From positions 186,001 through 250,000 of the forward strand of contig JAHDGF010000002.1 in NCBI GenBank assembly GCA_020627785.1: a DNA stretch of 64,000 bases, written 5' to 3'. This DNA comes from Saprospiraceae bacterium. Its GTDB lineage: Bacteria > Bacteroidota > Bacteroidia > Chitinophagales > Saprospiraceae. The translations under genes and the position numbers were made by a program. Position 1 is the stretch's first letter. Every line of letters starts with the position of its first letter. Under the pieces are notes generated by a model. The model saw only the letters and a list, made by a program, of their open reading frames with translations, had not been told where the DNA came from and searched no databases. Positions 1-64,000 of the stretch are shown here, one piece after another.

Positions 1-161
1 CTGGTCATGCCACAAGCAAAACAATTCTGATCAAAAAGTAAAACGGAAAGACAGGTGTCTTGACTTCCATCAAAGAAGTCAACGGGGAGGATATAAAGAA
101 AAATAGGAATGAGAACATAAGCTACTAATTTTAAGGCTAAAAAAAGTCGCTTGATTCCCAT
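1..161 (-). CDS. DUF2752 family membrane protein (partial, cut by window edge)
   Basis: Reading the reverse strand from an ATG at 159-161 gives 53 uninterrupted codons to the window edge. The N-terminus is basic and hydrophobic (a membrane segment over about residues 5-27), followed by Asp/Cys-containing text and the motif CFACGMT around residues 47-53. CxxCGMTR is the hallmark of DUF2752, a small membrane family common in Bacteroidota. It starts 17 bp after the stop of the Pmp3-like gene, on the same strand, so the two are probably co-transcribed. The function of DUF2752 is unknown. The remaining C-terminal half lies outside the window. Confidence 0.72.
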   Translation of the reverse strand, partial: MGIKRLFLALKLVAYVLIPIFLYILPVDFFDGSQDTCLSVLLFDQNCFACGMT

Positions 162-178
162 TCCTATTGTATGTTAAT

Positions 179-598
179 TTATCTATAGTATTTAGAGGCT
201 ACTACAAAGGCGTGGATTACACCTGGAAGTCCGCAAAGTAATGTAAGGATTACATTTACCCAGAACTCTTTTCCTATATCATATAAAAGAGCTACAGCTA
301 AAGGCGGAATGAAAAAGCATAAAACATAAATAAGAACCTTGTCTGGTTCTTCAGATCCGTTTCCTTGCGCTTTCTTAAGCTTGTTTTGTGCCATCTTGAA
401 AACAACTTTCTGTCGTAAATTCAAGTTGGTCCCAGAAATTTCCTCGAAATCTCTTGCAGTCATATTAACTATTTGGTCAACAGTTAATTCTGAAAGCTCT
501 GGTTGGTGCGTGTCGTTTACTGGAATGGCATAGGCAGTTGTTCCTACACATACAGCCATCATTAACGAAAATGCAATAGTCGTAAAGATTGACTTCAT
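179..598 (-). CDS. YqaE/Pmp3-type membrane protein with secreted N-terminal extension
   Basis: The 139-residue product starts with a signal peptide (about residues 1-24, ending in TAYA). A polar segment of about 60 residues follows, then a C-terminal Pmp3/UPF0057 domain (about residues 85-139) with two hydrophobic helices and the family motif FFIPPLAV plus LLCGLPGVIHA. Plain Pmp3 proteins are only about 50-60 residues long, so the exported N-terminal extension is the unusual part. Such extended forms are known in Bacteroidota. In yeast and plants, Pmp3 affects membrane potential and salt tolerance; a role here is unproven. The gene lies directly upstream of the DUF2752 gene on the same strand. 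Confidence 0.8.
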   Translation of the reverse strand: MKSIFTTIAFSLMMAVCVGTTAYAIPVNDTHQPELSELTVDQIVNMTARDFEEISGTNLNLRQKVVFKMAQNKLKKAQGNGSEEPDKVLIYVLCFFIPPLAVALLYDIGKEFWVNVILTLLCGLPGVIHAFVVASKYYR

Positions 599-730
599 AA
601 TGATCAGTAGATTTTAAGTTTTTTGCTTACTCTTAGACTTTTCAGCTTCCGCCCCTTACTCTATCTAGGATTTTCAGGTTACTCCTCTAGTAAATATAGT
701 TTGTATTGTCACAAGATAAATATCTTGAAA

Positions 731-1177
731 TCAACTTAACAATTTTTTGACAATATTAGATATTGTTTTGCCATCTGCTTGACCAGCTAGTTGCTTACTA
801 GCCATCCCCATTACCTTTCCCATGTCTTTCATTCCTGCAGCACCGGTCTTTCCTATAATATCCTCTATTATAGGAGTGATTTCTTCGGCAGATAGTTGCG
901 CAGGCAAATATTTTTCTATCACATCAATTTCTTCTTGTTCCACCTTTGCTAGGTCTTCTCTATCTTGTTTTACATAGATATCAAGAGATTCTTTACGTTG
1001 TTTAATTAACTTTTGAACCATTTTAATCTCCATTTCTTCAGTGACTTCGTTTCCTGTACCATCTGTTTTGGCTAATAAAAGGGCGTTTTTAACAGCTCTA
1101 ATTCCTCTCAGCGCTACCTGATTCTTTTCTTTCATAGCTGTCTTTAGATCAGCATTAATTTTTTCTTCTAAACTCAT
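731..1177 (-). CDS. GatB/YqeY domain protein
   Basis: The 148-residue product matches the whole YqeY family, which resembles the C-terminal tRNA-binding domain of the amidotransferase subunit GatB. Visible family text includes MKEKNQVALRGIRAVKNAL near the N-terminus, KLIKQRKESLDIY in the middle and GMKDMGKVMGMA near the C-terminus. It is fully helical, with no signal peptide or membrane segment. Its start codon overlaps the rsmA stop codon by 4 bp, so the two are translated from one message. A role in tRNA-dependent amidation is inferred from the domain only. Confidence 0.9.
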   Translation of the reverse strand: MSLEEKINADLKTAMKEKNQVALRGIRAVKNALLLAKTDGTGNEVTEEMEIKMVQKLIKQRKESLDIYVKQDREDLAKVEQEEIDVIEKYLPAQLSAEEITPIIEDIIGKTGAAGMKDMGKVMGMASKQLAGQADGKTISNIVKKLLS

Positions 1178-1953
1178 GATATTTCTTTTTCTATTAGTTG
1201 TGTAATATGTATAAAATCGTCTACCGATAATTGCTCTGGTCTTTTAGTGAAAATTTCTTTTTGAAGTAACTCTGATTCTGGCACAACTTCCTTTAAAGTA
1301 TTTCTCATCATTTTTCGGCGCTGATTGAAGGTTGTTTTAACTACTCTCTTGAATAATTTTTTACTGCACGGAAGTTCTTTAACATCGTTTCTTTCAACAA
1401 GTATAACTGCACTTTCAACTTTTGGTGGAGGATTAAATGAACCTCTGGAAACTAAAAATAATCTCTTGCAATCAAAATAGCATTGAACGAGTACGCTTAG
1501 GATACCATAAGTTTTTGATCCTGGTTTAGCGACCACTCTATCCGCTACTTCTTTTTGAAACATCCCTACCATACCCGGAATACGTTGGTGATGTTCAAAC
1601 ATTTTAATCAATAACTGTGAAGAAACATTGTAGGGGAAGTTTCCAACCAAAAAGAAATTATCAGCTCCAAAAAATGTTTCAATCGGCATTCGGATCATAT
1701 CACCAAGAATAATTTGATCTGCTTTTAGGCTCGGTAAATCTCTATTAAGAATGGTAACCATATCTTCGTCAATTTCAACTACCTTTAGGTTATAATTTTC
1801 ATTGAGGAGATATTTGGTAAGAACGCCTTGGCCTGGACCAACTTCAAGAACATTGGAGCCTTCAGGAACAAGAGATTTTATGGAATCATTGATTTTTTCC
1901 TTAATCCCTGTGTTAATTAGGAAGTGTTGGCCGTACTTTTTCTTGGTTTTCAC
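1174..1953 (-). CDS. rsmA: 16S rRNA dimethyladenosine transferase RsmA (KsgA)
   Basis: RsmA uses S-adenosylmethionine to dimethylate two adjacent adenines in helix 45 of 16S rRNA during 30S assembly. Seen here: the N-terminal KKYGQHFL, SAM motif I LEVGPGQGVLT, the catalytic-loop motif NFPYNVSSQLL, and the C-terminal FNQRRKMMRNTL helix. There is no ATG. Two in-frame GTG codons are available (1968 and 1953), and an in-frame stop lies just above the first. I chose 1953 because it puts the GQHFL motif at the usual distance from the N-terminus. The gene overlaps yqeY by 4 bp and is divergent from pdxA. Confidence 0.93.
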   Translation of the reverse strand: MKTKKKYGQHFLINTGIKEKINDSIKSLVPEGSNVLEVGPGQGVLTKYLLNENYNLKVVEIDEDMVTILNRDLPSLKADQIILGDMIRMPIETFFGADNFFLVGNFPYNVSSQLLIKMFEHHQRIPGMVGMFQKEVADRVVAKPGSKTYGILSVLVQCYFDCKRLFLVSRGSFNPPPKVESAVILVERNDVKELPCSKKLFKRVVKTTFNQRRKMMRNTLKEVVPESELLQKEIFTKRPEQLSVDDFIHITQLIEKEIS

Positions 1954-2002
1954 TTGCCAAAGGTACACTTAGAATTATTTTTACATAAGTAAAAGAATCA
2001 AA

Positions 2003-3043
2003 ATGGATAAATTAAGGATTGGAATAACGATCGGTGACATCAACGGTATCGGCCCCGAATTGATTATAAGAACATTGAAAGATAAGCGGGTAAGTAGTCA
2101 ATTTATCCCCGTGATATATGGATCTTCGAAGGTAATCTCTTACTATCGTAACATCGTAAATGCACAGGATTTCCATCCGACCTACTTCGATAAAAATGGA
2201 AGATTAAAGGATAACACAATATATATCAAGAACTGTTGGGATGATAAAGCCAACATCGAAGCAGGTACCGCAACAGCAGAAGGAGGTAAATTTGCTGCAA
2301 TTGCGATGGAAAAGGCGGTAGCTGACGCTAAAGAAGGACTTCTCGATGCCATCGTTACCGCACCAATCAATAAAAACGCCATGGCTAAAGCCGATTTTGG
2401 TTTTCCTGGCCATACAGAGTTCTTACAAAACGCTTTCAACGTTAAAGAATCTCTGATGATGATGGTATCTGATGGACTCAGAGTTGCTTTGGTTACCAAT
2501 CATACGCCACTTAAAGATGTCACTGCTCAGATAACTAAGGAGAAACTTACCGCAAAAATCAAGGTATTAGAACAAAGTTTGAAAAAGGACTTTGGAATTG
2601 AAAAACCAACCATTGCAATCTTGGGTTTAAATCCTCATGCAGGAGATGATGGAAACATCGGAAAGGAAGAACAAGATTTAATCAGACCAGTAATAGTTGA
2701 AGCTAAAAAGAATGGCCAATTACTTTCTGGACCTTATCCGGCCGATGGCTTTTTTGGAACTTCTCAGTTTCAAAAATTCGATGCGATTTTAGCCATGTAT
2801 CACGATCAGGGTTTGGTACCGTTTAAAGCTTTAACCTTTGGTTCTGGAGTAAACTATACTGCTGGGTTACCAATCGTAAGAACCTCACCAGATCATGGTA
2901 CGGCTTATGATTTAGTAGGAAAAAATATGGCTGAATTGTCTTCGTTTAGAACCGCTATTTTCAGTGCAATAGATATTGCAAGGACTAGAAAATGGGGTAA
3001 GGAAGCACAGAGGAAAAAAGAAAAACCAAAGCTGGTCGATTAA
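2003..3043 (+). CDS. pdxA: 4-hydroxythreonine-4-phosphate dehydrogenase PdxA
   Basis: PdxA oxidises 4-phosphohydroxy-L-threonine with NAD in the DXP-dependent route to pyridoxal phosphate. The 346-residue length is normal. Visible motifs: the N-terminal GDINGIGPELI, metal-binding histidines in FPGHTEFLQ, LGLNPHAGDDG and MYHDQGLVPFK, and the C-terminal RTSPDHGTAYD. It is divergent from rsmA with only about 50 bp between start codons; pdxA and ksgA are also neighbours in Escherichia coli, though in one direction there. It is cytosolic and no partner genes of the pathway lie next to it. Confidence 0.95.
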   Translation: MDKLRIGITIGDINGIGPELIIRTLKDKRVSSQFIPVIYGSSKVISYYRNIVNAQDFHPTYFDKNGRLKDNTIYIKNCWDDKANIEAGTATAEGGKFAAIAMEKAVADAKEGLLDAIVTAPINKNAMAKADFGFPGHTEFLQNAFNVKESLMMMVSDGLRVALVTNHTPLKDVTAQITKEKLTAKIKVLEQSLKKDFGIEKPTIAILGLNPHAGDDGNIGKEEQDLIRPVIVEAKKNGQLLSGPYPADGFFGTSQFQKFDAILAMYHDQGLVPFKALTFGSGVNYTAGLPIVRTSPDHGTAYDLVGKNMAELSSFRTAIFSAIDIARTRKWGKEAQRKKEKPKLVD

Positions 3044-3140
3044 GGCCAGAGTTAGGTTGATTTCGGATTCTATTAAACAATCTTTAGATTGGTTTATTGC
3101 TCTTAGTCTATTATCAACAGCTTTGGTCGGGTAAATATAT

Positions 3141-3683
3141 TTATTTTAATGGGTTCGGAAAATGGTCGTATGCATTTAGATTATATTTCTCTATTATTCT
3201 TATAATCATTCTAGCATACTCAGGATTAGTAGCATAGCCACTATTTTTTAATCCCCAAGCCCAATTCTTATAGTCTTTACCATCTAATAAGAACAACGCA
3301 ATATAATTCTCTTTTGTTCTTAGGAAGTTGGAATGATCGGCATAGGAATCTATCACGGAATCATAAGCTCTAAAGCAAGAAGGCACCAATTTACCCGAGG
3401 AATCTAAATCATCATCCTTGTGGTAATAAGTATCTCCATTCCAAGTCCGCTTGCATTTAATACCAAAATGGTTGTTAGCTTGGATGGCTAGATCGCTCTG
3501 ACCAGAATTAGTTTCTATTACGGCTTGCGCCAAAGTAATACTGGCAGGAACACCAGATCTATGCATCTCAACAATGGCAAGCTCTTTATATTGCTCAATG
3601 TAAGAAATCGTAACCATCTCGGGGGAAGAGACAGACAATGATGGTTCAGACCACAGACATAATAAAATCTGTAGCAAAATCAT
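3141..3683 (-). CDS. Exported glucosaminidase-domain protein (peptidoglycan hydrolase)
   Basis: The 180-residue product has a short signal peptide (about residues 1-20) and a single glucosaminidase domain of the FlgJ/LytG type. Visible text: SGVPASITLAQAVIETNSGQ with the expected catalytic Glu, NNHFGIKC, and GYATNPEYARMIIRIIE near the C-terminus. Such enzymes cut the glycan strands of peptidoglycan. Many relatives carry a LysM anchor, but this one ends after the catalytic domain. The gene is convergent with pdxA and divergent from the glycosylase operon; no operon partner is evident. Confidence 0.87.
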   Translation of the reverse strand: MILLQILLCLWSEPSLSVSSPEMVTISYIEQYKELAIVEMHRSGVPASITLAQAVIETNSGQSDLAIQANNHFGIKCKRTWNGDTYYHKDDDLDSSGKLVPSCFRAYDSVIDSYADHSNFLRTKENYIALFLLDGKDYKNWAWGLKNSGYATNPEYARMIIRIIEKYNLNAYDHFPNPLK

Positions 3684-3773
3684 TTCTCTAGGAGGTTTTC
3701 ATACTAAGGTTCAAATCTTATGCCAAATAGCTTACATATTTTAATTTCACAGTATCAATGACTAATATCGTAG

Positions 3774-4388
3774 ATGGATATATCCGAAGTAAAAAAGGCC
3801 AAGGCTAAACTTTCCAAAGACCCGATCATGAAGATGGTAGTTAAAAATTACTCATTTTTAGAGTTGCCAAAGTCTAAGACCGTATTTCATGAACTAGTGA
3901 AATCAATTGTGTTTCAACAAATATCCTGGAAGGCTGCTGAAAATATACATGGACGATTTCTGAAATTGATGGGAAGAGAAAACTTTAGTGCTAAAGCCCT
4001 AATGACTAAGAAGGATGAAGAACTAAGATCTGTCGGATTTTCTAATCAAAAGGTAAAGTATGTGAAGAACATTGCCATTGAGTTTCTAGAAAAAAAATAT
4101 AAAGACAAAGATTGGGATGATAAATCTGACGAGGATATTTTAAAAGAACTCACAGAAATTAAAGGGGTAGGGGAATGGACAGTACAGATGATTTTACTAT
4201 TTCAACTGGAGAGATCCGATATTTTTCCGGTGAAAGATTTAGGCGTACAGATTGCCATGAAAGCTCTGTACAATTTAAAAAGCGACAAGAAACAATTATT
4301 AACTGATATGACGGAGATTGCAGAAAATTGGCAACCACATCGGTCAATTGCATCAAGATATTTATGGGCATGGAAAAGAGAAAACTAG
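3774..4388 (+). CDS. DNA-3-methyladenine glycosylase 2 family protein (AlkA-like)
   Basis: This is a base-excision repair enzyme of the HhH-GPD superfamily that would remove alkylated purines. The helix-hairpin-helix is seen as LTEIKGVGEWTVQMILLF (about residues 126-143), followed by the catalytic Asp in FPVKDLGV (Asp155). The SIVFQQIS motif near residue 44 is typical of the family. At 204 residues it is a short form without the N-terminal AlkA beta domain. First gene of a four-gene operon; its last codons overlap the start of the deacylase gene. Confidence 0.9.
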   Translation: MDISEVKKAKAKLSKDPIMKMVVKNYSFLELPKSKTVFHELVKSIVFQQISWKAAENIHGRFLKLMGRENFSAKALMTKKDEELRSVGFSNQKVKYVKNIAIEFLEKKYKDKDWDDKSDEDILKELTEIKGVGEWTVQMILLFQLERSDIFPVKDLGVQIAMKALYNLKSDKKQLLTDMTEIAENWQPHRSIASRYLWAWKREN

Positions 4389-5320
4389 ACAAGGAAAGAA
4401 TCATTGCACAATTTCACGGGAAGGAGAAAGGTCCACTCTTAATTGTTCTAGGTGCAATGCATGGAAATGAACCAATGGGTTTAAAGGCAATTGCCATTCT
4501 AGAAAAAATGTTAGAAGTTGAACCCATTACTAACCTGGACTTTCAGTTTAAAGGAAACTTCATTGGCATGATAGGCAACATGAGTGCCTATAAAAAAAAT
4601 GAAAGGTTTATTGATAAGGACATTAATAGACAGTGGTCCCAAAACAATATTTCAAGAATTAGAACCTCCCCTTTAGAAAGTCTTGATACAGAGGATCGCG
4701 AAATGCTAGACATTTTAAATACCATCCAAGAAGCGGTTGATTTATACAAACCACAAAAATTATTTTTACTTGACCTGCATACAACTTCTTCACATGGAGG
4801 GATTTTTAGCATACCTGCAGAGTCAGAAGAAAGTCTTGCCTTAGCAAAAAAATTACACGCACCTGTAGTTAAAGGAATGTTGAAAGGAATCAAAGGAACA
4901 ACCTTACATTATTTCAATACGGAAAATATGCCAGTAGATACCATAGCGGTAACTTTTGAATCTGGTCAACATGAAGAACATAAATCTATTAACCGTGCGA
5001 TTGCAGCAATTATAAACTTGATGAGAAGTATAGGTTGTGTGAAGTCTGACGATGTTGAAAACATTCATGATCAAATTTTACTGGAATATTCTAAGAACTT
5101 ACCAGACGTTACAGAGTTAATACATAGACATGCCGTAAATGAAGATGATGAATTTAAAATGGAGCCAGGCTTCCAAAATTTTCAGGCAGTAAAAAAAGGA
5201 GAGCTTTTGGCTCGAGATAAAAATGGAGAAATATTATGCCCGACGGATGCCAGAGTATTGATGCCCTTGTATCAGAAAAAAGGCGAAGATGGTTTCTTCC
5301 TAGTTAAAGACATTTTATGA
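4364..5320 (+). CDS. Succinylglutamate desuccinylase/aspartoacylase family protein
   Basis: This is a zinc carboxypeptidase-like deacylase of the AstE/AspA family. The zinc ligands are visible in LGAMHGNEPMG (His and Glu) and DLHTTSSHGG (His), and a likely catalytic Glu in TFESGQHEEH. Two adjacent in-frame ATG codons, at 4364 and 4370, fit the start; an upstream TTG at 4328 is less likely because it lies deep in the glycosylase gene. Either ATG leaves a 19-25 bp overlap with the upstream gene. The substrate cannot be told from sequence; N-acyl amino acids are usual for the family. Its stop overlaps the next start as ATGA. Confidence 0.85.
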   Translation: MGMEKRKLDKERIIAQFHGKEKGPLLIVLGAMHGNEPMGLKAIAILEKMLEVEPITNLDFQFKGNFIGMIGNMSAYKKNERFIDKDINRQWSQNNISRIRTSPLESLDTEDREMLDILNTIQEAVDLYKPQKLFLLDLHTTSSHGGIFSIPAESEESLALAKKLHAPVVKGMLKGIKGTTLHYFNTENMPVDTIAVTFESGQHEEHKSINRAIAAIINLMRSIGCVKSDDVENIHDQILLEYSKNLPDVTELIHRHAVNEDDEFKMEPGFQNFQAVKKGELLARDKNGEILCPTDARVLMPLYQKKGEDGFFLVKDIL

Positions 5321-5751
5321 TTGATGAAGAACGCATAGATAAAGTAGTTGATCTTGTTTCTGAAAATGTAGAAATTAAAATCCATGAGTTTGTTACAGGT
5401 GAGCGAGAATTTTCTGGTTACTTACTTGGAGAGGATTTTAAATTATTAACGGAGGATGAAAAACAGACCATGCTTTTTATTCATATGGTTTTATTTTTCT
5501 GCCTTTCGGCAAAAGAAGATTCGACCTTTGACCCAGATCGTTTTCAAGAATTAGAAGATAACAATTGGAAATTTTTTAATGAGCAAGGAAGAAGCTGGGA
5601 AGAAAAGACAGAGAAGATTTTTAAAAACTATCCGGAAGAAGACTTATTGGCATTTGTTGAGGATATGCTGAATGACGATGAAATTTCTTCTCTTTCTCAA
5701 GAGTTAATATTCATAACTGCTAAAAGTTATATTGACACTAAAACCACATAA
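5317..5751 (+). CDS. Conserved-looking acidic protein of unknown function
   Basis: The 144-residue product is strongly acidic, without signal peptide, and predicted mostly helical. A single hydrophobic stretch (MLFIHMVLFFCLSA, about residues 50-63) looks like a buried core helix rather than a membrane anchor. I do not recognise a family. The reading frame is well supported by its position: it overlaps the deacylase stop as ATGA and abuts the next start with no gap, so it is translated as part of the operon. A role as partner of the deacylase is possible but only a guess. It contains one copy of the 15-bp interspersed word at 5501. Confidence 0.75.
   Translation: MIDEERIDKVVDLVSENVEIKIHEFVTGEREFSGYLLGEDFKLLTEDEKQTMLFIHMVLFFCLSAKEDSTFDPDRFQELEDNNWKFFNEQGRSWEEKTEKIFKNYPEEDLLAFVEDMLNDDEISSLSQELIFITAKSYIDTKTT
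5501..5515 (+). repeat. Interspersed 15-bp word, copy 1 (14/15 match)
   Basis: GCCTTTCGGCAAAAG, inside the unknown acidic-protein gene. It shares the first 13 bases exactly with the copies at 6164, 33341 and 53572. The core is a GCC-TTTC-GGC inverted repeat followed by an A-rich tail. Confidence 0.7.
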
Positions 5752-6696
5752 ATGAGAACATTAATTTTATTCTTAATCTGTAGCTCAATGCTGACAGGTC
5801 AGAGCGTGGAACTTGGCGAAGTCAACTGGAATAGAAGTTATGATGAAGCTCTAACATTTTCAAAAGAACAAAACAAACCTGTTTTTCTTTTATTTCAAGA
5901 AGTACCAGGGTGTGCCACCTGTAGAAACTATGGTAAAAATGTATTGAGTAACCCTTTGGTTGTAGATGTTATTGAAAACTACTTTGTGCCACTCGCAATC
6001 TTTAATAACAAAGGGGGAGAGGACAAAAAAATTCTAGAAAAATACAAAGAACCAAGTTGGAACAATCCGGTAGTGCGTATCGTAAATTCTGAAGGAGAAA
6101 ACATTGCCAAACGTGTGAGTGGAAATTATTCTGCTTCGGGAGTTTTGGAGGCAATTAATCAATCATTTGCCGAAAGGCGAATGCAGATTCCACAAGAAAT
6201 TTTATTACTCCAAGATATTTTAAATACCAATCCAACAAGCGAAGTAACGTATTCCATGTATTGTTTTTGGTCTGGCGAGAAAACTTTTGGTAAACTTGAT
6301 GGTGTGTATGAAACACAGGCAGGTTGGCAAAATGGTAAAGAAGTAGTAAAAGTGATTTATGACGAGGATAAAACTTCTGAAAGACAATTGACCTCAAAAG
6401 GTAAGCAAGCGAATTGTGCAGATGATTTAGTAGAGACTGGTTCTTTTAGAAAAGATAAAGATCCGAAATACTACCTTAAGAAATCGAAGTATAGAGTGCT
6501 ACCGATGCACCCATTACAAGCTGCTAGAATTAATAGCCTAATAGGAGAAGGGGTCACTGATTTAAACCCATGGTTGTTTCCTAGCCAAAAAAAGTTTCTC
6601 CAATATTCTGAGCGCAATAGCATAAAACAATCATTGTATGATGATGATTTTGAAGTAGCTTGGGATAAAATGAATTCAATCTTAGAAGGAGCATAA
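5752..6696 (+). CDS. Exported thioredoxin-like / MsrA-like fusion protein (VPGC motif)
   Basis: The signal peptide ends in LTG with Gln next, so the mature protein likely starts with Gln. A thioredoxin-like domain follows (about residues 25-135) with EVPGCATC in the active-site position; I recall a VPGUxT thioredoxin-like (seleno)protein family in which Sec can replace this first Cys. The second half (about residues 165-225) reads MYCFWSGEKTFGKLDGVY, then QAGWQNGKEVVKVIYDE, which aligns with the methionine sulfoxide reductase A core GCFWxxE...GVxxxxxGYxGG...EVVxVxYDP. The catalytic Cys is kept, but the first Gly is Tyr. The far C-terminus is not recognisable as MsrA. It would act in the periplasm on oxidised proteins. 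Last gene of the operon, followed by a terminator. Confidence 0.78.
   Translation: MRTLILFLICSSMLTGQSVELGEVNWNRSYDEALTFSKEQNKPVFLLFQEVPGCATCRNYGKNVLSNPLVVDVIENYFVPLAIFNNKGGEDKKILEKYKEPSWNNPVVRIVNSEGENIAKRVSGNYSASGVLEAINQSFAERRMQIPQEILLLQDILNTNPTSEVTYSMYCFWSGEKTFGKLDGVYETQAGWQNGKEVVKVIYDEDKTSERQLTSKGKQANCADDLVETGSFRKDKDPKYYLKKSKYRVLPMHPLQAARINSLIGEGVTDLNPWLFPSQKKFLQYSERNSIKQSLYDDDFEVAWDKMNSILEGA
6164..6178 (-). repeat. Interspersed 15-bp word, copy 2 (exact)
   Basis: The reverse strand reads GCCTTTCGGCAAATG, inside the thioredoxin/MsrA-like gene, where the plus strand codes for Phe-Ala-Glu-Arg. Identical to the copies at 33341 and 53572. Confidence 0.75.
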
Positions 6697-6724
6697 AAAA
6701 AGCCCTCCCGAAGGAGAGCTTTTC
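6694..6724. terminator. Bidirectional intrinsic terminator between convergent genes
   Basis: An inverted repeat (AGC-C-CTCC, loop CGAA, GGAG-A-GCT at 6701-6720) is flanked by an A-tract on the left and TTTT on the right. It therefore reads as a terminator for the operon ending at 6696, and on the other strand for the large surface-protein gene ending at 6798. Confidence 0.75.
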
Positions 6725-6797
6725 AGTCTATTATCAGAATAAGGGGGGTTATAATCTGTTCAGATTATATAGTTAGGTTGTGCCTCGAAAGGCTAGG

Positions 6798-9700
6798 TTA
6801 TCTCAGTTTAATAAAAGGCTGAGTCGAGCTAAATTCTCCCGACTCAAGCCTGTAGTATAAAACACCGTGAACGTTTCCAAAATCATTACCATTCAAAGTC
6901 CAAGTCTGGTATCCTGTGGAAACCTCCTTGTTTTCTTCAAAGATTAATTTACCATCAACTGTAAATACAGTCAACTTTAAACTCGTACTATGCGGAGCAT
7001 AAAACGGAATCTCTGTTTTGTCAATGAATGGGTTTGGCGTATTTCTATAGACCTCCCATCCATCGGATGCAAGCTCTACATTTTCATCTAGACGAATCTC
7101 CACTGACTTTAAATCCTCATCATAAGCTTCGGGCTTAAAGCTGGCATTGCTTTGCTGTAAAGCAAAGGTTTGATCACTAGAGGATTTAAATTCTAGCAAT
7201 ACGTCTCCTTCTTCCAAAGGCAATTCCTCAGAGGCTGACCAACTTAGCTTAAGCGTGTTTTGGTCAACATGATAGTTGTCTTTTGTTAGATCAAGGACAG
7301 AAGAATAAATTTCTTCTACCTCGATCGGAAGATTACTGTTTAGTGCAAATTGGAATCCTGTTAGGTTTACACTTTTCATTACTGTTAATCGGACGAAACC
7401 CCTCTCTATGGTCTTTTTCAGGACCAAAGATTGGATGGATCTATTGGAAATAGTCTCTGGGATGAGATTATTTATAACCGCACTATTGTTTACATCTCCA
7501 GTTTTGATACCGATGAAATCCATTCCAAGGGCATCATGATCTAGGTTGTAAATATTCATCACCTCACTTATTGGGAAAGGATCTGATTCATCTGCAAAGT
7601 TCCACGCACTCTCTAAAAACCTCCAGTTCGTATTACTGTTAAATTGAGATTGTATACCCAAAATAACTTTACGTAATTCGACAACATCTGCACCGGATAT
7701 GTGCTCTGAACTATTTATATCTGCAGCAATTATTTTGTAAGGACTAGAAAGGCTTTCTATTCCTAAAATATGTCTTTGTATTTCAATGATATCTAAAGTA
7801 GTCAGTCCATTAAGAATGTCTCCTTCAAAATCAGGTTCTAGAACATAGTCATCATTCATGGTAATGTTTTCAAAAGCATACGAGCCCTGATCATCTGTCA
7901 TGTAATGCATCTCCATCTCTTCATTCTTAATCATAACATCTACTTCCATCATCGAAGTATTATCTTCTCTAGCAACTCTACCATTTACGATTACCTCGTC
8001 ATCACCTCCTCCTACAAAGCCAGCGCATAAGTTATGATTATCTTGTATTCCGACATGCGTTTTACAGAAACCTACATTCCCATCTGCATCTCGTACATAC
8101 ATGATTATATTCTGAGTGGTGCCAGCATGAGCACAATTAAAAGTCAATGACGGCTGTGTAAAATTTGCATCAAAGGCAAATTCTAATTGATCTGTTGGCG
8201 TACAATTATCAGTAGTACTCGCATCAAAATCAGTAGCCCATATTTCAACCATTGGATCCATGCCTGGCATTTCTGTAATGTTGATATTGACTCCAGACAA
8301 GCATATCGCCTGTGGTGGCTTGCAGTCTCTGATATGTATAATCTGAGTGCAGGTAGCTACATTTCCACAACCATCATCTACACTCCAAATCAAAGTGTGT
8401 TCCCCATAAGGATATGGACCGTTAACACTGTTTCCTGCACCTATAAATTGGTTGCCGTTTTCAAGTGTGAGCTCCCATGCGTAACTTAAGTCATTATCTG
8501 CTGTACAATCATCTTGTGCTGATATTGATAAGCTTAACATACCCATGCAAGTCAACTCATTACCACACTCTTCCACAAGTGGCTCACATGCATCAAACAA
8601 TGGTGCATTATTATTTTCGAATGTGATTAACTGAATGTTTTCAAATAGATACGTTTCCTGTGGAGCACTTGGGTCAAATTGACACCAGTCCAAAATTTTC
8701 CAAGTACGTTGAACGACGGCACATCCACCACTAATCGTAGATTGACTGTCTTCATGTTCTTGTAAAATACTAGTACATACGCCCGTAGGGTAGGTAGGAA
8801 CACCTAATACCTCTGGACCTGGAATATTAATTCCGCAATTATTTGTTATGGTTACATCTGTCGGCCATACAATCATTGAATCATCAAATGGCGTCGAATT
8901 GTTTATTGTCAGTACCTGACTACAAGTAGCAGATAACCCAGCATCATCGGTGGCTGTGAATGTTCTTGTTACGGTCCCTACACCACAATCATTAAGTGTG
9001 TTGGTTACGGTTTCAATTAGAGTTACATCATCACATTGATCAACTGCTGTTGCCACCCCATAAATGGATAGATTATTCAAATCAAAACCACTGTTACATT
9101 CTAAAGATTGAGAGCTAGGACAACTTATAAATGTAGGAGGAGTTACATCTTTGATCTCAACCTCTACCATGCAGGTAGCCATCGATCCTCCAGAATCAGT
9201 TACTTGAACCATGACCATCTGAGTAGTCCCAGCATCATCACAACAGAATTCTAAGGTCGGACTTAGAGTTGTTCCTGGATCTCCGCAAGTTCCAGCAACC
9301 ATTCTTGCAGCACCATAAGTAAATGGTGCTCCATCACAAGTAGGATTTATTTCTAGAACAGCAGACGCTGCATCAAAGCTCACCGTCGAACCTGTAAGGT
9401 TTAAACAGACAGACCCTTGACAGGCTATTCCTATCCCACAAGCCTCTCCTATGAGAGTTATTGTTTCTGTACAGGTAGCAGTATTACCGCACGCATCTGT
9501 TACAAAGAAATTTACATTGGTCATTGTCCCACTGCCAGTGAACGGAACCATCCCGATGTAATCTGTGGTTACCGTAACACCAGAACAATCCGAAGATCCA
9601 ATTCCTGCTAATATTCCAATGTTTGTATTTATCCAATCATCGACACCTGTTGTATATCCTCCATTGTCAAAGTCGATTACAATTCCATCGATTAGGTTAC

Positions 9701-12563
9701 AATCGACAATAGGAGCTTCGGTATCTGTTGCATAGTTTATTGTTTGCACACAGCTTCTTTCTAACCCACAATCATTTGCGATGACATAGGTACGTGTTAT
9801 TACTCCTGGTCCTGGCTGACAATAGTTTGGAACAGTAGGAGAGTCAGTGCATGTAACAGAAGTTATTGTATTTGAAGTTGTAACGGTTCCCCCTTGAGTG
9901 ATAAACTCAGCAAGTGATGTTGCCTTTGCTGGGGGAGCTTCTCCACATGCGAGTGTTGGAGGAGTTGCCGGACAAGCTATTTCTAGTGTACAGTCGACCT
10001 CTCCAATCAGTGTCACGGTCTCCATACATGTACTTATATTTCCGCACTGGTCGGTAACAATGAAGCTAATGGCTTCCATCGTTCCGCTTCCTGTGAAAGG
10101 GATACTTCCCACATAGTCTGTAGATACACTCACTGCCGTACAGTCAGTTGAACCAGAGCCGGTTAATGTTGATACATTTGCGGCAATCCAATCATCAACG
10201 CCAGTAGTATATCCACCATTATCGTACTCTATTACTATTCCATCAATTAGATCGCAGTCAAGGACTGGCGCTTGCGTGTCTCTAGAGTAAGTTATTACTT
10301 GATTACAATCTGTAGATAAGCCACAATCATTGGTTATAGTATATGTTCTTATAATAACTCCTTGTGATCCAGGACCACAATAGTCTGGCTCCGTTGGTGA
10401 ATCAGTACAAGAAATACTCAGTGCTGGACATGAGTTTTCAACTAATCCTCCTTGAGCCATGAATTCAGTTATGGTTGTTGCTTTTGCTGGTAGTGCTTCC
10501 CCACAGGCAAGAGTTGGTGGAGACGGTGGACAACTAATAATATTTACAGCTATCTCTGATTCAATAAAGAAAAATTGTTCACATATTTCTTCTTGACCAC
10601 AATCATTGGTAATTGTGTAAGTTCTTATTATTTCTACAAATGGCTCACAAGGATCAGGTGTTGCTGAATCAACACAGCTTATACTTAGAGCAGAACAACT
10701 TCCTTCGATAAAACCTCCTTGGGCTATAAATTCAGCAACGGTTGTAGCTTTTGGAGGCAACGCTTCGTTACATTCTAAACCAAGAAATTCTGGACAGCCT
10801 ACAAAAAAGTCGAAGGGTTCAATGACAAAAGTATAACTGCATGCTTCAATATTACCACAGCTGTTTTCTGCTACAAGACTTCTTGTAACAACAGTACCTG
10901 CGGTGCACAGGTCTGCATTTGGAGGATCATCCGTATAACTAATGGTTACATCAGCGCATGAGAATATAAATCCACCACTAAAATTAAACTCCTCCGAAGT
11001 TAAGGTTCCTGAACTTTGATATTCATTGAGACAGAACAATGGTTCTCCGTCTGGTGGGCAGAAAAAATCTAGGGTCGAGTCCAAAAATATTGACTCTGAA
11101 CATGATTCTACGTTCCCACACTCATCAGTGGCTGTTATTGTAACAGTAACAAAATCATCACATACTATCGCGCCGTCATAAGAAACAATAATATCAACAA
11201 CTCCACATCCATCGACAAAACCACCTAAAGCCTGAAGCTCTTCTACACTTATAGGTCCAGCCGGTAAAAGATCAGAAGTGCAATCGATAAATGGACAAAA
11301 TAACATTAGAAAAGTATTAAAATCAGGTTGGATAGACGTTGTTTGAGTAGCAACATTTCCACAAGCATCTGTTGCAGTATAGATTATTATTTCAGGTTCC
11401 TCTAGGCAAGGGTCAAAAGTTCCATCATAATCATTGGTGAAAGTATATTCACTGCATTCATTAAGGGATGGGAACGAATTAAAAAAGAGCCATTCTTCTA
11501 TTTGTTCGTCATAACTCTGGCCAATAAAATCCGGACAGGTTAACATTAAATCACTAATAGTAAATAGTGTAGGTGCAACATCATCGATAAGTGTAAATGT
11601 TGCTATTGCTGTAGTTTCGTTTCCACAATTGTCAGAAGCTGTAAATTCAACTTCTGCGATAAATCCAGCACCACAAAGATCCGTTTCATTTAAAATTGTA
11701 GAAGACCAAGAAACAAATCCTCCACATTCTATGTCAACCGCTTGTCCGAAACCACCTTCGATTTGCCAAAGACTAAAAAAACTTAAATCTGAAAAATCAG
11801 CACAACTTTGTTCGATGGATTGAGGGGGAATAGTAATGACTGGTGGAGTATTATCTTCTAAAATAATGTCAACTGTATATTGGCTCGATAAATTATTGCA
11901 TTCATCTGAAGCATGGTAGGTATATCTATAAATGGTCTGACATGTGAAATTTAAAATTTGATCGTTTATTAAACTCACAACTACACTTGAACAGTTATCA
12001 CTTGCAGTAGGGGCGGTCGGTGCAACCGGTGTTTCAGTACATCCCAGCGTTACATTTAATGCTCCTAGTGGTTGATCCCAGGTTGGTGCAATGTTATCTT
12101 CTATAACGTATTGCACAACACAAGTTTCTACAATCTCTGTTGCATCCACAGTTCCACTGTTGTCAGCATCTTCATAAATTGTATAGGTTCTTGCAAGTGT
12201 TAGTGGTGATCCATCGCATCCAGTTGATAAAGGAAAGTTATCGGTATCTGATGCTGTGATAATAACTGGACCACAAGCGGGTGCAGTAACTACCGTTCCT
12301 CCCACACCAGCAAACGCTGCAATATCTCCCGAGGGAGACGTATCTAAAAATTCAGAAGGAATGCTGGGAGGAGCTCCAGGAGCTCCAAGGGTGGAACAAG
12401 TCAACCCAAAATTTATAGTGACAGCAGGACAGGTAATGGAAATACCTGGCCCGCCACTATAAGTAAGGTTGTCTTCGGTTTTTGCAATGGCCTCGCCTAT
12501 AAGTGCAAGTACTACAACGTGTAATACAAGCAGTCGATACCACCAGACATGTCTTGGGAACAT
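6798..12563 (-). CDS. Giant HYR-like repeat surface protein with dockerin and T9SS sorting domain
   Basis: The 1,921-residue protein starts with a signal peptide (about residues 1-27). Then come some 1,450 residues of Cys-rich immunoglobulin-like modules of HYR type, with recurring TCxDxCGN-type text and DxxxP starts. About residues 676-857 and 860-1042 are two near-copies of one 180-residue unit (CxxxPPTLACGEA...TETITLIGE). About residues 1580-1634 hold two dockerin type I-like calcium loops (LTTLDIIEIQRHILG; ADINSSEHISGADVVELRK). A cohesin-like beta domain may follow (about 1715-1830). The last ~85 residues are a T9SS type A-like sorting domain beginning near NTPNPF. It is predicted to be secreted and attached to the cell surface; adhesion or gliding is inference. 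It is a single-gene unit with its own promoter. Confidence 0.88.
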   Translation of the reverse strand: MFPRHVWWYRLLVLHVVVLALIGEAIAKTEDNLTYSGGPGISITCPAVTINFGLTCSTLGAPGAPPSIPSEFLDTSPSGDIAAFAGVGGTVVTAPACGPVIITASDTDNFPLSTGCDGSPLTLARTYTIYEDADNSGTVDATEIVETCVVQYVIEDNIAPTWDQPLGALNVTLGCTETPVAPTAPTASDNCSSVVVSLINDQILNFTCQTIYRYTYHASDECNNLSSQYTVDIILEDNTPPVITIPPQSIEQSCADFSDLSFFSLWQIEGGFGQAVDIECGGFVSWSSTILNETDLCGAGFIAEVEFTASDNCGNETTAIATFTLIDDVAPTLFTISDLMLTCPDFIGQSYDEQIEEWLFFNSFPSLNECSEYTFTNDYDGTFDPCLEEPEIIIYTATDACGNVATQTTSIQPDFNTFLMLFCPFIDCTSDLLPAGPISVEELQALGGFVDGCGVVDIIVSYDGAIVCDDFVTVTITATDECGNVESCSESIFLDSTLDFFCPPDGEPLFCLNEYQSSGTLTSEEFNFSGGFIFSCADVTISYTDDPPNADLCTAGTVVTRSLVAENSCGNIEACSYTFVIEPFDFFVGCPEFLGLECNEALPPKATTVAEFIAQGGFIEGSCSALSISCVDSATPDPCEPFVEIIRTYTITNDCGQEEICEQFFFIESEIAVNIISCPPSPPTLACGEALPAKATTITEFMAQGGLVENSCPALSISCTDSPTEPDYCGPGSQGVIIRTYTITNDCGLSTDCNQVITYSRDTQAPVLDCDLIDGIVIEYDNGGYTTGVDDWIAANVSTLTGSGSTDCTAVSVSTDYVGSIPFTGSGTMEAISFIVTDQCGNISTCMETVTLIGEVDCTLEIACPATPPTLACGEAPPAKATSLAEFITQGGTVTTSNTITSVTCTDSPTVPNYCQPGPGVITRTYVIANDCGLERSCVQTINYATDTEAPIVDCNLIDGIVIDFDNGGYTTGVDDWINTNIGILAGIGSSDCSGVTVTTDYIGMVPFTGSGTMTNVNFFVTDACGNTATCTETITLIGEACGIGIACQGSVCLNLTGSTVSFDAASAVLEINPTCDGAPFTYGAARMVAGTCGDPGTTLSPTLEFCCDDAGTTQMVMVQVTDSGGSMATCMVEVEIKDVTPPTFISCPSSQSLECNSGFDLNNLSIYGVATAVDQCDDVTLIETVTNTLNDCGVGTVTRTFTATDDAGLSATCSQVLTINNSTPFDDSMIVWPTDVTITNNCGINIPGPEVLGVPTYPTGVCTSILQEHEDSQSTISGGCAVVQRTWKILDWCQFDPSAPQETYLFENIQLITFENNNAPLFDACEPLVEECGNELTCMGMLSLSISAQDDCTADNDLSYAWELTLENGNQFIGAGNSVNGPYPYGEHTLIWSVDDGCGNVATCTQIIHIRDCKPPQAICLSGVNINITEMPGMDPMVEIWATDFDASTTDNCTPTDQLEFAFDANFTQPSLTFNCAHAGTTQNIIMYVRDADGNVGFCKTHVGIQDNHNLCAGFVGGGDDEVIVNGRVAREDNTSMMEVDVMIKNEEMEMHYMTDDQGSYAFENITMNDDYVLEPDFEGDILNGLTTLDIIEIQRHILGIESLSSPYKIIAADINSSEHISGADVVELRKVILGIQSQFNSNTNWRFLESAWNFADESDPFPISEVMNIYNLDHDALGMDFIGIKTGDVNNSAVINNLIPETISNRSIQSLVLKKTIERGFVRLTVMKSVNLTGFQFALNSNLPIEVEEIYSSVLDLTKDNYHVDQNTLKLSWSASEELPLEEGDVLLEFKSSSDQTFALQQSNASFKPEAYDEDLKSVEIRLDENVELASDGWEVYRNTPNPFIDKTEIPFYAPHSTSLKLTVFTVDGKLIFEENKEVSTGYQTWTLNGNDFGNVHGVLYYRLESGEFSSTQPFIKLR
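9437..9985 (-). repeat. Internal module repeat, copy B
   Basis: Codes for about 180 residues running from CPATPPTLACGEAPPAKAT to TETITLIGEAC. It is closely similar to the adjacent copy at 9992-10537 and shares long identical runs such as GIVI.DNGGYTTGVDDWI and VPFTGSGTM. Tandem duplication within the gene is the simplest explanation. Confidence 0.8.
9992..10537 (-). repeat. Internal module repeat, copy A
   Basis: Codes for about 180 residues from CPPSPPTLACGEALPAKAT to METVTLIGEVDC, the sister of the unit at 9437-9985. More diverged half-units with the same CxxxxxLxCxEALPxKAT opening lie further upstream in the gene (around 10555-10800). Confidence 0.8.
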
Positions 12564-12637
12564 ATCGGTTTATTTTAATCGGTTAGGGAAAAATCTATTT
12601 TTTGAAACTATTTCTGGGGTAGAATTGAATCGATAAG

Positions 12638-12667
12638 CAAATGTAGGAAAAGAAAAACATATTACAA
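12638..12667 (-). promoter_or_regulatory. Bacteroidota-type promoter of the giant surface-protein gene
   Basis: On the reverse strand, TTG is followed after 19 bp by TACATTTG, an exact match to the phylum consensus TAnnTTTG at -7 with correct spacing to the -33 element. Transcription would start near 12631, giving a leader of about 68 nt before the ATG at 12563. Confidence 0.65.
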
Positions 12668-12722
12668 GTATTTTTAATACGTTAAAAAATAAATTAACGA
12701 AAAACACTTGATTATCAGTTTT

Positions 12723-14303
12723 TTATAAAAGAAACATTAAATCCTCTATCTTGTTAGCTTCAGAAGCCTGCTTATCCTTCCTCCACCTTTTAATTCGGGG
12801 GAAACGTAGAGCTACTCCTGATTTATGTCTTTTACTTTTTGCAATTCCCTCAAATGCGATCTCGAAAACAAGCTCTGCCTTCACCGATGATACCGGACCA
12901 AAACGTTCCAAAGTGTTCTTCTTCACAAAACGAGTAATTTCTTGAAACTCTACATCGGTAAGACCAGTATAAGCTTTGGTAAAGGGAACAAGTTGATCGC
13001 CTTTCCAGACAGCAAAAGTAAAATCGGTAAATAAACTAGTTCTTCTTCCGTGACCCCTCTGGGCATAAATCATCACCGCATCAATGGTGTATGGGTCTAG
13101 TTTCCATTTCCACCAATCTCCTTTTTTACGAGATGTTTTATAGGTTCCCTCCACGGACTTAAGCATTAATCCTTCCGACTTTTTTTCTCTTGCCATTGAC
13201 CTTAATTCAGCAAGCTCCTCCCAAGACTTAAAATTCAAAAGTGGAGAAATGGATAGAGGAAATTGTTCTGGAAAAGCAGTAAATAATTTTTCAAGTTTTA
13301 TTCTTCGTTCGCCTTGCGGCAAATGTCTAAGATCCTCGCCTTCCAATTCAAGTAGGTCGTAGGCGATGATGTGTGCTGGGTGATCTTTTAGTGTTTTCTT
13401 TCCTGGCTTTTTTCTTCCCAGTCTTTTCTGCAATACATTGAAGTCTTGAATTCCGTCCTCTGTTCTTACAATTAATTCGCCATCAATTACAAACGAAGAC
13501 CCTTCGAATTCTTTTAGAATTTCAAATTCTGGAAAAGATTGATTGATCAACTCCTGACCACGAGACCAAAGAAAAACTTCTTGATTTCTTAAAATTAACT
13601 GACTTCTTATGCCATCCCATTTCCATTCCGCCATCCAATCTTCTGGTGTACCCAATAGGTCAATTTCTTTATCTAAGGCATAGGCTAGATAAAAAGGATA
13701 CGGTTTACTATTGGATTCATTTTCATTTGCCTCGAGCAAAAGTTCAGAAAAACTTACAGTGAAAGGGTCCCAATTTCCCATCAAGCGATGCGCAATGGTA
13801 TTTTCATTAATGGAAAGGTTTTTAGATAGTGCCTTGGTTATGGTCCGATCAGAAACGCCCATCCGAAAACCGCCAGTAATAATTTTATTAAATAAAAATC
13901 TTTCTTCTTGACCTAAACTTCGCCAAGCTGTGAGCACGGATTTTTCTTTAAGCTCTTCCGTCTGGTCTCGTAGATCATCAATATACCTAACCCATTGGTC
14001 CAATGTGTTTTTTTTATCCGCACTTCCGATTGGTAGAAGTAATGCAATCGTTTCTGCTAGATCACCGACCATCTGGTAACATTCATCAAACAGCCAATCA
14101 CTCACCGAAGCTTCCTTGGCAGCCCAGGTTCTGAGTAAGCCAGTGCTTACACTTCGCTTTGGTCGTTTGTGAGTAAATAAAGCAATGGCCCAGATTTTAT
14201 CCCGATCCTCTGCCTTTTCAAAGAACTGTACCAACGCTTTGGTTTTTGCTGTTGTACTTGTGGTCCCATCTATTTTGCGAAAGAGCTCTGTAAATAGTTT
14301 CAT
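12723..14303 (-). CDS. ATP-dependent DNA ligase (ligase-associated DNA-repair type)
   Basis: The 526-residue enzyme seals nicks by an AMP-lysine intermediate. The catalytic Lys is in EWKWDGIR (about residue 226). The remaining nucleotidyltransferase motifs are visible: RGQE, FVIDGEL, SEGLMLKS and WWKWKLDP, followed by an OB-fold with KSKRHKSGVALRFPRIKRWR at the C-terminus. The N-terminal ~200 residues are the helical DNA-binding domain. It overlaps the exonuclease gene by 4 bp (ATGA), the classic pairing of the ligase-associated DNA damage response module. The Lhr-type helicase and PdeM phosphoesterase that usually complete the module are not in this window. Confidence 0.93.
   Translation of the reverse strand: MKLFTELFRKIDGTTSTTAKTKALVQFFEKAEDRDKIWAIALFTHKRPKRSVSTGLLRTWAAKEASVSDWLFDECYQMVGDLAETIALLLPIGSADKKNTLDQWVRYIDDLRDQTEELKEKSVLTAWRSLGQEERFLFNKIITGGFRMGVSDRTITKALSKNLSINENTIAHRLMGNWDPFTVSFSELLLEANENESNSKPYPFYLAYALDKEIDLLGTPEDWMAEWKWDGIRSQLILRNQEVFLWSRGQELINQSFPEFEILKEFEGSSFVIDGELIVRTEDGIQDFNVLQKRLGRKKPGKKTLKDHPAHIIAYDLLELEGEDLRHLPQGERRIKLEKLFTAFPEQFPLSISPLLNFKSWEELAELRSMAREKKSEGLMLKSVEGTYKTSRKKGDWWKWKLDPYTIDAVMIYAQRGHGRRTSLFTDFTFAVWKGDQLVPFTKAYTGLTDVEFQEITRFVKKNTLERFGPVSSVKAELVFEIAFEGIAKSKRHKSGVALRFPRIKRWRKDKQASEANKIEDLMFLL
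13311..13325 (+). repeat. Interspersed 15-bp word, variant copy (14/15)
   Basis: GCCTTGCGGCAAATG, one base different from the consensus GCCTTTCGGCAAATG, inside the DNA ligase gene. With its flanking TTC it matches the copy at 6164 over 18 bases with one mismatch. Confidence 0.6.
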
Positions 14304-15310
14304 GCTTCCACAGGCGTTTCATTTTCAATCAATTGCTCACCTGTATATTCTGTTGTGGCAGTATATGCTTTAAAACCCCTTTCAGAAAGGTGCCTAGCAA
14401 ATGCCTCTGTATAACCATGAGTAACGGTTACCTCCGATGCGCCCGTTGCATCAATGACTTTATTCAGTCCATCCCAATCTGCGTGGTCAGAAAGTATGAA
14501 GCCACGATCAGCTCCTCTTCTTCTTCGATTTCCCCGCATGGTCATCCATCCTGAGGTAATAGCAATAGAAGCTGGCTTAATTTTTTTACCCCAACTTGAT
14601 CCTAATGCAGAAGAAGGAGCAATGACTAAATTACCAATCAATTGTTTTTGACTTATCTCTGAGGTCAGGTGTCGAGTCGTTGGAATATTAATCCCTTGAT
14701 CTCTGAATAAATTATTGACAATTTCAATAGAGCCATGCGTGTATATGGTCCCAATTTTTGAATCAACATTTTGAATCAATCGTTGTGCTTTACCCAAGGC
14801 ATAGGCTGTGATAAAACTGATCTTTCCTTCTTCTTTATTTTTTTTCCACCATTCATTGATGTCTGAAAAAACTTCGGACTGTGGCCTCCATCTAAATATG
14901 GGAAGGCCAAAAGTAGATTCTGTAATGAAGTGATGACATTTTACTATTTCTATTTCTTCAGAAATACCGTCAGCTTCTAACTTATAATCACCTGATGCGA
15001 CTTCAACTCGGCCTTTGTGTTCAACCCTGATTTGTGCCGATCCAATGATATGGCCTGCTGGATGAAATGAAAACTGTACGCCATTGATGTTGATCTTTTC
15101 ACCAAACTTCACTCCTCGTACATTTGCTCCCTTTAATCGATGACGGATAATCGGTACGGAGGAATGCTGAGAAATATATTGTTTATGTCCCCATCTTGCA
15201 TGGTCGGAGTGCGCATGTGTAATTAATGCCTTGTCAACTGGTTTCCATGGATCAATGTAAACATTTGCCTCAGCGCAATAAATCCCTTTATCTGTAATGG
15301 TCAATAACAA
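14300..15310 (-). CDS. Ligase-associated DNA exonuclease (metallo-beta-lactamase fold)
   Basis: The 336-residue protein is a metallo-beta-lactamase/beta-CASP nuclease. Metal-binding text: THAHSDHARWG (about residues 31-41), HPAGHIIGSAQ, SGDYK, and near the C-terminus LSDHADWDGL and VTHGYTEAFARHL. It is followed with 4-bp overlap by the DNA ligase and should process ends before ligation. No ATG is available; a TTG at 15308-15310 gives the N-terminus expected for the family (MLLTITDKGIYC). It is divergent from the polysaccharide locus. Confidence 0.9.
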   Translation of the reverse strand: MLLTITDKGIYCAEANVYIDPWKPVDKALITHAHSDHARWGHKQYISQHSSVPIIRHRLKGANVRGVKFGEKININGVQFSFHPAGHIIGSAQIRVEHKGRVEVASGDYKLEADGISEEIEIVKCHHFITESTFGLPIFRWRPQSEVFSDINEWWKKNKEEGKISFITAYALGKAQRLIQNVDSKIGTIYTHGSIEIVNNLFRDQGINIPTTRHLTSEISQKQLIGNLVIAPSSALGSSWGKKIKPASIAITSGWMTMRGNRRRRGADRGFILSDHADWDGLNKVIDATGASEVTVTHGYTEAFARHLSERGFKAYTATTEYTGEQLIENETPVEA

Positions 15311-15416
15311 TCTTACTCTTTCATATGAAACTACGAATAAAGAATATGGTTTTAAATAATTACTCGTTATTGCTAAGAAAACAATTTGATTAACCAGTAT
15401 TTGATAATTTTACACC

Positions 15417-16859
15417 ATGGCTTCTAGCTTTGGCAAGAACATAATCTTTCTTCTTTTCGTCAACTTGTTGATCAAACCCTTATACATTTTTGGGATTGAG
15501 ACGCAGGCGCAGAATATGTTAGGTCCGCAGACCTGGGGTATTTATTTTGGCTTATTCAATTTCTGCTTTCTGTTCCAAATAATTTTGGACCCAGGAATTC
15601 ATAACCAAAATACTAAATGGGTAGCCGAAAACCGAGGCAGTCTCCAAAGGCGAATCGGACAAACAATAGCGCTTAAACTATTGCTTGGGCTATTCTTCTT
15701 AGCCTTAATGTCCATTGCCGCTTTTTTTATAGGATATCCCCTGGAATATTTTAGAGTGCTTTTATTTGTTGGGTTGAATTTTTTCCTCTCGTCACTCTAT
15801 GTTTTTCTGAAAAGTCATTTCCCTGCCATGGGGGAATATCAAAAAGAAACCTTTTACTCAATCTTAGATAAGGTCCTATTATTAATATTACTAGGCTACC
15901 AGATTTACATACTTCAACGGCTAGATCTGATGGGCTTTATCTATTCAATCACGATTGCCAATTTTATGGCTGTCGTCATCGCATATTTAGGTTTGACCAG
16001 CTTTAGCCCCGTCTATCTGAGATTTTCAATTTCTGAAGCATCAGAGCTTTTAAGCAAAAGTTTTGGATTTGCCTTGGTAGGTTTATTTATGAGCATGTAT
16101 AATAGGCTAGATGGAGTAATGCTTGAACGCATGTTAGATGATGGAGGGTATTCAGCGGGAGTATATGCAGCAGGATATAGAATACTGGATGCGAGTAATA
16201 TGTTTGCTTTGTTATTTGCAAGTTTACTTTTACCAATGTTTGCACACCAACTCATCCGAAAAGATGAAATTCATAACTTGGTTTCTCAAGCTTCTAGAAT
16301 GATGCTAGCGATTATCTCAGGTGTCGTCCTTTGCGGGTTTTTCTATGCAGAGGAAATAATGGATTTGCTCTACACGGATTACACCGTAGAATATAGTCAG
16401 ACCTTTAAGATATTGATCCTAAGTTTTATAGGGGTAGGCCTTTCTTACGTCTACGGAACGCTAATCACAGCTAGTGGTAAACTATTTTATTTTAACTGCC
16501 TTTTGTTTGCGGGAATCCTTTTAAACGTTACCTTAAATTATCTCTGGATACCGTCACAAACGACCATTGGAGCAGCAAAAGCTACACTCATCACCCAGCT
16601 ATTCGTAATGCTTGGCCAATTGGTCTTAGTTTTGAAGCAATTTGGCTTTAAATACAACCTACGGACAAGCGTACAGACCTTATTATTCATAGGAATAGCC
16701 ATTACAAGTGCCTATCTTTTGCAACAATTAGAGTTCTTTTGGCCGATAAGGCTAATTCTTACTGGATTTATCCTTATTCTCGCATCATTTTTGCTGGGAT
16801 TGCTACGTTTAGATACTTTCTTTGGTAGCCAATCAGAGGAAAACAAAAACCATACTTGA
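15417..16859 (+). CDS. Oligosaccharide flippase family protein (Wzx-like)
   Basis: The 480-residue, strongly hydrophobic protein has about 12-14 predicted membrane helices and the layout of the MATE/MOP superfamily polysaccharide exporters. It would flip lipid-linked sugar repeat units across the inner membrane. Text near residue 215 (FGFALVGLFMSMYNRLDGVML) matches the typical second-half start in this family. First gene of the polysaccharide locus; its stop overlaps the possible TTG start of the Wzz-like gene. A second flippase is encoded 4 kb downstream, so the two probably serve different substrates or one is accessory. Confidence 0.85.
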   Translation: MASSFGKNIIFLLFVNLLIKPLYIFGIETQAQNMLGPQTWGIYFGLFNFCFLFQIILDPGIHNQNTKWVAENRGSLQRRIGQTIALKLLLGLFFLALMSIAAFFIGYPLEYFRVLLFVGLNFFLSSLYVFLKSHFPAMGEYQKETFYSILDKVLLLILLGYQIYILQRLDLMGFIYSITIANFMAVVIAYLGLTSFSPVYLRFSISEASELLSKSFGFALVGLFMSMYNRLDGVMLERMLDDGGYSAGVYAAGYRILDASNMFALLFASLLLPMFAHQLIRKDEIHNLVSQASRMMLAIISGVVLCGFFYAEEIMDLLYTDYTVEYSQTFKILILSFIGVGLSYVYGTLITASGKLFYFNCLLFAGILLNVTLNYLWIPSQTTIGAAKATLITQLFVMLGQLVLVLKQFGFKYNLRTSVQTLLFIGIAITSAYLLQQLEFFWPIRLILTGFILILASFLLGLLRLDTFFGSQSEENKNHT

Positions 16860-16873
16860 CAACATTCAAACCG

Positions 16874-17980
16874 ATGAACCAAAACGAGAATCTTTTAGAT
16901 CTTGTCAATGCCATATACCGATGGCGGAAACCAATAATTCTAAGTTGCTTTCTAGCAGCAGTGCTATCTGCAGGGGTTTCATTATTGTTACCCAACTACT
17001 ATAAATCCAAAACAGTCTTTTATGCTGCAAGTCCAGAATTGGCCAATCCAATGCCTACCGGTCTGAGCAATAGCGAAAGAGACATATACGGAACAGATAC
17101 AGATTTAGATAGACTATTTTCAATCGCCAATTCTTCCGAGGTGGTGGATTACCTAATTGATACTTTTCAATTGTATGATAGATATGAGATAGACCCCAAC
17201 GATGAAAAAGCTGGGTATAAGGTGCGATTGAAACTTGAGAAAATGTACCATACTGAAAAGAATAAGTATGATGCCTTAGAACTTTCATTTGAAGATAAAG
17301 ATCCAGTCGTTGCGGCCAATATTGCACGAGCTGCAAGAATGAAAATTGAAGAGGTTGGCCAAAAAATAATTAAGAATAGTCAACTCAATTTGTTGAATAG
17401 TTACCAAGCAGCAATAACCGTAAAGGAAACCAATCAACAACAACTTATTAGTAAGTTAAAAGAGCTGAAGAACAAGTATAAGATATATAACTCCACAGCC
17501 AAAGGGGAAACCTTAGGTGCAGAACTTACAAGCATCAATGGTCGGTTTATGAATGCTAAATCTAAACTTGAAATTTTCAAACAAAAAGAAGGTTTCCAAG
17601 ATTCTGTAATTGTCATGGAAGCCAAAGTAGCTGGACTTAAGAGTCAATTGGCACTTATTCAAAAAGAAGCAGATAACTATTCTGAAGGTTCGGGCGATGT
17701 TGAAAAATTGGGAATGGAGATGAAAGAGGTGGGTGAACAACTGGCTTTAGATAAAGAAAGTTATAAGCAATTGAAAGCTTCTTATGAAACTCCATTTACT
17801 GCACTCCATTTGGTTCAAGAAGCGGAGCCTCCGCATATAAAGTCGAGACCAGTACGATCACTTATTGTAGTAGCTACAACTGCAGTTACATTTTTTATGT
17901 CGCTTCTTTGGGTAATCTTTATGAATCAGTATCGAGATGTAAATTGGAAAAAGGTATTTTCTGATGAGCCAAGGCACTAG
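16874..17980 (+). CDS. Wzz-type polysaccharide chain-length regulator
   Basis: The protein has a membrane helix at about residues 21-41, a long coiled-coil periplasmic part, and a second helix near the C-terminus (about 324-346), the Wzz/PCP layout. The C-terminal cytosolic tail is short, so there is no fused tyrosine autokinase. I chose the ATG at 16874 (MNQNENLLDLVNAIYRWRKP); a TTG at 16856 would add six residues. It would control the length of polymer made by the neighbouring polymerase. Its end overlaps the next gene by 17 bp. Confidence 0.83.
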   Translation: MNQNENLLDLVNAIYRWRKPIILSCFLAAVLSAGVSLLLPNYYKSKTVFYAASPELANPMPTGLSNSERDIYGTDTDLDRLFSIANSSEVVDYLIDTFQLYDRYEIDPNDEKAGYKVRLKLEKMYHTEKNKYDALELSFEDKDPVVAANIARAARMKIEEVGQKIIKNSQLNLLNSYQAAITVKETNQQQLISKLKELKNKYKIYNSTAKGETLGAELTSINGRFMNAKSKLEIFKQKEGFQDSVIVMEAKVAGLKSQLALIQKEADNYSEGSGDVEKLGMEMKEVGEQLALDKESYKQLKASYETPFTALHLVQEAEPPHIKSRPVRSLIVVATTAVTFFMSLLWVIFMNQYRDVNWKKVFSDEPRH

Positions 17981-19403
17981 TCTTTCTTCAGACAATATTA
18001 GAGTCTATGGTAGCTTGATGTTTCTAACCATCGCTTGCTGCATATTAGCGTCTATTACCAATGAGTTTTTTTTGTTATTGGCACCTTTTGCCCTTGTAGG
18101 ATTAGCTCTGACCATTGTTGATTATAAGAATATCTTTTATGGTTTTTTTCTACTCATTCCATTTTCAGTAGAACTATATTTGCCAGGAGGCTTAGGAACA
18201 GACCTTCCTTCCGAACCAATGATGTGGCTTTTGTTGATTGTCACATTTTTCGTTTTTGTCTGGAACGCAAAAAGTATCCCTCAAAAGTTATTAACAAATA
18301 AGGTCAGCCTGATAATTATTCTTCAGTTAATCTGGATTTTAATTACCAGTTTAAATTCTACCTTTCCAATTGTTTCTTTTAAATTTTTTCTCGCAAAGCT
18401 CTGGTATGTAATCCCTTTCTTTTTTCTTCCTCTATTGATTATTAAGAAGACAAATCAACTTGAGTTGATTTTTAAGTTGTTCACTTTTAGTACAGTGATT
18501 GCACTTACTTATGTAATGATTAGACATGCCGGATTAGGGTTTTCATTTGCAGAAATAAATACAGCCGTTAGACCTATATTTAGAAATCATGTGAATTATG
18601 CAGCGATGCTAGTTATGATTGTTCCATTCATTTGGGCGCTTGCGCAAATAAAAGGATCAAAAAAATATTGGGCAGTTCTTTTTTATATTCTACTGGGTAT
18701 TTATTTGACCTATACTCGAGCAGCTTATGGTGTTATATTTTTGTGCATTCCAATGTATTTTATTATAAAATTTCAATTGGTGCGTTGGGTAACACCAGTT
18801 GCAGTAGTTGGTGTCTTAGCCCTTGTTCTAACCTTGGTTCGAGGAAATGAATATTTAGAACTTGCGCCGGACTATGAAAGAACAATAACCCATAAGAAAT
18901 TTAACAATCTTATCGAGGCAACTTATAAAATGGAAGACATCTCAACCATGGAACGTCTCCACCGCTGGGTTGCTGGCTTCCAAATGCTTGATGATCATCC
19001 AGTATTAGGATTTGGGCCTGCTACGTTTTTTAATAATTACCAATCGCACACAGTTTCAAGTTTTAAAACCTACGTGAGTGATAATCCTGAAAAATCAGGA
19101 ATTCATAATTATTATTTGATGACCTTAGTAGAGCAAGGCTTTGTTGGTCTTCTCCTTCTTATAGCCCTATTTTTAGTGCCAATGCTGATTGCTGAAAAAA
19201 CATATCACCAATATCGTGGGACAGAACATGGGTACTGGATTATGGCAAGTATATTAAGTTACTTTTGCTTAATAGTATTGGTTACCATAAACGATCTGCT
19301 TGAAGTTGATAAGGTTGGCCCGCTTTTTTATTTCTGCGCAAGTATTCTAGTTCTTTATAGCCTTAATTTATTAGGAAACAACAATCAAATGATTAATAGG
19401 TGA
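17964..19403 (+). CDS. O-antigen ligase/polymerase family protein (Wzy/WaaL)
   Basis: The 479-residue protein has about 12 membrane helices. The large periplasmic loop with HRWVAGFQMLDDHPVLGFGP and IHNYYLMTLVEQGFVGLLL is the signature of the Wzy_C family (O-antigen ligases and polymerases). It either polymerises repeat units or transfers the chain to an acceptor; sequence alone does not separate these. It overlaps the Wzz-like gene by 17 bp, which favours a polymerase-regulator pair. Confidence 0.85.
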   Translation: MSQGTSLSSDNIRVYGSLMFLTIACCILASITNEFFLLLAPFALVGLALTIVDYKNIFYGFFLLIPFSVELYLPGGLGTDLPSEPMMWLLLIVTFFVFVWNAKSIPQKLLTNKVSLIIILQLIWILITSLNSTFPIVSFKFFLAKLWYVIPFFFLPLLIIKKTNQLELIFKLFTFSTVIALTYVMIRHAGLGFSFAEINTAVRPIFRNHVNYAAMLVMIVPFIWALAQIKGSKKYWAVLFYILLGIYLTYTRAAYGVIFLCIPMYFIIKFQLVRWVTPVAVVGVLALVLTLVRGNEYLELAPDYERTITHKKFNNLIEATYKMEDISTMERLHRWVAGFQMLDDHPVLGFGPATFFNNYQSHTVSSFKTYVSDNPEKSGIHNYYLMTLVEQGFVGLLLLIALFLVPMLIAEKTYHQYRGTEHGYWIMASILSYFCLIVLVTINDLLEVDKVGPLFYFCASILVLYSLNLLGNNNQMINR

Positions 19404-19457
19404 CAATTTTCCTTTTGTGCCTATTTCCTATTTCAAAAGCCCATAACTTTATATAGT

Positions 19458-19465
19458 TAAGTTTG
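19458..19465 (+). promoter_or_regulatory. Possible promoter -7 element before the receiver-glycosyltransferase gene
   Basis: TAAGTTTG matches the Bacteroidota -7 consensus TAnnTTTG and lies 61 bp before the ATG at 19527. No clear TTG is found at the right distance upstream, so this is a moderate call. It would give the second half of the polysaccharide locus its own transcription start. Confidence 0.4.
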
Positions 19466-19526
19466 CATTAATTGCAACTGATACGATACCTCAACATCCT
19501 TGATTACATTAATTGAATTAAGGATT

Positions 19527-20675
19527 ATGAAAATTTTAGCGATCGACGATCAACCGTTGACTCTTATTGCTATTGCTCACAAATTAGAAGGCGCTGGATA
19601 TGAACTTATTACCTGTAATGATGGTGAAAGTGGTATTTCTGTTTTCAATGAAATAAATCCAGATCTAGTGATTTTGGATCTCAACATGCCAAAGAAAAAT
19701 GGCTTTGTGGTGCTTGATCACATTCGGAATTTTCGTAAAAGCAATACTCCTGTAATGGTTATGTCTGGTGAAGAGGATGAAGAAACTATTGTAAGTGCTT
19801 TCCAATCAGGTGCTGATGAATATATTCAAAAACCAGTAGGTCTTAACGAGCTTTTAATTCGCACCAACAAATTAATGCAAAAACCTTTTAAGGGAACCAC
19901 AGATCACATTTCTTCTGGCGAATCAAAACAGATTCAAAAAAATATAGTCGGCGTGATAATTCCATGTTACAACGAAGAAGAAAGACTACAGACAGATACC
20001 TTTAAAAAGTTTGTAAGTCAGAATCTTGGTTATCATTTATGCTTTGTGAATGATGGTAGCAAGGATAAAACTTTAGAGGTACTAAAGGAAATGGCCAAAG
20101 GTAGAGAGGATTATGTTACCGTCTACGATTGTGCAAAGAATGGTGGAAAAGCTGAAGCGGTTAGACAAGGGACCTTACACATGCTCAAAGATCCACAATT
20201 AGATTTTGTTGGTTATTTAGACGCAGACCTATCAACGAATTTTCAAGATTTTGATGACCTAGTAAAAACCATTTCTAATTCCGATTTTCAAATAGTAGGA
20301 GGAAGCCGAATAAGTAGAATGGGTGCAGATATCACCAAAGCCGGATCAAGGGCGATTATCAGCAAAACAATAAATATGATTATCCGGAAAATACTTGGGA
20401 TGTCTTTCCAAGATACTCAGTGCGGTGCGAAGGTGATGAGAAGAGAAGTAGCGGAGCAAGTTTTTCAGAAAAAGTTTTTAACCAGTTGGTTATTTGATGT
20501 TGAGATTTTCATGAGAATGAAGAAAATTTATGGCTCTCAAAAGGCTCAAAAATTAATTTGTGAACAGCCATTAAAAAGATGGGTTCACGAGGATGGGTCT
20601 AAATTATCAATGTCTGATTCATTTAAAATTCTAGGACAATTATTTCAAATTTCTTTTGCCTACAAAGGGAAATAA
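19527..20675 (+). CDS. Response-regulator receiver fused to GT2 glycosyltransferase
   Basis: The 382-residue protein begins with a complete receiver domain (residues 1-120): acidic pair Asp7-Asp8, phospho-acceptor Asp51 in VILDLNMP, Ser80 and Lys102 in the conserved switch positions. A short linker leads to a GT-A glycosyltransferase of the dolichyl-phosphate-sugar synthase-like GT2 type (from about residue 141: VGVIIPCYNEEERL; FVNDGSKDKT; DAD at 232-234; GGSRISR; DTQCGAKVM). No membrane helix is seen. I chose the ATG at 19527; an upstream TTG at 19500 would add nine unconserved residues. All phosphorylation residues are present, so sugar transfer may be controlled by a histidine kinase, none of which is encoded nearby. 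It lies 17 bp before a STAS gene. Confidence 0.9.
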   Translation: MKILAIDDQPLTLIAIAHKLEGAGYELITCNDGESGISVFNEINPDLVILDLNMPKKNGFVVLDHIRNFRKSNTPVMVMSGEEDEETIVSAFQSGADEYIQKPVGLNELLIRTNKLMQKPFKGTTDHISSGESKQIQKNIVGVIIPCYNEEERLQTDTFKKFVSQNLGYHLCFVNDGSKDKTLEVLKEMAKGREDYVTVYDCAKNGGKAEAVRQGTLHMLKDPQLDFVGYLDADLSTNFQDFDDLVKTISNSDFQIVGGSRISRMGADITKAGSRAIISKTINMIIRKILGMSFQDTQCGAKVMRREVAEQVFQKKFLTSWLFDVEIFMRMKKIYGSQKAQKLICEQPLKRWVHEDGSKLSMSDSFKILGQLFQISFAYKGK

Positions 20676-20692
20676 TATTAAAAAATATCAAA

Positions 20693-21019
20693 GTGAAAAA
20701 TCTAAAAGTAGAGTTTAAAAACATCGCTTCAACAGAAGCAAAAAAAGTTATCCTTGCAGGAAACTTGACATCTATGGATGCCATCGAATTTAAAAAATCG
20801 CTTTTAAATAAAATGCAAGATGAAGCGAAGGACTATTTTATTGATATATCCAACATTGAAGCAATTGACGTAACAGGCGTAAATGCTTTAGCTATGGCAC
20901 ACAAAAAAGCTGAACGAGCTGGTTTTAAGACAATAATTTTAAGTTCAGTAGAGAATCCATCAGATGAATTTTTACATCTCACAAAATTTAAAAATATCCT
21001 AAACTTTAAAAAAGCCTAA
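20693..21019 (+). CDS. STAS-domain protein (anti-sigma factor antagonist-like)
   Basis: The 108-residue protein is a lone STAS domain. The usual DSSG phosphorylation motif appears as DVTG (in IEAIDVTGVNALAMAH), so Thr stands at the phospho-acceptor position. Family members are switched by kinase/phosphatase pairs and bind partners only in one state. The start is GTG at 20693, 17 bp after the receiver-glycosyltransferase gene and 7 bp before the second flippase gene, so it is clearly in the polysaccharide operon. No anti-sigma kinase or PP2C gene is in the window. Its partner is unknown. Confidence 0.85.
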   Translation: MKNLKVEFKNIASTEAKKVILAGNLTSMDAIEFKKSLLNKMQDEAKDYFIDISNIEAIDVTGVNALAMAHKKAERAGFKTIILSSVENPSDEFLHLTKFKNILNFKKA

Positions 21020-21026
21020 CTCAATT

Positions 21027-22295
21027 ATGAGTGCTTTTTTAAAAAATAAATTTAAAACCCTAGGTGATGGCAGCTTTCTTTTTGTTGCAACTTTATTTGT
21101 AAACATTGGAAACTATGGTCTAAACCTCATCTTGGGAAGATGGTTGGGTCCTGAAGGATTTGCGGAAGCGAATTTATTAGCCACCCTTGTTATGGTCCTT
21201 TCATTCATTGCTATGGGCCTTCAATTAACCACGGCTAAGTTTATCGCAGAAGAGGAAACTTCCTCTATTCAGCATTTAAAGAAAAGCCTCTTTTTTATAT
21301 CCATTGCCATTGCCTTGTTTCTAATAATGGTTTCTCCTTGGGTAGGCGTTTTCTTACAATTTGAAAGCACTTATCCTTTGATAATTCTATTTATTGGAAT
21401 TCCTTTTTACTTCCAGATGAGTGTTTCCAGAGGATTTTATCAAGGCACTAAAAATTTTAAAAAATTAGCGTGGACCTATATCATAGAGATGGTCGCTCGA
21501 CTGATAATTACAATTGTATTAATCGGTTTATTTATTGATAAAGGAGTCAATTCAGAAATTATCGCTTTTGCATTTTTAGCCTCTTTTATTTTCTGTGATC
21601 TTTATGCAAGATTTAAGGTAAAGGGTTCATCAAATAATCCTCAAAGGTTTAAAAAAATTGCCTCCTTTTTAGCTGTTATAGCAATTTATGAACTAAGCCA
21701 AATCCTAATAAATAACAGCGATGTTATTTTGGTTAAGCACTTATTTCCTGCCTATGAGTCTGGGCTTTATGCTTCTGTGGCTCTCTTGGGCAGAGCAGTT
21801 TTCTTTGCCACCTGGACTGTGGTAACCATACTGTTTCCGATGGTCATAGAAAAAGAAAGAAAAGGAGAACCACACCTTAAATTATTTTGGAATGCTTTAA
21901 TGATCGTTGCTGGAATTGGTGCATGCATGGTTCTTGGAGCTTGGCTACTTGGACCTCAAGTGATGAATATCGCCTTTGGACAAGAATACGCTTCGATGTC
22001 AGAATTCTTATGGATTTATGCTTTGCTTACTTGCTTATTCGCTTGCGCAAATGTATTTGTCTACTATAACATGTCCTTAGAAAATTATATACCTGTTTTG
22101 ATTTCAATCATCATAGGCGTTTTACAAATCATTTTTATAAGCCTTTATCATAATTCCATCAAACAAGTATTACTTGTTCAAGTTTGTCTAATGACTCTTA
22201 TGCTCATAAGTATGATTTTTTATCAGATCTATAAAATTAACACGGAACAACATAGTACAGACCTTAGTTTGAAAAAGGCCTCTGTCAATCTTTAA
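21027..22295 (+). CDS. Second flippase (lipopolysaccharide biosynthesis/MOP family)
   Basis: The 422-residue protein has about 12 membrane helices and MOP-superfamily text near the N-terminus (GNYGLNLILGRWLGPEGFAE), typical of Wzx-like exporters. The central ISRGF-type motif (SVSRGFYQGTKNF) is also family-like. It starts 7 bp after the STAS gene and ends 10 bp before the GT4 gene. Together with the flippase at 15417 it makes two in one locus. Confidence 0.85.
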   Translation: MSAFLKNKFKTLGDGSFLFVATLFVNIGNYGLNLILGRWLGPEGFAEANLLATLVMVLSFIAMGLQLTTAKFIAEEETSSIQHLKKSLFFISIAIALFLIMVSPWVGVFLQFESTYPLIILFIGIPFYFQMSVSRGFYQGTKNFKKLAWTYIIEMVARLIITIVLIGLFIDKGVNSEIIAFAFLASFIFCDLYARFKVKGSSNNPQRFKKIASFLAVIAIYELSQILINNSDVILVKHLFPAYESGLYASVALLGRAVFFATWTVVTILFPMVIEKERKGEPHLKLFWNALMIVAGIGACMVLGAWLLGPQVMNIAFGQEYASMSEFLWIYALLTCLFACANVFVYYNMSLENYIPVLISIIIGVLQIIFISLYHNSIKQVLLVQVCLMTLMLISMIFYQIYKINTEQHSTDLSLKKASVNL

Positions 22296-22305
22296 AATAA
22301 AGAAA

Positions 22306-23550
22306 ATGAAACTAGCAATTGTCAGCCCTTATCCTCCTAGCAAAGGAACACTAAATGAATATGCTTTTCACTTTGTGCAGAACTTCAAATTAAAAAGTGA
22401 AATTGAAGAAATAATTATATTAACCGATAAAATTGATGAATCTTATCCCAAAGAAGATTCTAGCGGAAGTTGCAAAATAACCATAGATCCTTGCTGGTCA
22501 TTTAATGGACTATTTAATTTTCTAAAAATTAGATCCGCAGTAAAAAAGCATAGTGCAGATGTTGTTCTATTCAACATTCAATTTCTCTCCTTTGGCGATT
22601 CTAAAATTGCAGGAGCATTAGGGTTATTAACACCTGTTTATACCCGAATGATGGGTACACCTACCGTCAGTCTATTGCATAATATTACGGAGACGGTAGA
22701 TTATGAATCCGCAGGGATAACAAAGAACCCAATTTTAAAGTCTGTTTACAATGCCATTGGTACTATTTTAACCAAGGTTATTTTGATGTCTAATGTTCTG
22801 ACTGTTACAATGCCTAAGTATGTAAATATTCTTGAAAAGAAGTATGGTGCTAAAAATGTGGCACTTATTCCGCATGGTTCATTTGAAGTACCAGAACTAC
22901 CCAAAGAAGTTAAACAGCAGAAAAAGCAAATTATGACTTTTGGGAAATTTGGGACTTATAAGAAAGTTGAAGAAATGATCGAGGCCGTTGAAATTGTGAG
23001 AGATCGAACTGGTGAAGAAATGGAAATAGTTATTGCTGGAACTGATAATCCGAATGTAAAGGGTTATTTGAATGGCGTTAAAGAAAAGTATAGTCACGTA
23101 AAGGATCTTCATTTTACTGGCTATGTTGAAGAAGAAGACGTTCCTAGAATATTTACAGAAAGTACAGTCGTCGTTTTTCCTTATACCAGTACTACAGGCA
23201 GTTCAGGAGTATTGCACCAGGCTGGTAGCTATGGAAAAGCTGTCGTACTTCCTAATATTGGAGATTTAAAGGAATTAATAGAGGAAGAAGGATATCGTGG
23301 CGAATATTTTGAGCCAAATGACATCAATGGTTTGGCAGATGCTATTGAAATTTTAGTGGTAAATGAAGAAAGAAGAAAGGAAGTGGGTGAAGCAAATTAT
23401 GCTGCCGCAGCCTCATTACCTATGGAAGATATTGCCGATTGGTACCTTTTACACTTCGAATCACTCGTAAAATCACCAAAAAAGCCTGAGAATTCTAAGC
23501 AAATTCCTATAAATACAAGTACCTCACTTGAACCTGTGCTTATTCAATAG
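22306..23550 (+). CDS. Glycosyltransferase family 4 (GT-B fold)
   Basis: The 414-residue cytosolic enzyme starts with MKLAIVSPYPPSKGTLNEYA, the usual GT4 N-terminus. Its donor-binding half contains TFGKFGTYKKVEEMIEA, HFTGYVEEEDVP and TGSSGVLHQAGSYGKAVVLP, with a short acidic EPND motif thereafter. It would add one sugar from a nucleotide donor during repeat-unit assembly. Last gene of the polysaccharide locus. Acceptor and donor cannot be told from sequence. Confidence 0.88.
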   Translation: MKLAIVSPYPPSKGTLNEYAFHFVQNFKLKSEIEEIIILTDKIDESYPKEDSSGSCKITIDPCWSFNGLFNFLKIRSAVKKHSADVVLFNIQFLSFGDSKIAGALGLLTPVYTRMMGTPTVSLLHNITETVDYESAGITKNPILKSVYNAIGTILTKVILMSNVLTVTMPKYVNILEKKYGAKNVALIPHGSFEVPELPKEVKQQKKQIMTFGKFGTYKKVEEMIEAVEIVRDRTGEEMEIVIAGTDNPNVKGYLNGVKEKYSHVKDLHFTGYVEEEDVPRIFTESTVVVFPYTSTTGSSGVLHQAGSYGKAVVLPNIGDLKELIEEEGYRGEYFEPNDINGLADAIEILVVNEERRKEVGEANYAAAASLPMEDIADWYLLHFESLVKSPKKPENSKQIPINTSTSLEPVLIQ

Positions 23551-23633
23551 ATTGATACTTTAAGATGAAATTATTCCCTGCATTAAATTTGTGCATGAAT
23601 ATTGATAAACATATATTTGCGTTCCCTAAAGAG

Positions 23634-23708
23634 GGGTGATTAGCTCAGTTGGTTTAGAGCACCTGGTTTACACCCAGGGGGTCGGGAGTTCGAGTCTCTC
23701 ATCGCCCA
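23634..23708 (+). tRNA. tRNA-Val (anticodon TAC)
   Basis: The 75-nt cloverleaf has acceptor stem GGGTGAT paired with ATCGCCC (one G-T pair), D-loop AGCTCAGTTGGTTTAGAGC, anticodon stem CCTGG/CCAGG around loop TTTACAC, and T-arm GGGAG-TTCGAGT-CTCTC. The discriminator base is A. CCA is not encoded. It stands alone between the GT4 and SemiSWEET genes; no integrase or duplicated 3' end is visible beside it. Confidence 0.95.
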
Positions 23709-23773
23709 CTTATAATCCCTTCGATAAGCTCTGCTTGTTGAGGGGATTTTTTATTTCGTTTAAATCAAATAGA

Positions 23774-24040
23774 ATGATTGATCTCCTAGGCTTTGTTGCA
23801 GCTTTTATAACCACCGCTTCATTCATTCCCCAAGTCATTAAAACGGTAAAGACTAAGGATACCTCAGGCATTTCCCTATTAATGTATTCCTTTTTCGTTA
23901 CAGGAATCCTGCTTTGGCTGGTATATGGAGTCCTCATAAACTCCAAACCAATTATTTTAGCCAACATATTTACCGCACTTTTTTCAGGCATTATTCTCTT
24001 TTATAAGATAACAGAGCCTAAACGAAAATTGAAGCCATAA
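23774..24040 (+). CDS. SemiSWEET-type sugar transporter (PQ-loop)
   Basis: The 88-residue protein has three membrane helices and the PQ-loop FIPQVIKTVKTKDTSGIS, the hallmark of SemiSWEET half-transporters that work as dimers and carry small sugars. I chose the ATG at 23774; a longer frame opens upstream but runs through the tRNA gene. It ends directly at an A-tract and hairpin that serve the opposite-strand gene. Confidence 0.88.
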   Translation: MIDLLGFVAAFITTASFIPQVIKTVKTKDTSGISLLMYSFFVTGILLWLVYGVLINSKPIILANIFTALFSGIILFYKITEPKRKLKP

Positions 24041-24064
24041 AAAAAGGGCCCAAATTTGGGCCCT
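24041..24064 (-). terminator. Intrinsic terminator of the M28 peptidase operon
   Basis: A perfect GGGCCCAAATTTGGGCCC palindrome (24046-24063) is followed on the reverse strand by a run of seven T. It lies 30 bp beyond the peptidase stop codon and directly abuts the SemiSWEET stop on the other strand. Confidence 0.8.
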
Positions 24065-24093
24065 GATATTCTGGTAGTTATAATTTCTAAATT

Positions 24094-25713
24094 CTAAGGT
24101 TTTGAATCGACATCGACCTTAATCCTTTGATCTCTATTAGCTAGTTCCCAAGTGGTCTGAAAAATCAATCTTCCTGTTCTTTCTACCTTATCAAATAATA
24201 TTTTTTCAACAGTATCTGTAGGGCGATGGTAATCCTCATGGACACCACTAAAATAAAAGATGGCTGGAATGCCTCTTTCTGCAAAGTTGTAATGGTCCGA
24301 TCTATAATAATACCTATTTGGATCTTCCTCAGAGTTGTAGGTATAGTCTAATTCCATTTGAATGTATTGATCATTCATCTGCTCATTGATTTTATGTAGA
24401 TCTGTACTTATTCGATCCGACCCAATGACATAGATGTAATTATCATGATCGTGTTCTGTATCTATCCTTCCGATCATATCTACATTTACATTTGCCACAA
24501 TATTTTCAAGAGGTACCGTAGGATTTTCTGCATACCACTGCGAACCCAAAAGACCTTTTTCTTCACCGGTGACTAAGAGAAATAAAATTGACCTCCTTGG
24601 TCCTTTATCTGCAAGTTTAGCCTGCTGAAATGCTGATGCAATATCCAATACTGTGCTTGTGCCAGAACCATTATCATCCGCACCATTGAAGATGTCTTTA
24701 TTTCTTTTTCCAAGGTGATCGTAATGAGCAGAGACAACAATCACTTCATCTTTTAAGTCAGTACCTTCGACAAATCCTAATACATTCTGACCCTCGAGTA
24801 AGTTTATGTAATTTTCATAACTCCCTGTGACTGTGGTCGGAAGTTTGATCGACTTACTTTTTCCTTTTTTACTCATTTTGGCAACCGCCTTACTCACTTT
24901 TCTTTTATTCTTCCCAATCATCTCCTCAGCCATAGTTGTAGAAATATAAGCATGAGGCATAAGGTTCTGAGACTGCTCTCGAATATCTCCCAATTGAAGA
25001 CTTGAACCAATCAAATATTTTCTATTTTCCATTAGGAAAGCCTTAATGTCATTGTTGACGATGTACACCATCTCGACACCCTTACTCTTCGCTAACTCTA
25101 ATTTTTTAGTTGTGTTATTACCCCAAACGGATGGAGTGGAATTACCCGTTATAAAATTCACGCCTCCTTTGTTAGGCTCCCCATTATAAATCATGATCGT
25201 TTTGCCTTTGACCATCTTCCCTCTATAATCACTATATACCGGATCATCTATTCCGTACCCTAAGAAAAGTATTTCACTCTCTTCGTAGTTTTTAATGCTC
25301 TCGAATGCTCCTGGATAGGCTAAATAGTCCCATAAGTGTTTGTACTTCGTTTCACCCACAAAAAGTTCTGTATCCTTCCAACCAGTCGAAGAAAAAACAA
25401 CGGGTTGAAAATAAGTGTTTTCCAATCCTGTAGGAGCTAGGCCCATTCCCTTAAATTGATCTGCAATGTAATCCGCCGCTTTATTATTTCCGTCCTCACC
25501 AGTCTCTCTTCCTTCATATTCATCGGATGCAAGAATTGATAGATGTGCCTTAATATCTTCACCTGTAATCGTATTGGCAAACTCCACTCGCGGATCATTA
25601 GGGTCGTTGTTTATAACTACCGTTGTGTCTGGTATGTGATTGTGGCTAACGTATTGGGCTAGTACTATGTTTGTCAGAGTCAAACAAAAAACAATTAGAG
25701 AAACTTTATTCAT
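24094..25713 (-). CDS. Exported M28 family zinc aminopeptidase
   Basis: The signal peptide ends in IVLA with Gln at +1. The catalytic M28 domain holds the two-zinc ligands in HYDHLG (about residue 326), GADDNGSG (about 342), TGEEKGLLG (about 380) and NVDMIGR. A protease-associated-like domain is inserted at about residues 120-290. The ATG at 25713 is chosen because it begins the signal peptide; further upstream codons overlap the rpiB region. At 539 residues it has normal length. It would release N-terminal amino acids from peptides in the periplasm or at the surface. Its start lies 28 bp after the rpiB stop. Confidence 0.9.
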   Translation of the reverse strand: MNKVSLIVFCLTLTNIVLAQYVSHNHIPDTTVVINNDPNDPRVEFANTITGEDIKAHLSILASDEYEGRETGEDGNNKAADYIADQFKGMGLAPTGLENTYFQPVVFSSTGWKDTELFVGETKYKHLWDYLAYPGAFESIKNYEESEILFLGYGIDDPVYSDYRGKMVKGKTIMIYNGEPNKGGVNFITGNSTPSVWGNNTTKKLELAKSKGVEMVYIVNNDIKAFLMENRKYLIGSSLQLGDIREQSQNLMPHAYISTTMAEEMIGKNKRKVSKAVAKMSKKGKSKSIKLPTTVTGSYENYINLLEGQNVLGFVEGTDLKDEVIVVSAHYDHLGKRNKDIFNGADDNGSGTSTVLDIASAFQQAKLADKGPRRSILFLLVTGEEKGLLGSQWYAENPTVPLENIVANVNVDMIGRIDTEHDHDNYIYVIGSDRISTDLHKINEQMNDQYIQMELDYTYNSEEDPNRYYYRSDHYNFAERGIPAIFYFSGVHEDYHRPTDTVEKILFDKVERTGRLIFQTTWELANRDQRIKVDVDSKP

Positions 25714-25741
25714 GGTAATTTGAAAATTAAACTTATCAGAT

Positions 25742-26170
25742 TTACATACATATTTTGTTGACACGTCTAGAGTGTCTTCCACCTTCAAATTTAGTATCTA
25801 AGAACATATCAACCATTTCTATGGCAAGTTCAACCGCGACAAAACGCGCAGGAATACAAATGACATTAGCATCATTGTGCATTCTAGATAAAAATGCAAT
25901 TTGAGAGTTCCAGCATAACGCCGCCCTTATTTGCGGATGTTTGTTTGCTGTCATACATACACCATTTCCGCTTCCGCAAATGAGAATACCAAATTCAGTT
26001 TCTTTATTTGATACTCCTTCTGCAAGTGGATGTGCATAATCAGGGTAGTCGGTTGATTCCTTGGAATCGGTACCATAGTTTACAAGCTCATGTCCCAATC
26101 CTTCTAAATGTTCTTTTATCGCCTCCTTATATCCAACTCCAGCATGATCGTTTGCTATCCCGATTTTCAT
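25742..26170 (-). CDS. rpiB: Ribose 5-phosphate isomerase B
   Basis: The 142-residue enzyme interconverts ribose 5-phosphate and ribulose 5-phosphate in the pentose phosphate pathway. Visible motifs: the N-terminal GIANDHAGVGYKE, the active-site Cys in ICGSGNGVCMTANKH (about residue 66), and the C-terminal GGRHSRRV with phosphate-binding residues. It starts 1 bp after the DUF2723 stop, so it is co-transcribed with that gene. Confidence 0.94.
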   Translation of the reverse strand: MKIGIANDHAGVGYKEAIKEHLEGLGHELVNYGTDSKESTDYPDYAHPLAEGVSNKETEFGILICGSGNGVCMTANKHPQIRAALCWNSQIAFLSRMHNDANVICIPARFVAVELAIEMVDMFLDTKFEGGRHSRRVNKICM

Positions 26171-26171
26171 T

Positions 26172-29100
26172 TTAGTTCTTTAAATTTTTGATATCGTAGG
26201 GTCCTAGCAGTTGCTCCATCTCTACTCTAAATTCTGGGTCCTTTATATCCTTGCTTAAAGCCAATACATCATCAATCCCTCTCAACGCATATTGGAAATC
26301 TTGGCGGAAACTTGATTCAAAGTCATCTTCGTCCAATGAATCATAAAAGGCCATCCTTTGTGCCAATTCATTGGCAAGTATTCTTGCGTGTTTTTTGGCA
26401 GAGTCATAATCACCAGCACCCGCTAAAATATTTAGGAATGGCGTAACGCTTTCATCATAGGTAAAGTTGAAATTTGGAAAACCCTTGAAATATTCATTGG
26501 CAAGAGCTCCTGCTTTTTCTTTATCTCCTTCTTCTAAAAAACTCTGTGCTCCACGCATCATGACAATCCTCATTGCCTGTAATTCAGCAGCATAACTATC
26601 ATCTATAAAACACTCTTCTTTATCAAAGTTACCCCATGCCCATTTGTTCATGACATTTTCATACAGCTTTTCCTTTTCTACACTACCACTTCCGTATATG
26701 CTTAGATTTCTATCACTTTTTTGATATTCTGGCACAAGTCGTAACGCCAATCCTTCCAGCTGCATAAAGTCATTCATGCCTAGCAACTTGTCATTGTTAC
26801 ACGTTACCGCAAAGTATATCTTACGATCATGAATGTTAGAACAAACTAAATCTAATACAGCAAGCTCATCCTTTGTGATGTATCCCTTCTTAGGCAGTTT
26901 CACATTGATTCTATTTACGGTCGTTGAATCTACTTGTCCGATTAAGTTGTTTTCTTGTAACCTCTTTAAATCAAGTGGAATAAATAAATTACGACTTCTC
27001 ATAATTGTCTGTCCCTGAATGTTATTCTTTGGACTTGCTATGAAATTCAACTCCGTGAATGCATTCATCGGTGTACTTAGGTCATCCCTATTTTCCGGAT
27101 TGAAGAAGAATACCTGATTCCGATTTTTACCTCGATAAGCTTCTGGTGGAATGGATAATTTGATTGGGGCAGAATCATTAACCTTGTTTCTCAATTTCTC
27201 AATATACCAATCAACAGCAATCAGACTTAAATTCACTACTCTTACATCTCTTCTAATATTCTCTACCTCTTGCGCATACCATAATGGATAAGTATCGTTA
27301 TCTCCATAGGTAAAGATTATGGCATTTTCATCTACAGAGTTTAAGAAGTTGGCTGCATAATCTCTCGAACCATAATTATTCATTCTTGAATGATCATCAA
27401 AGTTTTGAGTCCCCATTAATATCGGAGCAATCAAAACCAAAACACCACCAAGAATGGCAGCATTGTTACCACCTAATTTTAATCGATTCTGAAAGAATTG
27501 AAACAATCCCAACACACCCATTCCAATAAAAATGCAATAGGTGAAAAACGAACCAACCAGAACGTAATCTCTTTCCCTTGGTTCGTTTGGAGGTTGATTA
27601 GAATACATGATTAATCCTAACCCGGTAATTAGAAACAGGATCATTAAAATGGAGAATATGTTTTTGTTTTTTCGGAACAAAAAGAATAAACCGACCAAGC
27701 CAAATATAAGTGGTAAGAAAAAGTACTTATTATTAGCCTTATTATTTCTCATGCTGTCAGGCATATAATCCATCTCGTGTAATCTCCACTCATCGATTGG
27801 CTTAATACCACTCAACCAGTTCCCATCACTTACATCCCATGAGTAATATCCTTGAGTTCCATTTTGTTTTCCTACAAAGTTCCAATAGAAATATCTCCAG
27901 TACATCCAACCCATCTGATAGCTTAACATGAATTGCATATTGTACTTCATGCCAGGAGCACCTTTTAAGGCTTCTCCTCCATTGAGTTGTCGATACCATC
28001 GATCATGCAACTGAGGTCTTGGTCCATCAGTATGACCTACCCGCGGTAAAAAGATTTTATCCTTGTTAGCATATACATAGTCCAACTTCTCATCGACAAC
28101 AACATATTTATCACCGACTCTTCCATATCTATCCTTTTTTGTCAGATCTTTTGGCGAAGCCTTAAAGTGTGGTCCATGTAAAAGTGCTCTTTCTCCATAC
28201 TGTTCCCTGTTTAGATAGGGTAGTAACCTCATTGCATCACTCGGTACATTCATATTGATTGGAGTATCTGCATTAGCTCTTATAACGATAACACCAATGG
28301 TAGAAAAACCAATGGATACAAGAATTGCACATACGGTCAATAAGTTCAGAAAACGGTACCCTCGTTTGTGGGTAAAATAAAGTAACCCAGCGGCAACCGC
28401 AACTAAAAGAATTAAGGTCATAACCAATCCTGAGTGAATCGGTAGTCCCATGGAGTTAACGGCAAAGAGTTCAAAGTTTTTCCAAAGAGTTGGAATACCA
28501 ACAATGATAAATTTCTGAATGAAAATAATGATGGCTGATCCAGCCGCTAAAGCCATGAGTGACCCTAAGAGATTTGGATTTTCTTTCTTCTTTAAATAAT
28601 ACATTAAACCGATGGCAGGGAAAGTCAAGAGACTTAATAAGTGAACACCGATTGATAAACCACCAATATATGCCGTCAAGGCAAGCCAACGATCATTTTT
28701 ACCTTCATTTGGTTGAGTATACCATCGGGTCGCCGCCCAAAAAGTAATCGCTGTAAAAAGCGTGGACATGGCATACACCTCACCTTCCACGGCAGAGAAC
28801 CAGATGGAAGAACAAAAAGCGGTAGCTAAACCTGCAGTCAACCCAGCAAAACCCAAAGCCATGTTCTGTTCTTGACTCGTTATTTCCGATCTTCCAATCA
28901 AAATATGGTGTCCAAAAAGCATCGTTATCCTTGCCACGAAAAAGGCTGTGAATGCCGTCGCCATACTTGACATTAGATTGACAGCAAACGCTATATCCGC
29001 AGGATTATCTGAAATTACCGTTGCTATCCAAGTAAACATTCGGCCAATGATCATAAATAAAGGTGCCCCTGGTGGGTGAACTACCTCCAATTTATAAGCA

Positions 29101-29225
29101 CCTAAAATGAACTCACCACAGTCCCAAAGACTGCCTGTTCTTTCAGCTGAAAAATAATAGACGATGAGAGCAATGGCAAATACCAGCCAGCTGCTTATTT
29201 TTTTAACAGTTTTGAATGATTGCAT
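26172..29225 (-). CDS. DUF2723 membrane glycosyltransferase (TMEM260/GT117-like)
   Basis: The 1,017-residue protein has about 12 membrane helices in its first 600 residues and a soluble C-terminal half. Near the N-terminus it carries TGSLWDCGEFILGAYKLEV followed by HPPGAPLF, the conserved acidic loop of DUF2723, a GT-C fold family related to human TMEM260, an O-mannosyltransferase acting on extracellular domains. A role in O-glycosylation of exported proteins is a reasonable inference, since Bacteroidota glycosylate many periplasmic proteins. Operon order is DUF2723, rpiB, M28 peptidase. Confidence 0.88.
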   Translation of the reverse strand: MQSFKTVKKISSWLVFAIALIVYYFSAERTGSLWDCGEFILGAYKLEVVHPPGAPLFMIIGRMFTWIATVISDNPADIAFAVNLMSSMATAFTAFFVARITMLFGHHILIGRSEITSQEQNMALGFAGLTAGLATAFCSSIWFSAVEGEVYAMSTLFTAITFWAATRWYTQPNEGKNDRWLALTAYIGGLSIGVHLLSLLTFPAIGLMYYLKKKENPNLLGSLMALAAGSAIIIFIQKFIIVGIPTLWKNFELFAVNSMGLPIHSGLVMTLILLVAVAAGLLYFTHKRGYRFLNLLTVCAILVSIGFSTIGVIVIRANADTPINMNVPSDAMRLLPYLNREQYGERALLHGPHFKASPKDLTKKDRYGRVGDKYVVVDEKLDYVYANKDKIFLPRVGHTDGPRPQLHDRWYRQLNGGEALKGAPGMKYNMQFMLSYQMGWMYWRYFYWNFVGKQNGTQGYYSWDVSDGNWLSGIKPIDEWRLHEMDYMPDSMRNNKANNKYFFLPLIFGLVGLFFLFRKNKNIFSILMILFLITGLGLIMYSNQPPNEPRERDYVLVGSFFTYCIFIGMGVLGLFQFFQNRLKLGGNNAAILGGVLVLIAPILMGTQNFDDHSRMNNYGSRDYAANFLNSVDENAIIFTYGDNDTYPLWYAQEVENIRRDVRVVNLSLIAVDWYIEKLRNKVNDSAPIKLSIPPEAYRGKNRNQVFFFNPENRDDLSTPMNAFTELNFIASPKNNIQGQTIMRSRNLFIPLDLKRLQENNLIGQVDSTTVNRINVKLPKKGYITKDELAVLDLVCSNIHDRKIYFAVTCNNDKLLGMNDFMQLEGLALRLVPEYQKSDRNLSIYGSGSVEKEKLYENVMNKWAWGNFDKEECFIDDSYAAELQAMRIVMMRGAQSFLEEGDKEKAGALANEYFKGFPNFNFTYDESVTPFLNILAGAGDYDSAKKHARILANELAQRMAFYDSLDEDDFESSFRQDFQYALRGIDDVLALSKDIKDPEFRVEMEQLLGPYDIKNLKN

Positions 29226-29261
29226 TCCTTATAAATGATTGAAAAATAGCCTAGTCGTCCG

Positions 29262-29269
29262 CAAAATTA
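29262..29269 (-). promoter_or_regulatory. Possible promoter -7 element for the DUF2723-rpiB-peptidase operon
   Basis: The reverse strand reads TAATTTTG, an exact TAnnTTTG match, 37 bp before the DUF2723 ATG. The expected upstream element is only TTTC at about 19-20 bp, so this is a tentative call. Confidence 0.4.
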
Positions 29270-29367
29270 ATAAAATATGGGACTACGAAAGGGACCATCA
29301 ATAGAAATACGACAAATTTCGTACTTTCGTCTACAAGCGCTAAGCTCAATACTTTAAATCCAATAGA

Positions 29368-30255
29368 TTAGCCCAATTTCATATCAACCAGATAGTCGTG
29401 GCTTTGCTTGACACTATTTAGTGGAATAACACCATCTCTAAAAGCATCCTGCTCCACATAAAAGTATTCCATCCCAGAAGTCTGCTTCTTATCAAAAATA
29501 GCCTTCCAATCTATAACTCCAGAGCCAACTTCCGTGAAAAATGCCTTCGGTGTATCATCCATATCCTTTACATGCCAGTATGGGAATCTACCAGGGTGCT
29601 CTTCGAAAAGCTTAATTGAATCTGCCCCAGCTTTCCTCACCCAATAATGATCCATTTCAAATTTGACCAAGTCTGGATCCGTATTTTGAAGAAGGTAGTC
29701 ATATGCAACAATGTCATCAAATACGTCAAACTCAAAGTCATGGTTGTGATAGGCCATTTGGATCCCGTAAGATTTTGAGACTTCCCCACATTTATTTAAA
29801 AGTTCACAGACTCTCTTATAAGAATCTAAATCCTTTCGCTCTTCTTCTGCAATCCAAGCTAAGACCAAGGATTTATTACCGACCTCAGCAGCATCCTTTA
29901 CACAAGCCTCCCAATTATTAACCATGGTGTTCTTGGTTTCAGGATCCATAACTCCTGTCTTCGTATGCCCACTTCTAGTCATTAACCCTAAATCATTCAA
30001 CAAAGTTTTGAAGGTCTTAGGGTCCATACCATAGAATTTTCCTTCACTGTATCCCGCCAACTCTACATCATCGTATCCTATTTCAGCCAAGGATTTCAAA
30101 GTTCCTTTCGGGTCTTTAGCCATGGCATCTCTGACAGACCACAATTGAATACCAATTGGTCCACTTCCATTAATTGAAGCTGCTTTACAACGTAAAAGAG
30201 CCAAAGAGCCTACACTCAGTAAGGTTGTATCATGTAAAAAACGACGTCGTTTCAT
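29368..30255 (-). CDS. Exported sugar phosphate isomerase/epimerase-like TIM-barrel protein
   Basis: The 295-residue protein starts MKRRRFLHDTTLLSVGSLAL, a twin-arginine-like signal with a Cys near residue 23 that could also be a lipobox. The rest is a xylose isomerase-like TIM barrel: GIQLWSVRDAM, EIGYDDVELAG, MAYHNHDFEF with metal-binding His, KFEMDHYWV, WHVKDMD, and FYVEQD. Such proteins are common in Bacteroidota sugar catabolism, but the substrate is unknown. A second, cytosolic relative is at 54987. Confidence 0.87.
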   Translation of the reverse strand: MKRRRFLHDTTLLSVGSLALLRCKAASINGSGPIGIQLWSVRDAMAKDPKGTLKSLAEIGYDDVELAGYSEGKFYGMDPKTFKTLLNDLGLMTRSGHTKTGVMDPETKNTMVNNWEACVKDAAEVGNKSLVLAWIAEEERKDLDSYKRVCELLNKCGEVSKSYGIQMAYHNHDFEFDVFDDIVAYDYLLQNTDPDLVKFEMDHYWVRKAGADSIKLFEEHPGRFPYWHVKDMDDTPKAFFTEVGSGVIDWKAIFDKKQTSGMEYFYVEQDAFRDGVIPLNSVKQSHDYLVDMKLG

Positions 30256-30303
30256 CTTGAATTTTTTTGGAAGATAAAAAATTGAAACCTTTCTTAACTA
30301 AGA

Positions 30304-31014
30304 TTAGCCATATAACTCCTCTATTATCTGCTCTTTTTTGTACCCCATTGTCAATAGATTCTCCCTTGCTTCATCTACCATGTTCTGCCATCCACATAGA
30401 TAAAACAGAATCTGATCATTCACATTTGAGTATCTTTTTTTATAAATATCATGAACGTAACCTCTATAGCCTTTATACTCTTCTCGACTCAATGCAATGT
30501 CATAACTAAAATTTTCTATCTCTTCTGATATCTCCTCCCACTCATTCAAATAAAGAACCCCCTCCTTATGTCTCGTTCCAAAAATTAAATGAATTGATGG
30601 GAAGTCTTTCTGAGATTTCAAATACTGAATCATGCTTCTAAAGGGAGCAACGCCTGTTCCCGTTGATATGAATACCAAAGTATGATTGATTTCCGAAGGC
30701 AAGCAAAAAACTCCTCCGGGCCCCTTTAAAGTCAACCTAGCCCCTTCCTTTAAATCAAATAAATAGCCTGTAGCCTTTCCAAATGGTACTTTGACAATGA
30801 CCAATTCAATAACATTACTTCCATCAGGAGCACTCGCGATTGAATAACTTCTCCATTTTTCAAGGCGTTTCTCTCCGATTGGTAAATCAAGCGTTATAAA
30901 TTGACCTGGCTTAAATTCAAAATTATCTACACCTTCTAGCTCTAACCAAAAACTTCTCGTCGTTTCCGATCGTTGTTCTATTCTGATAATTTCCGCTTGT
31001 ATCCATTTTGGCAT
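30304..31014 (-). CDS. Ferredoxin-NADP reductase-type flavin oxidoreductase
   Basis: The 236-residue protein has the two FNR-like domains: FAD binding with WRSYSIASAP (about residues 54-63) and NAD(P) binding with STGTGVAPFRSMI (about residues 115-127), FGTRHKEGVLY and YLCGWQNMVDEA near the C-terminus. It lacks a fused ferredoxin or haem domain, so it must pass electrons to a separate partner. The gap to the TIM-barrel gene is 48 bp on the same strand, so co-transcription is possible. Confidence 0.88.
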   Translation of the reverse strand: MPKWIQAEIIRIEQRSETTRSFWLELEGVDNFEFKPGQFITLDLPIGEKRLEKWRSYSIASAPDGSNVIELVIVKVPFGKATGYLFDLKEGARLTLKGPGGVFCLPSEINHTLVFISTGTGVAPFRSMIQYLKSQKDFPSIHLIFGTRHKEGVLYLNEWEEISEEIENFSYDIALSREEYKGYRGYVHDIYKKRYSNVNDQILFYLCGWQNMVDEARENLLTMGYKKEQIIEELYG

Positions 31015-31138
31015 AAACTTAGATTATGATCAAGTCAAATATTTGATGAGTTAAAAAACTAAATTAAGTATTCTGGATTCAACCGATGTAATTACCGATA
31101 AACGTTTACACTTAAGCTAACGCAACAGAAATATATCG

Positions 31139-31146
31139 TAGCTTTG
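31139..31146 (+). promoter_or_regulatory. Possible promoter -7 element before the UPF0104 gene
   Basis: TAGCTTTG matches TAnnTTTG and lies 16 bp before the TTG start at 31163, implying a very short leader. No good -33 element is seen. Confidence 0.35.
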
Positions 31147-31162
31147 AACTTTAATTTAGCTC

Positions 31163-32275
31163 TTGGAAGATAAAGATATTATAGAATCACAAGGAGAGAA
31201 GGAAGTACTAGAATCTATCAAGTCAAATAGGATAGTTATCCCGATGTTATTAGGCGTCGGCGTTATCTTTTATTTGGTATGGAGCTCATTTGAAATTGAA
31301 GAATTTAAGGCCATTAAATGGGGCGGTAAGGTAATTACTTATACTAGCTTGGCCATTCTTACCTATGCCCTTAGACATCTGGTTCTATCCTATAGATTAA
31401 AACTTCTGAGTAATGACTTTTTTGGCTGGAATAAAAGCATTGAGCTCAGTTGCATTTGGGAGTTTGCCTCCGCCGTGTCTCCGACCAGTTTGGGAGGATC
31501 GGCTGTTGCACTATTTTTTCTTGCACAAGAAAAATTGTCAGCTGCAAAGACGGTAACCTTAGTGCTTTATACAGTCATAGCTGACTCTATATTTTTTATG
31601 ATTACGCTGCCCATTTTGTTTTTTACACTTGGGCCCATTAGCATAAGACCTGAGGCAACTTTGACTTCTGACCTAGGAGTTTATTGGCCGACCATCATCA
31701 TTATATACCTTTTCATTGTTTTGTATGGTACTTTATTCATCGCTGGTATTTTCCGACCCCAGATCATGCAGCGTATGATTAGATTTTTTGGTAGAGTTCC
31801 TTTCTTAAAACGGTGGCAAGATTCTATTTATAAAACAGCAGATGATATGGTAACCACTTCCCGTGAATTGAGGAAGCAACCAATCTTATGGCATATAAAA
31901 GTTTTCATTAGCACCTTTATAAACTGGTTCTTAAGATTCTTCACAATAAACTTTATAATTCTAGGCTTGACAGGATTAAGCATCGTAGACATATACGATC
32001 AATGCGTTATCTATGCCAGGTCTGAAATGATGCATTCAATTACTCAGTTTAGTCCAACACCCGGAGGGGCAGGAGTAACAGAATTTTTATTTGGAGGATT
32101 TTACTCAGATTACATCTCAAGTGGAATTTCATCTTTTGTTGCTTTGATTTGGCGACTCGTTACATATTATACCTACCTATTCATAGGTCTTCTAATTATT
32201 CCAAATTGGATCCGTAAAATATGGATTAGAAGAAAGCGTGACGCTCGTAAAAAAACTGCAAAAGGAAATGCTTAA
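31163..32275 (+). CDS. Flippase-like / lysylphosphatidylglycerol synthase TM-domain protein (UPF0104)
   Basis: The 370-residue protein has about eight membrane helices. Family text: EFASAVSPTSLGGSAVALFF and, near the C-terminus, FSPTPGGAGVTEFLFGG, both typical of UPF0104. Family members resemble the membrane half of MprF, which flips aminoacylated lipids; no catalytic synthetase domain is present here. The start appears to be TTG (31163); the next ATG would remove the N-terminal cytosolic tail. It overlaps rnhB by 8 bp. A second family member is at 52547. Confidence 0.83.
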   Translation: MEDKDIIESQGEKEVLESIKSNRIVIPMLLGVGVIFYLVWSSFEIEEFKAIKWGGKVITYTSLAILTYALRHLVLSYRLKLLSNDFFGWNKSIELSCIWEFASAVSPTSLGGSAVALFFLAQEKLSAAKTVTLVLYTVIADSIFFMITLPILFFTLGPISIRPEATLTSDLGVYWPTIIIIYLFIVLYGTLFIAGIFRPQIMQRMIRFFGRVPFLKRWQDSIYKTADDMVTTSRELRKQPILWHIKVFISTFINWFLRFFTINFIILGLTGLSIVDIYDQCVIYARSEMMHSITQFSPTPGGAGVTEFLFGGFYSDYISSGISSFVALIWRLVTYYTYLFIGLLIIPNWIRKIWIRRKRDARKKTAKGNA

Positions 32276-32885
32276 ATCTAGTTACACACCAGATTTGATT
32301 GAAGCAGGATGCGATGAAGCAGGCCGTGGATGTCTTGCTGGTCCTGTATTTGCGGCAGCGGTAATCTTACCTAAAAAATACAAGAATAAGCTACTTAGAG
32401 ATTCTAAAAAAATATCTGAGAAGGTACGAGAATCCTTAGCTGTCCAGATCAAAGAAGAGGCCTTATACTGGGCTGTCGCCAAATGTTCCCCCAAAGAAAT
32501 TGACAAGTACAACATATTGCATGCTTCCCTAAGAGCCATGCATAAGGCATTGAAAAAACTCAAGCAAAAACCCGAGATCATCTTAGTGGATGGAAATCAA
32601 TTTCATCCTTTTCCAGGTGTTCCGCACGTCTGCATAGTAAAGGGAGACGATAAGTTTTTAAGCATCGCCGCTGCAAGTGTATTAGCCAAGGTTACCAGAG
32701 ATCAATACATGAATAAAATTGATAAAAAGTATCCTCAGTATCAATGGATTTCTAACAAAGGTTATCCCACCAAAGCACATAGAGCTGGCATCGTAGCCAA
32801 TGGCCTAACACCAGAGCATAGAATGAGTTTCCGGCAGTACCCCATTGATCTTAAAGGCGCGATTAATAAAAATCAAATAGAATAA
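32268..32885 (+). CDS. rnhB: Ribonuclease HII
   Basis: RNase HII cuts the RNA strand of RNA-DNA hybrids and removes single ribonucleotides from DNA. The catalytic acids are in GCDEAGRGCLAGPV (Asp, Glu) and ILVDGN (Asp). The glycine-arginine-glycine loop and FLSIAAASVLAKVTRD are conserved. I chose the ATG at 32268 (MLKSSYTPDLIEAGCDE), the usual N-terminus in the phylum; a GTG at 32238 would add ten residues. Its stop overlaps the next ATG by one base. Confidence 0.94.
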   Translation: MLKSSYTPDLIEAGCDEAGRGCLAGPVFAAAVILPKKYKNKLLRDSKKISEKVRESLAVQIKEEALYWAVAKCSPKEIDKYNILHASLRAMHKALKKLKQKPEIILVDGNQFHPFPGVPHVCIVKGDDKFLSIAAASVLAKVTRDQYMNKIDKKYPQYQWISNKGYPTKAHRAGIVANGLTPEHRMSFRQYPIDLKGAINKNQIE

Positions 32886-33760
32886 TGCCTTCCGTAGATA
32901 GCATCATTACATTGGTCCTTGCACTCCTTATGTTTAGTGTTGGAACCTCTGTTGTCTTCAAAGATTTTCAACAAATATTCAAAGGATCTAAACCACTTTT
33001 CTTAGGATTAGCCTTGCAACTTTTATTTCTGCCATTAATTGCTTTTATCATTTGCCTCCTAGTTCCATTGAATCCTTATTACAAGCTTGGAATAATGATC
33101 TTGGCCCTGTGTCCTGGCGGAGCAACTTCAAATTTCATTTCATATCTCTTAGATTTGAAAACAGCTCTATCACTTTCACTCACCTTCATAAACAGTCTGT
33201 TAATCCTTGTTACAATTCCTTTCGGAATCGCATTTTTTAGTCAATATTTTCTTGGAGAAGCATCATCCGTGAAATTAGATTTATTTAAAACCATACAGGA
33301 TATTTCTATTTTAATCTTGGTCCCAGTTATTATTGGATTAGCCTTTCGGCAAATGTGGCCCAACTTCATAGAAAAATCTAAAAATTACCTGAAATATGGA
33401 TCTACTATTCTTCTAGGACTTGTCTTTGTGATAAAATACTTTGCAGATGAAGAAAAGGGAGGCTCAGGCCTAACAATTTCAGAGACTTTAAACATATTGC
33501 CTTATGTATTATCAGTACATTTGCTCTCCATGTTTTTGAGCTATTTTTTAGCAAGACTAAATAATATTGAACAATTTCGGAGCATTACCATTAGTATCGA
33601 AGTGGGTTTACAGAATACAACTTTGGCGCTCTTGGTTTCTAGTGTTTATCTAGGAAATAATGAACTATCTAAGCCTGCTTTAGTATATGCCATGTTTTCT
33701 TTTTTCACAACTTTTTTATTTGGATATATTGCCAAAAGAAAAACCTTAATGACAGCCTAA
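32885..33760 (+). CDS. Bile acid:sodium symporter family (BASS) transporter
   Basis: The 291-residue protein has about 9-10 membrane helices. The sodium-binding crossover is seen as LCPGGATSNFISYLLD (about residues 78-93), with a second conserved stretch EVGLQNTTLALLVSS near the C-terminus. Bacterial members carry organic anions such as pantoate, keto acids or bile salts with sodium; the substrate here is unknown. It is translationally coupled to rnhB (TAATG) and followed by the RND gene with almost no gap. Confidence 0.88.
   Translation: MPSVDSIITLVLALLMFSVGTSVVFKDFQQIFKGSKPLFLGLALQLLFLPLIAFIICLLVPLNPYYKLGIMILALCPGGATSNFISYLLDLKTALSLSLTFINSLLILVTIPFGIAFFSQYFLGEASSVKLDLFKTIQDISILILVPVIIGLAFRQMWPNFIEKSKNYLKYGSTILLGLVFVIKYFADEEKGGSGLTISETLNILPYVLSVHLLSMFLSYFLARLNNIEQFRSITISIEVGLQNTTLALLVSSVYLGNNELSKPALVYAMFSFFTTFLFGYIAKRKTLMTA
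33341..33355 (+). repeat. Interspersed 15-bp word, copy 3 (exact)
   Basis: GCCTTTCGGCAAATG inside the BASS transporter gene, where it encodes Ala-Phe-Arg-Gln-Met. Identical to the copies at 6164 (reverse strand) and 53572. Confidence 0.75.
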
Positions 33761-33763
33761 ACC

Positions 33764-36004
33764 ATCGAAGTTTTTCTTAAATATCGGAAACCATTAATTG
33801 CTATTTTCAGCATTTTAGGGATAATGAGCATGATCTCAGTACCCTTCATGAAATTTGCTTTTGAATTTGAGCAGTTCTTCCCGCAGGGTGATGAAGACTT
33901 AGAGTTTTTTCAAGAATTCACAAAGGATTTTGAGTCGGATGACAATTTCATGATAATAGCAGTTGAAAATCATCCTACAGTTTTTGACACTGCTTTTGTC
34001 CAGAAAATTCAAGAAATTACCAAAGAGGCTAGAAGATTGCCTCACGTTACCAGTGTACAATCACTGGCAAGCATAAAGTTTCCAGTAAAAACACCTTTTG
34101 GAATAAATAATATTCCAGCCCTTCATGCGAATGACCAAGAAGCCTTACAAAGAGACAAGGAAAAAATTCTAAACGACGAGCGGTTTGTTTACAATTTGAT
34201 TGATGAGAAAGGAAAGGCTATGGCTGTTTTCATGAAGACGACTGACCAACTTTCTATTGAGCATTCATACGAATTAATTGATGCACTAAAAGCGCTTTTA
34301 ACAAAGTATGATGTACAAGACGCCCATGTCTTAGGTCGAGCATATTTTCAAGCAGAATTGGCTGGTATGCAGAAAAGAGAGGTTGTCGTATCAACGGTAT
34401 TTGGGGCCTTATTAGTTGGCTTTATTTTAATATTACTTTTTAGAAGGCCGATACCTGTAATGATTGCTTTTGGCTCAATAGGCCTTGGACTGGTTTTATT
34501 TTTCGGACTCCTTGTTTTACTCGGTCGAGAGTTGAATGCCATTGCAGCGTTCTATCCTGTACTTATGTTGATTGTAGGAACCTCAGATGTAGTTCATATA
34601 ATGACCAAATATTTGGATGAACTTAAAAAGGGTAAAACGAATGAAGATGCCATTTCTATAACCATAAAACAAATAGGCCTAGCCACCTTACTTACCTCGG
34701 TAACAACGGCTGTGGGATTTCTAAGTTTACTTACTTCCAGATTAATACCAATACAAGATTTTGGAATCAATTCTGCTATGGGAGTTGTTCTAGCTTTTGT
34801 CTGTGTAATCCTATTTACCTGCTCTTTACTTTCACTTATTCCGAAAGAAAAACTTTTAAAAGAAAACAGCAAAGGACACATATGGGATAAATACTTGTTG
34901 CGGATTAATAATTTTACCATTACAGGCCGCAAGAAAATTATTTGGTCCACCTTTATATTTTTGATTTTGAGTGCCATTGGAATTTCAAGAATCTCAACAA
35001 ACTATACCGTAGAAAGCAACCTTCCTAAAAACTCAAAAATCACCAACGACTTCAAATATTTTGAAAGAGACTTTGCCGGTTTTAGGCCTCTTGAATTTGC
35101 GGTAACGCTAAATAATGGTCACAAAGTAGACGAATATGAAGTGGTGAAAAGTGTGTCCTTGATTGAGCAAGAGATTAGAAAATATCCTCAGATAAAAGCA
35201 GTCACTTCTTTAACAGATATTTATAAGTCTATCAATCAAATGTTTAATAGAAATGATCCAAAGGCATATACATTTCCAAAGGATGAAAAAACCTATAATC
35301 AATATCAAAAATTTGTAGATAAGATTCCAAATCAAATGACGGCCTCACTCATTAGTAAAGGAGGTGATAAGACCAGAATATCAACTAGAATAAAAGATTT
35401 AGGTGCCGATGAGGTGAAGTCGATAGGCCTCAAGATTGATTCTTACGTAAAAGAAAACTTCGATCCAGATCTTATTTCTGTAAGACGTACAGGGACTGGT
35501 TTAATCTTTGACAAAAATGCAGTGTACATCAGAGAAAATTTAATGCATGGTTTAGGGTTAGGCTTACTGATCATTTCAATCTTTATGGGCTTACTTTTTA
35601 GAAATTTTAGGATGTTATTCATCTCGTTGGTTCCCAACATACTACCATTGATTTTTGCTGCTGCTTTGATTGGGTTTGTAGGTATAAAATTAGAGGCTGT
35701 GATTTCTATTGTTTTTGCTTTGATTTTTGGAATCGCTGTTGATGATTCCATTCATTTTCTGAGTAAGTACAAGCAAGCATTCAATGAACATCAAGATAAA
35801 GACAAAGCCCTAGAAATTACTTTCAAGGAGACAGGGAAGGCCATTTGTTTTACAACCATAATTTTATTCTTCGGTTTTTTAATTATGCTTTTTTCCATTC
35901 ATCCTCCAAGTGTCACAATAGGTACTTTGATTGCAGTAACTTTAATCAGTGCCCTAGTCGCAGACTTATACATTCTGCCAGTTCTTATCCGAAAATTTCT
36001 TTAG
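33764..36004 (+). CDS. RND superfamily (MMPL-type) exporter, probable AUC start
   Basis: The protein has the two-repeat RND layout: a first membrane helix, a periplasmic loop, five helices (around residues 205-350), a second loop, and five more helices. Conserved helix text: YPVLMLIVGTSDVVHIMTKY and IVFALIFGIAVDDSIHFLSKY, both with the acidic residues of the proton relay. The first ATG (33824) would cut the first membrane helix in half. The 60 bases before it continue the same frame and code for EVFLKYRKPLIAIFSILGI, a normal RND N-terminus; the only plausible start is ATC at 33764. The upstream stop is at 33758-33760. Substrates could be lipids or hydrophobic compounds. Last gene of the operon starting at 31163. 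Confidence 0.83.
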   Translation: MEVFLKYRKPLIAIFSILGIMSMISVPFMKFAFEFEQFFPQGDEDLEFFQEFTKDFESDDNFMIIAVENHPTVFDTAFVQKIQEITKEARRLPHVTSVQSLASIKFPVKTPFGINNIPALHANDQEALQRDKEKILNDERFVYNLIDEKGKAMAVFMKTTDQLSIEHSYELIDALKALLTKYDVQDAHVLGRAYFQAELAGMQKREVVVSTVFGALLVGFILILLFRRPIPVMIAFGSIGLGLVLFFGLLVLLGRELNAIAAFYPVLMLIVGTSDVVHIMTKYLDELKKGKTNEDAISITIKQIGLATLLTSVTTAVGFLSLLTSRLIPIQDFGINSAMGVVLAFVCVILFTCSLLSLIPKEKLLKENSKGHIWDKYLLRINNFTITGRKKIIWSTFIFLILSAIGISRISTNYTVESNLPKNSKITNDFKYFERDFAGFRPLEFAVTLNNGHKVDEYEVVKSVSLIEQEIRKYPQIKAVTSLTDIYKSINQMFNRNDPKAYTFPKDEKTYNQYQKFVDKIPNQMTASLISKGGDKTRISTRIKDLGADEVKSIGLKIDSYVKENFDPDLISVRRTGTGLIFDKNAVYIRENLMHGLGLGLLIISIFMGLLFRNFRMLFISLVPNILPLIFAAALIGFVGIKLEAVISIVFALIFGIAVDDSIHFLSKYKQAFNEHQDKDKALEITFKETGKAICFTTIILFFGFLIMLFSIHPPSVTIGTLIAVTLISALVADLYILPVLIRKFL

Positions 36005-36051
36005 AGAAATAGGAATTATAGTTATCATCTTTTTAGATTATATTTATAGCT

Positions 36052-36447
36052 ATGTCGACCGTTATTACAAAGCCAAAAGTTCAAATTGCACCCGGACTGC
36101 TAACGGAGTTGCTAGCTTTGACAAAAGAAGAAAAACAAGTAATCGTGCATTGTTTGTTTGATGCTCGATTTATGCTTGGTGCCAAAATTCGGATATGGCC
36201 CTCTACTTATTTATATGACACTGGGTCTTCTCATAGAAGCGAGTTGGTTCATGCAGATAATATTGCGCTTTCTCCTCAGTGGACCGAAGTACCTCATGGT
36301 AAGGTCGTACACTTCTCTTTATTATTTACAGGCCTTCCTTCAGTCTGTTCGACATTCAACCTCATTGAAGAAATTGATCAACCCGGTGGATTTACAGTAA
36401 CAGGAATCAAAAGGAATGATTCCGATGTTTACTTCGTCTGGGTCTAA
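36052..36447 (+). CDS. Conserved-looking protein of unknown function
   Basis: The 131-residue protein has no signal peptide or membrane helix, and its alternating hydrophobic pattern suggests a beta-rich fold. Recognisable blocks are IRIWPSTYLYDTGSSHRSEL, AENIAL-like text (HADNIALSPQW) and LIEEIDQPGGFTV. I do not recognise a named family. It is 47 bp after the RND gene on the same strand. The balanced codon use and ATG support a real gene. Confidence 0.7.
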   Translation: MSTVITKPKVQIAPGLLTELLALTKEEKQVIVHCLFDARFMLGAKIRIWPSTYLYDTGSSHRSELVHADNIALSPQWTEVPHGKVVHFSLLFTGLPSVCSTFNLIEEIDQPGGFTVTGIKRNDSDVYFVWV

Positions 36448-36620
36448 TTAATATTGTTCAAGTGAATTTCAATCAGTAAGTGTAATCTAATTGTCATAAA
36501 TCACCGCAGTTTTTAAGCTTGTAGGGTCTTTGTGATATAGAATAGCCTCCTTGTAGTGCCAACTGCATGAGTGGAGAGGTCTTTTTTATGGTCCTACTAA
36601 TACAATCGAAAAACGAAACC

Positions 36621-36992
36621 ATGAAAAATTTAATTCTAACCATTGCGATTCTCTTCAGCTTCTCTTCAGTGAATGCTTCAAACATAGGAGATGGAACATT
36701 GTCAATAATAAACAACAGCAACTTAGAATTAAGTTTAGAAAATGAAGGACAGAAATTCTTAATCATATCTACAGAGTTCAATACGGAGTATGAAAACATT
36801 TCAATGATTTTTAATTCTTCAGTTAATATGATTCAGGTTTTCAATACAGAAGGTGAAATGGAAATGATGTTGCCTATTGGTTCAGAAGAAGTAGATTTAG
36901 GAATGAGTCTATTTCAATCAGGAGATTACAAATTAGGATTCATGGTAGAAGGAATTGATGAAGTTCAGTTTACCAATCTTTTAGTAAAATAA
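36621..36992 (+). CDS. Small exported protein of unknown function
   Basis: The 123-residue product starts MKNLILTIAILFSFSSVNAS, a clear signal peptide. The mature part is beta-rich and acidic and reads like an isolated T9SS-type or fibronectin-like sandwich (NMIQVFNTEGEMEMMLPIG; LFQSGDYKLGFMV resembles the usual sorting-domain ending SGxYxxxx). I chose the ATG at 36621 because it begins the signal peptide; the frame extends 18 codons upstream without support. It is followed by a strong terminator. Confidence 0.7.
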   Translation: MKNLILTIAILFSFSSVNASNIGDGTLSIINNSNLELSLENEGQKFLIISTEFNTEYENISMIFNSSVNMIQVFNTEGEMEMMLPIGSEEVDLGMSLFQSGDYKLGFMVEGIDEVQFTNLLVK

Positions 36993-37034
36993 AATGTAGT
37001 TATAAAATAGACCTTAACGGTCAGGGTGTAAGTC

Positions 37035-37067
37035 AAAAAGGCTTGGAAATTTTTCCAAGCCTTTTTT
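37035..37067. terminator. Strong bidirectional intrinsic terminator
   Basis: AAAAGGCTTGGAAA pairs with TTTCCAAGCCTTTT around a short loop, with a T-run on the right and an A-run on the left. It separates two convergent genes (ending at 36992 and 37087) and should stop both. Confidence 0.85.
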
Positions 37068-37086
37068 ATGTACTTAAGAGTTGAGT

Positions 37087-37752
37087 TTAAAATGTAAACG
37101 CAATACCTGCATTAAATTGTCCGAAATTGTCCGAAGTTTTTTCACTAAATAACATCCCATGTTCAAAGTAAAAGTCTACATCATTATGGGTTAAATTTAT
37201 GCCATTTACCATTCCAAAGAAATTGACTTTATTATTAAAATCTAAATCTGAATGAGCTACATGCTTGAATCTTGGAGAAGAATAAAAAGAAATAAAATCA
37301 GTTGGATGTATTGAAGCATATAAAGGAACGGTTATACTAGTTGCACCTAAACCAAAAAGTCCACCTACTCCCGCCTTCAGTCCTGCAGAAACAGCATACC
37401 GACTATTATTATTACCAATAAATTGATGCTTTATCTCACCTTCTAAATTAGCACTGAATAAAGGTGATGCAGACAAACTCATTCCAATATCCGTTTTTTT
37501 ACCTAGACCTATTTTTACACGACCTTGTGCTTCAAGAATATTTGGAAGGAGAAAATCTGCGGCAGTGTTACCGGTATTGTTATCAGCATCAATATCCTCA
37601 ATATCATAAATGCTGTTGGAGGCTATATTTGTCAAGCCCGCTGTAATCTGTACCTCTCCTTTCTCTAATACTCTACCAGTTTGCATTGCTGTGTTAGAAA
37701 TACATGAGGTAAGAGCGAAACTTAATAATGCGAATAAAAATAAATTTTTCAT
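37087..37752 (-). CDS. Outer-membrane beta-barrel-like lipoprotein
   Basis: The 221-residue protein has a lipobox, LTSC, at about residues 14-17. The mature part alternates hydrophobic residues (KIGLGKKTDIGMSLSA; VSAGLKAGVGGLFGLG) and ends in AGIAFTF, the aromatic C-terminus of a small outer-membrane barrel. I do not recognise a specific family; in Bacteroidota such proteins are often annotated only as hypothetical outer-membrane proteins. It stands alone between carB and the terminator. Confidence 0.72.
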   Translation of the reverse strand: MKNLFLFALLSFALTSCISNTAMQTGRVLEKGEVQITAGLTNIASNSIYDIEDIDADNNTGNTAADFLLPNILEAQGRVKIGLGKKTDIGMSLSASPLFSANLEGEIKHQFIGNNNSRYAVSAGLKAGVGGLFGLGATSITVPLYASIHPTDFISFYSSPRFKHVAHSDLDFNNKVNFFGMVNGINLTHNDVDFYFEHGMLFSEKTSDNFGQFNAGIAFTF

Positions 37753-37853
37753 GATCTGTGTTTTTTTGTTGACACAAATATGTAGTCAAAATTTACCCGA
37801 TTCAGACAAAATGGATGGACGGCAAAGACAATATTTTACAAATTAAGCCTTGG

Positions 37854-37865
37854 GCGTGATCACGC
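37854..37865. promoter_or_regulatory. 12-bp perfect palindrome, possible operator
   Basis: GCGTGATCACGC lies in the 208-bp gap between carB and the outer-membrane lipoprotein gene, about 100 bp before the latter's start. It has no T-tract, so it is not a terminator. A regulator site for the lipoprotein gene is possible but unproven. Confidence 0.3.
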
Positions 37866-37960
37866 TTCTCATCTATTTACAATACGTAAACAACGGGAGT
37901 AAAGATTCTCACAAATAGGAAAACCAAAGCTATTTCAGAGCTGAAAAATTAAAGTAAATA

Positions 37961-40777
37961 TTACCTAGTCAGGTACATACTGCGCTCCTTATCTAATTTT
38001 CTGAAAAATGGATCTGTTAGGTCATCAATAAATCGAATCGCTTCACCTGTACTTTTCATTTCAGGGCCTAATTGCTTATCTACTCCAGGGAATTTGTTGA
38101 AAGAGAAAACAGGAACCTTGATGGCATATCCATTTAACTTTTTCTCAATATCGAAGTCTTTCAGTTTGTTTACCCCCATCATGACCTTCATCGCATAGTT
38201 TAGATACGGTACCTTATATGCTTTAGCAATGAAAGGCGTAGTTCTGGAAGCCCTTGGATTGGCTTCAATAACATAAACCTGTTCGTCCTTTATAGCAAAT
38301 TGAATATTGATTAGACCTTTGATCCCAAGGGCTAAAGCTAGCTTCTTGGTATAAATTTTCATGTTTTCTATGGATGCTTCGCTTAAGCTATATGGTGGTA
38401 GCATCGCTGAACTATCTCCGGAGTGAATACCAGCTGGTTCGATATGTTCCATGATTCCCATAATATGAACATCTTCACCATCACAGATGGCATCAATCTC
38501 TGCCTCCTTAGCTCTTTCCAAAAATTGGTCAATTAGAACGCGGTTGTCAGGCATGTGTTTAAAGATGCTTAATACATGTCGTTCAAGTTCGTCATCATTA
38601 ATAACGATTCGCATTCTCTGTCCACCGAGGACATAGGATGGTCTTACCAGTACAGGGTAAGTTACTTCATTCGCTGTGGCTAAAGCTTTATCTACATCTT
38701 CTGCAACTCCATATCTTGGATAAGGAATTTCTAGATCTTTAAGTAGATCAGAAAATCGTCCTCTATCCTCTGCAAGGTCCATGCTATTATAAGAAGTACC
38801 TATGATTGGTATTCCTTTCTCATGAAATTTTTGCGCAAGCTTCAAGGCGGTTTGCCCTCCTAGTTGTACGACAATCCCTTCGGGTTTTTCTAAATCGATG
38901 ATCTCTTCAATGTGTTCCCAGTAAACTGGTTCGAAGTATAACTTATCTGCAATATCAAAATCAGTGGAAACGGTTTCAGGATTACAGTTGATCATGATTG
39001 CTTCATAACCTGCTTCCTTGATCGCTAAAATTCCATGAACACAACAGTAGTCAAATTCAATTCCTTGACCGATTCTATTTGGTCCAGAACCTAAGACAAT
39101 AATTTTCTTCTTATCCGAAGGTATGGATTCATTTTCGCTTTCAAAGGTTGAATAGAAATAAGGTGTTTTGGCTTCAAATTCTGCAGCACAAGTATCTACC
39201 ATCTTATACTTTCTCGTAATGCCTAACTTCTTTCTTTGCTTAGTTACAGGCTCTTCATCAATCCGCAACACCCAAGCAATCTGTGCATCCGAATATCCGG
39301 CAACCTTTAGTTCTAGGAAAAACTCCTTTGGGATATCTTCTGGAACATTGTATTTTCCTAGTTCCTGTTCCATTCGTATTAGATCCTTAATTTGATATAA
39401 ATACCAAGGATCAATTTTAGTAAGTTTTTGTACAGTCTTTACGGGAACGCCTAGTCGCAATGCGTCACGCACTCTATAAATTCTATCATCACTAACATTT
39501 TCAAGCCTCTTAAGAATGTCATCTGTTTTTATCCATTCTTTTTTATCTGCTCCTAAACCTGCTCGATTGTTTTCCTGACTTTGACAAGCTTTTTGAAGTG
39601 CCTCTTGAAAGGTTCTACCGATGGCCATAACTTCACCTACAGATTTCATCTGTAGACCTAGTTTATTATCCGCTCCATAGAATTTAGAAAAATTCCATCG
39701 CGGCATTTTTACGATTACATAATCAAGCGTTGGCTCAAAGAATGCAGACGTCGTTTTTGTAATTTGATTTTTTAATTCATCTAGCGTATAACCAATGGCA
39801 AGTTTTGCTGCAATTTTAGCAATCGGATAACCGGTGGCTTTACTTGCCAATGCTGATGATCGCGAAACCCGAGGGTTAATTTCAATCGCAATTAATTCTT
39901 CGTTTTCCGGGTTAAGTGCAAACTGAACATTGCAACCTCCTGCAAAATCTCCAAGTGAGCGCATCATTAAGATGGCGTCATCCCGCATTTGCTGAAAAGC
40001 TTTATCTGATAAAGTCATTGCAGGAGCTACTGTTATACTATCCCCGGTGTGTATACCCATTGGGTCAAGATTTTCAACAGTACATATGATGACAACATTG
40101 TTGTTCTGATCCCTGAGAAGCTCTAATTCATACTCCTTCCATCCGAGTACTGCTTGTTCTACAAGTACTTCATGAGTAGGCGATGCATCTAAACCTCTTC
40201 TCAATGCCTCATCAAAGTCATCCTCCGTCATGACGAAACCACCTCCTGTTCCACCCAAGGTGTAAGATGGTCTTATTACAAGCGGAAAGCCTATTTTTTG
40301 AGAGGCATCTTTCCCTTCTAAAAATGAATTCGCAATAAAAGAAGGAGCCACCTTCATTCCGATGCTGACCACATGTTTTTTAAATGCTTCTCTATTTTCT
40401 GCAAGTTCGATGGCATCTAAATCAACCCCAATTAATCGAACATTATATTTATCCCAAACTCCTCGTTTGCCAGCTTCAATCGCAAGATTCAGAGCTGTCT
40501 GTCCTCCCATGGTCGCAAGCACTGCATCAATCTGCCTTTCTTCAAGGATTTGTTCAATGCTTTCAACTGTAAGTGGTAAAAGATAAATATGATCCGCAGT
40601 AACTGGATCTGTCATTATTGTTGCTGGATTCGAATTTATAAGGGAAACTTCAATGCCTTCTTCTCGAAGAGACCTTGAAGCCTGAGTCCCAGAATAATCA
40701 AATTCACATGCTTGACCGATGATGATTGGTCCGCTACCAATTATAAGAACTGAGCGGATAGAATTGTCTCTAGGCAT
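37961..40777 (-). CDS. carB: Carbamoyl-phosphate synthase large subunit, short form
   Basis: CarB makes carbamoyl phosphate from ammonia, bicarbonate and two ATP for pyrimidine and arginine synthesis. The 938-residue protein has both ATP-grasp halves: first half [52 protein letters not shown]; second half [48 protein letters not shown]. It stops after the second half, where the Escherichia coli enzyme (1,073 residues) continues with the MGS-like domain that binds UMP and ornithine. No carA gene is in the window. Confidence 0.95.
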
Positions 40778-40797
40778 TAGGTTCTCTAAAGTTTGGG

Positions 40798-40805
40798 CAA
40801 AGATA
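40798..40805 (-). promoter_or_regulatory. Probable promoter -7 element of carB
   Basis: The reverse strand reads TATCTTTG, an exact TAnnTTTG match, 21 bp before the carB ATG. A T-rich stretch stands where the -33 element is expected. Confidence 0.5.
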
Positions 40806-40902
40806 GTTTTGTCCTAAAGAAATTAAAAAAAATTATATATAAATGATCAGGATATGTTCTGTTCTTGTGTTTATTTGTTTTCATCAAGCAATAATTTAAA
40901 TT

Positions 40903-41832
40903 TTGAAGATATTAATTACCAATGCTGTTCATCCTGATCTTCCTAGACGATTGAAAGATGCTGGCCATGAAGTAGACTATGATCCAGACTTTAGATATCA
41001 AGATCTACCTGACAAGATTCATCATTACCATGGGTTAATAATAAATACCAAGATTAAGATGACTAAAGAGATGATGGACCTTGGTGTTAACCTTAAGTTC
41101 ATAGGAAGATTGGGTTCCGGGCTAGATATTATTGATCTCGCTTACGCAAATGAAAAAGGCATAAAAGTCATAAGTACCCCCGAAGGGAATAGAAATGCTG
41201 TAGCAGAACACGTCTTTTCAATGCTTCTAGCGCTGAATAACAATATTATCCGTGCCGACAAGGAAATAAGGCAAGGTCAATGGAATAGAGAGAAGAATCG
41301 CGGAGTAGAATTGGAAGGGAAGGTTTTTGGTATTGTCGGCTTAGGCAACACCGGACAAAGTCTAGCCTCCAAGTTGTCACCATGGACACAACATATACTG
41401 TATTATGATAAGTATCTCTTGCACACTCCAAACCATCTTAGTAATATTACATCATCTTCCTTAGAAGAAGTCCAAGAACGTTCAGATATTATTTCCTTTC
41501 ATGTACCACTAACGCCTGAGACTAAGCATATGATTGATGAAAATTTCATCAATGCTTGTCAGGACGGGGTTATCCTTATTAATACCTCTAGAGGAGGGAT
41601 AGCTAATACCCTACATTTAATACAGGCTTTAGAGTCTGGAAAAATGGGAGGCTTGTGTATGGATGTGTTTGAAAATGAAAAGAATCAGACACATACAATT
41701 GAAGAAATTAAACTATATGAAAGACTATTTAAACAAGAACGTACAGTATTCACTCCTCATATTGCTGGGTGGACGCAAGAGTCCTTGCAGAAAATAGCCA
41801 ATGTAATGGCAGATAAAGTGCTACTTGGCTGA
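40903..41832 (+). CDS. D-2-hydroxyacid dehydrogenase (SerA/LdhA superfamily)
   Basis: The 309-residue NAD-dependent enzyme has the family Rossmann motif GKVFGIVGLGNTGQSLASKL (about residues 140-160), the substrate-binding IGRLGSGLDIID, the Arg in INTSRGGIAN, and the catalytic His in FTPHIAGWT. It lacks the ACT domain of full-length SerA, so it may be phosphoglycerate or another 2-hydroxyacid dehydrogenase. The start is TTG at 40903 (MKILITNAVHP). It is divergent from carB and stands alone. Confidence 0.9.
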   Translation: MKILITNAVHPDLPRRLKDAGHEVDYDPDFRYQDLPDKIHHYHGLIINTKIKMTKEMMDLGVNLKFIGRLGSGLDIIDLAYANEKGIKVISTPEGNRNAVAEHVFSMLLALNNNIIRADKEIRQGQWNREKNRGVELEGKVFGIVGLGNTGQSLASKLSPWTQHILYYDKYLLHTPNHLSNITSSSLEEVQERSDIISFHVPLTPETKHMIDENFINACQDGVILINTSRGGIANTLHLIQALESGKMGGLCMDVFENEKNQTHTIEEIKLYERLFKQERTVFTPHIAGWTQESLQKIANVMADKVLLG

Positions 41833-41873
41833 TTTTAGATTGTCCAGATATTGACTTTGTGGACTAATAAAAT

Positions 41874-41904
41874 TTTGTTAAGGAGCCCGAATTTCTTAAC
41901 ATTG
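41874..41904 (+). promoter_or_regulatory. Bacteroidota-type promoter of the TonB receptor operon
   Basis: TTTG is followed after 19 bp by TAACATTG, one base off the TAnnTTTG consensus with exact spacing. Transcription would start near 41911, about 37 nt before the ATG at 41948. Confidence 0.6.
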
Positions 41905-41947
41905 CAGACCTTTAATGTATTGAAAATCAACTTTTAAACGAATCAAT

Positions 41948-44900
41948 ATGATATACAGATTTACGATTTTTGTGTTGTGCATCTGTTTCAGCGCTGTAGC
42001 CATCGGACAAACCACTATAGAGGGGAAAGTTACGGATGAGCAATCAGGTGAAGCAATCTTGTTTGGTACTGTCGCTTTATATAAGAACGGTGTCTTACTC
42101 ACAGGTACAGAAACAGATTTAGATGGGAATTATATCTTTTCAGGTGTAGACCCAGGAAATTATGAAATTGAAATAACCTACGTAGGTTATCAACCGCAGC
42201 GAGTCACTGGAGTAACAGCAAAAGCAGGTCAGATAAACAAGGTAGACGTAGTTATATCAGAAGGCTCTGGAGTTACCTTGGACGACATTGTTATAATAGC
42301 CTACAAGGAACCACTCATAGATTTTGATAATACGACCCAAGGAGGTACTGTGACCGCAGATGAAATACGGTCAATGCCGACCAGGGATATTACTGCGATT
42401 GCAGCAACAACTGCTGGGATTTCCACAGTGGATGGTGGAGAAATCTCGATTAGAGGATCTAGAGAAGACGGAACTTATTACTACATAGACGGTGTGAGAG
42501 TAAGAGGAGAAAACATTAACAATGTTATACCACAATCTGAAATTGATCAATTACAAGTTATTACTGGTGGGATCGAATCTAAATATGGAGATGTTACTGG
42601 TGGAATCATATCAATTACAACTAAAGGTCCATCAGAAAAATTTACAGGTGGTGTAGAAGCAGAAACTTCAGAGTTTTTAGATGCATTTGGTTATAATTTA
42701 ATAAGTGGAAACTTTAGTGGACCACTTTTAAAAAATAAGGAAGGCAAGTCAGTACTAGGCTTTAGAGTTTTTGGTCAGTTTACAAGAATTGCTGATGATG
42801 ATCCATCAGCAGTTGGTGTTTACAGAGCCTCAGAAGATTTAATCAATGAGTTGACCACTAATCCAGTATCAACACTAAATGGTTCTCCTGTACCAACAGC
42901 TGAAGGGATTACTAGAGATTATGAAATAAATGGTAATTCTGGGGTTGAACTTTTAAAAAGAAGACCAAATGAAACAACTCAGAATTACAATATTTCTGCA
43001 AAAATAGATGCGAGATTATCTGATGCCATTGATATGACCTTTTCTGGAACATATTATGATGGATACAATCAATTTAATCCCGCAACAACAACTTCTACAA
43101 CAGAAGCATCAAACAGCAGATGGTCTCTATATAATTGGACAAACAATCCATTTTACTTTAGAGAAGGCTACAGAGGAAATGTAAGATTTAGGCATAAGAT
43201 TGGAAAGCAAGGATTTGCCGATGATGAAGGTGAAGAAAATCCATCTATATTCAGAAACTTTTCATACACATTACAAGGTGGTTATGAAAAAGCTTTTGAA
43301 AGCACTGAAGACAATAGGCATGGTGATGATTTCTTTAGATATGGATACTATGGTAATCAAGAAAGGCGATGGGATCCAGTTGCATCCATCGTTACTGATT
43401 CAACAGAATGGGATGGTCCTGTAGTTGAATTGTTTCCAGGAGCAATCTTCGCACACCAAGGATATAGAGAGATTCTTGGAGAGGGTACTCCAGACCTAAG
43501 TATAAATCCTGCGCAAGCTGGTATTAATGCAAGCTCAGGAGTTGGATTTCTAATAAATGGACTTCAACCTGATCCTCTAAACAATGTTTGGGAACTATAC
43601 TATAATGTAGGAAGACCCTACAATAGATATTTCAAAAATGAAGAAGACAGATATACAGCAAATGTTGATGCAGGCTTTGATCTATTACCAGGAGGATCTG
43701 AATCAGGAAAGCACAGCATTCAGTTTGGTTTTATGTATGAGCAAAGGTTCTTAAGAGAATGGACAATTGTTCCTGAAGATATTTGGGCATTGGCTCGACA
43801 AAATGCTAACCAGCACATCATTGGTGTAGATAACACCATGATCATTGATTCATTTTTTGATACTGATTTGGGCGCATTTTTCCCTCAATTCCAGACAAAT
43901 ATCCAACCAGAAGATTTTAGTGATAATTTATTCTTTAGATCTGTAAGAGAGTTAACAGGTCAAAGTTTAAATGAATATGTAAACGTTGATGCGATTAATC
44001 CTGACGAACTAAGTTTAGATATGTTCTCTGCAGGAGAGCTTAACAATCAAAACATCATGACTTACTTTGGTTATGATTACTTAGGTAATAAAATTGACAA
44101 CAATGTAACTTTTAATGATTTCTTCTCAGAAAGAGATGAAAACGGAAGACGTACATTTAATGTAGCACCTCTTCAACCAATATATGTTGCAGGTTACCTA
44201 CAAGATAAATTTAAGTATAAGGATATCATTATCCGTTTGGGTTTAAGAATGGATTACTATGATGCCAATACTAAAGTTTTAAAAGATCCATATTCATTGT
44301 ATCCTATTATGGATGCCTCTGAATTTTACGCAACAACTGGACAGGCGCAACCAGCATCTGTAGATGATGATTATAAGGTTTATGTTTCAGGCCCAGATTC
44401 TGAAGATGTGCTTGGTTTTAGAGATGGCGATAGATGGTTTTCTTCTAATGGTACTTCATTAAGTGGAGGTAATCTACTTTTTGGTGGAGGAGTTGTATAT
44501 CCATACTTCCAAGAGCAAGATGAATCTAAGAGAAATATAACAGAAGATGATTTCGATCCAAATACATCATTTGAAGATTATACTCCTCAGTTAAACTTCA
44601 TGCCAAGAGTTGCATTCTCATTCCCTATTTCGAATGATGCAGGATTCTTTGCACACTATGATGTACTTGTTCAGAGACCTCCTTCAAATACAGGAGGTAC
44701 AGCTTTGGATTATTTCTATATGGAGAATCCACAAAGGTTTGGAACAACTACAGCACCAGCACCTAATCCAGATTTAAAACCAGAGAAGACGATTGACTAC
44801 GAAGTAGGATTTCAGTCTAAGTTGAGTAATTCTTCTGCTATTAAAATCTCTGCCTATTACAAGGAAATGAGAGATATGATTCAAAGAAGATTTTATACCA

Positions 44901-45661
44901 ACTTACCTCCACCACTAGGAGCTTACCAAACATTTAGTAATATAGATTTTGGAACAGTTAAAGGGTTTTCTTTTACCTATGACTTAAGAAGGACTGGAAA
45001 TATTCAATTATCTACTTCTTATACTTTACAATTTGCAGATGGTTCTGGTTCTGATGCAGATTCATCAGAAGGAATTAATGAGAGGGGAATTATAAGAGAG
45101 TTATTCCCTTTAAATTTTGATGAGCGACACAGAATTGCTGCAACAATTGATTATAGATACGGTAGTGGAAAAGCATACAATGGTCCAAGAATTGGAGGTC
45201 TTGATATTTTTTCAAATACTGGACTTAATTTAATTCTTACTGGAGTTTCAGGAAGACCTTATTCACAGTTTCAAGTGGTCCCTAATCCACTTGCTCAAAG
45301 AGGTTTGCTAACAATAAATGAAGCTAGATTACCATGGATATTAAATGCAGACATGAGACTTGATAAGCAATTTTCAGTAAAAATATCTGAGGCATCAACC
45401 AGTTCATTGAACTTCAATGTATACATACGATCAGAAAATTTATTTAATACTAGAAATGTAGTTGATGTTTTCAATGTAACAGGTGATCCAGATGATGATG
45501 GATATTTAGTTGCTAGTAATGGATTAGATCAACAACAACAAATTCTAGATGTAGGTAAGGATTTAGAAAGTTTTTATTCTCACTATGATTGGAGAGTAAC
45601 AAGACCTAACCACTTTACAAGACCTAGAAGAATTTATCTCGGAGTAATGTTCGACTTTTAA
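41948..45661 (+). CDS. TonB-dependent outer-membrane receptor (CarboxypepD_reg-like N-terminus)
   Basis: The 1,237-residue protein has a signal peptide ending in AIG with Gln at +1. A carboxypeptidase-regulatory-like domain (about residues 20-110) contains IEGKVTDEQSGEA and GNYEIEITYVGYQ. The TonB plug (about residues 120-235) contains ISIRGSREDGTYYYIDGVRV and GGIESKYGDVTGGIISITTK. The rest is a large beta-barrel ending in YLGVMFDF. It imports or binds a large ligand at the cell surface; no SusD-like partner follows, so it is not a standard SusCD pair. Instead the next genes encode a giant secreted protein and a PorV-like protein. Arg codons in this operon are almost all AGA, fitting high expression. 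Confidence 0.92.
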   Translation: MIYRFTIFVLCICFSAVAIGQTTIEGKVTDEQSGEAILFGTVALYKNGVLLTGTETDLDGNYIFSGVDPGNYEIEITYVGYQPQRVTGVTAKAGQINKVDVVISEGSGVTLDDIVIIAYKEPLIDFDNTTQGGTVTADEIRSMPTRDITAIAATTAGISTVDGGEISIRGSREDGTYYYIDGVRVRGENINNVIPQSEIDQLQVITGGIESKYGDVTGGIISITTKGPSEKFTGGVEAETSEFLDAFGYNLISGNFSGPLLKNKEGKSVLGFRVFGQFTRIADDDPSAVGVYRASEDLINELTTNPVSTLNGSPVPTAEGITRDYEINGNSGVELLKRRPNETTQNYNISAKIDARLSDAIDMTFSGTYYDGYNQFNPATTTSTTEASNSRWSLYNWTNNPFYFREGYRGNVRFRHKIGKQGFADDEGEENPSIFRNFSYTLQGGYEKAFESTEDNRHGDDFFRYGYYGNQERRWDPVASIVTDSTEWDGPVVELFPGAIFAHQGYREILGEGTPDLSINPAQAGINASSGVGFLINGLQPDPLNNVWELYYNVGRPYNRYFKNEEDRYTANVDAGFDLLPGGSESGKHSIQFGFMYEQRFLREWTIVPEDIWALARQNANQHIIGVDNTMIIDSFFDTDLGAFFPQFQTNIQPEDFSDNLFFRSVRELTGQSLNEYVNVDAINPDELSLDMFSAGELNNQNIMTYFGYDYLGNKIDNNVTFNDFFSERDENGRRTFNVAPLQPIYVAGYLQDKFKYKDIIIRLGLRMDYYDANTKVLKDPYSLYPIMDASEFYATTGQAQPASVDDDYKVYVSGPDSEDVLGFRDGDRWFSSNGTSLSGGNLLFGGGVVYPYFQEQDESKRNITEDDFDPNTSFEDYTPQLNFMPRVAFSFPISNDAGFFAHYDVLVQRPPSNTGGTALDYFYMENPQRFGTTTAPAPNPDLKPEKTIDYEVGFQSKLSNSSAIKISAYYKEMRDMIQRRFYTNLPPPLGAYQTFSNIDFGTVKGFSFTYDLRRTGNIQLSTSYTLQFADGSGSDADSSEGINERGIIRELFPLNFDERHRIAATIDYRYGSGKAYNGPRIGGLDIFSNTGLNLILTGVSGRPYSQFQVVPNPLAQRGLLTINEARLPWILNADMRLDKQFSVKISEASTSSLNFNVYIRSENLFNTRNVVDVFNVTGDPDDDGYLVASNGLDQQQQILDVGKDLESFYSHYDWRVTRPNHFTRPRRIYLGVMFDF

Positions 45662-45681
45662 AATCTACAAAAACAAATAGA

Positions 45682-48600
45682 ATGAAATCTATTAAAAATA
45701 TATTGGTAGCCATATTTGCTTTAAGCAGCACAATGACTATGGCACATGTAGGCCCAGAATCTGGTAGTCCTACACCACCAAGTCCAATTCTTACTGACCC
45801 ACAGTCAATGGAGGTAAATTATAGAGAAGACTGTCAGCCGGCAACTTCTCAGATTGACCTTAATGTGAACAACGTAAGAGCTAGACTATTAACTGGTGGA
45901 GATCTTTGGTGGGATCTAATGAATGGATCTTATATCGTTCCAAATCCACCAGTTGGTTCAGGAATTCCTGAAGTTTCTTCCTTATTTGCAGGAGGTGTTT
46001 GGGTTGGTGGAGAAGATCCATCTGGTAACCTAAAAATTGCTGCAACGATGTATCGTACCGGTGGTAATACAGATTTTTATCCTGGCCCAATTGACCCATT
46101 GACTGGTCTTACAGAGCTAGAAAGATGTAATAACTGGGATGAATTTTTTGTCGTTAATTCTGATGACTTGAATACTGCCATTCAGTTGTATGATCAAGCC
46201 ATTTTGGAAGGTACAAATTTAAATTGCGATTCTATTCCAGACGCTGTGAGATTTTGGCCAGGAAAGGACAATCCATATTTTCAAGAGAAGTTTCCTTTTC
46301 CACTTCCTGCTGGACAGAACTTAGGTTCTTTTTGGGATCAGGATTTAAGTGGAGACTATGATCCATGTAAAGGTGATTTTCCTATCATTGATATTAGAGG
46401 TTGTGAGCCGATTTCTCGGAAGCAAGCAGTTGAACTTATCCCGGATCAAATGATCTTCTGGATTTATAACGATGCAGGAGGAGAGCATAGATTAACAAGA
46501 GGAGCAAAGATTCAGATGGAGATTCAAGTGCAAGCCTTTGCTTATTCTACGAATGATGAAATCAATGATATGACTTTCTATCGTCATAAATTATTGAACA
46601 GAGCACAAGAAGATATCAGAGAGTGTTATTTCGCAATGTGGGTTGATCCAGATTTAGGATGTTCTTCTGATGATTACATTGGTTGCGATGTAGAAAGAGG
46701 ATTAGCATATACTTACAATGAGGATGTTCTTGATGGAGAGACTGGTTGTGATTGTAGTGGAATTAACACCTACTGTGATGAGGTGCCAATCATCGGTACG
46801 GATTACTTTAGAGGTCCTCTTGGTCCGCACAAAATTGTTGATCCATCAATTGGAACACAACACATAATTACAAAAGCAGATGAGTTTGAAGGTACAGGAT
46901 TTGAGGAAGGTGATACCATCTATGTACAGAGAATAGACATCAATCAAACGGATGAAGCTGACATAAACATTGAATTGGGAATGTCTTCATTCATTTACTT
47001 TAATAGATTAGGGGAGGGTGTTGTTGATCCAAATACAGTGGATCCATCTTCAGCTCAACAATACTATGGATACTTAACTGGACAATGGTTAGACGGTACT
47101 CCAATTACCGAAGGAGGATCAGGATACAACCCAGGTTCTGTTGATGAAGTAAATTATGTATTCCCAGATGATCCTAATGTTGCTAACGGATGGAGTATGT
47201 GTACAGCGGATTTAGGTAATGGAGATAGAAGAACCGTTCAAGCTTCTGGTCCATTATTATTAAAGCCAAGTGTAGAAAACGAATTAATTATCGGAGCTGT
47301 ATGGGTACCGGACTTACAATATCCTTGTCCAGATATTTCAAGATTGAAAAGTGCGGATGATTTAGCACAAGCATTATTCGATAGTTGTTTTGATATTATT
47401 GATGGTCCTACTGCTCCAGATGTTTGTCCGATTGCATTGGATAGAGAAATCATTTTGGTTCTTTCAAATGATACAGTTGCTAGTAATAACGCATTTGAAC
47501 AATATTCAGAGAGAGATATTTTAGCGAACGATACGATTCCAGATGATGAAGCTTCATATAAATTTGAAGGTTACTTGATCTATCAATTAGCAAATATTAA
47601 TGTTACGCCTCAGGAGTTAGATGATTTTGAAAAGGCAAGACTTATTGAGCAAGTAGATGTTAAGAATGGCGTTGGAGAAATTTATAACTGGACTTCAATT
47701 GCAGATCCCAATCCATTAAACCCAGGGGGTGTTATTTATTCTCCTGTTAGATCTGTTGATGGTGGTGATAATGGTATTAAGCACACTTTCAGAATTGTTG
47801 ATGATGCTTTTGCTGATGCAGATAGTAGATTAATAAATCATAAACAATACCATTACATGGTGTTGGCATATGGTTATAATCAATATGCGCCTTTTGATCC
47901 AGACAATCCTAGAGCTGGTCAGATTGAACCATACTTAGAAGGAAGAAAGAACATTAAGACTTACACAGTAGTGCCTAGACCAATAGTATACACGCAACAA
48001 AATGCAAACTATGGTGATGGTGCGAAAATTACTAGAATTGATGGTGTAGGAGTAGGAGGTAACTTCATTGATATGGACCCTAGTATGTATGAAGCAATAT
48101 TATCAGGTTCATTAGATGATGGTAGAGTAGTATATAAAGATGGTGCAGGACCAATCGAAGTAAATATTTACGATCCGATAAATGTACAAGATGGTAAATT
48201 CACTTTAGAATTAGTAGGAGACCAGACAGGAGGAGTAGATTGTAGGTTGGGTGCAGGTGCTACTTGGGTTCTTACAGATTTAAATTCAGGTGAAGTAATT
48301 TCTTCTGAAAGAGACATAGATGTAATTAATGAGCAGTTATTACCGGAGTATGGTTTTTCATTATCCATTGCTCAATCTGATGAACCAGGAACAGGTACTT
48401 CAGAATCAAATGGAGGAATAGATATCGTATTTGAATATGATGATCCAACAGGCGCTGCTTGGTATGGAGGTATTCCAGATGATGGACAAGGCATTGAAGA
48501 TTTCCCACCTGTATTAGCTCCAGTATTGAATTTTATGAAAACTCAGCCAGGAGAAAGGGACAATTTACTAGATCCAAATGCAGCTTATAGTACATTAGGA

Positions 48601-49845
48601 AACAGAACTTTTTACCCATTCTTCTTAACAGATGGAGCGGATTCTGAAACTGGACAATTTTACATTACTCCAGCATGGCAACCTTCTCAAGGTTTGGTTA
48701 GAAATTTCTCTGATCTAAGTAGTCTGAATAATGTTGATATTGTATTTACAAGCGATAAGTCCAAATGGTCAAGATGTGCTGTAGTTGAAACCGCAGGAAG
48801 TGGATACGCAGCTGTTGGTGAAACAACGCAAGGATTGGCAAGTAATATGGATTTAAGACAAGCACCTTCAATTGATCAAAATGGTCAGCCAGATGATACA
48901 GGTACTACCGGTATGAGTTGGTTCCCAGGATATGCTGTAGATGTTGAGACTGGTGATAGACTAAATATTTTCTTTGGAGAAAATTCAGTATTTGATGATG
49001 ACTTTGCAGAAGTTCTTGATGATGGTGAAGGAATCGGAGGAGATATGATGTTTAATCCATCTTCACAGTTCTTTGCAACTGTAGAAGACGGACAAGGTCA
49101 ATTCTTTGACCCACGAGCTTTCCCAGCAGGAGGACAACATGTCATATATGTTACAAGAGAGAAGTACGATGGTTGTGAGAAGTTTGTAGATAAGGTAACG
49201 AATGGAGGAACCTTTGGACAGATTCAAGCTTTTACGTCAGTTACTTGGTGTTCCATTTCTCTACTTCCAGTAGGTATGAGTATGTTATCTTACGAAGGAG
49301 GAGCTGTTCCAAATGACTTGATTATCAAGTTGAGAGCTGACAATAGTTATAGCCAGGAAAAAGAATTTGATATTGATAATCCAGATGCATGTACACCAGT
49401 GGGAGGTAATCCTAAGTATGAGTTTGAAATCTCCGGAAGACAAGCAGAAGAGGTAAATATGGAAACGATTGAAAATGCATTATCAAATGTAAATGTAGTT
49501 CCTAATCCATATTATGGTTATTCTGACTATGAGCTTTCACAGTTTACAAAAACAGTGAAGATTACCAATTTACCAGACAGAGCAATTGTTACTATTTACT
49601 CTCTCGATGGTAAATTTATCAGACAGTTTGATAGAGCAGAAGTACCAATGAATAAGTCGGGATCTAATCCAGGTACTACAATATCGCAGACTTCACCTGA
49701 CCTTCTTTGGGACTTGAACAATAGTACTGGTATTCCAGTTGCTAGTGGAGTTTATTTGATACACATCGCTGCACCTGATTTTGGAGTAGATCGTACGATC
49801 AAGTGGTTTGGAGTGAATAGAAAATTTGATCCATCTGGATTGTAA
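45682..49845 (+). CDS. Giant secreted protein with T9SS-type C-terminal domain
   Basis: The 1,387-residue protein starts with a signal peptide (about residues 1-21, ending in MAHV). A family-like opening follows (LFAGGVWVGGEDPSGNLKIA; TDFYPGPIDP), then several hundred residues of Cys-containing, Gly/Asp-rich text with no known enzyme motif. The last ~110 residues (NVNVVPNPYYGYSDYE... SGVYLIHI) look like a T9SS type A sorting domain. I recall similar large proteins in Bacteroidota and Ignavibacteria, always of unknown function. It starts 20 bp after the TonB receptor stop and is followed by a PorV-like gene. Secretion by T9SS is inferred from the C-terminus. Confidence 0.85.
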   Translation: MKSIKNILVAIFALSSTMTMAHVGPESGSPTPPSPILTDPQSMEVNYREDCQPATSQIDLNVNNVRARLLTGGDLWWDLMNGSYIVPNPPVGSGIPEVSSLFAGGVWVGGEDPSGNLKIAATMYRTGGNTDFYPGPIDPLTGLTELERCNNWDEFFVVNSDDLNTAIQLYDQAILEGTNLNCDSIPDAVRFWPGKDNPYFQEKFPFPLPAGQNLGSFWDQDLSGDYDPCKGDFPIIDIRGCEPISRKQAVELIPDQMIFWIYNDAGGEHRLTRGAKIQMEIQVQAFAYSTNDEINDMTFYRHKLLNRAQEDIRECYFAMWVDPDLGCSSDDYIGCDVERGLAYTYNEDVLDGETGCDCSGINTYCDEVPIIGTDYFRGPLGPHKIVDPSIGTQHIITKADEFEGTGFEEGDTIYVQRIDINQTDEADINIELGMSSFIYFNRLGEGVVDPNTVDPSSAQQYYGYLTGQWLDGTPITEGGSGYNPGSVDEVNYVFPDDPNVANGWSMCTADLGNGDRRTVQASGPLLLKPSVENELIIGAVWVPDLQYPCPDISRLKSADDLAQALFDSCFDIIDGPTAPDVCPIALDREIILVLSNDTVASNNAFEQYSERDILANDTIPDDEASYKFEGYLIYQLANINVTPQELDDFEKARLIEQVDVKNGVGEIYNWTSIADPNPLNPGGVIYSPVRSVDGGDNGIKHTFRIVDDAFADADSRLINHKQYHYMVLAYGYNQYAPFDPDNPRAGQIEPYLEGRKNIKTYTVVPRPIVYTQQNANYGDGAKITRIDGVGVGGNFIDMDPSMYEAILSGSLDDGRVVYKDGAGPIEVNIYDPINVQDGKFTLELVGDQTGGVDCRLGAGATWVLTDLNSGEVISSERDIDVINEQLLPEYGFSLSIAQSDEPGTGTSESNGGIDIVFEYDDPTGAAWYGGIPDDGQGIEDFPPVLAPVLNFMKTQPGERDNLLDPNAAYSTLGNRTFYPFFLTDGADSETGQFYITPAWQPSQGLVRNFSDLSSLNNVDIVFTSDKSKWSRCAVVETAGSGYAAVGETTQGLASNMDLRQAPSIDQNGQPDDTGTTGMSWFPGYAVDVETGDRLNIFFGENSVFDDDFAEVLDDGEGIGGDMMFNPSSQFFATVEDGQGQFFDPRAFPAGGQHVIYVTREKYDGCEKFVDKVTNGGTFGQIQAFTSVTWCSISLLPVGMSMLSYEGGAVPNDLIIKLRADNSYSQEKEFDIDNPDACTPVGGNPKYEFEISGRQAEEVNMETIENALSNVNVVPNPYYGYSDYELSQFTKTVKITNLPDRAIVTIYSLDGKFIRQFDRAEVPMNKSGSNPGTTISQTSPDLLWDLNNSTGIPVASGVYLIHIAAPDFGVDRTIKWFGVNRKFDPSGL

Positions 49846-49853
49846 AAAATATT

Positions 49854-49878
49854 AGAGCAGGGATCCTGTCCCTGCTCT
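49854..49878 (+). other. Strong intercistronic hairpin without T-tract
   Basis: AGAGCAGGGA, loop TCCTG, TCCCTGCTCT is a perfect 10-bp stem directly after the giant secreted protein gene. It lacks a following T-run, so it is not a classical terminator; it could protect the upstream message or partly stop transcription before the PorV-like gene. Confidence 0.7.
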
Positions 49879-49895
49879 ATCTCAAAATTGACACA

Positions 49896-50939
49896 ATGAA
49901 AAAAGCTTTATATACTTTATTAATTTTAGCAAGCACAACCGCAGTTATGTTTGCTGGAAACCCAGATAGGCAAGGAGAGGCAGGGGCTTCCGAATTGCTA
50001 TTAAATCCTTGGGCTAGAAGTGCTGGATTACATTCCATGAACACTGCAAGTGTAATGGGAGTAGAGGCCTTAAGATTGAATCCAGCCGGTATCGGAAGAT
50101 TACCTAAAAGAGAGATGTATTTTGGAAATACAAGACTTTATGAAGGTTCTACTTTACAACTTAATTCAGCAGGTTATGCACAGAGAGCAGGAAGTAATGG
50201 TGCTTTCGGATTTAGTTTGATGATTGTAGATTTTGGAGACATTCCAATTACCACTGAAAATCAGCCAGGAGGAACAGGAGGTACTTTTTCCCCTTCATTT
50301 GTGAATCTCGGAATGGGATATTCTTACACTTATGAAAATAAAATTTCGGTAGGAATTTTAATGAGAGCAATATCAGAAACGCTACCAAGTGTGCAAGCGT
50401 TTGGAATGGCTTTAGATGCTGGTGTACAATATGTTTCTGGTCCTAAAGACAATTTTAAATTAGGGATCTCATTAAGAAATGTAGGTACTCCTATGAAATT
50501 TTCAGGAGAAGGTCTTTCAAGACAGATTGCAAGCCCAACAACTGAAACAGAATTTCAACTGAAGTTTGATGCAAGAGCAGAAGATTTTGAATTACCTTCT
50601 GTTTTAAATATTGGATTTTCATATGATTTTTATTTAGCAGAAGATCTTTACGTAAGAGGTCTTGCTAACTTTACTTCAAATGCCTTCTCAAGAGATCAAA
50701 TTGGAGCAGGAGCAGAATTGCAGTATAAAGACATCGTTACATTGAGAGGTGCTTATAAGTATGAGATAGGAACTAGTGGTAGTACCTTGGAAAATGTGTA
50801 TACAGGTGTTGCCGCTGGTGCAACCATTAATGTACCTCTAAACAAAGAGTCTAAAAATGTGGTAGGTATTGATTATTCATACAGAACAACCAATCCTTGG
50901 AGAGGAACACACAATTTTGGAATTAGACTAACTTTTTAA
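49896..50939 (+). CDS. PorV/PorQ family outer-membrane protein
   Basis: The 347-residue protein has a signal peptide (about residues 1-20) and the PorV/PorQ opening GASELLLNPWARSAGLHS with NTASVMGVEALRLNPAGIG, then a beta-barrel with alternating hydrophobic strands ending in FGIRLTF. PorV shuttles T9SS cargo to the attachment complex, and PorQ is part of that complex. This copy sits with a T9SS cargo gene and a TonB receptor rather than with other T9SS genes, so it may be a cargo-specific variant. It is 50 bp after the cargo gene, separated by a hairpin. Confidence 0.87.
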   Translation: MKKALYTLLILASTTAVMFAGNPDRQGEAGASELLLNPWARSAGLHSMNTASVMGVEALRLNPAGIGRLPKREMYFGNTRLYEGSTLQLNSAGYAQRAGSNGAFGFSLMIVDFGDIPITTENQPGGTGGTFSPSFVNLGMGYSYTYENKISVGILMRAISETLPSVQAFGMALDAGVQYVSGPKDNFKLGISLRNVGTPMKFSGEGLSRQIASPTTETEFQLKFDARAEDFELPSVLNIGFSYDFYLAEDLYVRGLANFTSNAFSRDQIGAGAELQYKDIVTLRGAYKYEIGTSGSTLENVYTGVAAGATINVPLNKESKNVVGIDYSYRTTNPWRGTHNFGIRLTF

Positions 50940-50984
50940 GTATCTTTGAGATATACAAGGTCAAACTTGTAACAGAAATAAACG

Positions 50985-51021
50985 AAAGAGACGTTTTCAT
51001 TTTTATGGGAACGTCTCCTTT
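50985..51021 (+). terminator. Terminator-like hairpin after the outer-membrane operon
   Basis: AAAGAGACGTTTTCAT pairs with ATGGGAACGTCTCCTTT around a TTTT loop (with G-T pairs and one bulge). It lies between the PorV-like gene and greA and probably ends the operon. Confidence 0.6.
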
Positions 51022-51064
51022 GTGTATATATAGCTACTGATTTATAAACGCTAAAACTAATCTT

Positions 51065-51538
51065 ATGTCTACGTACAATTACATGACTCAGGAAGGATAT
51101 GACAAGTTAAAAGCAGAACTTACTCATCTTAAAACTGACGGAAGAAAGGAGGCTGCTGCAGCCATTGCGGAAGCAAGAGAGAAAGGTGATTTATCTGAAA
51201 ATGCAGAATACGATGCTGCAAAAGATGCTCAAGGATTACTTGAAGCCAAGATTAATGGATTAGAAAAATCAATGGCTAATGCTAGAATTATTAGTGTAGA
51301 TGATATAGACACGAGCAGAGTGTCAATTCTTTCAAAGGTGAAAATGGAAAATGTCGTCAGTAAAAAAACCTTTGAGTATAAATTAGTATCAGAAACTGAG
51401 GCTAGTATTAAAGAAAAAAAGATTTCAATCAACTCACCGATTGGTCAAGGATTGCTCGGTAAAGAAGTAGGAGAAATCGCTGAAGTTCAGACCCCAAAAG
51501 GAACGATTAAGTTTAAAATTTTAGATATCTCTATCTAA
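51065..51538 (+). CDS. greA: Transcription elongation factor GreA
   Basis: GreA rescues backtracked RNA polymerase by stimulating transcript cleavage. The 157-residue protein has the N-terminal coiled coil with the acidic tip seen in AREKGDLSENAEYDAAK and the C-terminal FKBP-like domain with INSPIGQGLLGKEVGE. Length and order are normal. The next gene starts at the base after its stop. Confidence 0.95.
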   Translation: MSTYNYMTQEGYDKLKAELTHLKTDGRKEAAAAIAEAREKGDLSENAEYDAAKDAQGLLEAKINGLEKSMANARIISVDDIDTSRVSILSKVKMENVVSKKTFEYKLVSETEASIKEKKISINSPIGQGLLGKEVGEIAEVQTPKGTIKFKILDISI

Positions 51539-51937
51539 ATGTCTAGCATCTTTACTAAGATTATAAATGGTGAAATCCCTTGCTATAAAATTGCGGAGGA
51601 TGAAAACTACTTTGCGTTTTTAGATATTAACCCTTTGAGCAAGGGACATACCTTGGTAATACCCAAAAAAGAAGTTGATTATATATTTGATCTCGAGGCA
51701 GATGTCTATACAGGATTGATGAATTTCTCTCGAATGATTGCAACTTCAATTGAGAAAGTAATTCCATGCCAACGTATTGGCGTCATGGTATTTGGCCTAG
51801 AGGTGCCGCACGCACATGTTCATTTGATTCCTATCAATTCTCCCGGAGATATGAATATGGGTAAAGAAAAATTGAAATTGAGTTCTGAAGAATTTCAAGA
51901 AATTTCACAAAAGATTCAAGAACAAATCGTTCACTGA
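51539..51937 (+). CDS. HIT family nucleotide hydrolase (HinT-like)
   Basis: The 132-residue protein has the histidine triad as PHAHVHLIPI (about residues 98-107) and the N-terminal IFTKIINGEIPCYKIAED. Members hydrolyse nucleoside phosphoramidates or dinucleoside polyphosphates. It starts immediately after greA. Its stop overlaps the ruvC stop on the opposite strand by 7 bp. Confidence 0.92.
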   Translation: MSSIFTKIINGEIPCYKIAEDENYFAFLDINPLSKGHTLVIPKKEVDYIFDLEADVYTGLMNFSRMIATSIEKVIPCQRIGVMVFGLEVPHAHVHLIPINSPGDMNMGKEKLKLSSEEFQEISQKIQEQIVH

Positions 51938-52491
51938 ACCCTGTTCGGGTTTTCGCTCAAGAATTGTTTCCAACCGGAATAAGACTTTCCTTTTTTAATT
52001 GGAGAACCTGATGAATGATGTAAGGTCATGGCCGCAGCCAGGGCATCAGTAGCATCGAAATATTTGTCTTGAATTTTTATATTCAACATGTTACATAGCA
52101 TAGAAGCAACCTGCTCTTTTGATGCATTTCCATTTCCGGTAATCGCCTGTTTTATTCTCTTAGGGGCATATTCATGAATTTCTAACCCCATGGTCATAGC
52201 AGCCGCCATAGATACACCTTGAGCTCGACCAAGTTTAAGCATTGACTGAACATTTTTACCATAAAATGGAGCTTCAATTGCCATCTCTACAGGAAGGTAA
52301 GTTTCTATCAATTCTTGAAGCTGAAGAAATATTTCTTTAAGCTTGGTTTGATGATCCTTGAAGGATTTTAAATGGATAACACCCATGGTAGTCAGTTTGG
52401 GTTTACCATCTTTTATTTCAAGAATTGCATAACCCATAATGTTAGTACCTGGATCAACACCTAATATTTTATATGGTAACTTCTTCTGCAT
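51931..52491 (-). CDS. ruvC: Crossover junction endodeoxyribonuclease RuvC
   Basis: RuvC resolves Holliday junctions with RuvAB. The catalytic acids are in LGVDPGTNIMGYAI (Asp), MAIEAPFYGKN (Glu) and the C-terminal FDATDALAAAMTLHH (two Asp). The ATG at 52489-52491 gives the standard N-terminus (MQKKLPYKILGVDPG); longer frames upstream run into the divergent UPF0104 gene. At 186 residues it has normal length. Convergent with the HIT gene, with interleaved stop codons. Confidence 0.94.
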   Translation of the reverse strand: MQKKLPYKILGVDPGTNIMGYAILEIKDGKPKLTTMGVIHLKSFKDHQTKLKEIFLQLQELIETYLPVEMAIEAPFYGKNVQSMLKLGRAQGVSMAAAMTMGLEIHEYAPKRIKQAITGNGNASKEQVASMLCNMLNIKIQDKYFDATDALAAAMTLHHSSGSPIKKGKSYSGWKQFLSENPNRVQ

Positions 52492-52546
52492 CCTTAAAGA
52501 ATCATAAAGATAGAAGATATTACTTGCATTCTTAATATATCTTTGA

Positions 52547-53539
52547 GTGCTTAAAGCAAATGCAATCCAGAGAAATAAGCGAAATATTGTTCTTGTATTT
52601 AAAACCATTATCACATTTGCGTTGATATGGTTGATTTATAGACGTTTATTTTTTGATCACCAATTCAGCCAACTAATCAGTGAATTTAGCTTGAATCTTA
52701 CTCCAAGCTCATTCTCCTATATCCTATTATGCTTGTTTCTAGTTTTGGTCAATTGGGGATTAGAAGCATTACGTTGGAAGATGATGGTTGATGAGTTTCA
52801 TGAAATTTCATTTGCGAAAGCACTAAAGGGAATTCTTGTTGGTCTTACATTCGGAATTGTATCTCCACAGAGAGTAGGTGAATTTGCAGGAAGATTGATG
52901 GTGTTACCCGTTGAAAAAAATTGGTTATCAATAAGAGCGAGTTTGTATGGAAGTATAGCGATGAATATTATTGTCGTCACCTCTGGGGTAATTGGCTATT
53001 TATTTATTCAACAAGATATTACAGAGATAATCCCAATGCGCCTATTATATCTAGCCATAATTCCTAGTTTGATATTTATAGTTTTAATCTATCTTCTATT
53101 TCCAAAAATTGAACAAATCTTCAGTTTATCTAAATTGACCTCACGCATAGAGACCTGGGGAAATTTCGAAGATTACCAATTTACAAAACGCACCTTATTT
53201 AAGGTTTTAGTTATTTCTTTCTTAAGATACTCTGTGTTTGTATTTCAATATTTATTAGTCATTAAGTTTATAGGAATAGATGTTGGGTCGATTAAAGTCC
53301 TTTGCTTAGTGAGCATTATATACCTTATTCAAGCAGTTATTCCATTACCAGGAATATTGAATTTAGTAGCTCGGGGTGAAATTGCAATGGCAATATTTTC
53401 ATTATATAGTGTTAATGAAATTTCAATATTGATGGCAACCTTTACCTTATGGATAATTAATTTGTTAGTTCCTTCGTTGTTTGGATTAGGACTACTTTGG
53501 CGCATACCCATATTAAAAAGCTTAGGCATTGATAAATAG
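52547..53539 (+). CDS. Flippase-like / lysylphosphatidylglycerol synthase TM-domain protein (second UPF0104)
   Basis: The 330-residue protein has about eight membrane helices. Family text: LNWGLEALRW-like motif near residue 70 (VNWGLEALRWKMMV), TFGIVSPQRVGEFAGRLMVL and VIPLPGILNLVARGEIAMA. It belongs with the paralogue at 31163. The start is GTG at 52547. Its end overlaps the DUF3108 gene by 11 bp, so the two are co-translated. The lipid moved is unknown. Confidence 0.8.
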   Translation: MLKANAIQRNKRNIVLVFKTIITFALIWLIYRRLFFDHQFSQLISEFSLNLTPSSFSYILLCLFLVLVNWGLEALRWKMMVDEFHEISFAKALKGILVGLTFGIVSPQRVGEFAGRLMVLPVEKNWLSIRASLYGSIAMNIIVVTSGVIGYLFIQQDITEIIPMRLLYLAIIPSLIFIVLIYLLFPKIEQIFSLSKLTSRIETWGNFEDYQFTKRTLFKVLVISFLRYSVFVFQYLLVIKFIGIDVGSIKVLCLVSIIYLIQAVIPLPGILNLVARGEIAMAIFSLYSVNEISILMATFTLWIINLLVPSLFGLGLLWRIPILKSLGIDK

Positions 53540-54359
53540 ATACATTCAGATTTTTATAATTTTTGTTTTTTGCCTTTCGGCAAATGCATGCTTCTGTCAG
53601 GATTTTAAGTCCAACAAGTTGATGCCTTGCGAAAGTGGAAATGAGCACTTTAACATAGGTGAAAAATTAACCTATACCATCTACTACAATTGGGGAGTAT
53701 TATGGATTGCTGCAGGTGAAGTAACCTTTGAGATAAAGGGGAATGATCTTCAATATCAATATGTTTCTACTGGAAAGACCTATAAGAAATACGATAGAAT
53801 ATTTAAAGTCCGTGATTATTTTGAAAGTAATGTGGATAAAGAAAGTTTATTGCCGACTTCATTTAAAAGAGAAGTAGAGGAGGGCAATTACATTCGATTT
53901 GATTCAATTACTTTTGATCAGTCAGCGCATATGGTCGAAGAGTATTTCGGTAAAACAAAGAGTAGCGCAGAAAAATTTAATTTTCAATTAGAACATTGTT
54001 CTCACGATTTATTAAGCATTATTTACTTCTTGAGAAATACCAATATTGAAACCCTGACAGTAGGTGATAAATTACCAATGGATGTCTTTTTTGATAAAGA
54101 ACTATTTTGTTTAGACCTTAATTATTCTGAGTACAAGGAAGGCATGAAAATAAAAGAACTAGGAAAACACGATGTTCGAGTGTTTCAACCAACATTAATT
54201 ACAGGGAATGTTTTTACTGAGGAAGCGGTCATGAACATTTATATTAGTGACGATCAGAATAGAATTCCTTTACTTATTGAATCTCCAGTTACTGTAGGCT
54301 CTGTCAAAGCGGTTCTTTCAAATCACACGGGCTTGAAGTATCCACTGCTTATAGAATAA
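53529..54359 (+). CDS. Exported DUF3108 protein
   Basis: The 276-residue protein starts with a signal peptide ending around ACFC with Gln at +1. The mature part is the DUF3108 beta-sandwich, seen as FNIGEKLTYTIYYNWGVLWI, AAGEVTFEI, YDRIFKVRDYFESNVD and LPTSFKREVEEGNY. The family is periplasmic and of unknown function. The start is TTG at 53529. The next gene begins one base after its stop. Confidence 0.87.
   Translation: MINRYIQIFIIFVFCLSANACFCQDFKSNKLMPCESGNEHFNIGEKLTYTIYYNWGVLWIAAGEVTFEIKGNDLQYQYVSTGKTYKKYDRIFKVRDYFESNVDKESLLPTSFKREVEEGNYIRFDSITFDQSAHMVEEYFGKTKSSAEKFNFQLEHCSHDLLSIIYFLRNTNIETLTVGDKLPMDVFFDKELFCLDLNYSEYKEGMKIKELGKHDVRVFQPTLITGNVFTEEAVMNIYISDDQNRIPLLIESPVTVGSVKAVLSNHTGLKYPLLIE
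53572..53586 (+). repeat. Interspersed 15-bp word, copy 4 (exact)
   Basis: GCCTTTCGGCAAATG inside the signal-peptide region of the DUF3108 gene, where the frame reads Cys-Leu-Ser-Ala-Asn-Ala. Identical to the copies at 6164 (reverse strand) and 33341, but read in a different frame from the latter. Confidence 0.75.
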
Positions 54360-54360
54360 T

Positions 54361-54954
54361 ATGAAAATCAAATATTTAATTCCTACACTTTTACTAATCC
54401 TTGCTTCTGGCTTTGGAGGCTGGTATTATGGTTTTAAAAAAAGAGTTAGTACCCCCATCGTCGAACAAAATGCAACCGTCGTTTTAGAAAAAATTCAAAA
54501 GGCCTTCAAGTTTGTTGCAGCTGAAGGGGAGATCTCTGACATCTATGATTACAAGGAATATCAATATTATGATATTTCCATTTTTAGAAAGAAATTATTA
54601 GTTCGAGTAAATGCTAAAGTATTGGTAGGCTATAATTTTGAGAATGCTAAACTTACAGTGGATGAAGAACTTGGAGTAGTTCGCTTGGATTCCTTAGGTC
54701 CTGCTGAAATCTTAGCCATTGACCATGATTTAGATTACTATGATATTCAAGAAGGTACTTTCAATACGTTTTCTGAGACTGAGTTAACAGAGATTTCTGC
54801 CCGAGCGAAAGACTATGCGACCTCTATGGTCGAAGAAAGCGAATTGTATACCCTTGCGGAGGAGCAAAAACAAGACCTATTTGATTTATTAGAAACGATT
54901 TTAATTAGCTCTGGATGGAAATTACAAGTTTCAGATAGTGTGTTGAAAAACTAA
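54361..54954 (+). CDS. DUF4230 protein
   Basis: The 197-residue protein has one N-terminal membrane helix (about residues 5-24) and a periplasmic domain with ATVVLEKIQKAFKFVAAEGE and ISIFRKKLLVRVNAKVLVGY, matching DUF4230. The family is of unknown function. It follows DUF3108 with no real gap, so the two unknown envelope proteins are co-expressed with the UPF0104 protein. Confidence 0.85.
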   Translation: MKIKYLIPTLLLILASGFGGWYYGFKKRVSTPIVEQNATVVLEKIQKAFKFVAAEGEISDIYDYKEYQYYDISIFRKKLLVRVNAKVLVGYNFENAKLTVDEELGVVRLDSLGPAEILAIDHDLDYYDIQEGTFNTFSETELTEISARAKDYATSMVEESELYTLAEEQKQDLFDLLETILISSGWKLQVSDSVLKN

Positions 54955-54986
54955 TTTTCTAGTACTTTTGGAAGAAAGTACAGCGC

Positions 54987-56039
54987 ATGAAGACAATCAA
55001 AGGCCCAGCCATTTTCCTAGCACAATTTATGGGCGATAATGCCCCATTTGATGGATTAACCAATGTTTGCCGTTGGGCTGCGGATTTAGGCTATAAGGCC
55101 ATTCAAATACCTACTTGGGATGAACGATTGATTGATCTAAATTTAGCTTCTGAGAGTAAGACCTATTGTGATGAATTGAAGGGAAGGATAGAATCCTTTG
55201 GTTTGGAGATTTCTGAGCTATCTACACACCTCCAAGGTCAATTGGTGGCCGTCCATCCGGCTTATGACCTAATGTTTGATGCATTTGCCCCTTACAATGT
55301 CAAAGGCAACCCTAAGGCGAGGACTGCATGGGCTATTGATACGGTAATTAAGGCAGGAAAAGCTAGTCGGAATTTAGGGCTTAACGCACATGCGACATTT
55401 TCTGGATCACTGATGTGGCATACTTTCCATCCGTGGCCTCAAAGACCAAAAGGCTTGGTTGAAGCCGGTTTTACAGAACTTGCCAAAAGATGGAGACCAA
55501 TCCTTGACAGCTTTGAAGAACAGGGTGTAGATTTATGCTATGAGGTACATCCTGGGGAAGATATATTTGATGGCATCACTTATGAAATGTTTTTAGACAA
55601 GGTGGACCAACATCCTAGAGCTTGTCTTTTATATGACCCAAGCCATTTTGTCTTACAGCAATTGGACTACATTGAATATATTGATCTGTATCATGAGCGC
55701 ATTAAGATGTTTCATGTTAAAGATGCAGAATTCAATCCTAGTGGTCGACAAGGAACCTTCGGTGGATACCAAGACTGGGCCAACAGGGCAGGTAGATACA
55801 GATCTCCAGGTGATGGTCAGATTGACTTTAGTACCATCTTCAGTAAACTGTCTCAGTATGGTTTTGATGGTTGGGCTGTTCTAGAATGGGAGTGTTGTAT
55901 TAAATCACCCGAACAGGGAGCAGAAGAAGGAGCTGATTTTATACAGCATCACATCATAAATGTAACAGAAAAGGCTTTTGATGACTTCGCTGGAGGAGAA
56001 TCTGACCCTGAACTAATCAATAAAATTTTAGGACTGTAG
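54987..56039 (+). CDS. Sugar phosphate isomerase/epimerase family protein (TIM barrel)
   Basis: The 350-residue protein is an AP endonuclease 2-like TIM barrel. Metal-ligand text: VDLCYEVHPGEDIFDG, LLYDPSHFVLQ, MFHVKDAEFNP and WAVLEWECC, as expected for the isomerase/epimerase group. It has no signal peptide, unlike the relative at 29368. Substrates are likely sugars or polyols. It sits 32 bp after DUF4230 and 16 bp before a TonB receptor gene, which suggests import and use of a sugar-like compound. Confidence 0.87.
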   Translation: MKTIKGPAIFLAQFMGDNAPFDGLTNVCRWAADLGYKAIQIPTWDERLIDLNLASESKTYCDELKGRIESFGLEISELSTHLQGQLVAVHPAYDLMFDAFAPYNVKGNPKARTAWAIDTVIKAGKASRNLGLNAHATFSGSLMWHTFHPWPQRPKGLVEAGFTELAKRWRPILDSFEEQGVDLCYEVHPGEDIFDGITYEMFLDKVDQHPRACLLYDPSHFVLQQLDYIEYIDLYHERIKMFHVKDAEFNPSGRQGTFGGYQDWANRAGRYRSPGDGQIDFSTIFSKLSQYGFDGWAVLEWECCIKSPEQGAEEGADFIQHHIINVTEKAFDDFAGGESDPELINKILGL

Positions 56040-56055
56040 TTCCGATTGTAAAAGC

Positions 56056-58044
56056 ATGAGACTACAACTCCTCTTTTGTCTATTTACCTTAAACCTTTAT
56101 GGTCAAGTAGACACAAGTATTGTAATCAGTGTCTTCACAGATACTTTTTTGGTTTCTGAAACGCCTCTGTCTGATCATTTTCGATTACAACAGAATAAAA
56201 TTATAGTTAGTAAATCTAGCAAGGAGCTTGCGGCAACTTTTGATGATCCATCTCGTGTGTTGTATAGACATGCAGGAATTTCTACTGGTAATGATCAGGC
56301 CAATGGGATTATTTATAGAGGCTTACCTTCTGATTATATAAAGTGGACTATACACGGAGCAGAAATCGTGAACCCTAATCACACGAGTAACGCTGGAACC
56401 TTTTCTGATAGGAGCAGTGCAAGTGCTGGCGGAGTATTGGGGATACCTTTTGATTTCATCAATAGTTTTGAATTTAACGGTCAGCCAAGTACAGGTCTTG
56501 CGACTGACGCATTGGCTGGGAGTGCCAATTTTGACCTAAATGCAAAGGGCGAAAACTATTTCAAGATTGGCCTTCTAGGTTTAGAGTATGCTCTACAGAC
56601 AAAGGGTAGAATAGGCGTAAAGGCTCATGCCCGATATTCAACAGTAGGTTTATTAACCAACGTTATCGGTTTAGATTTTGGAGGGGAAAAAATTGAGTTT
56701 TATGATTTAAATACTCAACTTCAATTTAGTCCTGAATTTCAAATCGTCATTGGTGCGGGCAGAAGTTCTAATTTCAAAACTTACCTTCCTGAAGGAGAAA
56801 CGGTAACTCAGCAAAAAGATCTTCTACGCATAAGTTTTAAATCTTATTTTCTTTACAGCGGTTTAGTTTGGGAAGGTAAACGATTTGATCATACATTGAT
56901 GTACTCTGCAAGTAGGAATGAAAACTTTTCCGATTTAGCTCCTTACTCTGATGAGACAGATATTCCCACTGTTTTCTTTGGAGAGAATGAAAGACATAAG
57001 TTGCACTATTACCTAAACCATTCCATTTTCAAAAAGTCAAATGCTAGCTTAGAAGTAGGGCTTAATGCTGACCTCTCTAACTATGATATTAATTCCTTCC
57101 CATCCATTATATACGATCAAAATATATTAACGGTAAAGCCAGGGTTACTTTATAAAAAATATAATTCAAAACATTCATTAAACTTGAGAGCTGGAGTGTT
57201 TTATGATAGCTTTAATAAAGAAATTACTCCAGAGCCATCTTTAAATTATCTTTTATCAATCAATGAAAATTTTAGAATTGAATTGACCTCTAGTCTGAAT
57301 TCGCAGATGCAACTCGCGGAAGTTTATGGGAGTGCAACACCACTAGGGATATATCCCACTGCCACTAGATTTCCTAATAATGAATTAAAAAGGAATAAAT
57401 CACTTTCCACTTCCATTGCCTTAAAGGGAGAATTTCTAAATCATCGATTCATTGTTCGACCTTTTTATCTTCACCTATACGATCTTGCAGTAAGTGATGA
57501 ATCGAATTATGCTCCAGCCATAAACGGTGCCGACTTTTTAATATTTAAAGAGCTAGTGAATAAAGGATCTGCTCGTAATTATGGTCTTGAAATTCTTTAT
57601 AATTTGAAAATAAGGAATGCGTGGATTCTCAATAGTAATCTTAGTTTCTTTGATTTTAAATATAGAATTGATAATTCAAGTAATTACTTAAATGCGCAAA
57701 ATAATTTTGGTAACATAATTAATGTTAGTTTGAATAAATCATGGGAGACTAGGAAGGACAAGGAATGGACCGTTAATGTAAGTTATCATGGCAGAGGAGG
57801 TAGTTGGAATAGAAATACAAGTACCACCATTCAACTAACTCCATTTAATAGAATCGATATGCGAATTCAATATGAAACAAGCAAGTCGGTGGTTTCTTTA
57901 GATATTCAGAATGTTTTAAATAAGAAAAATGACTCTTTTCTTTACTACGATGAATTCTTTGAGGAAGAGTTAATTAGTCAACAGTTAGGTTTAATTCCAG
58001 TCTTGAGCTGGAAAAGAAAATTGGGTTCCCGATCAGGGAAATAA
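56056..58044 (+). CDS. TonB-dependent receptor (short form)
   Basis: The 662-residue protein has a signal peptide ending in LYG with Gln at +1. It lacks the carboxypeptidase-like N-terminal domain; the plug begins near residue 55 with ATFDDPSRVLYRHAGIS and contains IIYRGLPSDYIKWTIHGAEI and ALAGSANFDLNA. The remainder is a beta-barrel. It is the size of siderophore or metabolite receptors rather than SusC. It follows the isomerase-like gene closely. Confidence 0.87.
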   Translation: MRLQLLFCLFTLNLYGQVDTSIVISVFTDTFLVSETPLSDHFRLQQNKIIVSKSSKELAATFDDPSRVLYRHAGISTGNDQANGIIYRGLPSDYIKWTIHGAEIVNPNHTSNAGTFSDRSSASAGGVLGIPFDFINSFEFNGQPSTGLATDALAGSANFDLNAKGENYFKIGLLGLEYALQTKGRIGVKAHARYSTVGLLTNVIGLDFGGEKIEFYDLNTQLQFSPEFQIVIGAGRSSNFKTYLPEGETVTQQKDLLRISFKSYFLYSGLVWEGKRFDHTLMYSASRNENFSDLAPYSDETDIPTVFFGENERHKLHYYLNHSIFKKSNASLEVGLNADLSNYDINSFPSIIYDQNILTVKPGLLYKKYNSKHSLNLRAGVFYDSFNKEITPEPSLNYLLSINENFRIELTSSLNSQMQLAEVYGSATPLGIYPTATRFPNNELKRNKSLSTSIALKGEFLNHRFIVRPFYLHLYDLAVSDESNYAPAINGADFLIFKELVNKGSARNYGLEILYNLKIRNAWILNSNLSFFDFKYRIDNSSNYLNAQNNFGNIINVSLNKSWETRKDKEWTVNVSYHGRGGSWNRNTSTTIQLTPFNRIDMRIQYETSKSVVSLDIQNVLNKKNDSFLYYDEFFEEELISQQLGLIPVLSWKRKLGSRSGK

Positions 58045-58046
58045 AA

Positions 58047-58073
58047 AAGCCGATCAATAAAATTGACCGGCTT
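58047..58073. terminator. Bidirectional terminator between convergent genes
   Basis: AAGCCGATCAAT pairs with ATTGACCGGCTT (one mismatch) across a short AAA loop, with an A-run on the left and a T-rich stretch on the right. It lies between the TonB receptor stop at 58044 and the Omp28-like stop at 58098. Confidence 0.75.
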
Positions 58074-58097
58074 CTGTTTTATTATTTCTTAGCTAGC

Positions 58098-59126
58098 TTA
58101 TCTAACGATCTGTAGCTGTTGATTCCAAACGCCTTTATTAGTCAGAACATTTAGAAAGTAGTTTCCATTTGGAAGATCAGAAGTGCTAATTGTTGAATTT
58201 AAAATTGTTGAATTAGCGTTCGCATTTTCGCTATATACCTCTTGTCCATTGCTTGTGATCAATCTAATTTGGTATTCTCCGATTTCATTTAAACTTTCTA
58301 AGTTTAGAGAAATTTGGTTTGCACTGTAAAATGCATTTGCGGAAGCTAACCAAGCAATATCATCATTACTGCTCGTTAAATCTTGAACATTTTCAATAAT
58401 TCCTGTCGTTTCAACAATGTAATTGTCTGCCTCTTTTTTCCACACAACCACAAGAACGTCTGTCGGTAAATCTGGAACTTCATCAAAGGTCTTCGTTACA
58501 TCAAAATTCATCACACCTTCTAGGATAGGACCGTTTCCAATCAAGGTTCCGAAAGCATCATCCGTAAATGCATCCAAAAGAATTCTTTGATGAATGTCAT
58601 CTGATACAGAACCAGCTTGTGGGTGGTCTAGTTCGTTAACGATTAAGTAAGTACCAACATAGTATTCCCCATCTAGTGCCTCATTGATGTGAAGATTTAT
58701 TTTTGAAGTAAATTCATTGGCCTCACCTGGAAAAGCGTAGAGGTCGATTCCAACGCTTGGAATTTCTGCATTGGCAGTTTCTACATCAGCTTTTAAAGTT
58801 TCAAGTTTGCTCATCCAGTTAGTACTACTTGCAGAGATGTCTGTATTGTTAAAATAAAATCTTGGTTGACCTGCGCCACCAAAGTTAGACACTAGTGCAG
58901 CGGAAACATCATTTTGCAACCCTCCGCTGTGGTGTAAGGCAATAATACTTGCTTGGTCTGAAGAAATTTCTTCAAGCATTGCGAGCTTAAATGACCATCC
59001 CCAACTTCCACAAAGTGGGCACCAATCTGCTGTTCTTTTAGAAATTAACGGTTTGTTAGTAAAGGATTGTGCATTCATTGAGAATGTCATCGCAGATAAA
59101 AATAATAGTGTAAAAATTTGTTTCAT
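58098..59126 (-). CDS. Omp28-like thioredoxin-fold protein with T9SS sorting domain
   Basis: The 342-residue protein has a signal peptide ending in SMNA with Gln at +1. Near the mature N-terminus is KRTADWCPLCGSWGW, a CPLC thioredoxin-like active site typical of Omp28-related proteins. The C-terminal ~80 residues form a T9SS type A sorting domain (GEYQIRLITSNGQEVYSE; TSDLPNGNYFLNVLTNKG). It is predicted to be surface attached or secreted. A redox role is suggested by CxxC but not shown. It lies 8 bp after the glutaminyl cyclase gene on the same strand. Confidence 0.88.
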   Translation of the reverse strand: MKQIFTLLFLSAMTFSMNAQSFTNKPLISKRTADWCPLCGSWGWSFKLAMLEEISSDQASIIALHHSGGLQNDVSAALVSNFGGAGQPRFYFNNTDISASSTNWMSKLETLKADVETANAEIPSVGIDLYAFPGEANEFTSKINLHINEALDGEYYVGTYLIVNELDHPQAGSVSDDIHQRILLDAFTDDAFGTLIGNGPILEGVMNFDVTKTFDEVPDLPTDVLVVVWKKEADNYIVETTGIIENVQDLTSSNDDIAWLASANAFYSANQISLNLESLNEIGEYQIRLITSNGQEVYSENANANSTILNSTISTSDLPNGNYFLNVLTNKGVWNQQLQIVR

Positions 59127-59134
59127 GTCTGTGT

Positions 59135-60136
59135 TTATAAATTTCCTATTGATTCTTTATATAGAGCTGCAGTAACAACTTGTCCTACAATTCTTAAACT
59201 TCTCTTACTGATGGTACTCATATCATCACAGGTTGTGTGCCAGCATTTCTGAAATCCTGTTTGTGAACTTGGAGGTTGATTTATGATGTCAAACATAGGG
59301 ATATTTGCAATCTGATTCACAAAGACATGGTCATCTGTAAGTCCTTTTGTGTTAGAATTGACAAACATTCCTCCATACCCCATGCCATTGGCTAAGCCCC
59401 AATACTTATTCATGAACTCACCAGCATAATATCTAGACACTTCATCCTTTCCGAAGGTCGGGTTTTTAGCACCGACCATGTCAAGTAAAACACCGTACTT
59501 AGGCATATAGTTTTTAGCGTGTAAATTTCTTGACCAGTGTTGTGAGCCTAGACACCAGTATTCCTTTGGGGCATTTCCAGATTGTCCTTGATCTTCTGCA
59601 TCAAACAAGACGATATCAACACCCATCTCAATCGGGTTCTCATTGATCAGCCTTGCAATTTCAAGCAGAACTGCGACACCGCTTCCCCCATCATCGGCTC
59701 CTAGGACTGGATCGTCTCTGAGTTCAATGTCAGGATCTTTATCGGCAAACATTCTGGTATCCCAATGAGCACTCAGAAGTATTCTTTTTTTATAATTTAA
59801 ATTGTATTGTGCAATAATATTGGTTGAAGGCAATGCGTCACCAGTATAAATATTAGCAGTGAAGTCTTGTTCGATGACTTTAGCACCGTAGGATTTAAAC
59901 TTTTTAACCAACCATTCCTTGCAAGCAATATGACCGTCGGAACCTGGAATTCTTGGTCCAAAATCAACCTGTGATTGTACAAATTGATAAACGGAATCTG
60001 CATTGAAAGAAGGGATCTTTAGTTTACTAGCATCACCCTTAACTTCCGCTGGAGGTGCCTTAGTCGCGGTATCTCCTTCACAAGATGTTAGCAAAAATAT
60101 ACCAGCGATAGACAGTATGTATAATAGTTGTTTCAT
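59135..60136 (-). CDS. Glutaminyl-peptide cyclotransferase (M28-like lipoprotein)
   Basis: The 333-residue enzyme converts N-terminal Gln to pyroglutamate. It carries a lipobox LTSC at about residues 16-19 and single-zinc ligands in SAHWDTRMFAD (about residue 121), LGADDGGSGVAV (about 145), FDAEDQG and GLTDDHVFV, plus the family's WCLGSQHWS. The type II (animal-like) glutaminyl cyclases of Bacteroidota are of this form. The gene starts 5 bp after cysS. Several proteins encoded in this window are predicted substrates, with Gln at +1 after signal-peptide cleavage. Confidence 0.9.
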   Translation of the reverse strand: MKQLLYILSIAGIFLLTSCEGDTATKAPPAEVKGDASKLKIPSFNADSVYQFVQSQVDFGPRIPGSDGHIACKEWLVKKFKSYGAKVIEQDFTANIYTGDALPSTNIIAQYNLNYKKRILLSAHWDTRMFADKDPDIELRDDPVLGADDGGSGVAVLLEIARLINENPIEMGVDIVLFDAEDQGQSGNAPKEYWCLGSQHWSRNLHAKNYMPKYGVLLDMVGAKNPTFGKDEVSRYYAGEFMNKYWGLANGMGYGGMFVNSNTKGLTDDHVFVNQIANIPMFDIINQPPSSQTGFQKCWHTTCDDMSTISKRSLRIVGQVVTAALYKESIGNL

Positions 60137-60140
60137 GATT

Positions 60141-61631
60141 TTAATTTATGGTCCAGTCAGTCCCATCTTTTCCATCCTTCAGTTGGATGTTTAGTTCATT
60201 TAGCTTGTCTCTGATTTTATCAGAAGTTGGCCAGTCTTTATTAGCCCTTGCACTTTGACGCAAGTCGATGACAAGTTCCATCAAACCATCCATTGCCCCT
60301 GAATTACCTTGCGCAGATTCCATATCATCTTTCAATCCAAAAATGTCAAAGAGGAATCCTTTAAACGAAGTCTTTAAATTATTTAATGCCTCTTCACTCA
60401 ATTGGTTTATATCTAAACGACCTTCTTTGAAGCTGTTTATTTTTGGAACGAGTTCAAACATTTTGGCTAAGGCCATGGGTGTATTGAAATCCTCATCCAT
60501 ATCTAAGAACGCCGATTCTATCAATTGATTTATTTCTTCATCCATTGAATCTCCTTTCCCTTCAGTGGTAAGACCATTCAAAGTACGGTAAGCCTCCATC
60601 AATCTTTTGTATCCTTTTTCAGCGCCTTGTAAAGCGGTATCCGAAAGATCATTTGGCGAGCTATAGTGCGATTGTAAAAAGAAGAAACGGACAACCATGG
60701 GACTATAACCTTTTGTCACATGTGGACTTTCACCAGAAAATAATTCTTCTGGTGAGATTGTATTTCCATCACTCTTCGACATCTTGCGACCATTCATAAG
60801 TAGCATATTGGTGTGCAACCAATAGTTGGCTGGTTGGCAACTGCATGCACCCATGTTCTGTGCTATTTCATTTTCATGGTGAGGGAACTTCAGGTCATTT
60901 CCGCCTCCGTGAATGTCAAAGGTTTTTCCTAAATATTTGGTACTCATGGCAGAGCACTCGAGGTGCCAGCCTGGAAATCCTACGGACCAAGGGCTGTTCC
61001 ATTTCATGATGTGTTCGGGTGCTGCTTTCATCCAAATCGCAAAGTCAGACGGATGATTTTTTTCTCCTTGATTTTTTAAATTATCTCTTGTTTCAGAAAG
61101 CAAGTCATCGATGATTCTACCAGATAACTTTCCATATCCTTTTTCCGCTTTCGCAAATTTTAAAGTATCGAAATAAACAGAACCATTTCTTTCATAACCG
61201 TAACCGTTATCTATGATTTGTTGAACCATTTCTATCTGTTCAATGATGTGTCCAGTAGCTCGGGGCTCAATGCTTGGTTTTTTAGTATTGAAGACATCCA
61301 TCATTTCATGGAAACCATTGGCATACTTTTGCACAACCTCCATGGGTTCAAGTTGCTCTAGCCTTGCTCCTTTAAGGATTCGATCTTCACCATCGTCCAA
61401 TAGATGGCCTACGTCTGTTATGTTTCTAACGTATCTTACTTTGTATCCCAAGTAGAGTAGATATCTATAGATAATATCAAAGGAAACAAAGGTCCGGCAA
61501 TTACCTAAGTGAACGTCACTATATACCGTGGGCCCACAGACATACATGCCTATATAGCCTTCATTTATCGGTTTAAATTCTTCTTTTTTACGTGTCAGGC
61601 TATTATAAACCTTTAAAGTAGCTTTCCTCAT
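60141..61631 (-). CDS. cysS: Cysteinyl-tRNA synthetase
   Basis: The 496-residue class I synthetase charges tRNA-Cys. Visible: zinc-binding Cys in MYVCGPTVY, the HIGH-type motif as DVHLGN (about residues 39-44), GWHLECSAMS, HHENEIAQ, and KMSKS in GRKMSKSDGN (about residue 282). Length is normal. First gene of an operon with glutaminyl cyclase and the Omp28-like protein. A TAATTTTG box only 6 bp before the ATG would give an almost leaderless transcript, so I did not list it as a promoter. Confidence 0.95.
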   Translation of the reverse strand: MRKATLKVYNSLTRKKEEFKPINEGYIGMYVCGPTVYSDVHLGNCRTFVSFDIIYRYLLYLGYKVRYVRNITDVGHLLDDGEDRILKGARLEQLEPMEVVQKYANGFHEMMDVFNTKKPSIEPRATGHIIEQIEMVQQIIDNGYGYERNGSVYFDTLKFAKAEKGYGKLSGRIIDDLLSETRDNLKNQGEKNHPSDFAIWMKAAPEHIMKWNSPWSVGFPGWHLECSAMSTKYLGKTFDIHGGGNDLKFPHHENEIAQNMGACSCQPANYWLHTNMLLMNGRKMSKSDGNTISPEELFSGESPHVTKGYSPMVVRFFFLQSHYSSPNDLSDTALQGAEKGYKRLMEAYRTLNGLTTEGKGDSMDEEINQLIESAFLDMDEDFNTPMALAKMFELVPKINSFKEGRLDINQLSEEALNNLKTSFKGFLFDIFGLKDDMESAQGNSGAMDGLMELVIDLRQSARANKDWPTSDKIRDKLNELNIQLKDGKDGTDWTIN

Positions 61632-61743
61632 GGAGACAAAATTAAGATATTATAGTTTTTTATAATATAAAAACCATCCTTAATTAGTACATAAATTGGT
61701 TAAAAGGGAATAAGTTTTGCGGAAATCAGCCTTTTTTCAACTC

Positions 61744-62688
61744 TTAAGGAGCAGTTGCTAGGTTTTTATGAAATTCGAATAGTTCATCGAATTTTACAAC
61801 GGTGTGATAGCCTTTATCCTTGAAGTATTTTTCGGTTTCTTGTTCGCTTCTATCACTAGTTGCTAGAACAAAATCACCACCCCAAGCACCCAAGGATTTA
61901 ATTTGGCCCCAGAAGTCACTAAAGAACTCAGTTCCCATAGGACTTAATCTAAGACTTTTCGAAACCAATTTTTCGTGCTCATTGAGTAGCTTATTAAAAG
62001 ACTTTAGATCGCGACAATCCATAATTTCTTCAGAAATCGTGGTTATTTCTTTGGCCAGTTCGTTTCTTCCTTTGGCTGTTTTTAAATAGTACTTAATGCC
62101 TGCTTCTGAAGACTGCTTTCGATTCAGATGGACAAAGTAGAGATTGTCGAAGAATGGAAATTCGAGGTCGATTTCAGTGTAGCTGACAGAATCATCAATT
62201 AATTGATACGTAATCGGGTAGTCCGCAGCTGAGGTAGCTACATCGTATCCAGATCCAGAATTAATTTTGAAATGTAAGAGTAGAGGATTCACATCGGCCC
62301 ATTGAGCGACAATGTTGGTCAGACTTGAGCTAGACCCGAGGCCCCATTCTATTGGGAAATCAAGTTTAGTTGTTGCTTTGAAACCGCTCCACTTAGATAA
62401 GAAATCAGAATTAAGTCTTACCGCCCCTTTAAAGAGTTTGGTTAATTTTTCTGCATGTTCATCATGCGTAGTCTTGACAACTGAGAAATCGAAAAATGAA
62501 ATCTTGGCTTCAAACCAGACATTTCCTTTATGATCTAGGCTTTTCCAAGTTAGATCCGAGCTTCTTTGATTGGTGACAGAGAGATGTTGTCCTTGTTTTG
62601 TAGGTAAAGATATGGCCTTAGCTCCATCCAACACAGCGTACTCTCCAGTGAGCATCAACTTTCCTCGTCCAAAATAATTAGTAGCGAT
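61744..62688 (-). CDS. GHMP kinase of GYDIA type (mevalonate-kinase-like), probable AUC start
   Basis: The GHMP kinase has the N-terminal GRGKLMLTGEYAVLDGA, ATP-binding loop EWGLGSSSSLT, and NSGSGYDVATSAAD, the GYDIA/GYDVA signature of a Bacteroidota subfamily. The first in-frame ATG (62655) or TTG (62658) would remove the conserved YFGRGK. Upstream to the stop there is no ATG, GTG or TTG; ATC at 62686-62688 gives M-A-T-N-Y-F-G-R-G-K, a normal start for the subfamily. It lies downstream of HMG-CoA reductase, so phosphorylation of mevalonate or a later intermediate is likely. Total 314 residues from ATC. Confidence 0.82.
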   Translation of the reverse strand: MATNYFGRGKLMLTGEYAVLDGAKAISLPTKQGQHLSVTNQRSSDLTWKSLDHKGNVWFEAKISFFDFSVVKTTHDEHAEKLTKLFKGAVRLNSDFLSKWSGFKATTKLDFPIEWGLGSSSSLTNIVAQWADVNPLLLHFKINSGSGYDVATSAADYPITYQLIDDSVSYTEIDLEFPFFDNLYFVHLNRKQSSEAGIKYYLKTAKGRNELAKEITTISEEIMDCRDLKSFNKLLNEHEKLVSKSLRLSPMGTEFFSDFWGQIKSLGAWGGDFVLATSDRSEQETEKYFKDKGYHTVVKFDELFEFHKNLATAP

Positions 62689-62760
62689 ACCTTTACAATT
62701 TACGTATAGTCCTAAGTCATAATCAACTTAAAAGTGTTGTTGATTATCTTTAAAATAAAA

Positions 62761-64000
62761 TCAGTTTGGGGATATTAACTTTCGATTTTTGGATAGAAAC
62801 TCTCTTACAGCGGCGAAAGATACCATTCTATCTTGAAAATGAGAAATAGCTTTTTCAAATTCTTCATCGGTCGCTTTTAATTGTACCAATATGTTCTGAA
62901 GATGCATCTTCATGTGGCCTTCTTGAATGCCAGTTGTAACCAATGATCTGACGGCTGCAAAATTTTGGGCAAGCCCTGTCGCGGCGATAATTCTCATCAA
63001 TTTTTTTGCCGATGGTTTTTCCAAAAGCTCTAATGACCTTTTGGCTATGGGGTGAAGAGAGGTTAATCCTCCGACTGTTCCTATGGCAAGCGGAACTTCT
63101 AAATAAAAGTAAAAGTTCCCGTCTTTCAGTTCACAATGAGAGAGGCTAGAATATCCATTTTCTGCAGCATAGGCGTGTCCACAGGCTTCTATCGCCCTGA
63201 AATCATTGCCAGTGGCTAAAACGACAGCATCAATGCCATTATAAATCCCCTTGTTGTGGGTTGCTGCTCTGTAAGGATCAATTTCGGCAATGTCTATGGC
63301 ATCTTTAAAGCGTTTGGCAAAAGCTGCAGCATTCAATCCACCTTTAAATTCTCCTAAATCCTCAATTGGGCATTCAACCCAAGCCTTTACCAGGCACTCA
63401 GGAGTATAATTAGAGAGGATAGACATGATGATTTCTATTCCAGAATTATCTCCAAAATGGGCAGCATAAAAGTTCTTTAAGCTTTGAGCAAACTGCTCAA
63501 GACAGGTATTTATAAAATTAGCCCCCATGGAATCGCAGGTTTCAAAGGAGGCTTTTAGTTGGTAGTAGTTTTCTTTGCTTTTGGTGAGGTCGATTAATTC
63601 AATGTCAAGTATTCCTCCTCCTCGCTGTTTCATGTTGGCTTCTATGGAAGCGCTTTCTTTAAGCATCTTTTCTTTCGCTTTCGCAAAAGTAGATTTCAAT
63701 ATTTCTGGATCTTTGTACCAGAGGAAATGTACCTGTCCTAGTTTTTTGGTGCCGATAACTTCCGTATGAATACCACCACGACTCATCCAGAACTTCGCAG
63801 CGGCAGAAGCGGCGGCAACCACAGAGGATTCCTCTATAACCATAGGTACACAGTAGGTCTTGTCATCAATTAAAAAATTAGGGGCAACGCCGAAGGGCAT
63901 TGGGAAGTTACTAATGGTATTTTCACTAAATCCATCTAGTATTTTTTGTTGTTCATCACTGCTGTGCCAGTAGCTTGACAATTCATGAATCACAGCTTCT
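62761..64000 (-). CDS. Class II hydroxymethylglutaryl-CoA reductase (5' end cut by window edge)
   Basis: This enzyme reduces or oxidises HMG-CoA/mevalonate, the first committed step of the mevalonate isoprenoid pathway. Visible: MPFGVAPNFLIDDK, EESSVVAAASAAAKFW with the catalytic Glu, CDSMGANFINTCLE, THNKGIYNGIDAVVLATGND, and GTVGGLTSLHPIAKRS. A GTG at 63991-63993 is a possible start, but the frame stays open to the edge and class II enzymes have about 30 more residues before this point, so I treat it as partial. The GHMP kinase follows on the same strand. Confidence 0.9.
   Translation of the reverse strand, partial: EAVIHELSSYWHSSDEQQKILDGFSENTISNFPMPFGVAPNFLIDDKTYCVPMVIEESSVVAAASAAAKFWMSRGGIHTEVIGTKKLGQVHFLWYKDPEILKSTFAKAKEKMLKESASIEANMKQRGGGILDIELIDLTKSKENYYQLKASFETCDSMGANFINTCLEQFAQSLKNFYAAHFGDNSGIEIIMSILSNYTPECLVKAWVECPIEDLGEFKGGLNAAAFAKRFKDAIDIAEIDPYRAATHNKGIYNGIDAVVLATGNDFRAIEACGHAYAAENGYSSLSHCELKDGNFYFYLEVPLAIGTVGGLTSLHPIAKRSLELLEKPSAKKLMRIIAATGLAQNFAAVRSLVTTGIQEGHMKMHLQNILVQLKATDEEFEKAISHFQDRMVSFAAVREFLSKNRKLISPN

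Follow-up and report, generated by a model that had tools for sequence, protein, structure and literature searches.

A response-regulator receiver domain fused to an ArnC/DPM-like glycosyltransferase in a conserved glycan locus of Bacteroidota

The 64,000-nucleotide stretch of Saprospiraceae DNA analysed here, referred to as the window, encodes at 19527-20675 (+) a protein in which a response-regulator receiver (REC) domain is joined to a GT2-family glycosyltransferase. As read from the sequences, the fusion and both of its active sites are conserved among relatives, the gene lies in a conserved polysaccharide locus, and in most relatives gas sensors and histidine kinases are found at the same locus. 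We put at roughly even probability the reading that this REC-GT2 protein is the means by which a phosphorelay, driven in relatives by gas sensors, adjusts how much lipid-linked sugar reaches a GT-C enzyme. A search of the open-licence PMC literature found no description of a Bacteroidota REC-GT2 fusion or of its locus.

RESULTS

One reading frame encodes both domains

The gene is a single uninterrupted frame that runs from an ATG at 19527 to a stop at 20675 and encodes 382 amino acids. An alternative TTG start at 19500 would add 9 amino acids to the fusion; M1 is invariant among homologs. Pfam matches Response_reg to residues 3-111 (E 2e-24) and Glycos_transf_2 to residues 143-313 (E 6.3e-23). 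An AlphaFold2 model (mean pLDDT 83.9) has two folded domains, joined by a linker that is disordered at residues 121-131, where pLDDT falls below 50. The linker as a whole (residues 121-140, 19887..19946, +) has a near-constant length, a variable sequence and is partly disordered in the model. Its pairwise identity is 25%, compared with 59% for REC and 72% for the glycosyltransferase, and the spacing from KP to IPC is 40-45 residues across 52 fusions.

The receiver (PF00072, residues 1-120, 19527..19886, +) contains the acidic pocket D7/D8 (codons 19545-19550), the phospho-acceptor D51 (codon 19677-19679), S80 (19764-19766) and K102 (19830-19832), all on the + strand; the residue positions are those given in a preliminary description of this DNA. 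These five residues, together with D232 and D234 of the glycosyltransferase, are invariant in 67 of 67 full-length fusion homologs, which on average are 44% identical to the window protein in REC and 68% in GT2. In alignment A1 (43 sequences), 16 of the 120 REC columns are invariant and all five active-site columns are among them; the probability that random invariant columns would include all five is ~2e-5. The REC part of the model mostly has a pLDDT >85, and sequence and model agree on a (beta-alpha)5 receiver fold with the DD pair, phospho-Asp, Ser/Thr and Lys in place. Both sequence and fold matching put this half closest to OmpR/PhoB-type receivers. Judged by these features, the receiver is chemically competent and conserved. 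We give almost no credence to an artefactual fusion, whether by frameshift or otherwise, or to a degenerate receiver: the identical single gene occurs in dozens of independent genomes, with all five active-site residues invariant. In two Algibacter genomes an extra stand-alone receiver gene lies immediately upstream of REC-GT2 (L029:10001-10348 and L046:10001-10348); the encoded proteins have 123 amino acids and are ~42% identical to the REC of the fusion.

The glycosyltransferase half resembles ArnC and DPMS

The GT2 domain (PF00535, E 6.3e-23, residues 141-382, 19947..20672, +) has a DAD motif at residues 232-234 (20220-20228, +) and the motif DTQCGAK at residues 296-302 (+), within the same domain. 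It was previously called a DPM-like GT-A enzyme, and the label is fair: the closest PDB entries by sequence are ArnC, DPMS and GtrB, and fold comparison agrees. Both the GT-A fold and the DxD motif are present, and the domain is nearest to the polyprenyl-phosphate group. PF13641 is not its best family, scoring 28.1 bits (cut-off 27) compared with 82 bits for PF00535. A hydropathy search predicted no membrane helix in the GT2 half, the highest 19-residue value being 1.09, whereas C-terminal membrane helices are typical of ArnC, GtrB and DPMS. For this reason we name it ArnC/DPM-like and not an ArnC. From its nearest relatives and from the GT-C partner described below, we infer that the enzyme is polyprenyl-phosphate glycosyltransferase-like and that its product would be a polyprenyl-phosphate sugar.

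Distribution and origin of the fusion

The preliminary description had proposed a search for the architecture and its neighbours across Bacteroidota. That search found the one-gene fusion, with a conserved locus, in three families: in Saprospiraceae, in one Chitinophagaceae MAG and in many Flavobacteriaceae. Full-length identity of the scanned fusions to the window protein is 48-73%, and 75% for a genome of the same genus. In a sample of the phylum, 10 of 296 Bacteroidota genomes have the fusion. Several fusions of Saprospiraceae lie outside the conserved locus (L020, G004).

On a tree of the GT2 domain, 40 fusions all lie to one side of a single branch (support 99/96), a split recovered in 100% of bootstrap trees, and the GT2-only orthologs neighbour the fusion side. 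By this topology the receiver is a domain gained once, or lost once in the sister group, and it appears to have been kept functional since that single gain or single loss. GT2-only orthologs occupy the same module in a genome of the same genus (G002) and in two of the same family (G036 and G014), and no REC gene was found beside them in these three loci. Separate genes in close relatives had been named as evidence that would speak against a regulated fusion. Such GT2-only genes do exist, in the same locus; a split REC/GT2 gene pair was rejected, as the GT2-only genes have no adjoining REC. The extra REC gene of the Algibacter loci comes in addition to the fusion, not instead of it. Since the GT2-only orthologs have no partner REC, the receiver is best described as a regulatory add-on and not as half of a separable pair, a pattern to be expected if a regulatory domain was gained or lost.

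Paralogs and unusual copies were also seen. Two REC-GT2 paralogs, flanking the locus or in tandem, occur at L025, L026, L031, L036, L047, L071, L076 and L133 (G146), in Maribacter and Flavobacterium genomes. The Maribacter paralogs fall in separate clades, which suggests two sugars or two settings. One genome placed in the family of the window carries the whole sensor-plus-glycan locus in a flavobacterial-type version (L126 and L118, on G216:C32), whose fusion is 88% and whose GT-C-like protein is 84% identical to those of Flavobacteriaceae; either this copy was transferred horizontally or the contig end is misbinned or chimeric.

The fusion belongs to a conserved glycan module

The polysaccharide setting noted earlier was borne out by the genes around the fusion. 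Directly downstream, starting 17 bases past the fusion stop codon, is a gene on which the preliminary description was silent, encoding a STAS-domain protein of 108 amino acids (20693..21019, +; PF01740, E 3.2e-8). It is followed by a Wzx/MOP-family flippase-like gene (cluster 5; 21027..22295, +; PF01943, E 9.6e-16) and a GT4 glycosyltransferase (cluster 1; 22306..23550, +; PF00534, E 7.5e-20), conserved partners whose clusters occur in 48 and 51 loci, respectively. Upstream, and outside the conserved module, are a second Wzx-like flippase (15417..16859, +; PF01943, E 2.2e-15), a Wzz-like chain-length regulator (16856..17980, +; PF02706, E 3.2e-5, just under the cut-off) and a Wzy/O-antigen-ligase-like polymerase (17964..19403, +; PF04932, E 1.1e-19). 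Also outside it, 3 kb past the module and beside an M28 peptidase and RpiB, the window has a second polytopic glycosyltransferase-like gene, TMEM260-like (26172-29225, -; PF11028).

The module was defined by clustering of neighbour genes across the loci of relatives. It comprises STAS, Wzx and GT4, together with three genes of the opposite strand that encode a TIM-barrel glycosidase-like protein, an Ig-like protein and a membrane protein of ~1000 residues; a TPR/outer-membrane-type protein also belongs to it, and REC-GT2 lies at one or both ends. STAS genes in relatives likewise adjoin Wzx or the fusion, and about half of the loci have one next to Wzx. The STAS protein of the window has Val at the usual phospho-Ser position. 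A phospho-switch of the SypA/SpoIIAA type was rejected: of 32 STAS rows aligned with a reference sequence, only 3 keep the Ser. Because the STAS proteins mostly lack this serine, a Ser-phosphorylation switch on them is unlikely, and a binding role appears more plausible.

Two other gene types accompany some loci. In Winogradskyella-type genomes a GT2-like gene of ~160 amino acids follows REC-GT2 (L048:6223-6708; cluster 8, 18 loci) and resembles a truncated glycosyltransferase. A large secreted T9SS-sorted protein (DUF6923, Por secretion tail) is encoded at L033:4371-6974 and also in G161, G216 and G275. In several loci it sits between a LytTR gene and the TPR/outer-membrane gene, and it is possibly a matrix protein of the same system. 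As to the identity of the polymer, no Pel model was among the NCBIfam matches of the locus genes, and for PNAG there was a weak match of PgaA (TIGR03939) through TPRs, at 25.4 bits compared with a cut-off of 366.65.

A GT-C-like membrane protein accompanies the glycosyltransferase

The ~1000-residue membrane protein (cluster 3), which in the genome of the window lies at G000:C23:10399-13380, is without a firm Pfam family; PF10131 matched weakly in 13 of 31 members. Its structural model is of modest quality (mean pLDDT 66.6). In the VIA re-alignment the model matched STT3/OST with a Z score of up to 20.5 (365 residues, 4.2 A), AftD with 17.6, ArnT with 16.2 and PglB with 15.6, the top matches having Z 14-20 over 310-390 residues, as for a GT-C fold. 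The signal appears only in this re-alignment, where the absence of other folds proves nothing; Foldseek alone placed other folds first, mostly NTF2-like/PBP and transglutaminase, in the C-terminal half. In a check for the catalytic Asp/Glu that GT-C enzymes carry in their first periplasmic loop, D32 and H36 proved invariant in the 31 members and are possible candidates for such a role.

ArnC and ArnT are an established pair of donor synthase and GT-C enzyme, and where a polyprenyl-phosphate sugar is both made and used, an ArnC/DPM-type GT2 next to a GT-C enzyme is the classic arrangement. By analogy, REC-GT2 and the GT-C-like partner would be the maker and the user of such a sugar. The genomic pairing with a GT-C-fold protein, conserved for the window-type GT2, resembles the ArnC-ArnT pair, and the GT-A fold, the DxD motif and the nearest sequences and structures are shared with ArnC, GtrB and DPMS. 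Compared by sequence and fold, the window-type enzyme differs from these three in having an N-terminal receiver and no membrane helices.

A gas-sensor operon adjoins the module in most relatives

Beyond the TPR/outer-membrane gene, most Flavobacteriaceae have the gene order CheY-like REC, H-NOX, PAS histidine kinase, FIST, histidine kinase, Hpt and LytTR regulator. The version of Saprospiraceae consists of H-NOX, a hybrid kinase with REC and Hpt, and LytTR. The FIST protein of the operon is NosP-like. In many marine Flavobacteriaceae the sensors, kinases, Hpt and output together span ~22 kb. The proximal haem His (His104) and the YxSxR motif of H-NOX are kept in 13 of 13 sequences. A divergent H-NOX, ~28% identical, is at the same position of the locus in Flavobacterium (G275, G346).

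A search of 59 fusion-bearing genomes found H-NOX in 56 and FIST in 48, usually as a single copy each. In the phylum sample, H-NOX is present in 9 of 10 fusion genomes compared with 12 of 286 others (Fisher p 6.7e-11, uncorrected for kinship). By coordinates only, with contig identity ignored, H-NOX lies <=20 kb from the fusion locus in 41 of 47 genomes; in at least one of these (L066/G392) it is on another contig than the fusion, so that 40 is an upper bound. For eleven loci the linkage was confirmed, either by reading the genes one by one or by location on a single contig. H-NOX and the fusion were read on one stretch in G239, G161, G192, G188, G216, G275, G346 (the genome of L047) and L033, and lie on one contig in G366 (L035) and G023; in G002, H-NOX occurs together with the GT2-only enzyme. 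STAS is missing from the fusion-keeping loci of G239, G192 and G216. Sensor operons without a GT2 of the REC-GT2 type were found in G142, G088 and G005. The operon of the first of these (L156, G142:C4) reads REC, H-NOX, HK, FIST, HK, Hpt and LytTR, and two STAS genes come after it; this genome has no match to the GT2. In G036 a FIST gene beside a histidine kinase (L115:11445-13432) lies 2.5 kb from the GT2-only locus.

The genome of the window lacks a detectable sensor operon

In the window's own genome (G000) the module is in two parts, on contigs C60 and C23. The window carries the fusion, STAS, Wzx and GT4, and C23 carries the GT-C-like, Ig-like, glycosidase-like and TPR/outer-membrane genes. 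Searches of the G000 contigs, an assembly that is 90.6% complete, gave no match for H-NOX (PF07700) and found no FIST, no Hpt and no homolog close to the hybrid kinase of the same-genus G004. At that completeness, loss of the sensor operon and failure to assemble it look the same. The genome has 42 HATPase_c matches, none inside the window. The preliminary description was right that no histidine kinase is nearby, the nearest HATPase_c matches of the same contig being ~120 kb off. Its conclusion that the signal comes from an orphan kinase holds for this genome, where the kinase is unlinked and where, in view of the missing sensor operon, another kinase would have to feed the receiver. The same conclusion is wrong for most relatives, whose kinases, Hpt and H-NOX/FIST sensors are in the same locus.

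DISCUSSION

Because a GT2 encoded in a polysaccharide locus is joined, in a conserved fusion, to a chemically competent receiver, we infer, on what we regard as sound grounds, direct post-translational control of glycosyl transfer. The gene product would be a response regulator with an enzyme as its output, a soluble, membrane-associating GT2 that most likely loads undecaprenyl (polyprenyl) phosphate with a sugar taken from a nucleotide donor. In relatives, the state of the sensors, with the haem proteins H-NOX and FIST in control, would set kinase or phosphatase activity, and an NO signal may be what they read. Phosphate would then reach Asp51 directly or via Hpt, in most relatives through the kinase/Hpt relay of the same locus. 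Phosphorylation of Asp51 may raise or lower GT2 activity or change its docking, with pairing of receivers, or docking that spans the flexible linker, as the probable means. On the periplasmic side, the conserved membrane protein with the GT-C fold would consume the lipid-linked sugar and may with it build or decorate a surface polysaccharide or glycan served also by GT4, Wzx, the glycosidase and the TPR/outer-membrane protein. The LytTR regulator would form a parallel transcriptional branch.

This phosphorelay reading draws on the fusion with its invariant sites, its single origin, the pairing of GT2 with GT-C, the locus, the sensor operon and the co-occurrence of H-NOX. Against it are the missing H-NOX, FIST, Hpt and close G004-kinase homolog of G000, and the split of that locus over two contigs. 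GT2-only orthologs stand in the same locus, also with H-NOX (G002), so the receiver is not essential to the pathway. The two or three other receivers of the locus are possible main targets of the relay. The GT2 has no membrane helices, some Saprospiraceae fusions are outside the locus and the GT-C model is weak.

The receiver could instead position a GT2 that is always active, phosphorylation causing REC dimerization or docking to STAS, Wzx or GT-C at an assembly complex. A long, flexible linker of constant length would suit such a role, as would the closeness of REC to the OmpR/PhoB-type receivers, which dimerize; a soluble GT2 has to get to the membrane, and STAS adjoins the fusion in the window and Wzx in about half of the loci. 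The three fusion-keeping loci without STAS argue against it, and we consider this alternative rather unlikely. We take a similarly sceptical view of the possibility that co-localization with H-NOX and FIST is incidental, the gas operon acting only via LytTR and REC-GT2 receiving phosphate from unlinked kinases. In G002, H-NOX shares the locus with a GT2-only enzyme, the genome of the window keeps a conserved receiver without the sensor operon, and three genomes have the operon without the GT2; in most fusion genomes, however, kinases and Hpt are next to the fusion. That the receiver serves chiefly as a sink for phosphate or as a step of the relay, shaping LytTR signalling while leaving GT2 unregulated by REC, seems to us quite improbable. 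The locus does have several receivers (CheY-like, LytTR and, in the two Algibacter loci, the extra REC before the fusion) as well as Hpt, but a sink has no need of a lasting covalent link to one enzyme, kept since a single origin with both sites intact.

A more specific version of the phosphorelay reading is tentative, and we lean somewhat against it. Two haem-type sensors, H-NOX and the NosP-like FIST, would act through a single phosphorelay that ends in a receiver fused to the lipid-linked-sugar synthase of a surface glycan, a novel form of NO response in Bacteroidota that would do without c-di-GMP. In that case gas sensing might act on the enzyme to curb glycan assembly within seconds; LytTR would be the slower, transcriptional arm and STAS a third point of control.

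Receivers are known to control catalytic domains that make or break signalling molecules or phosphoesters, as in PleD, PorX and others; in the window protein the receiver is linked to a biosynthetic glycosyltransferase. REC fused to a BcsA-like GT2 (PF13641) has been described in the MTH_548-type regulators of Methanobacteriaceae, where such fusions were termed narrowly distributed (PMC5847659). Consequently the architecture class is not new; the type of GT2, the phylum and the context are. Both types join REC domain(s) to a GT2-family glycosyltransferase. The MTH_548 type is archaeal and BcsA-like, whereas the window type is from Bacteroidota, ArnC/DPM-like and set in a glycan locus with STAS, and most of its relatives, unlike the archaeal type, have H-NOX/FIST and kinases at the locus.

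The closest functional parallel is the syp system (HnoX-HahK, SypG, SypE, SypA), which also combines H-NOX and a histidine kinase with polysaccharide, response regulators and STAS. In Vibrio fischeri the NO sensor HnoX restrains the kinase HahK, whose targets regulate a polysaccharide locus (PMC12369376), and the syp locus encodes the STAS protein SypA (PMC4517449). In syp the regulators comprise a transcription factor along with a Ser kinase/phosphatase that acts on the STAS serine (PMC12369376, PMC4517449), whereas here one regulator itself bears the glycosyltransferase and the STAS serine is mostly not conserved. In the part of an account of group 1 H-NOX neighbourhoods considered here (PMC8738867), H-NOX, kinase, response regulator and FIST/NosP are found side by side; the outputs named in that part are c-di-GMP enzymes, quorum sensing and gene expression, with no mention of a glycosyltransferase. 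As far as that part goes, the operon of the relatives has the same grouping, and its output here would be a glycosyltransferase.

The link of gas or redox cues to surface polysaccharide can be tested within one gene cluster, whose carriers include culturable marine Flavobacteriaceae (Maribacter, Winogradskyella, Polaribacter and Flavobacterium). The system offers a candidate phospho-switchable lipid-sugar synthase, and G004, with the receiver, and G002, without it, are a natural pair of one genus for a clean comparison. The arrangement of these genes suggests that polysaccharide assembly may be under the control of gas sensing both at the enzyme and via gene expression.
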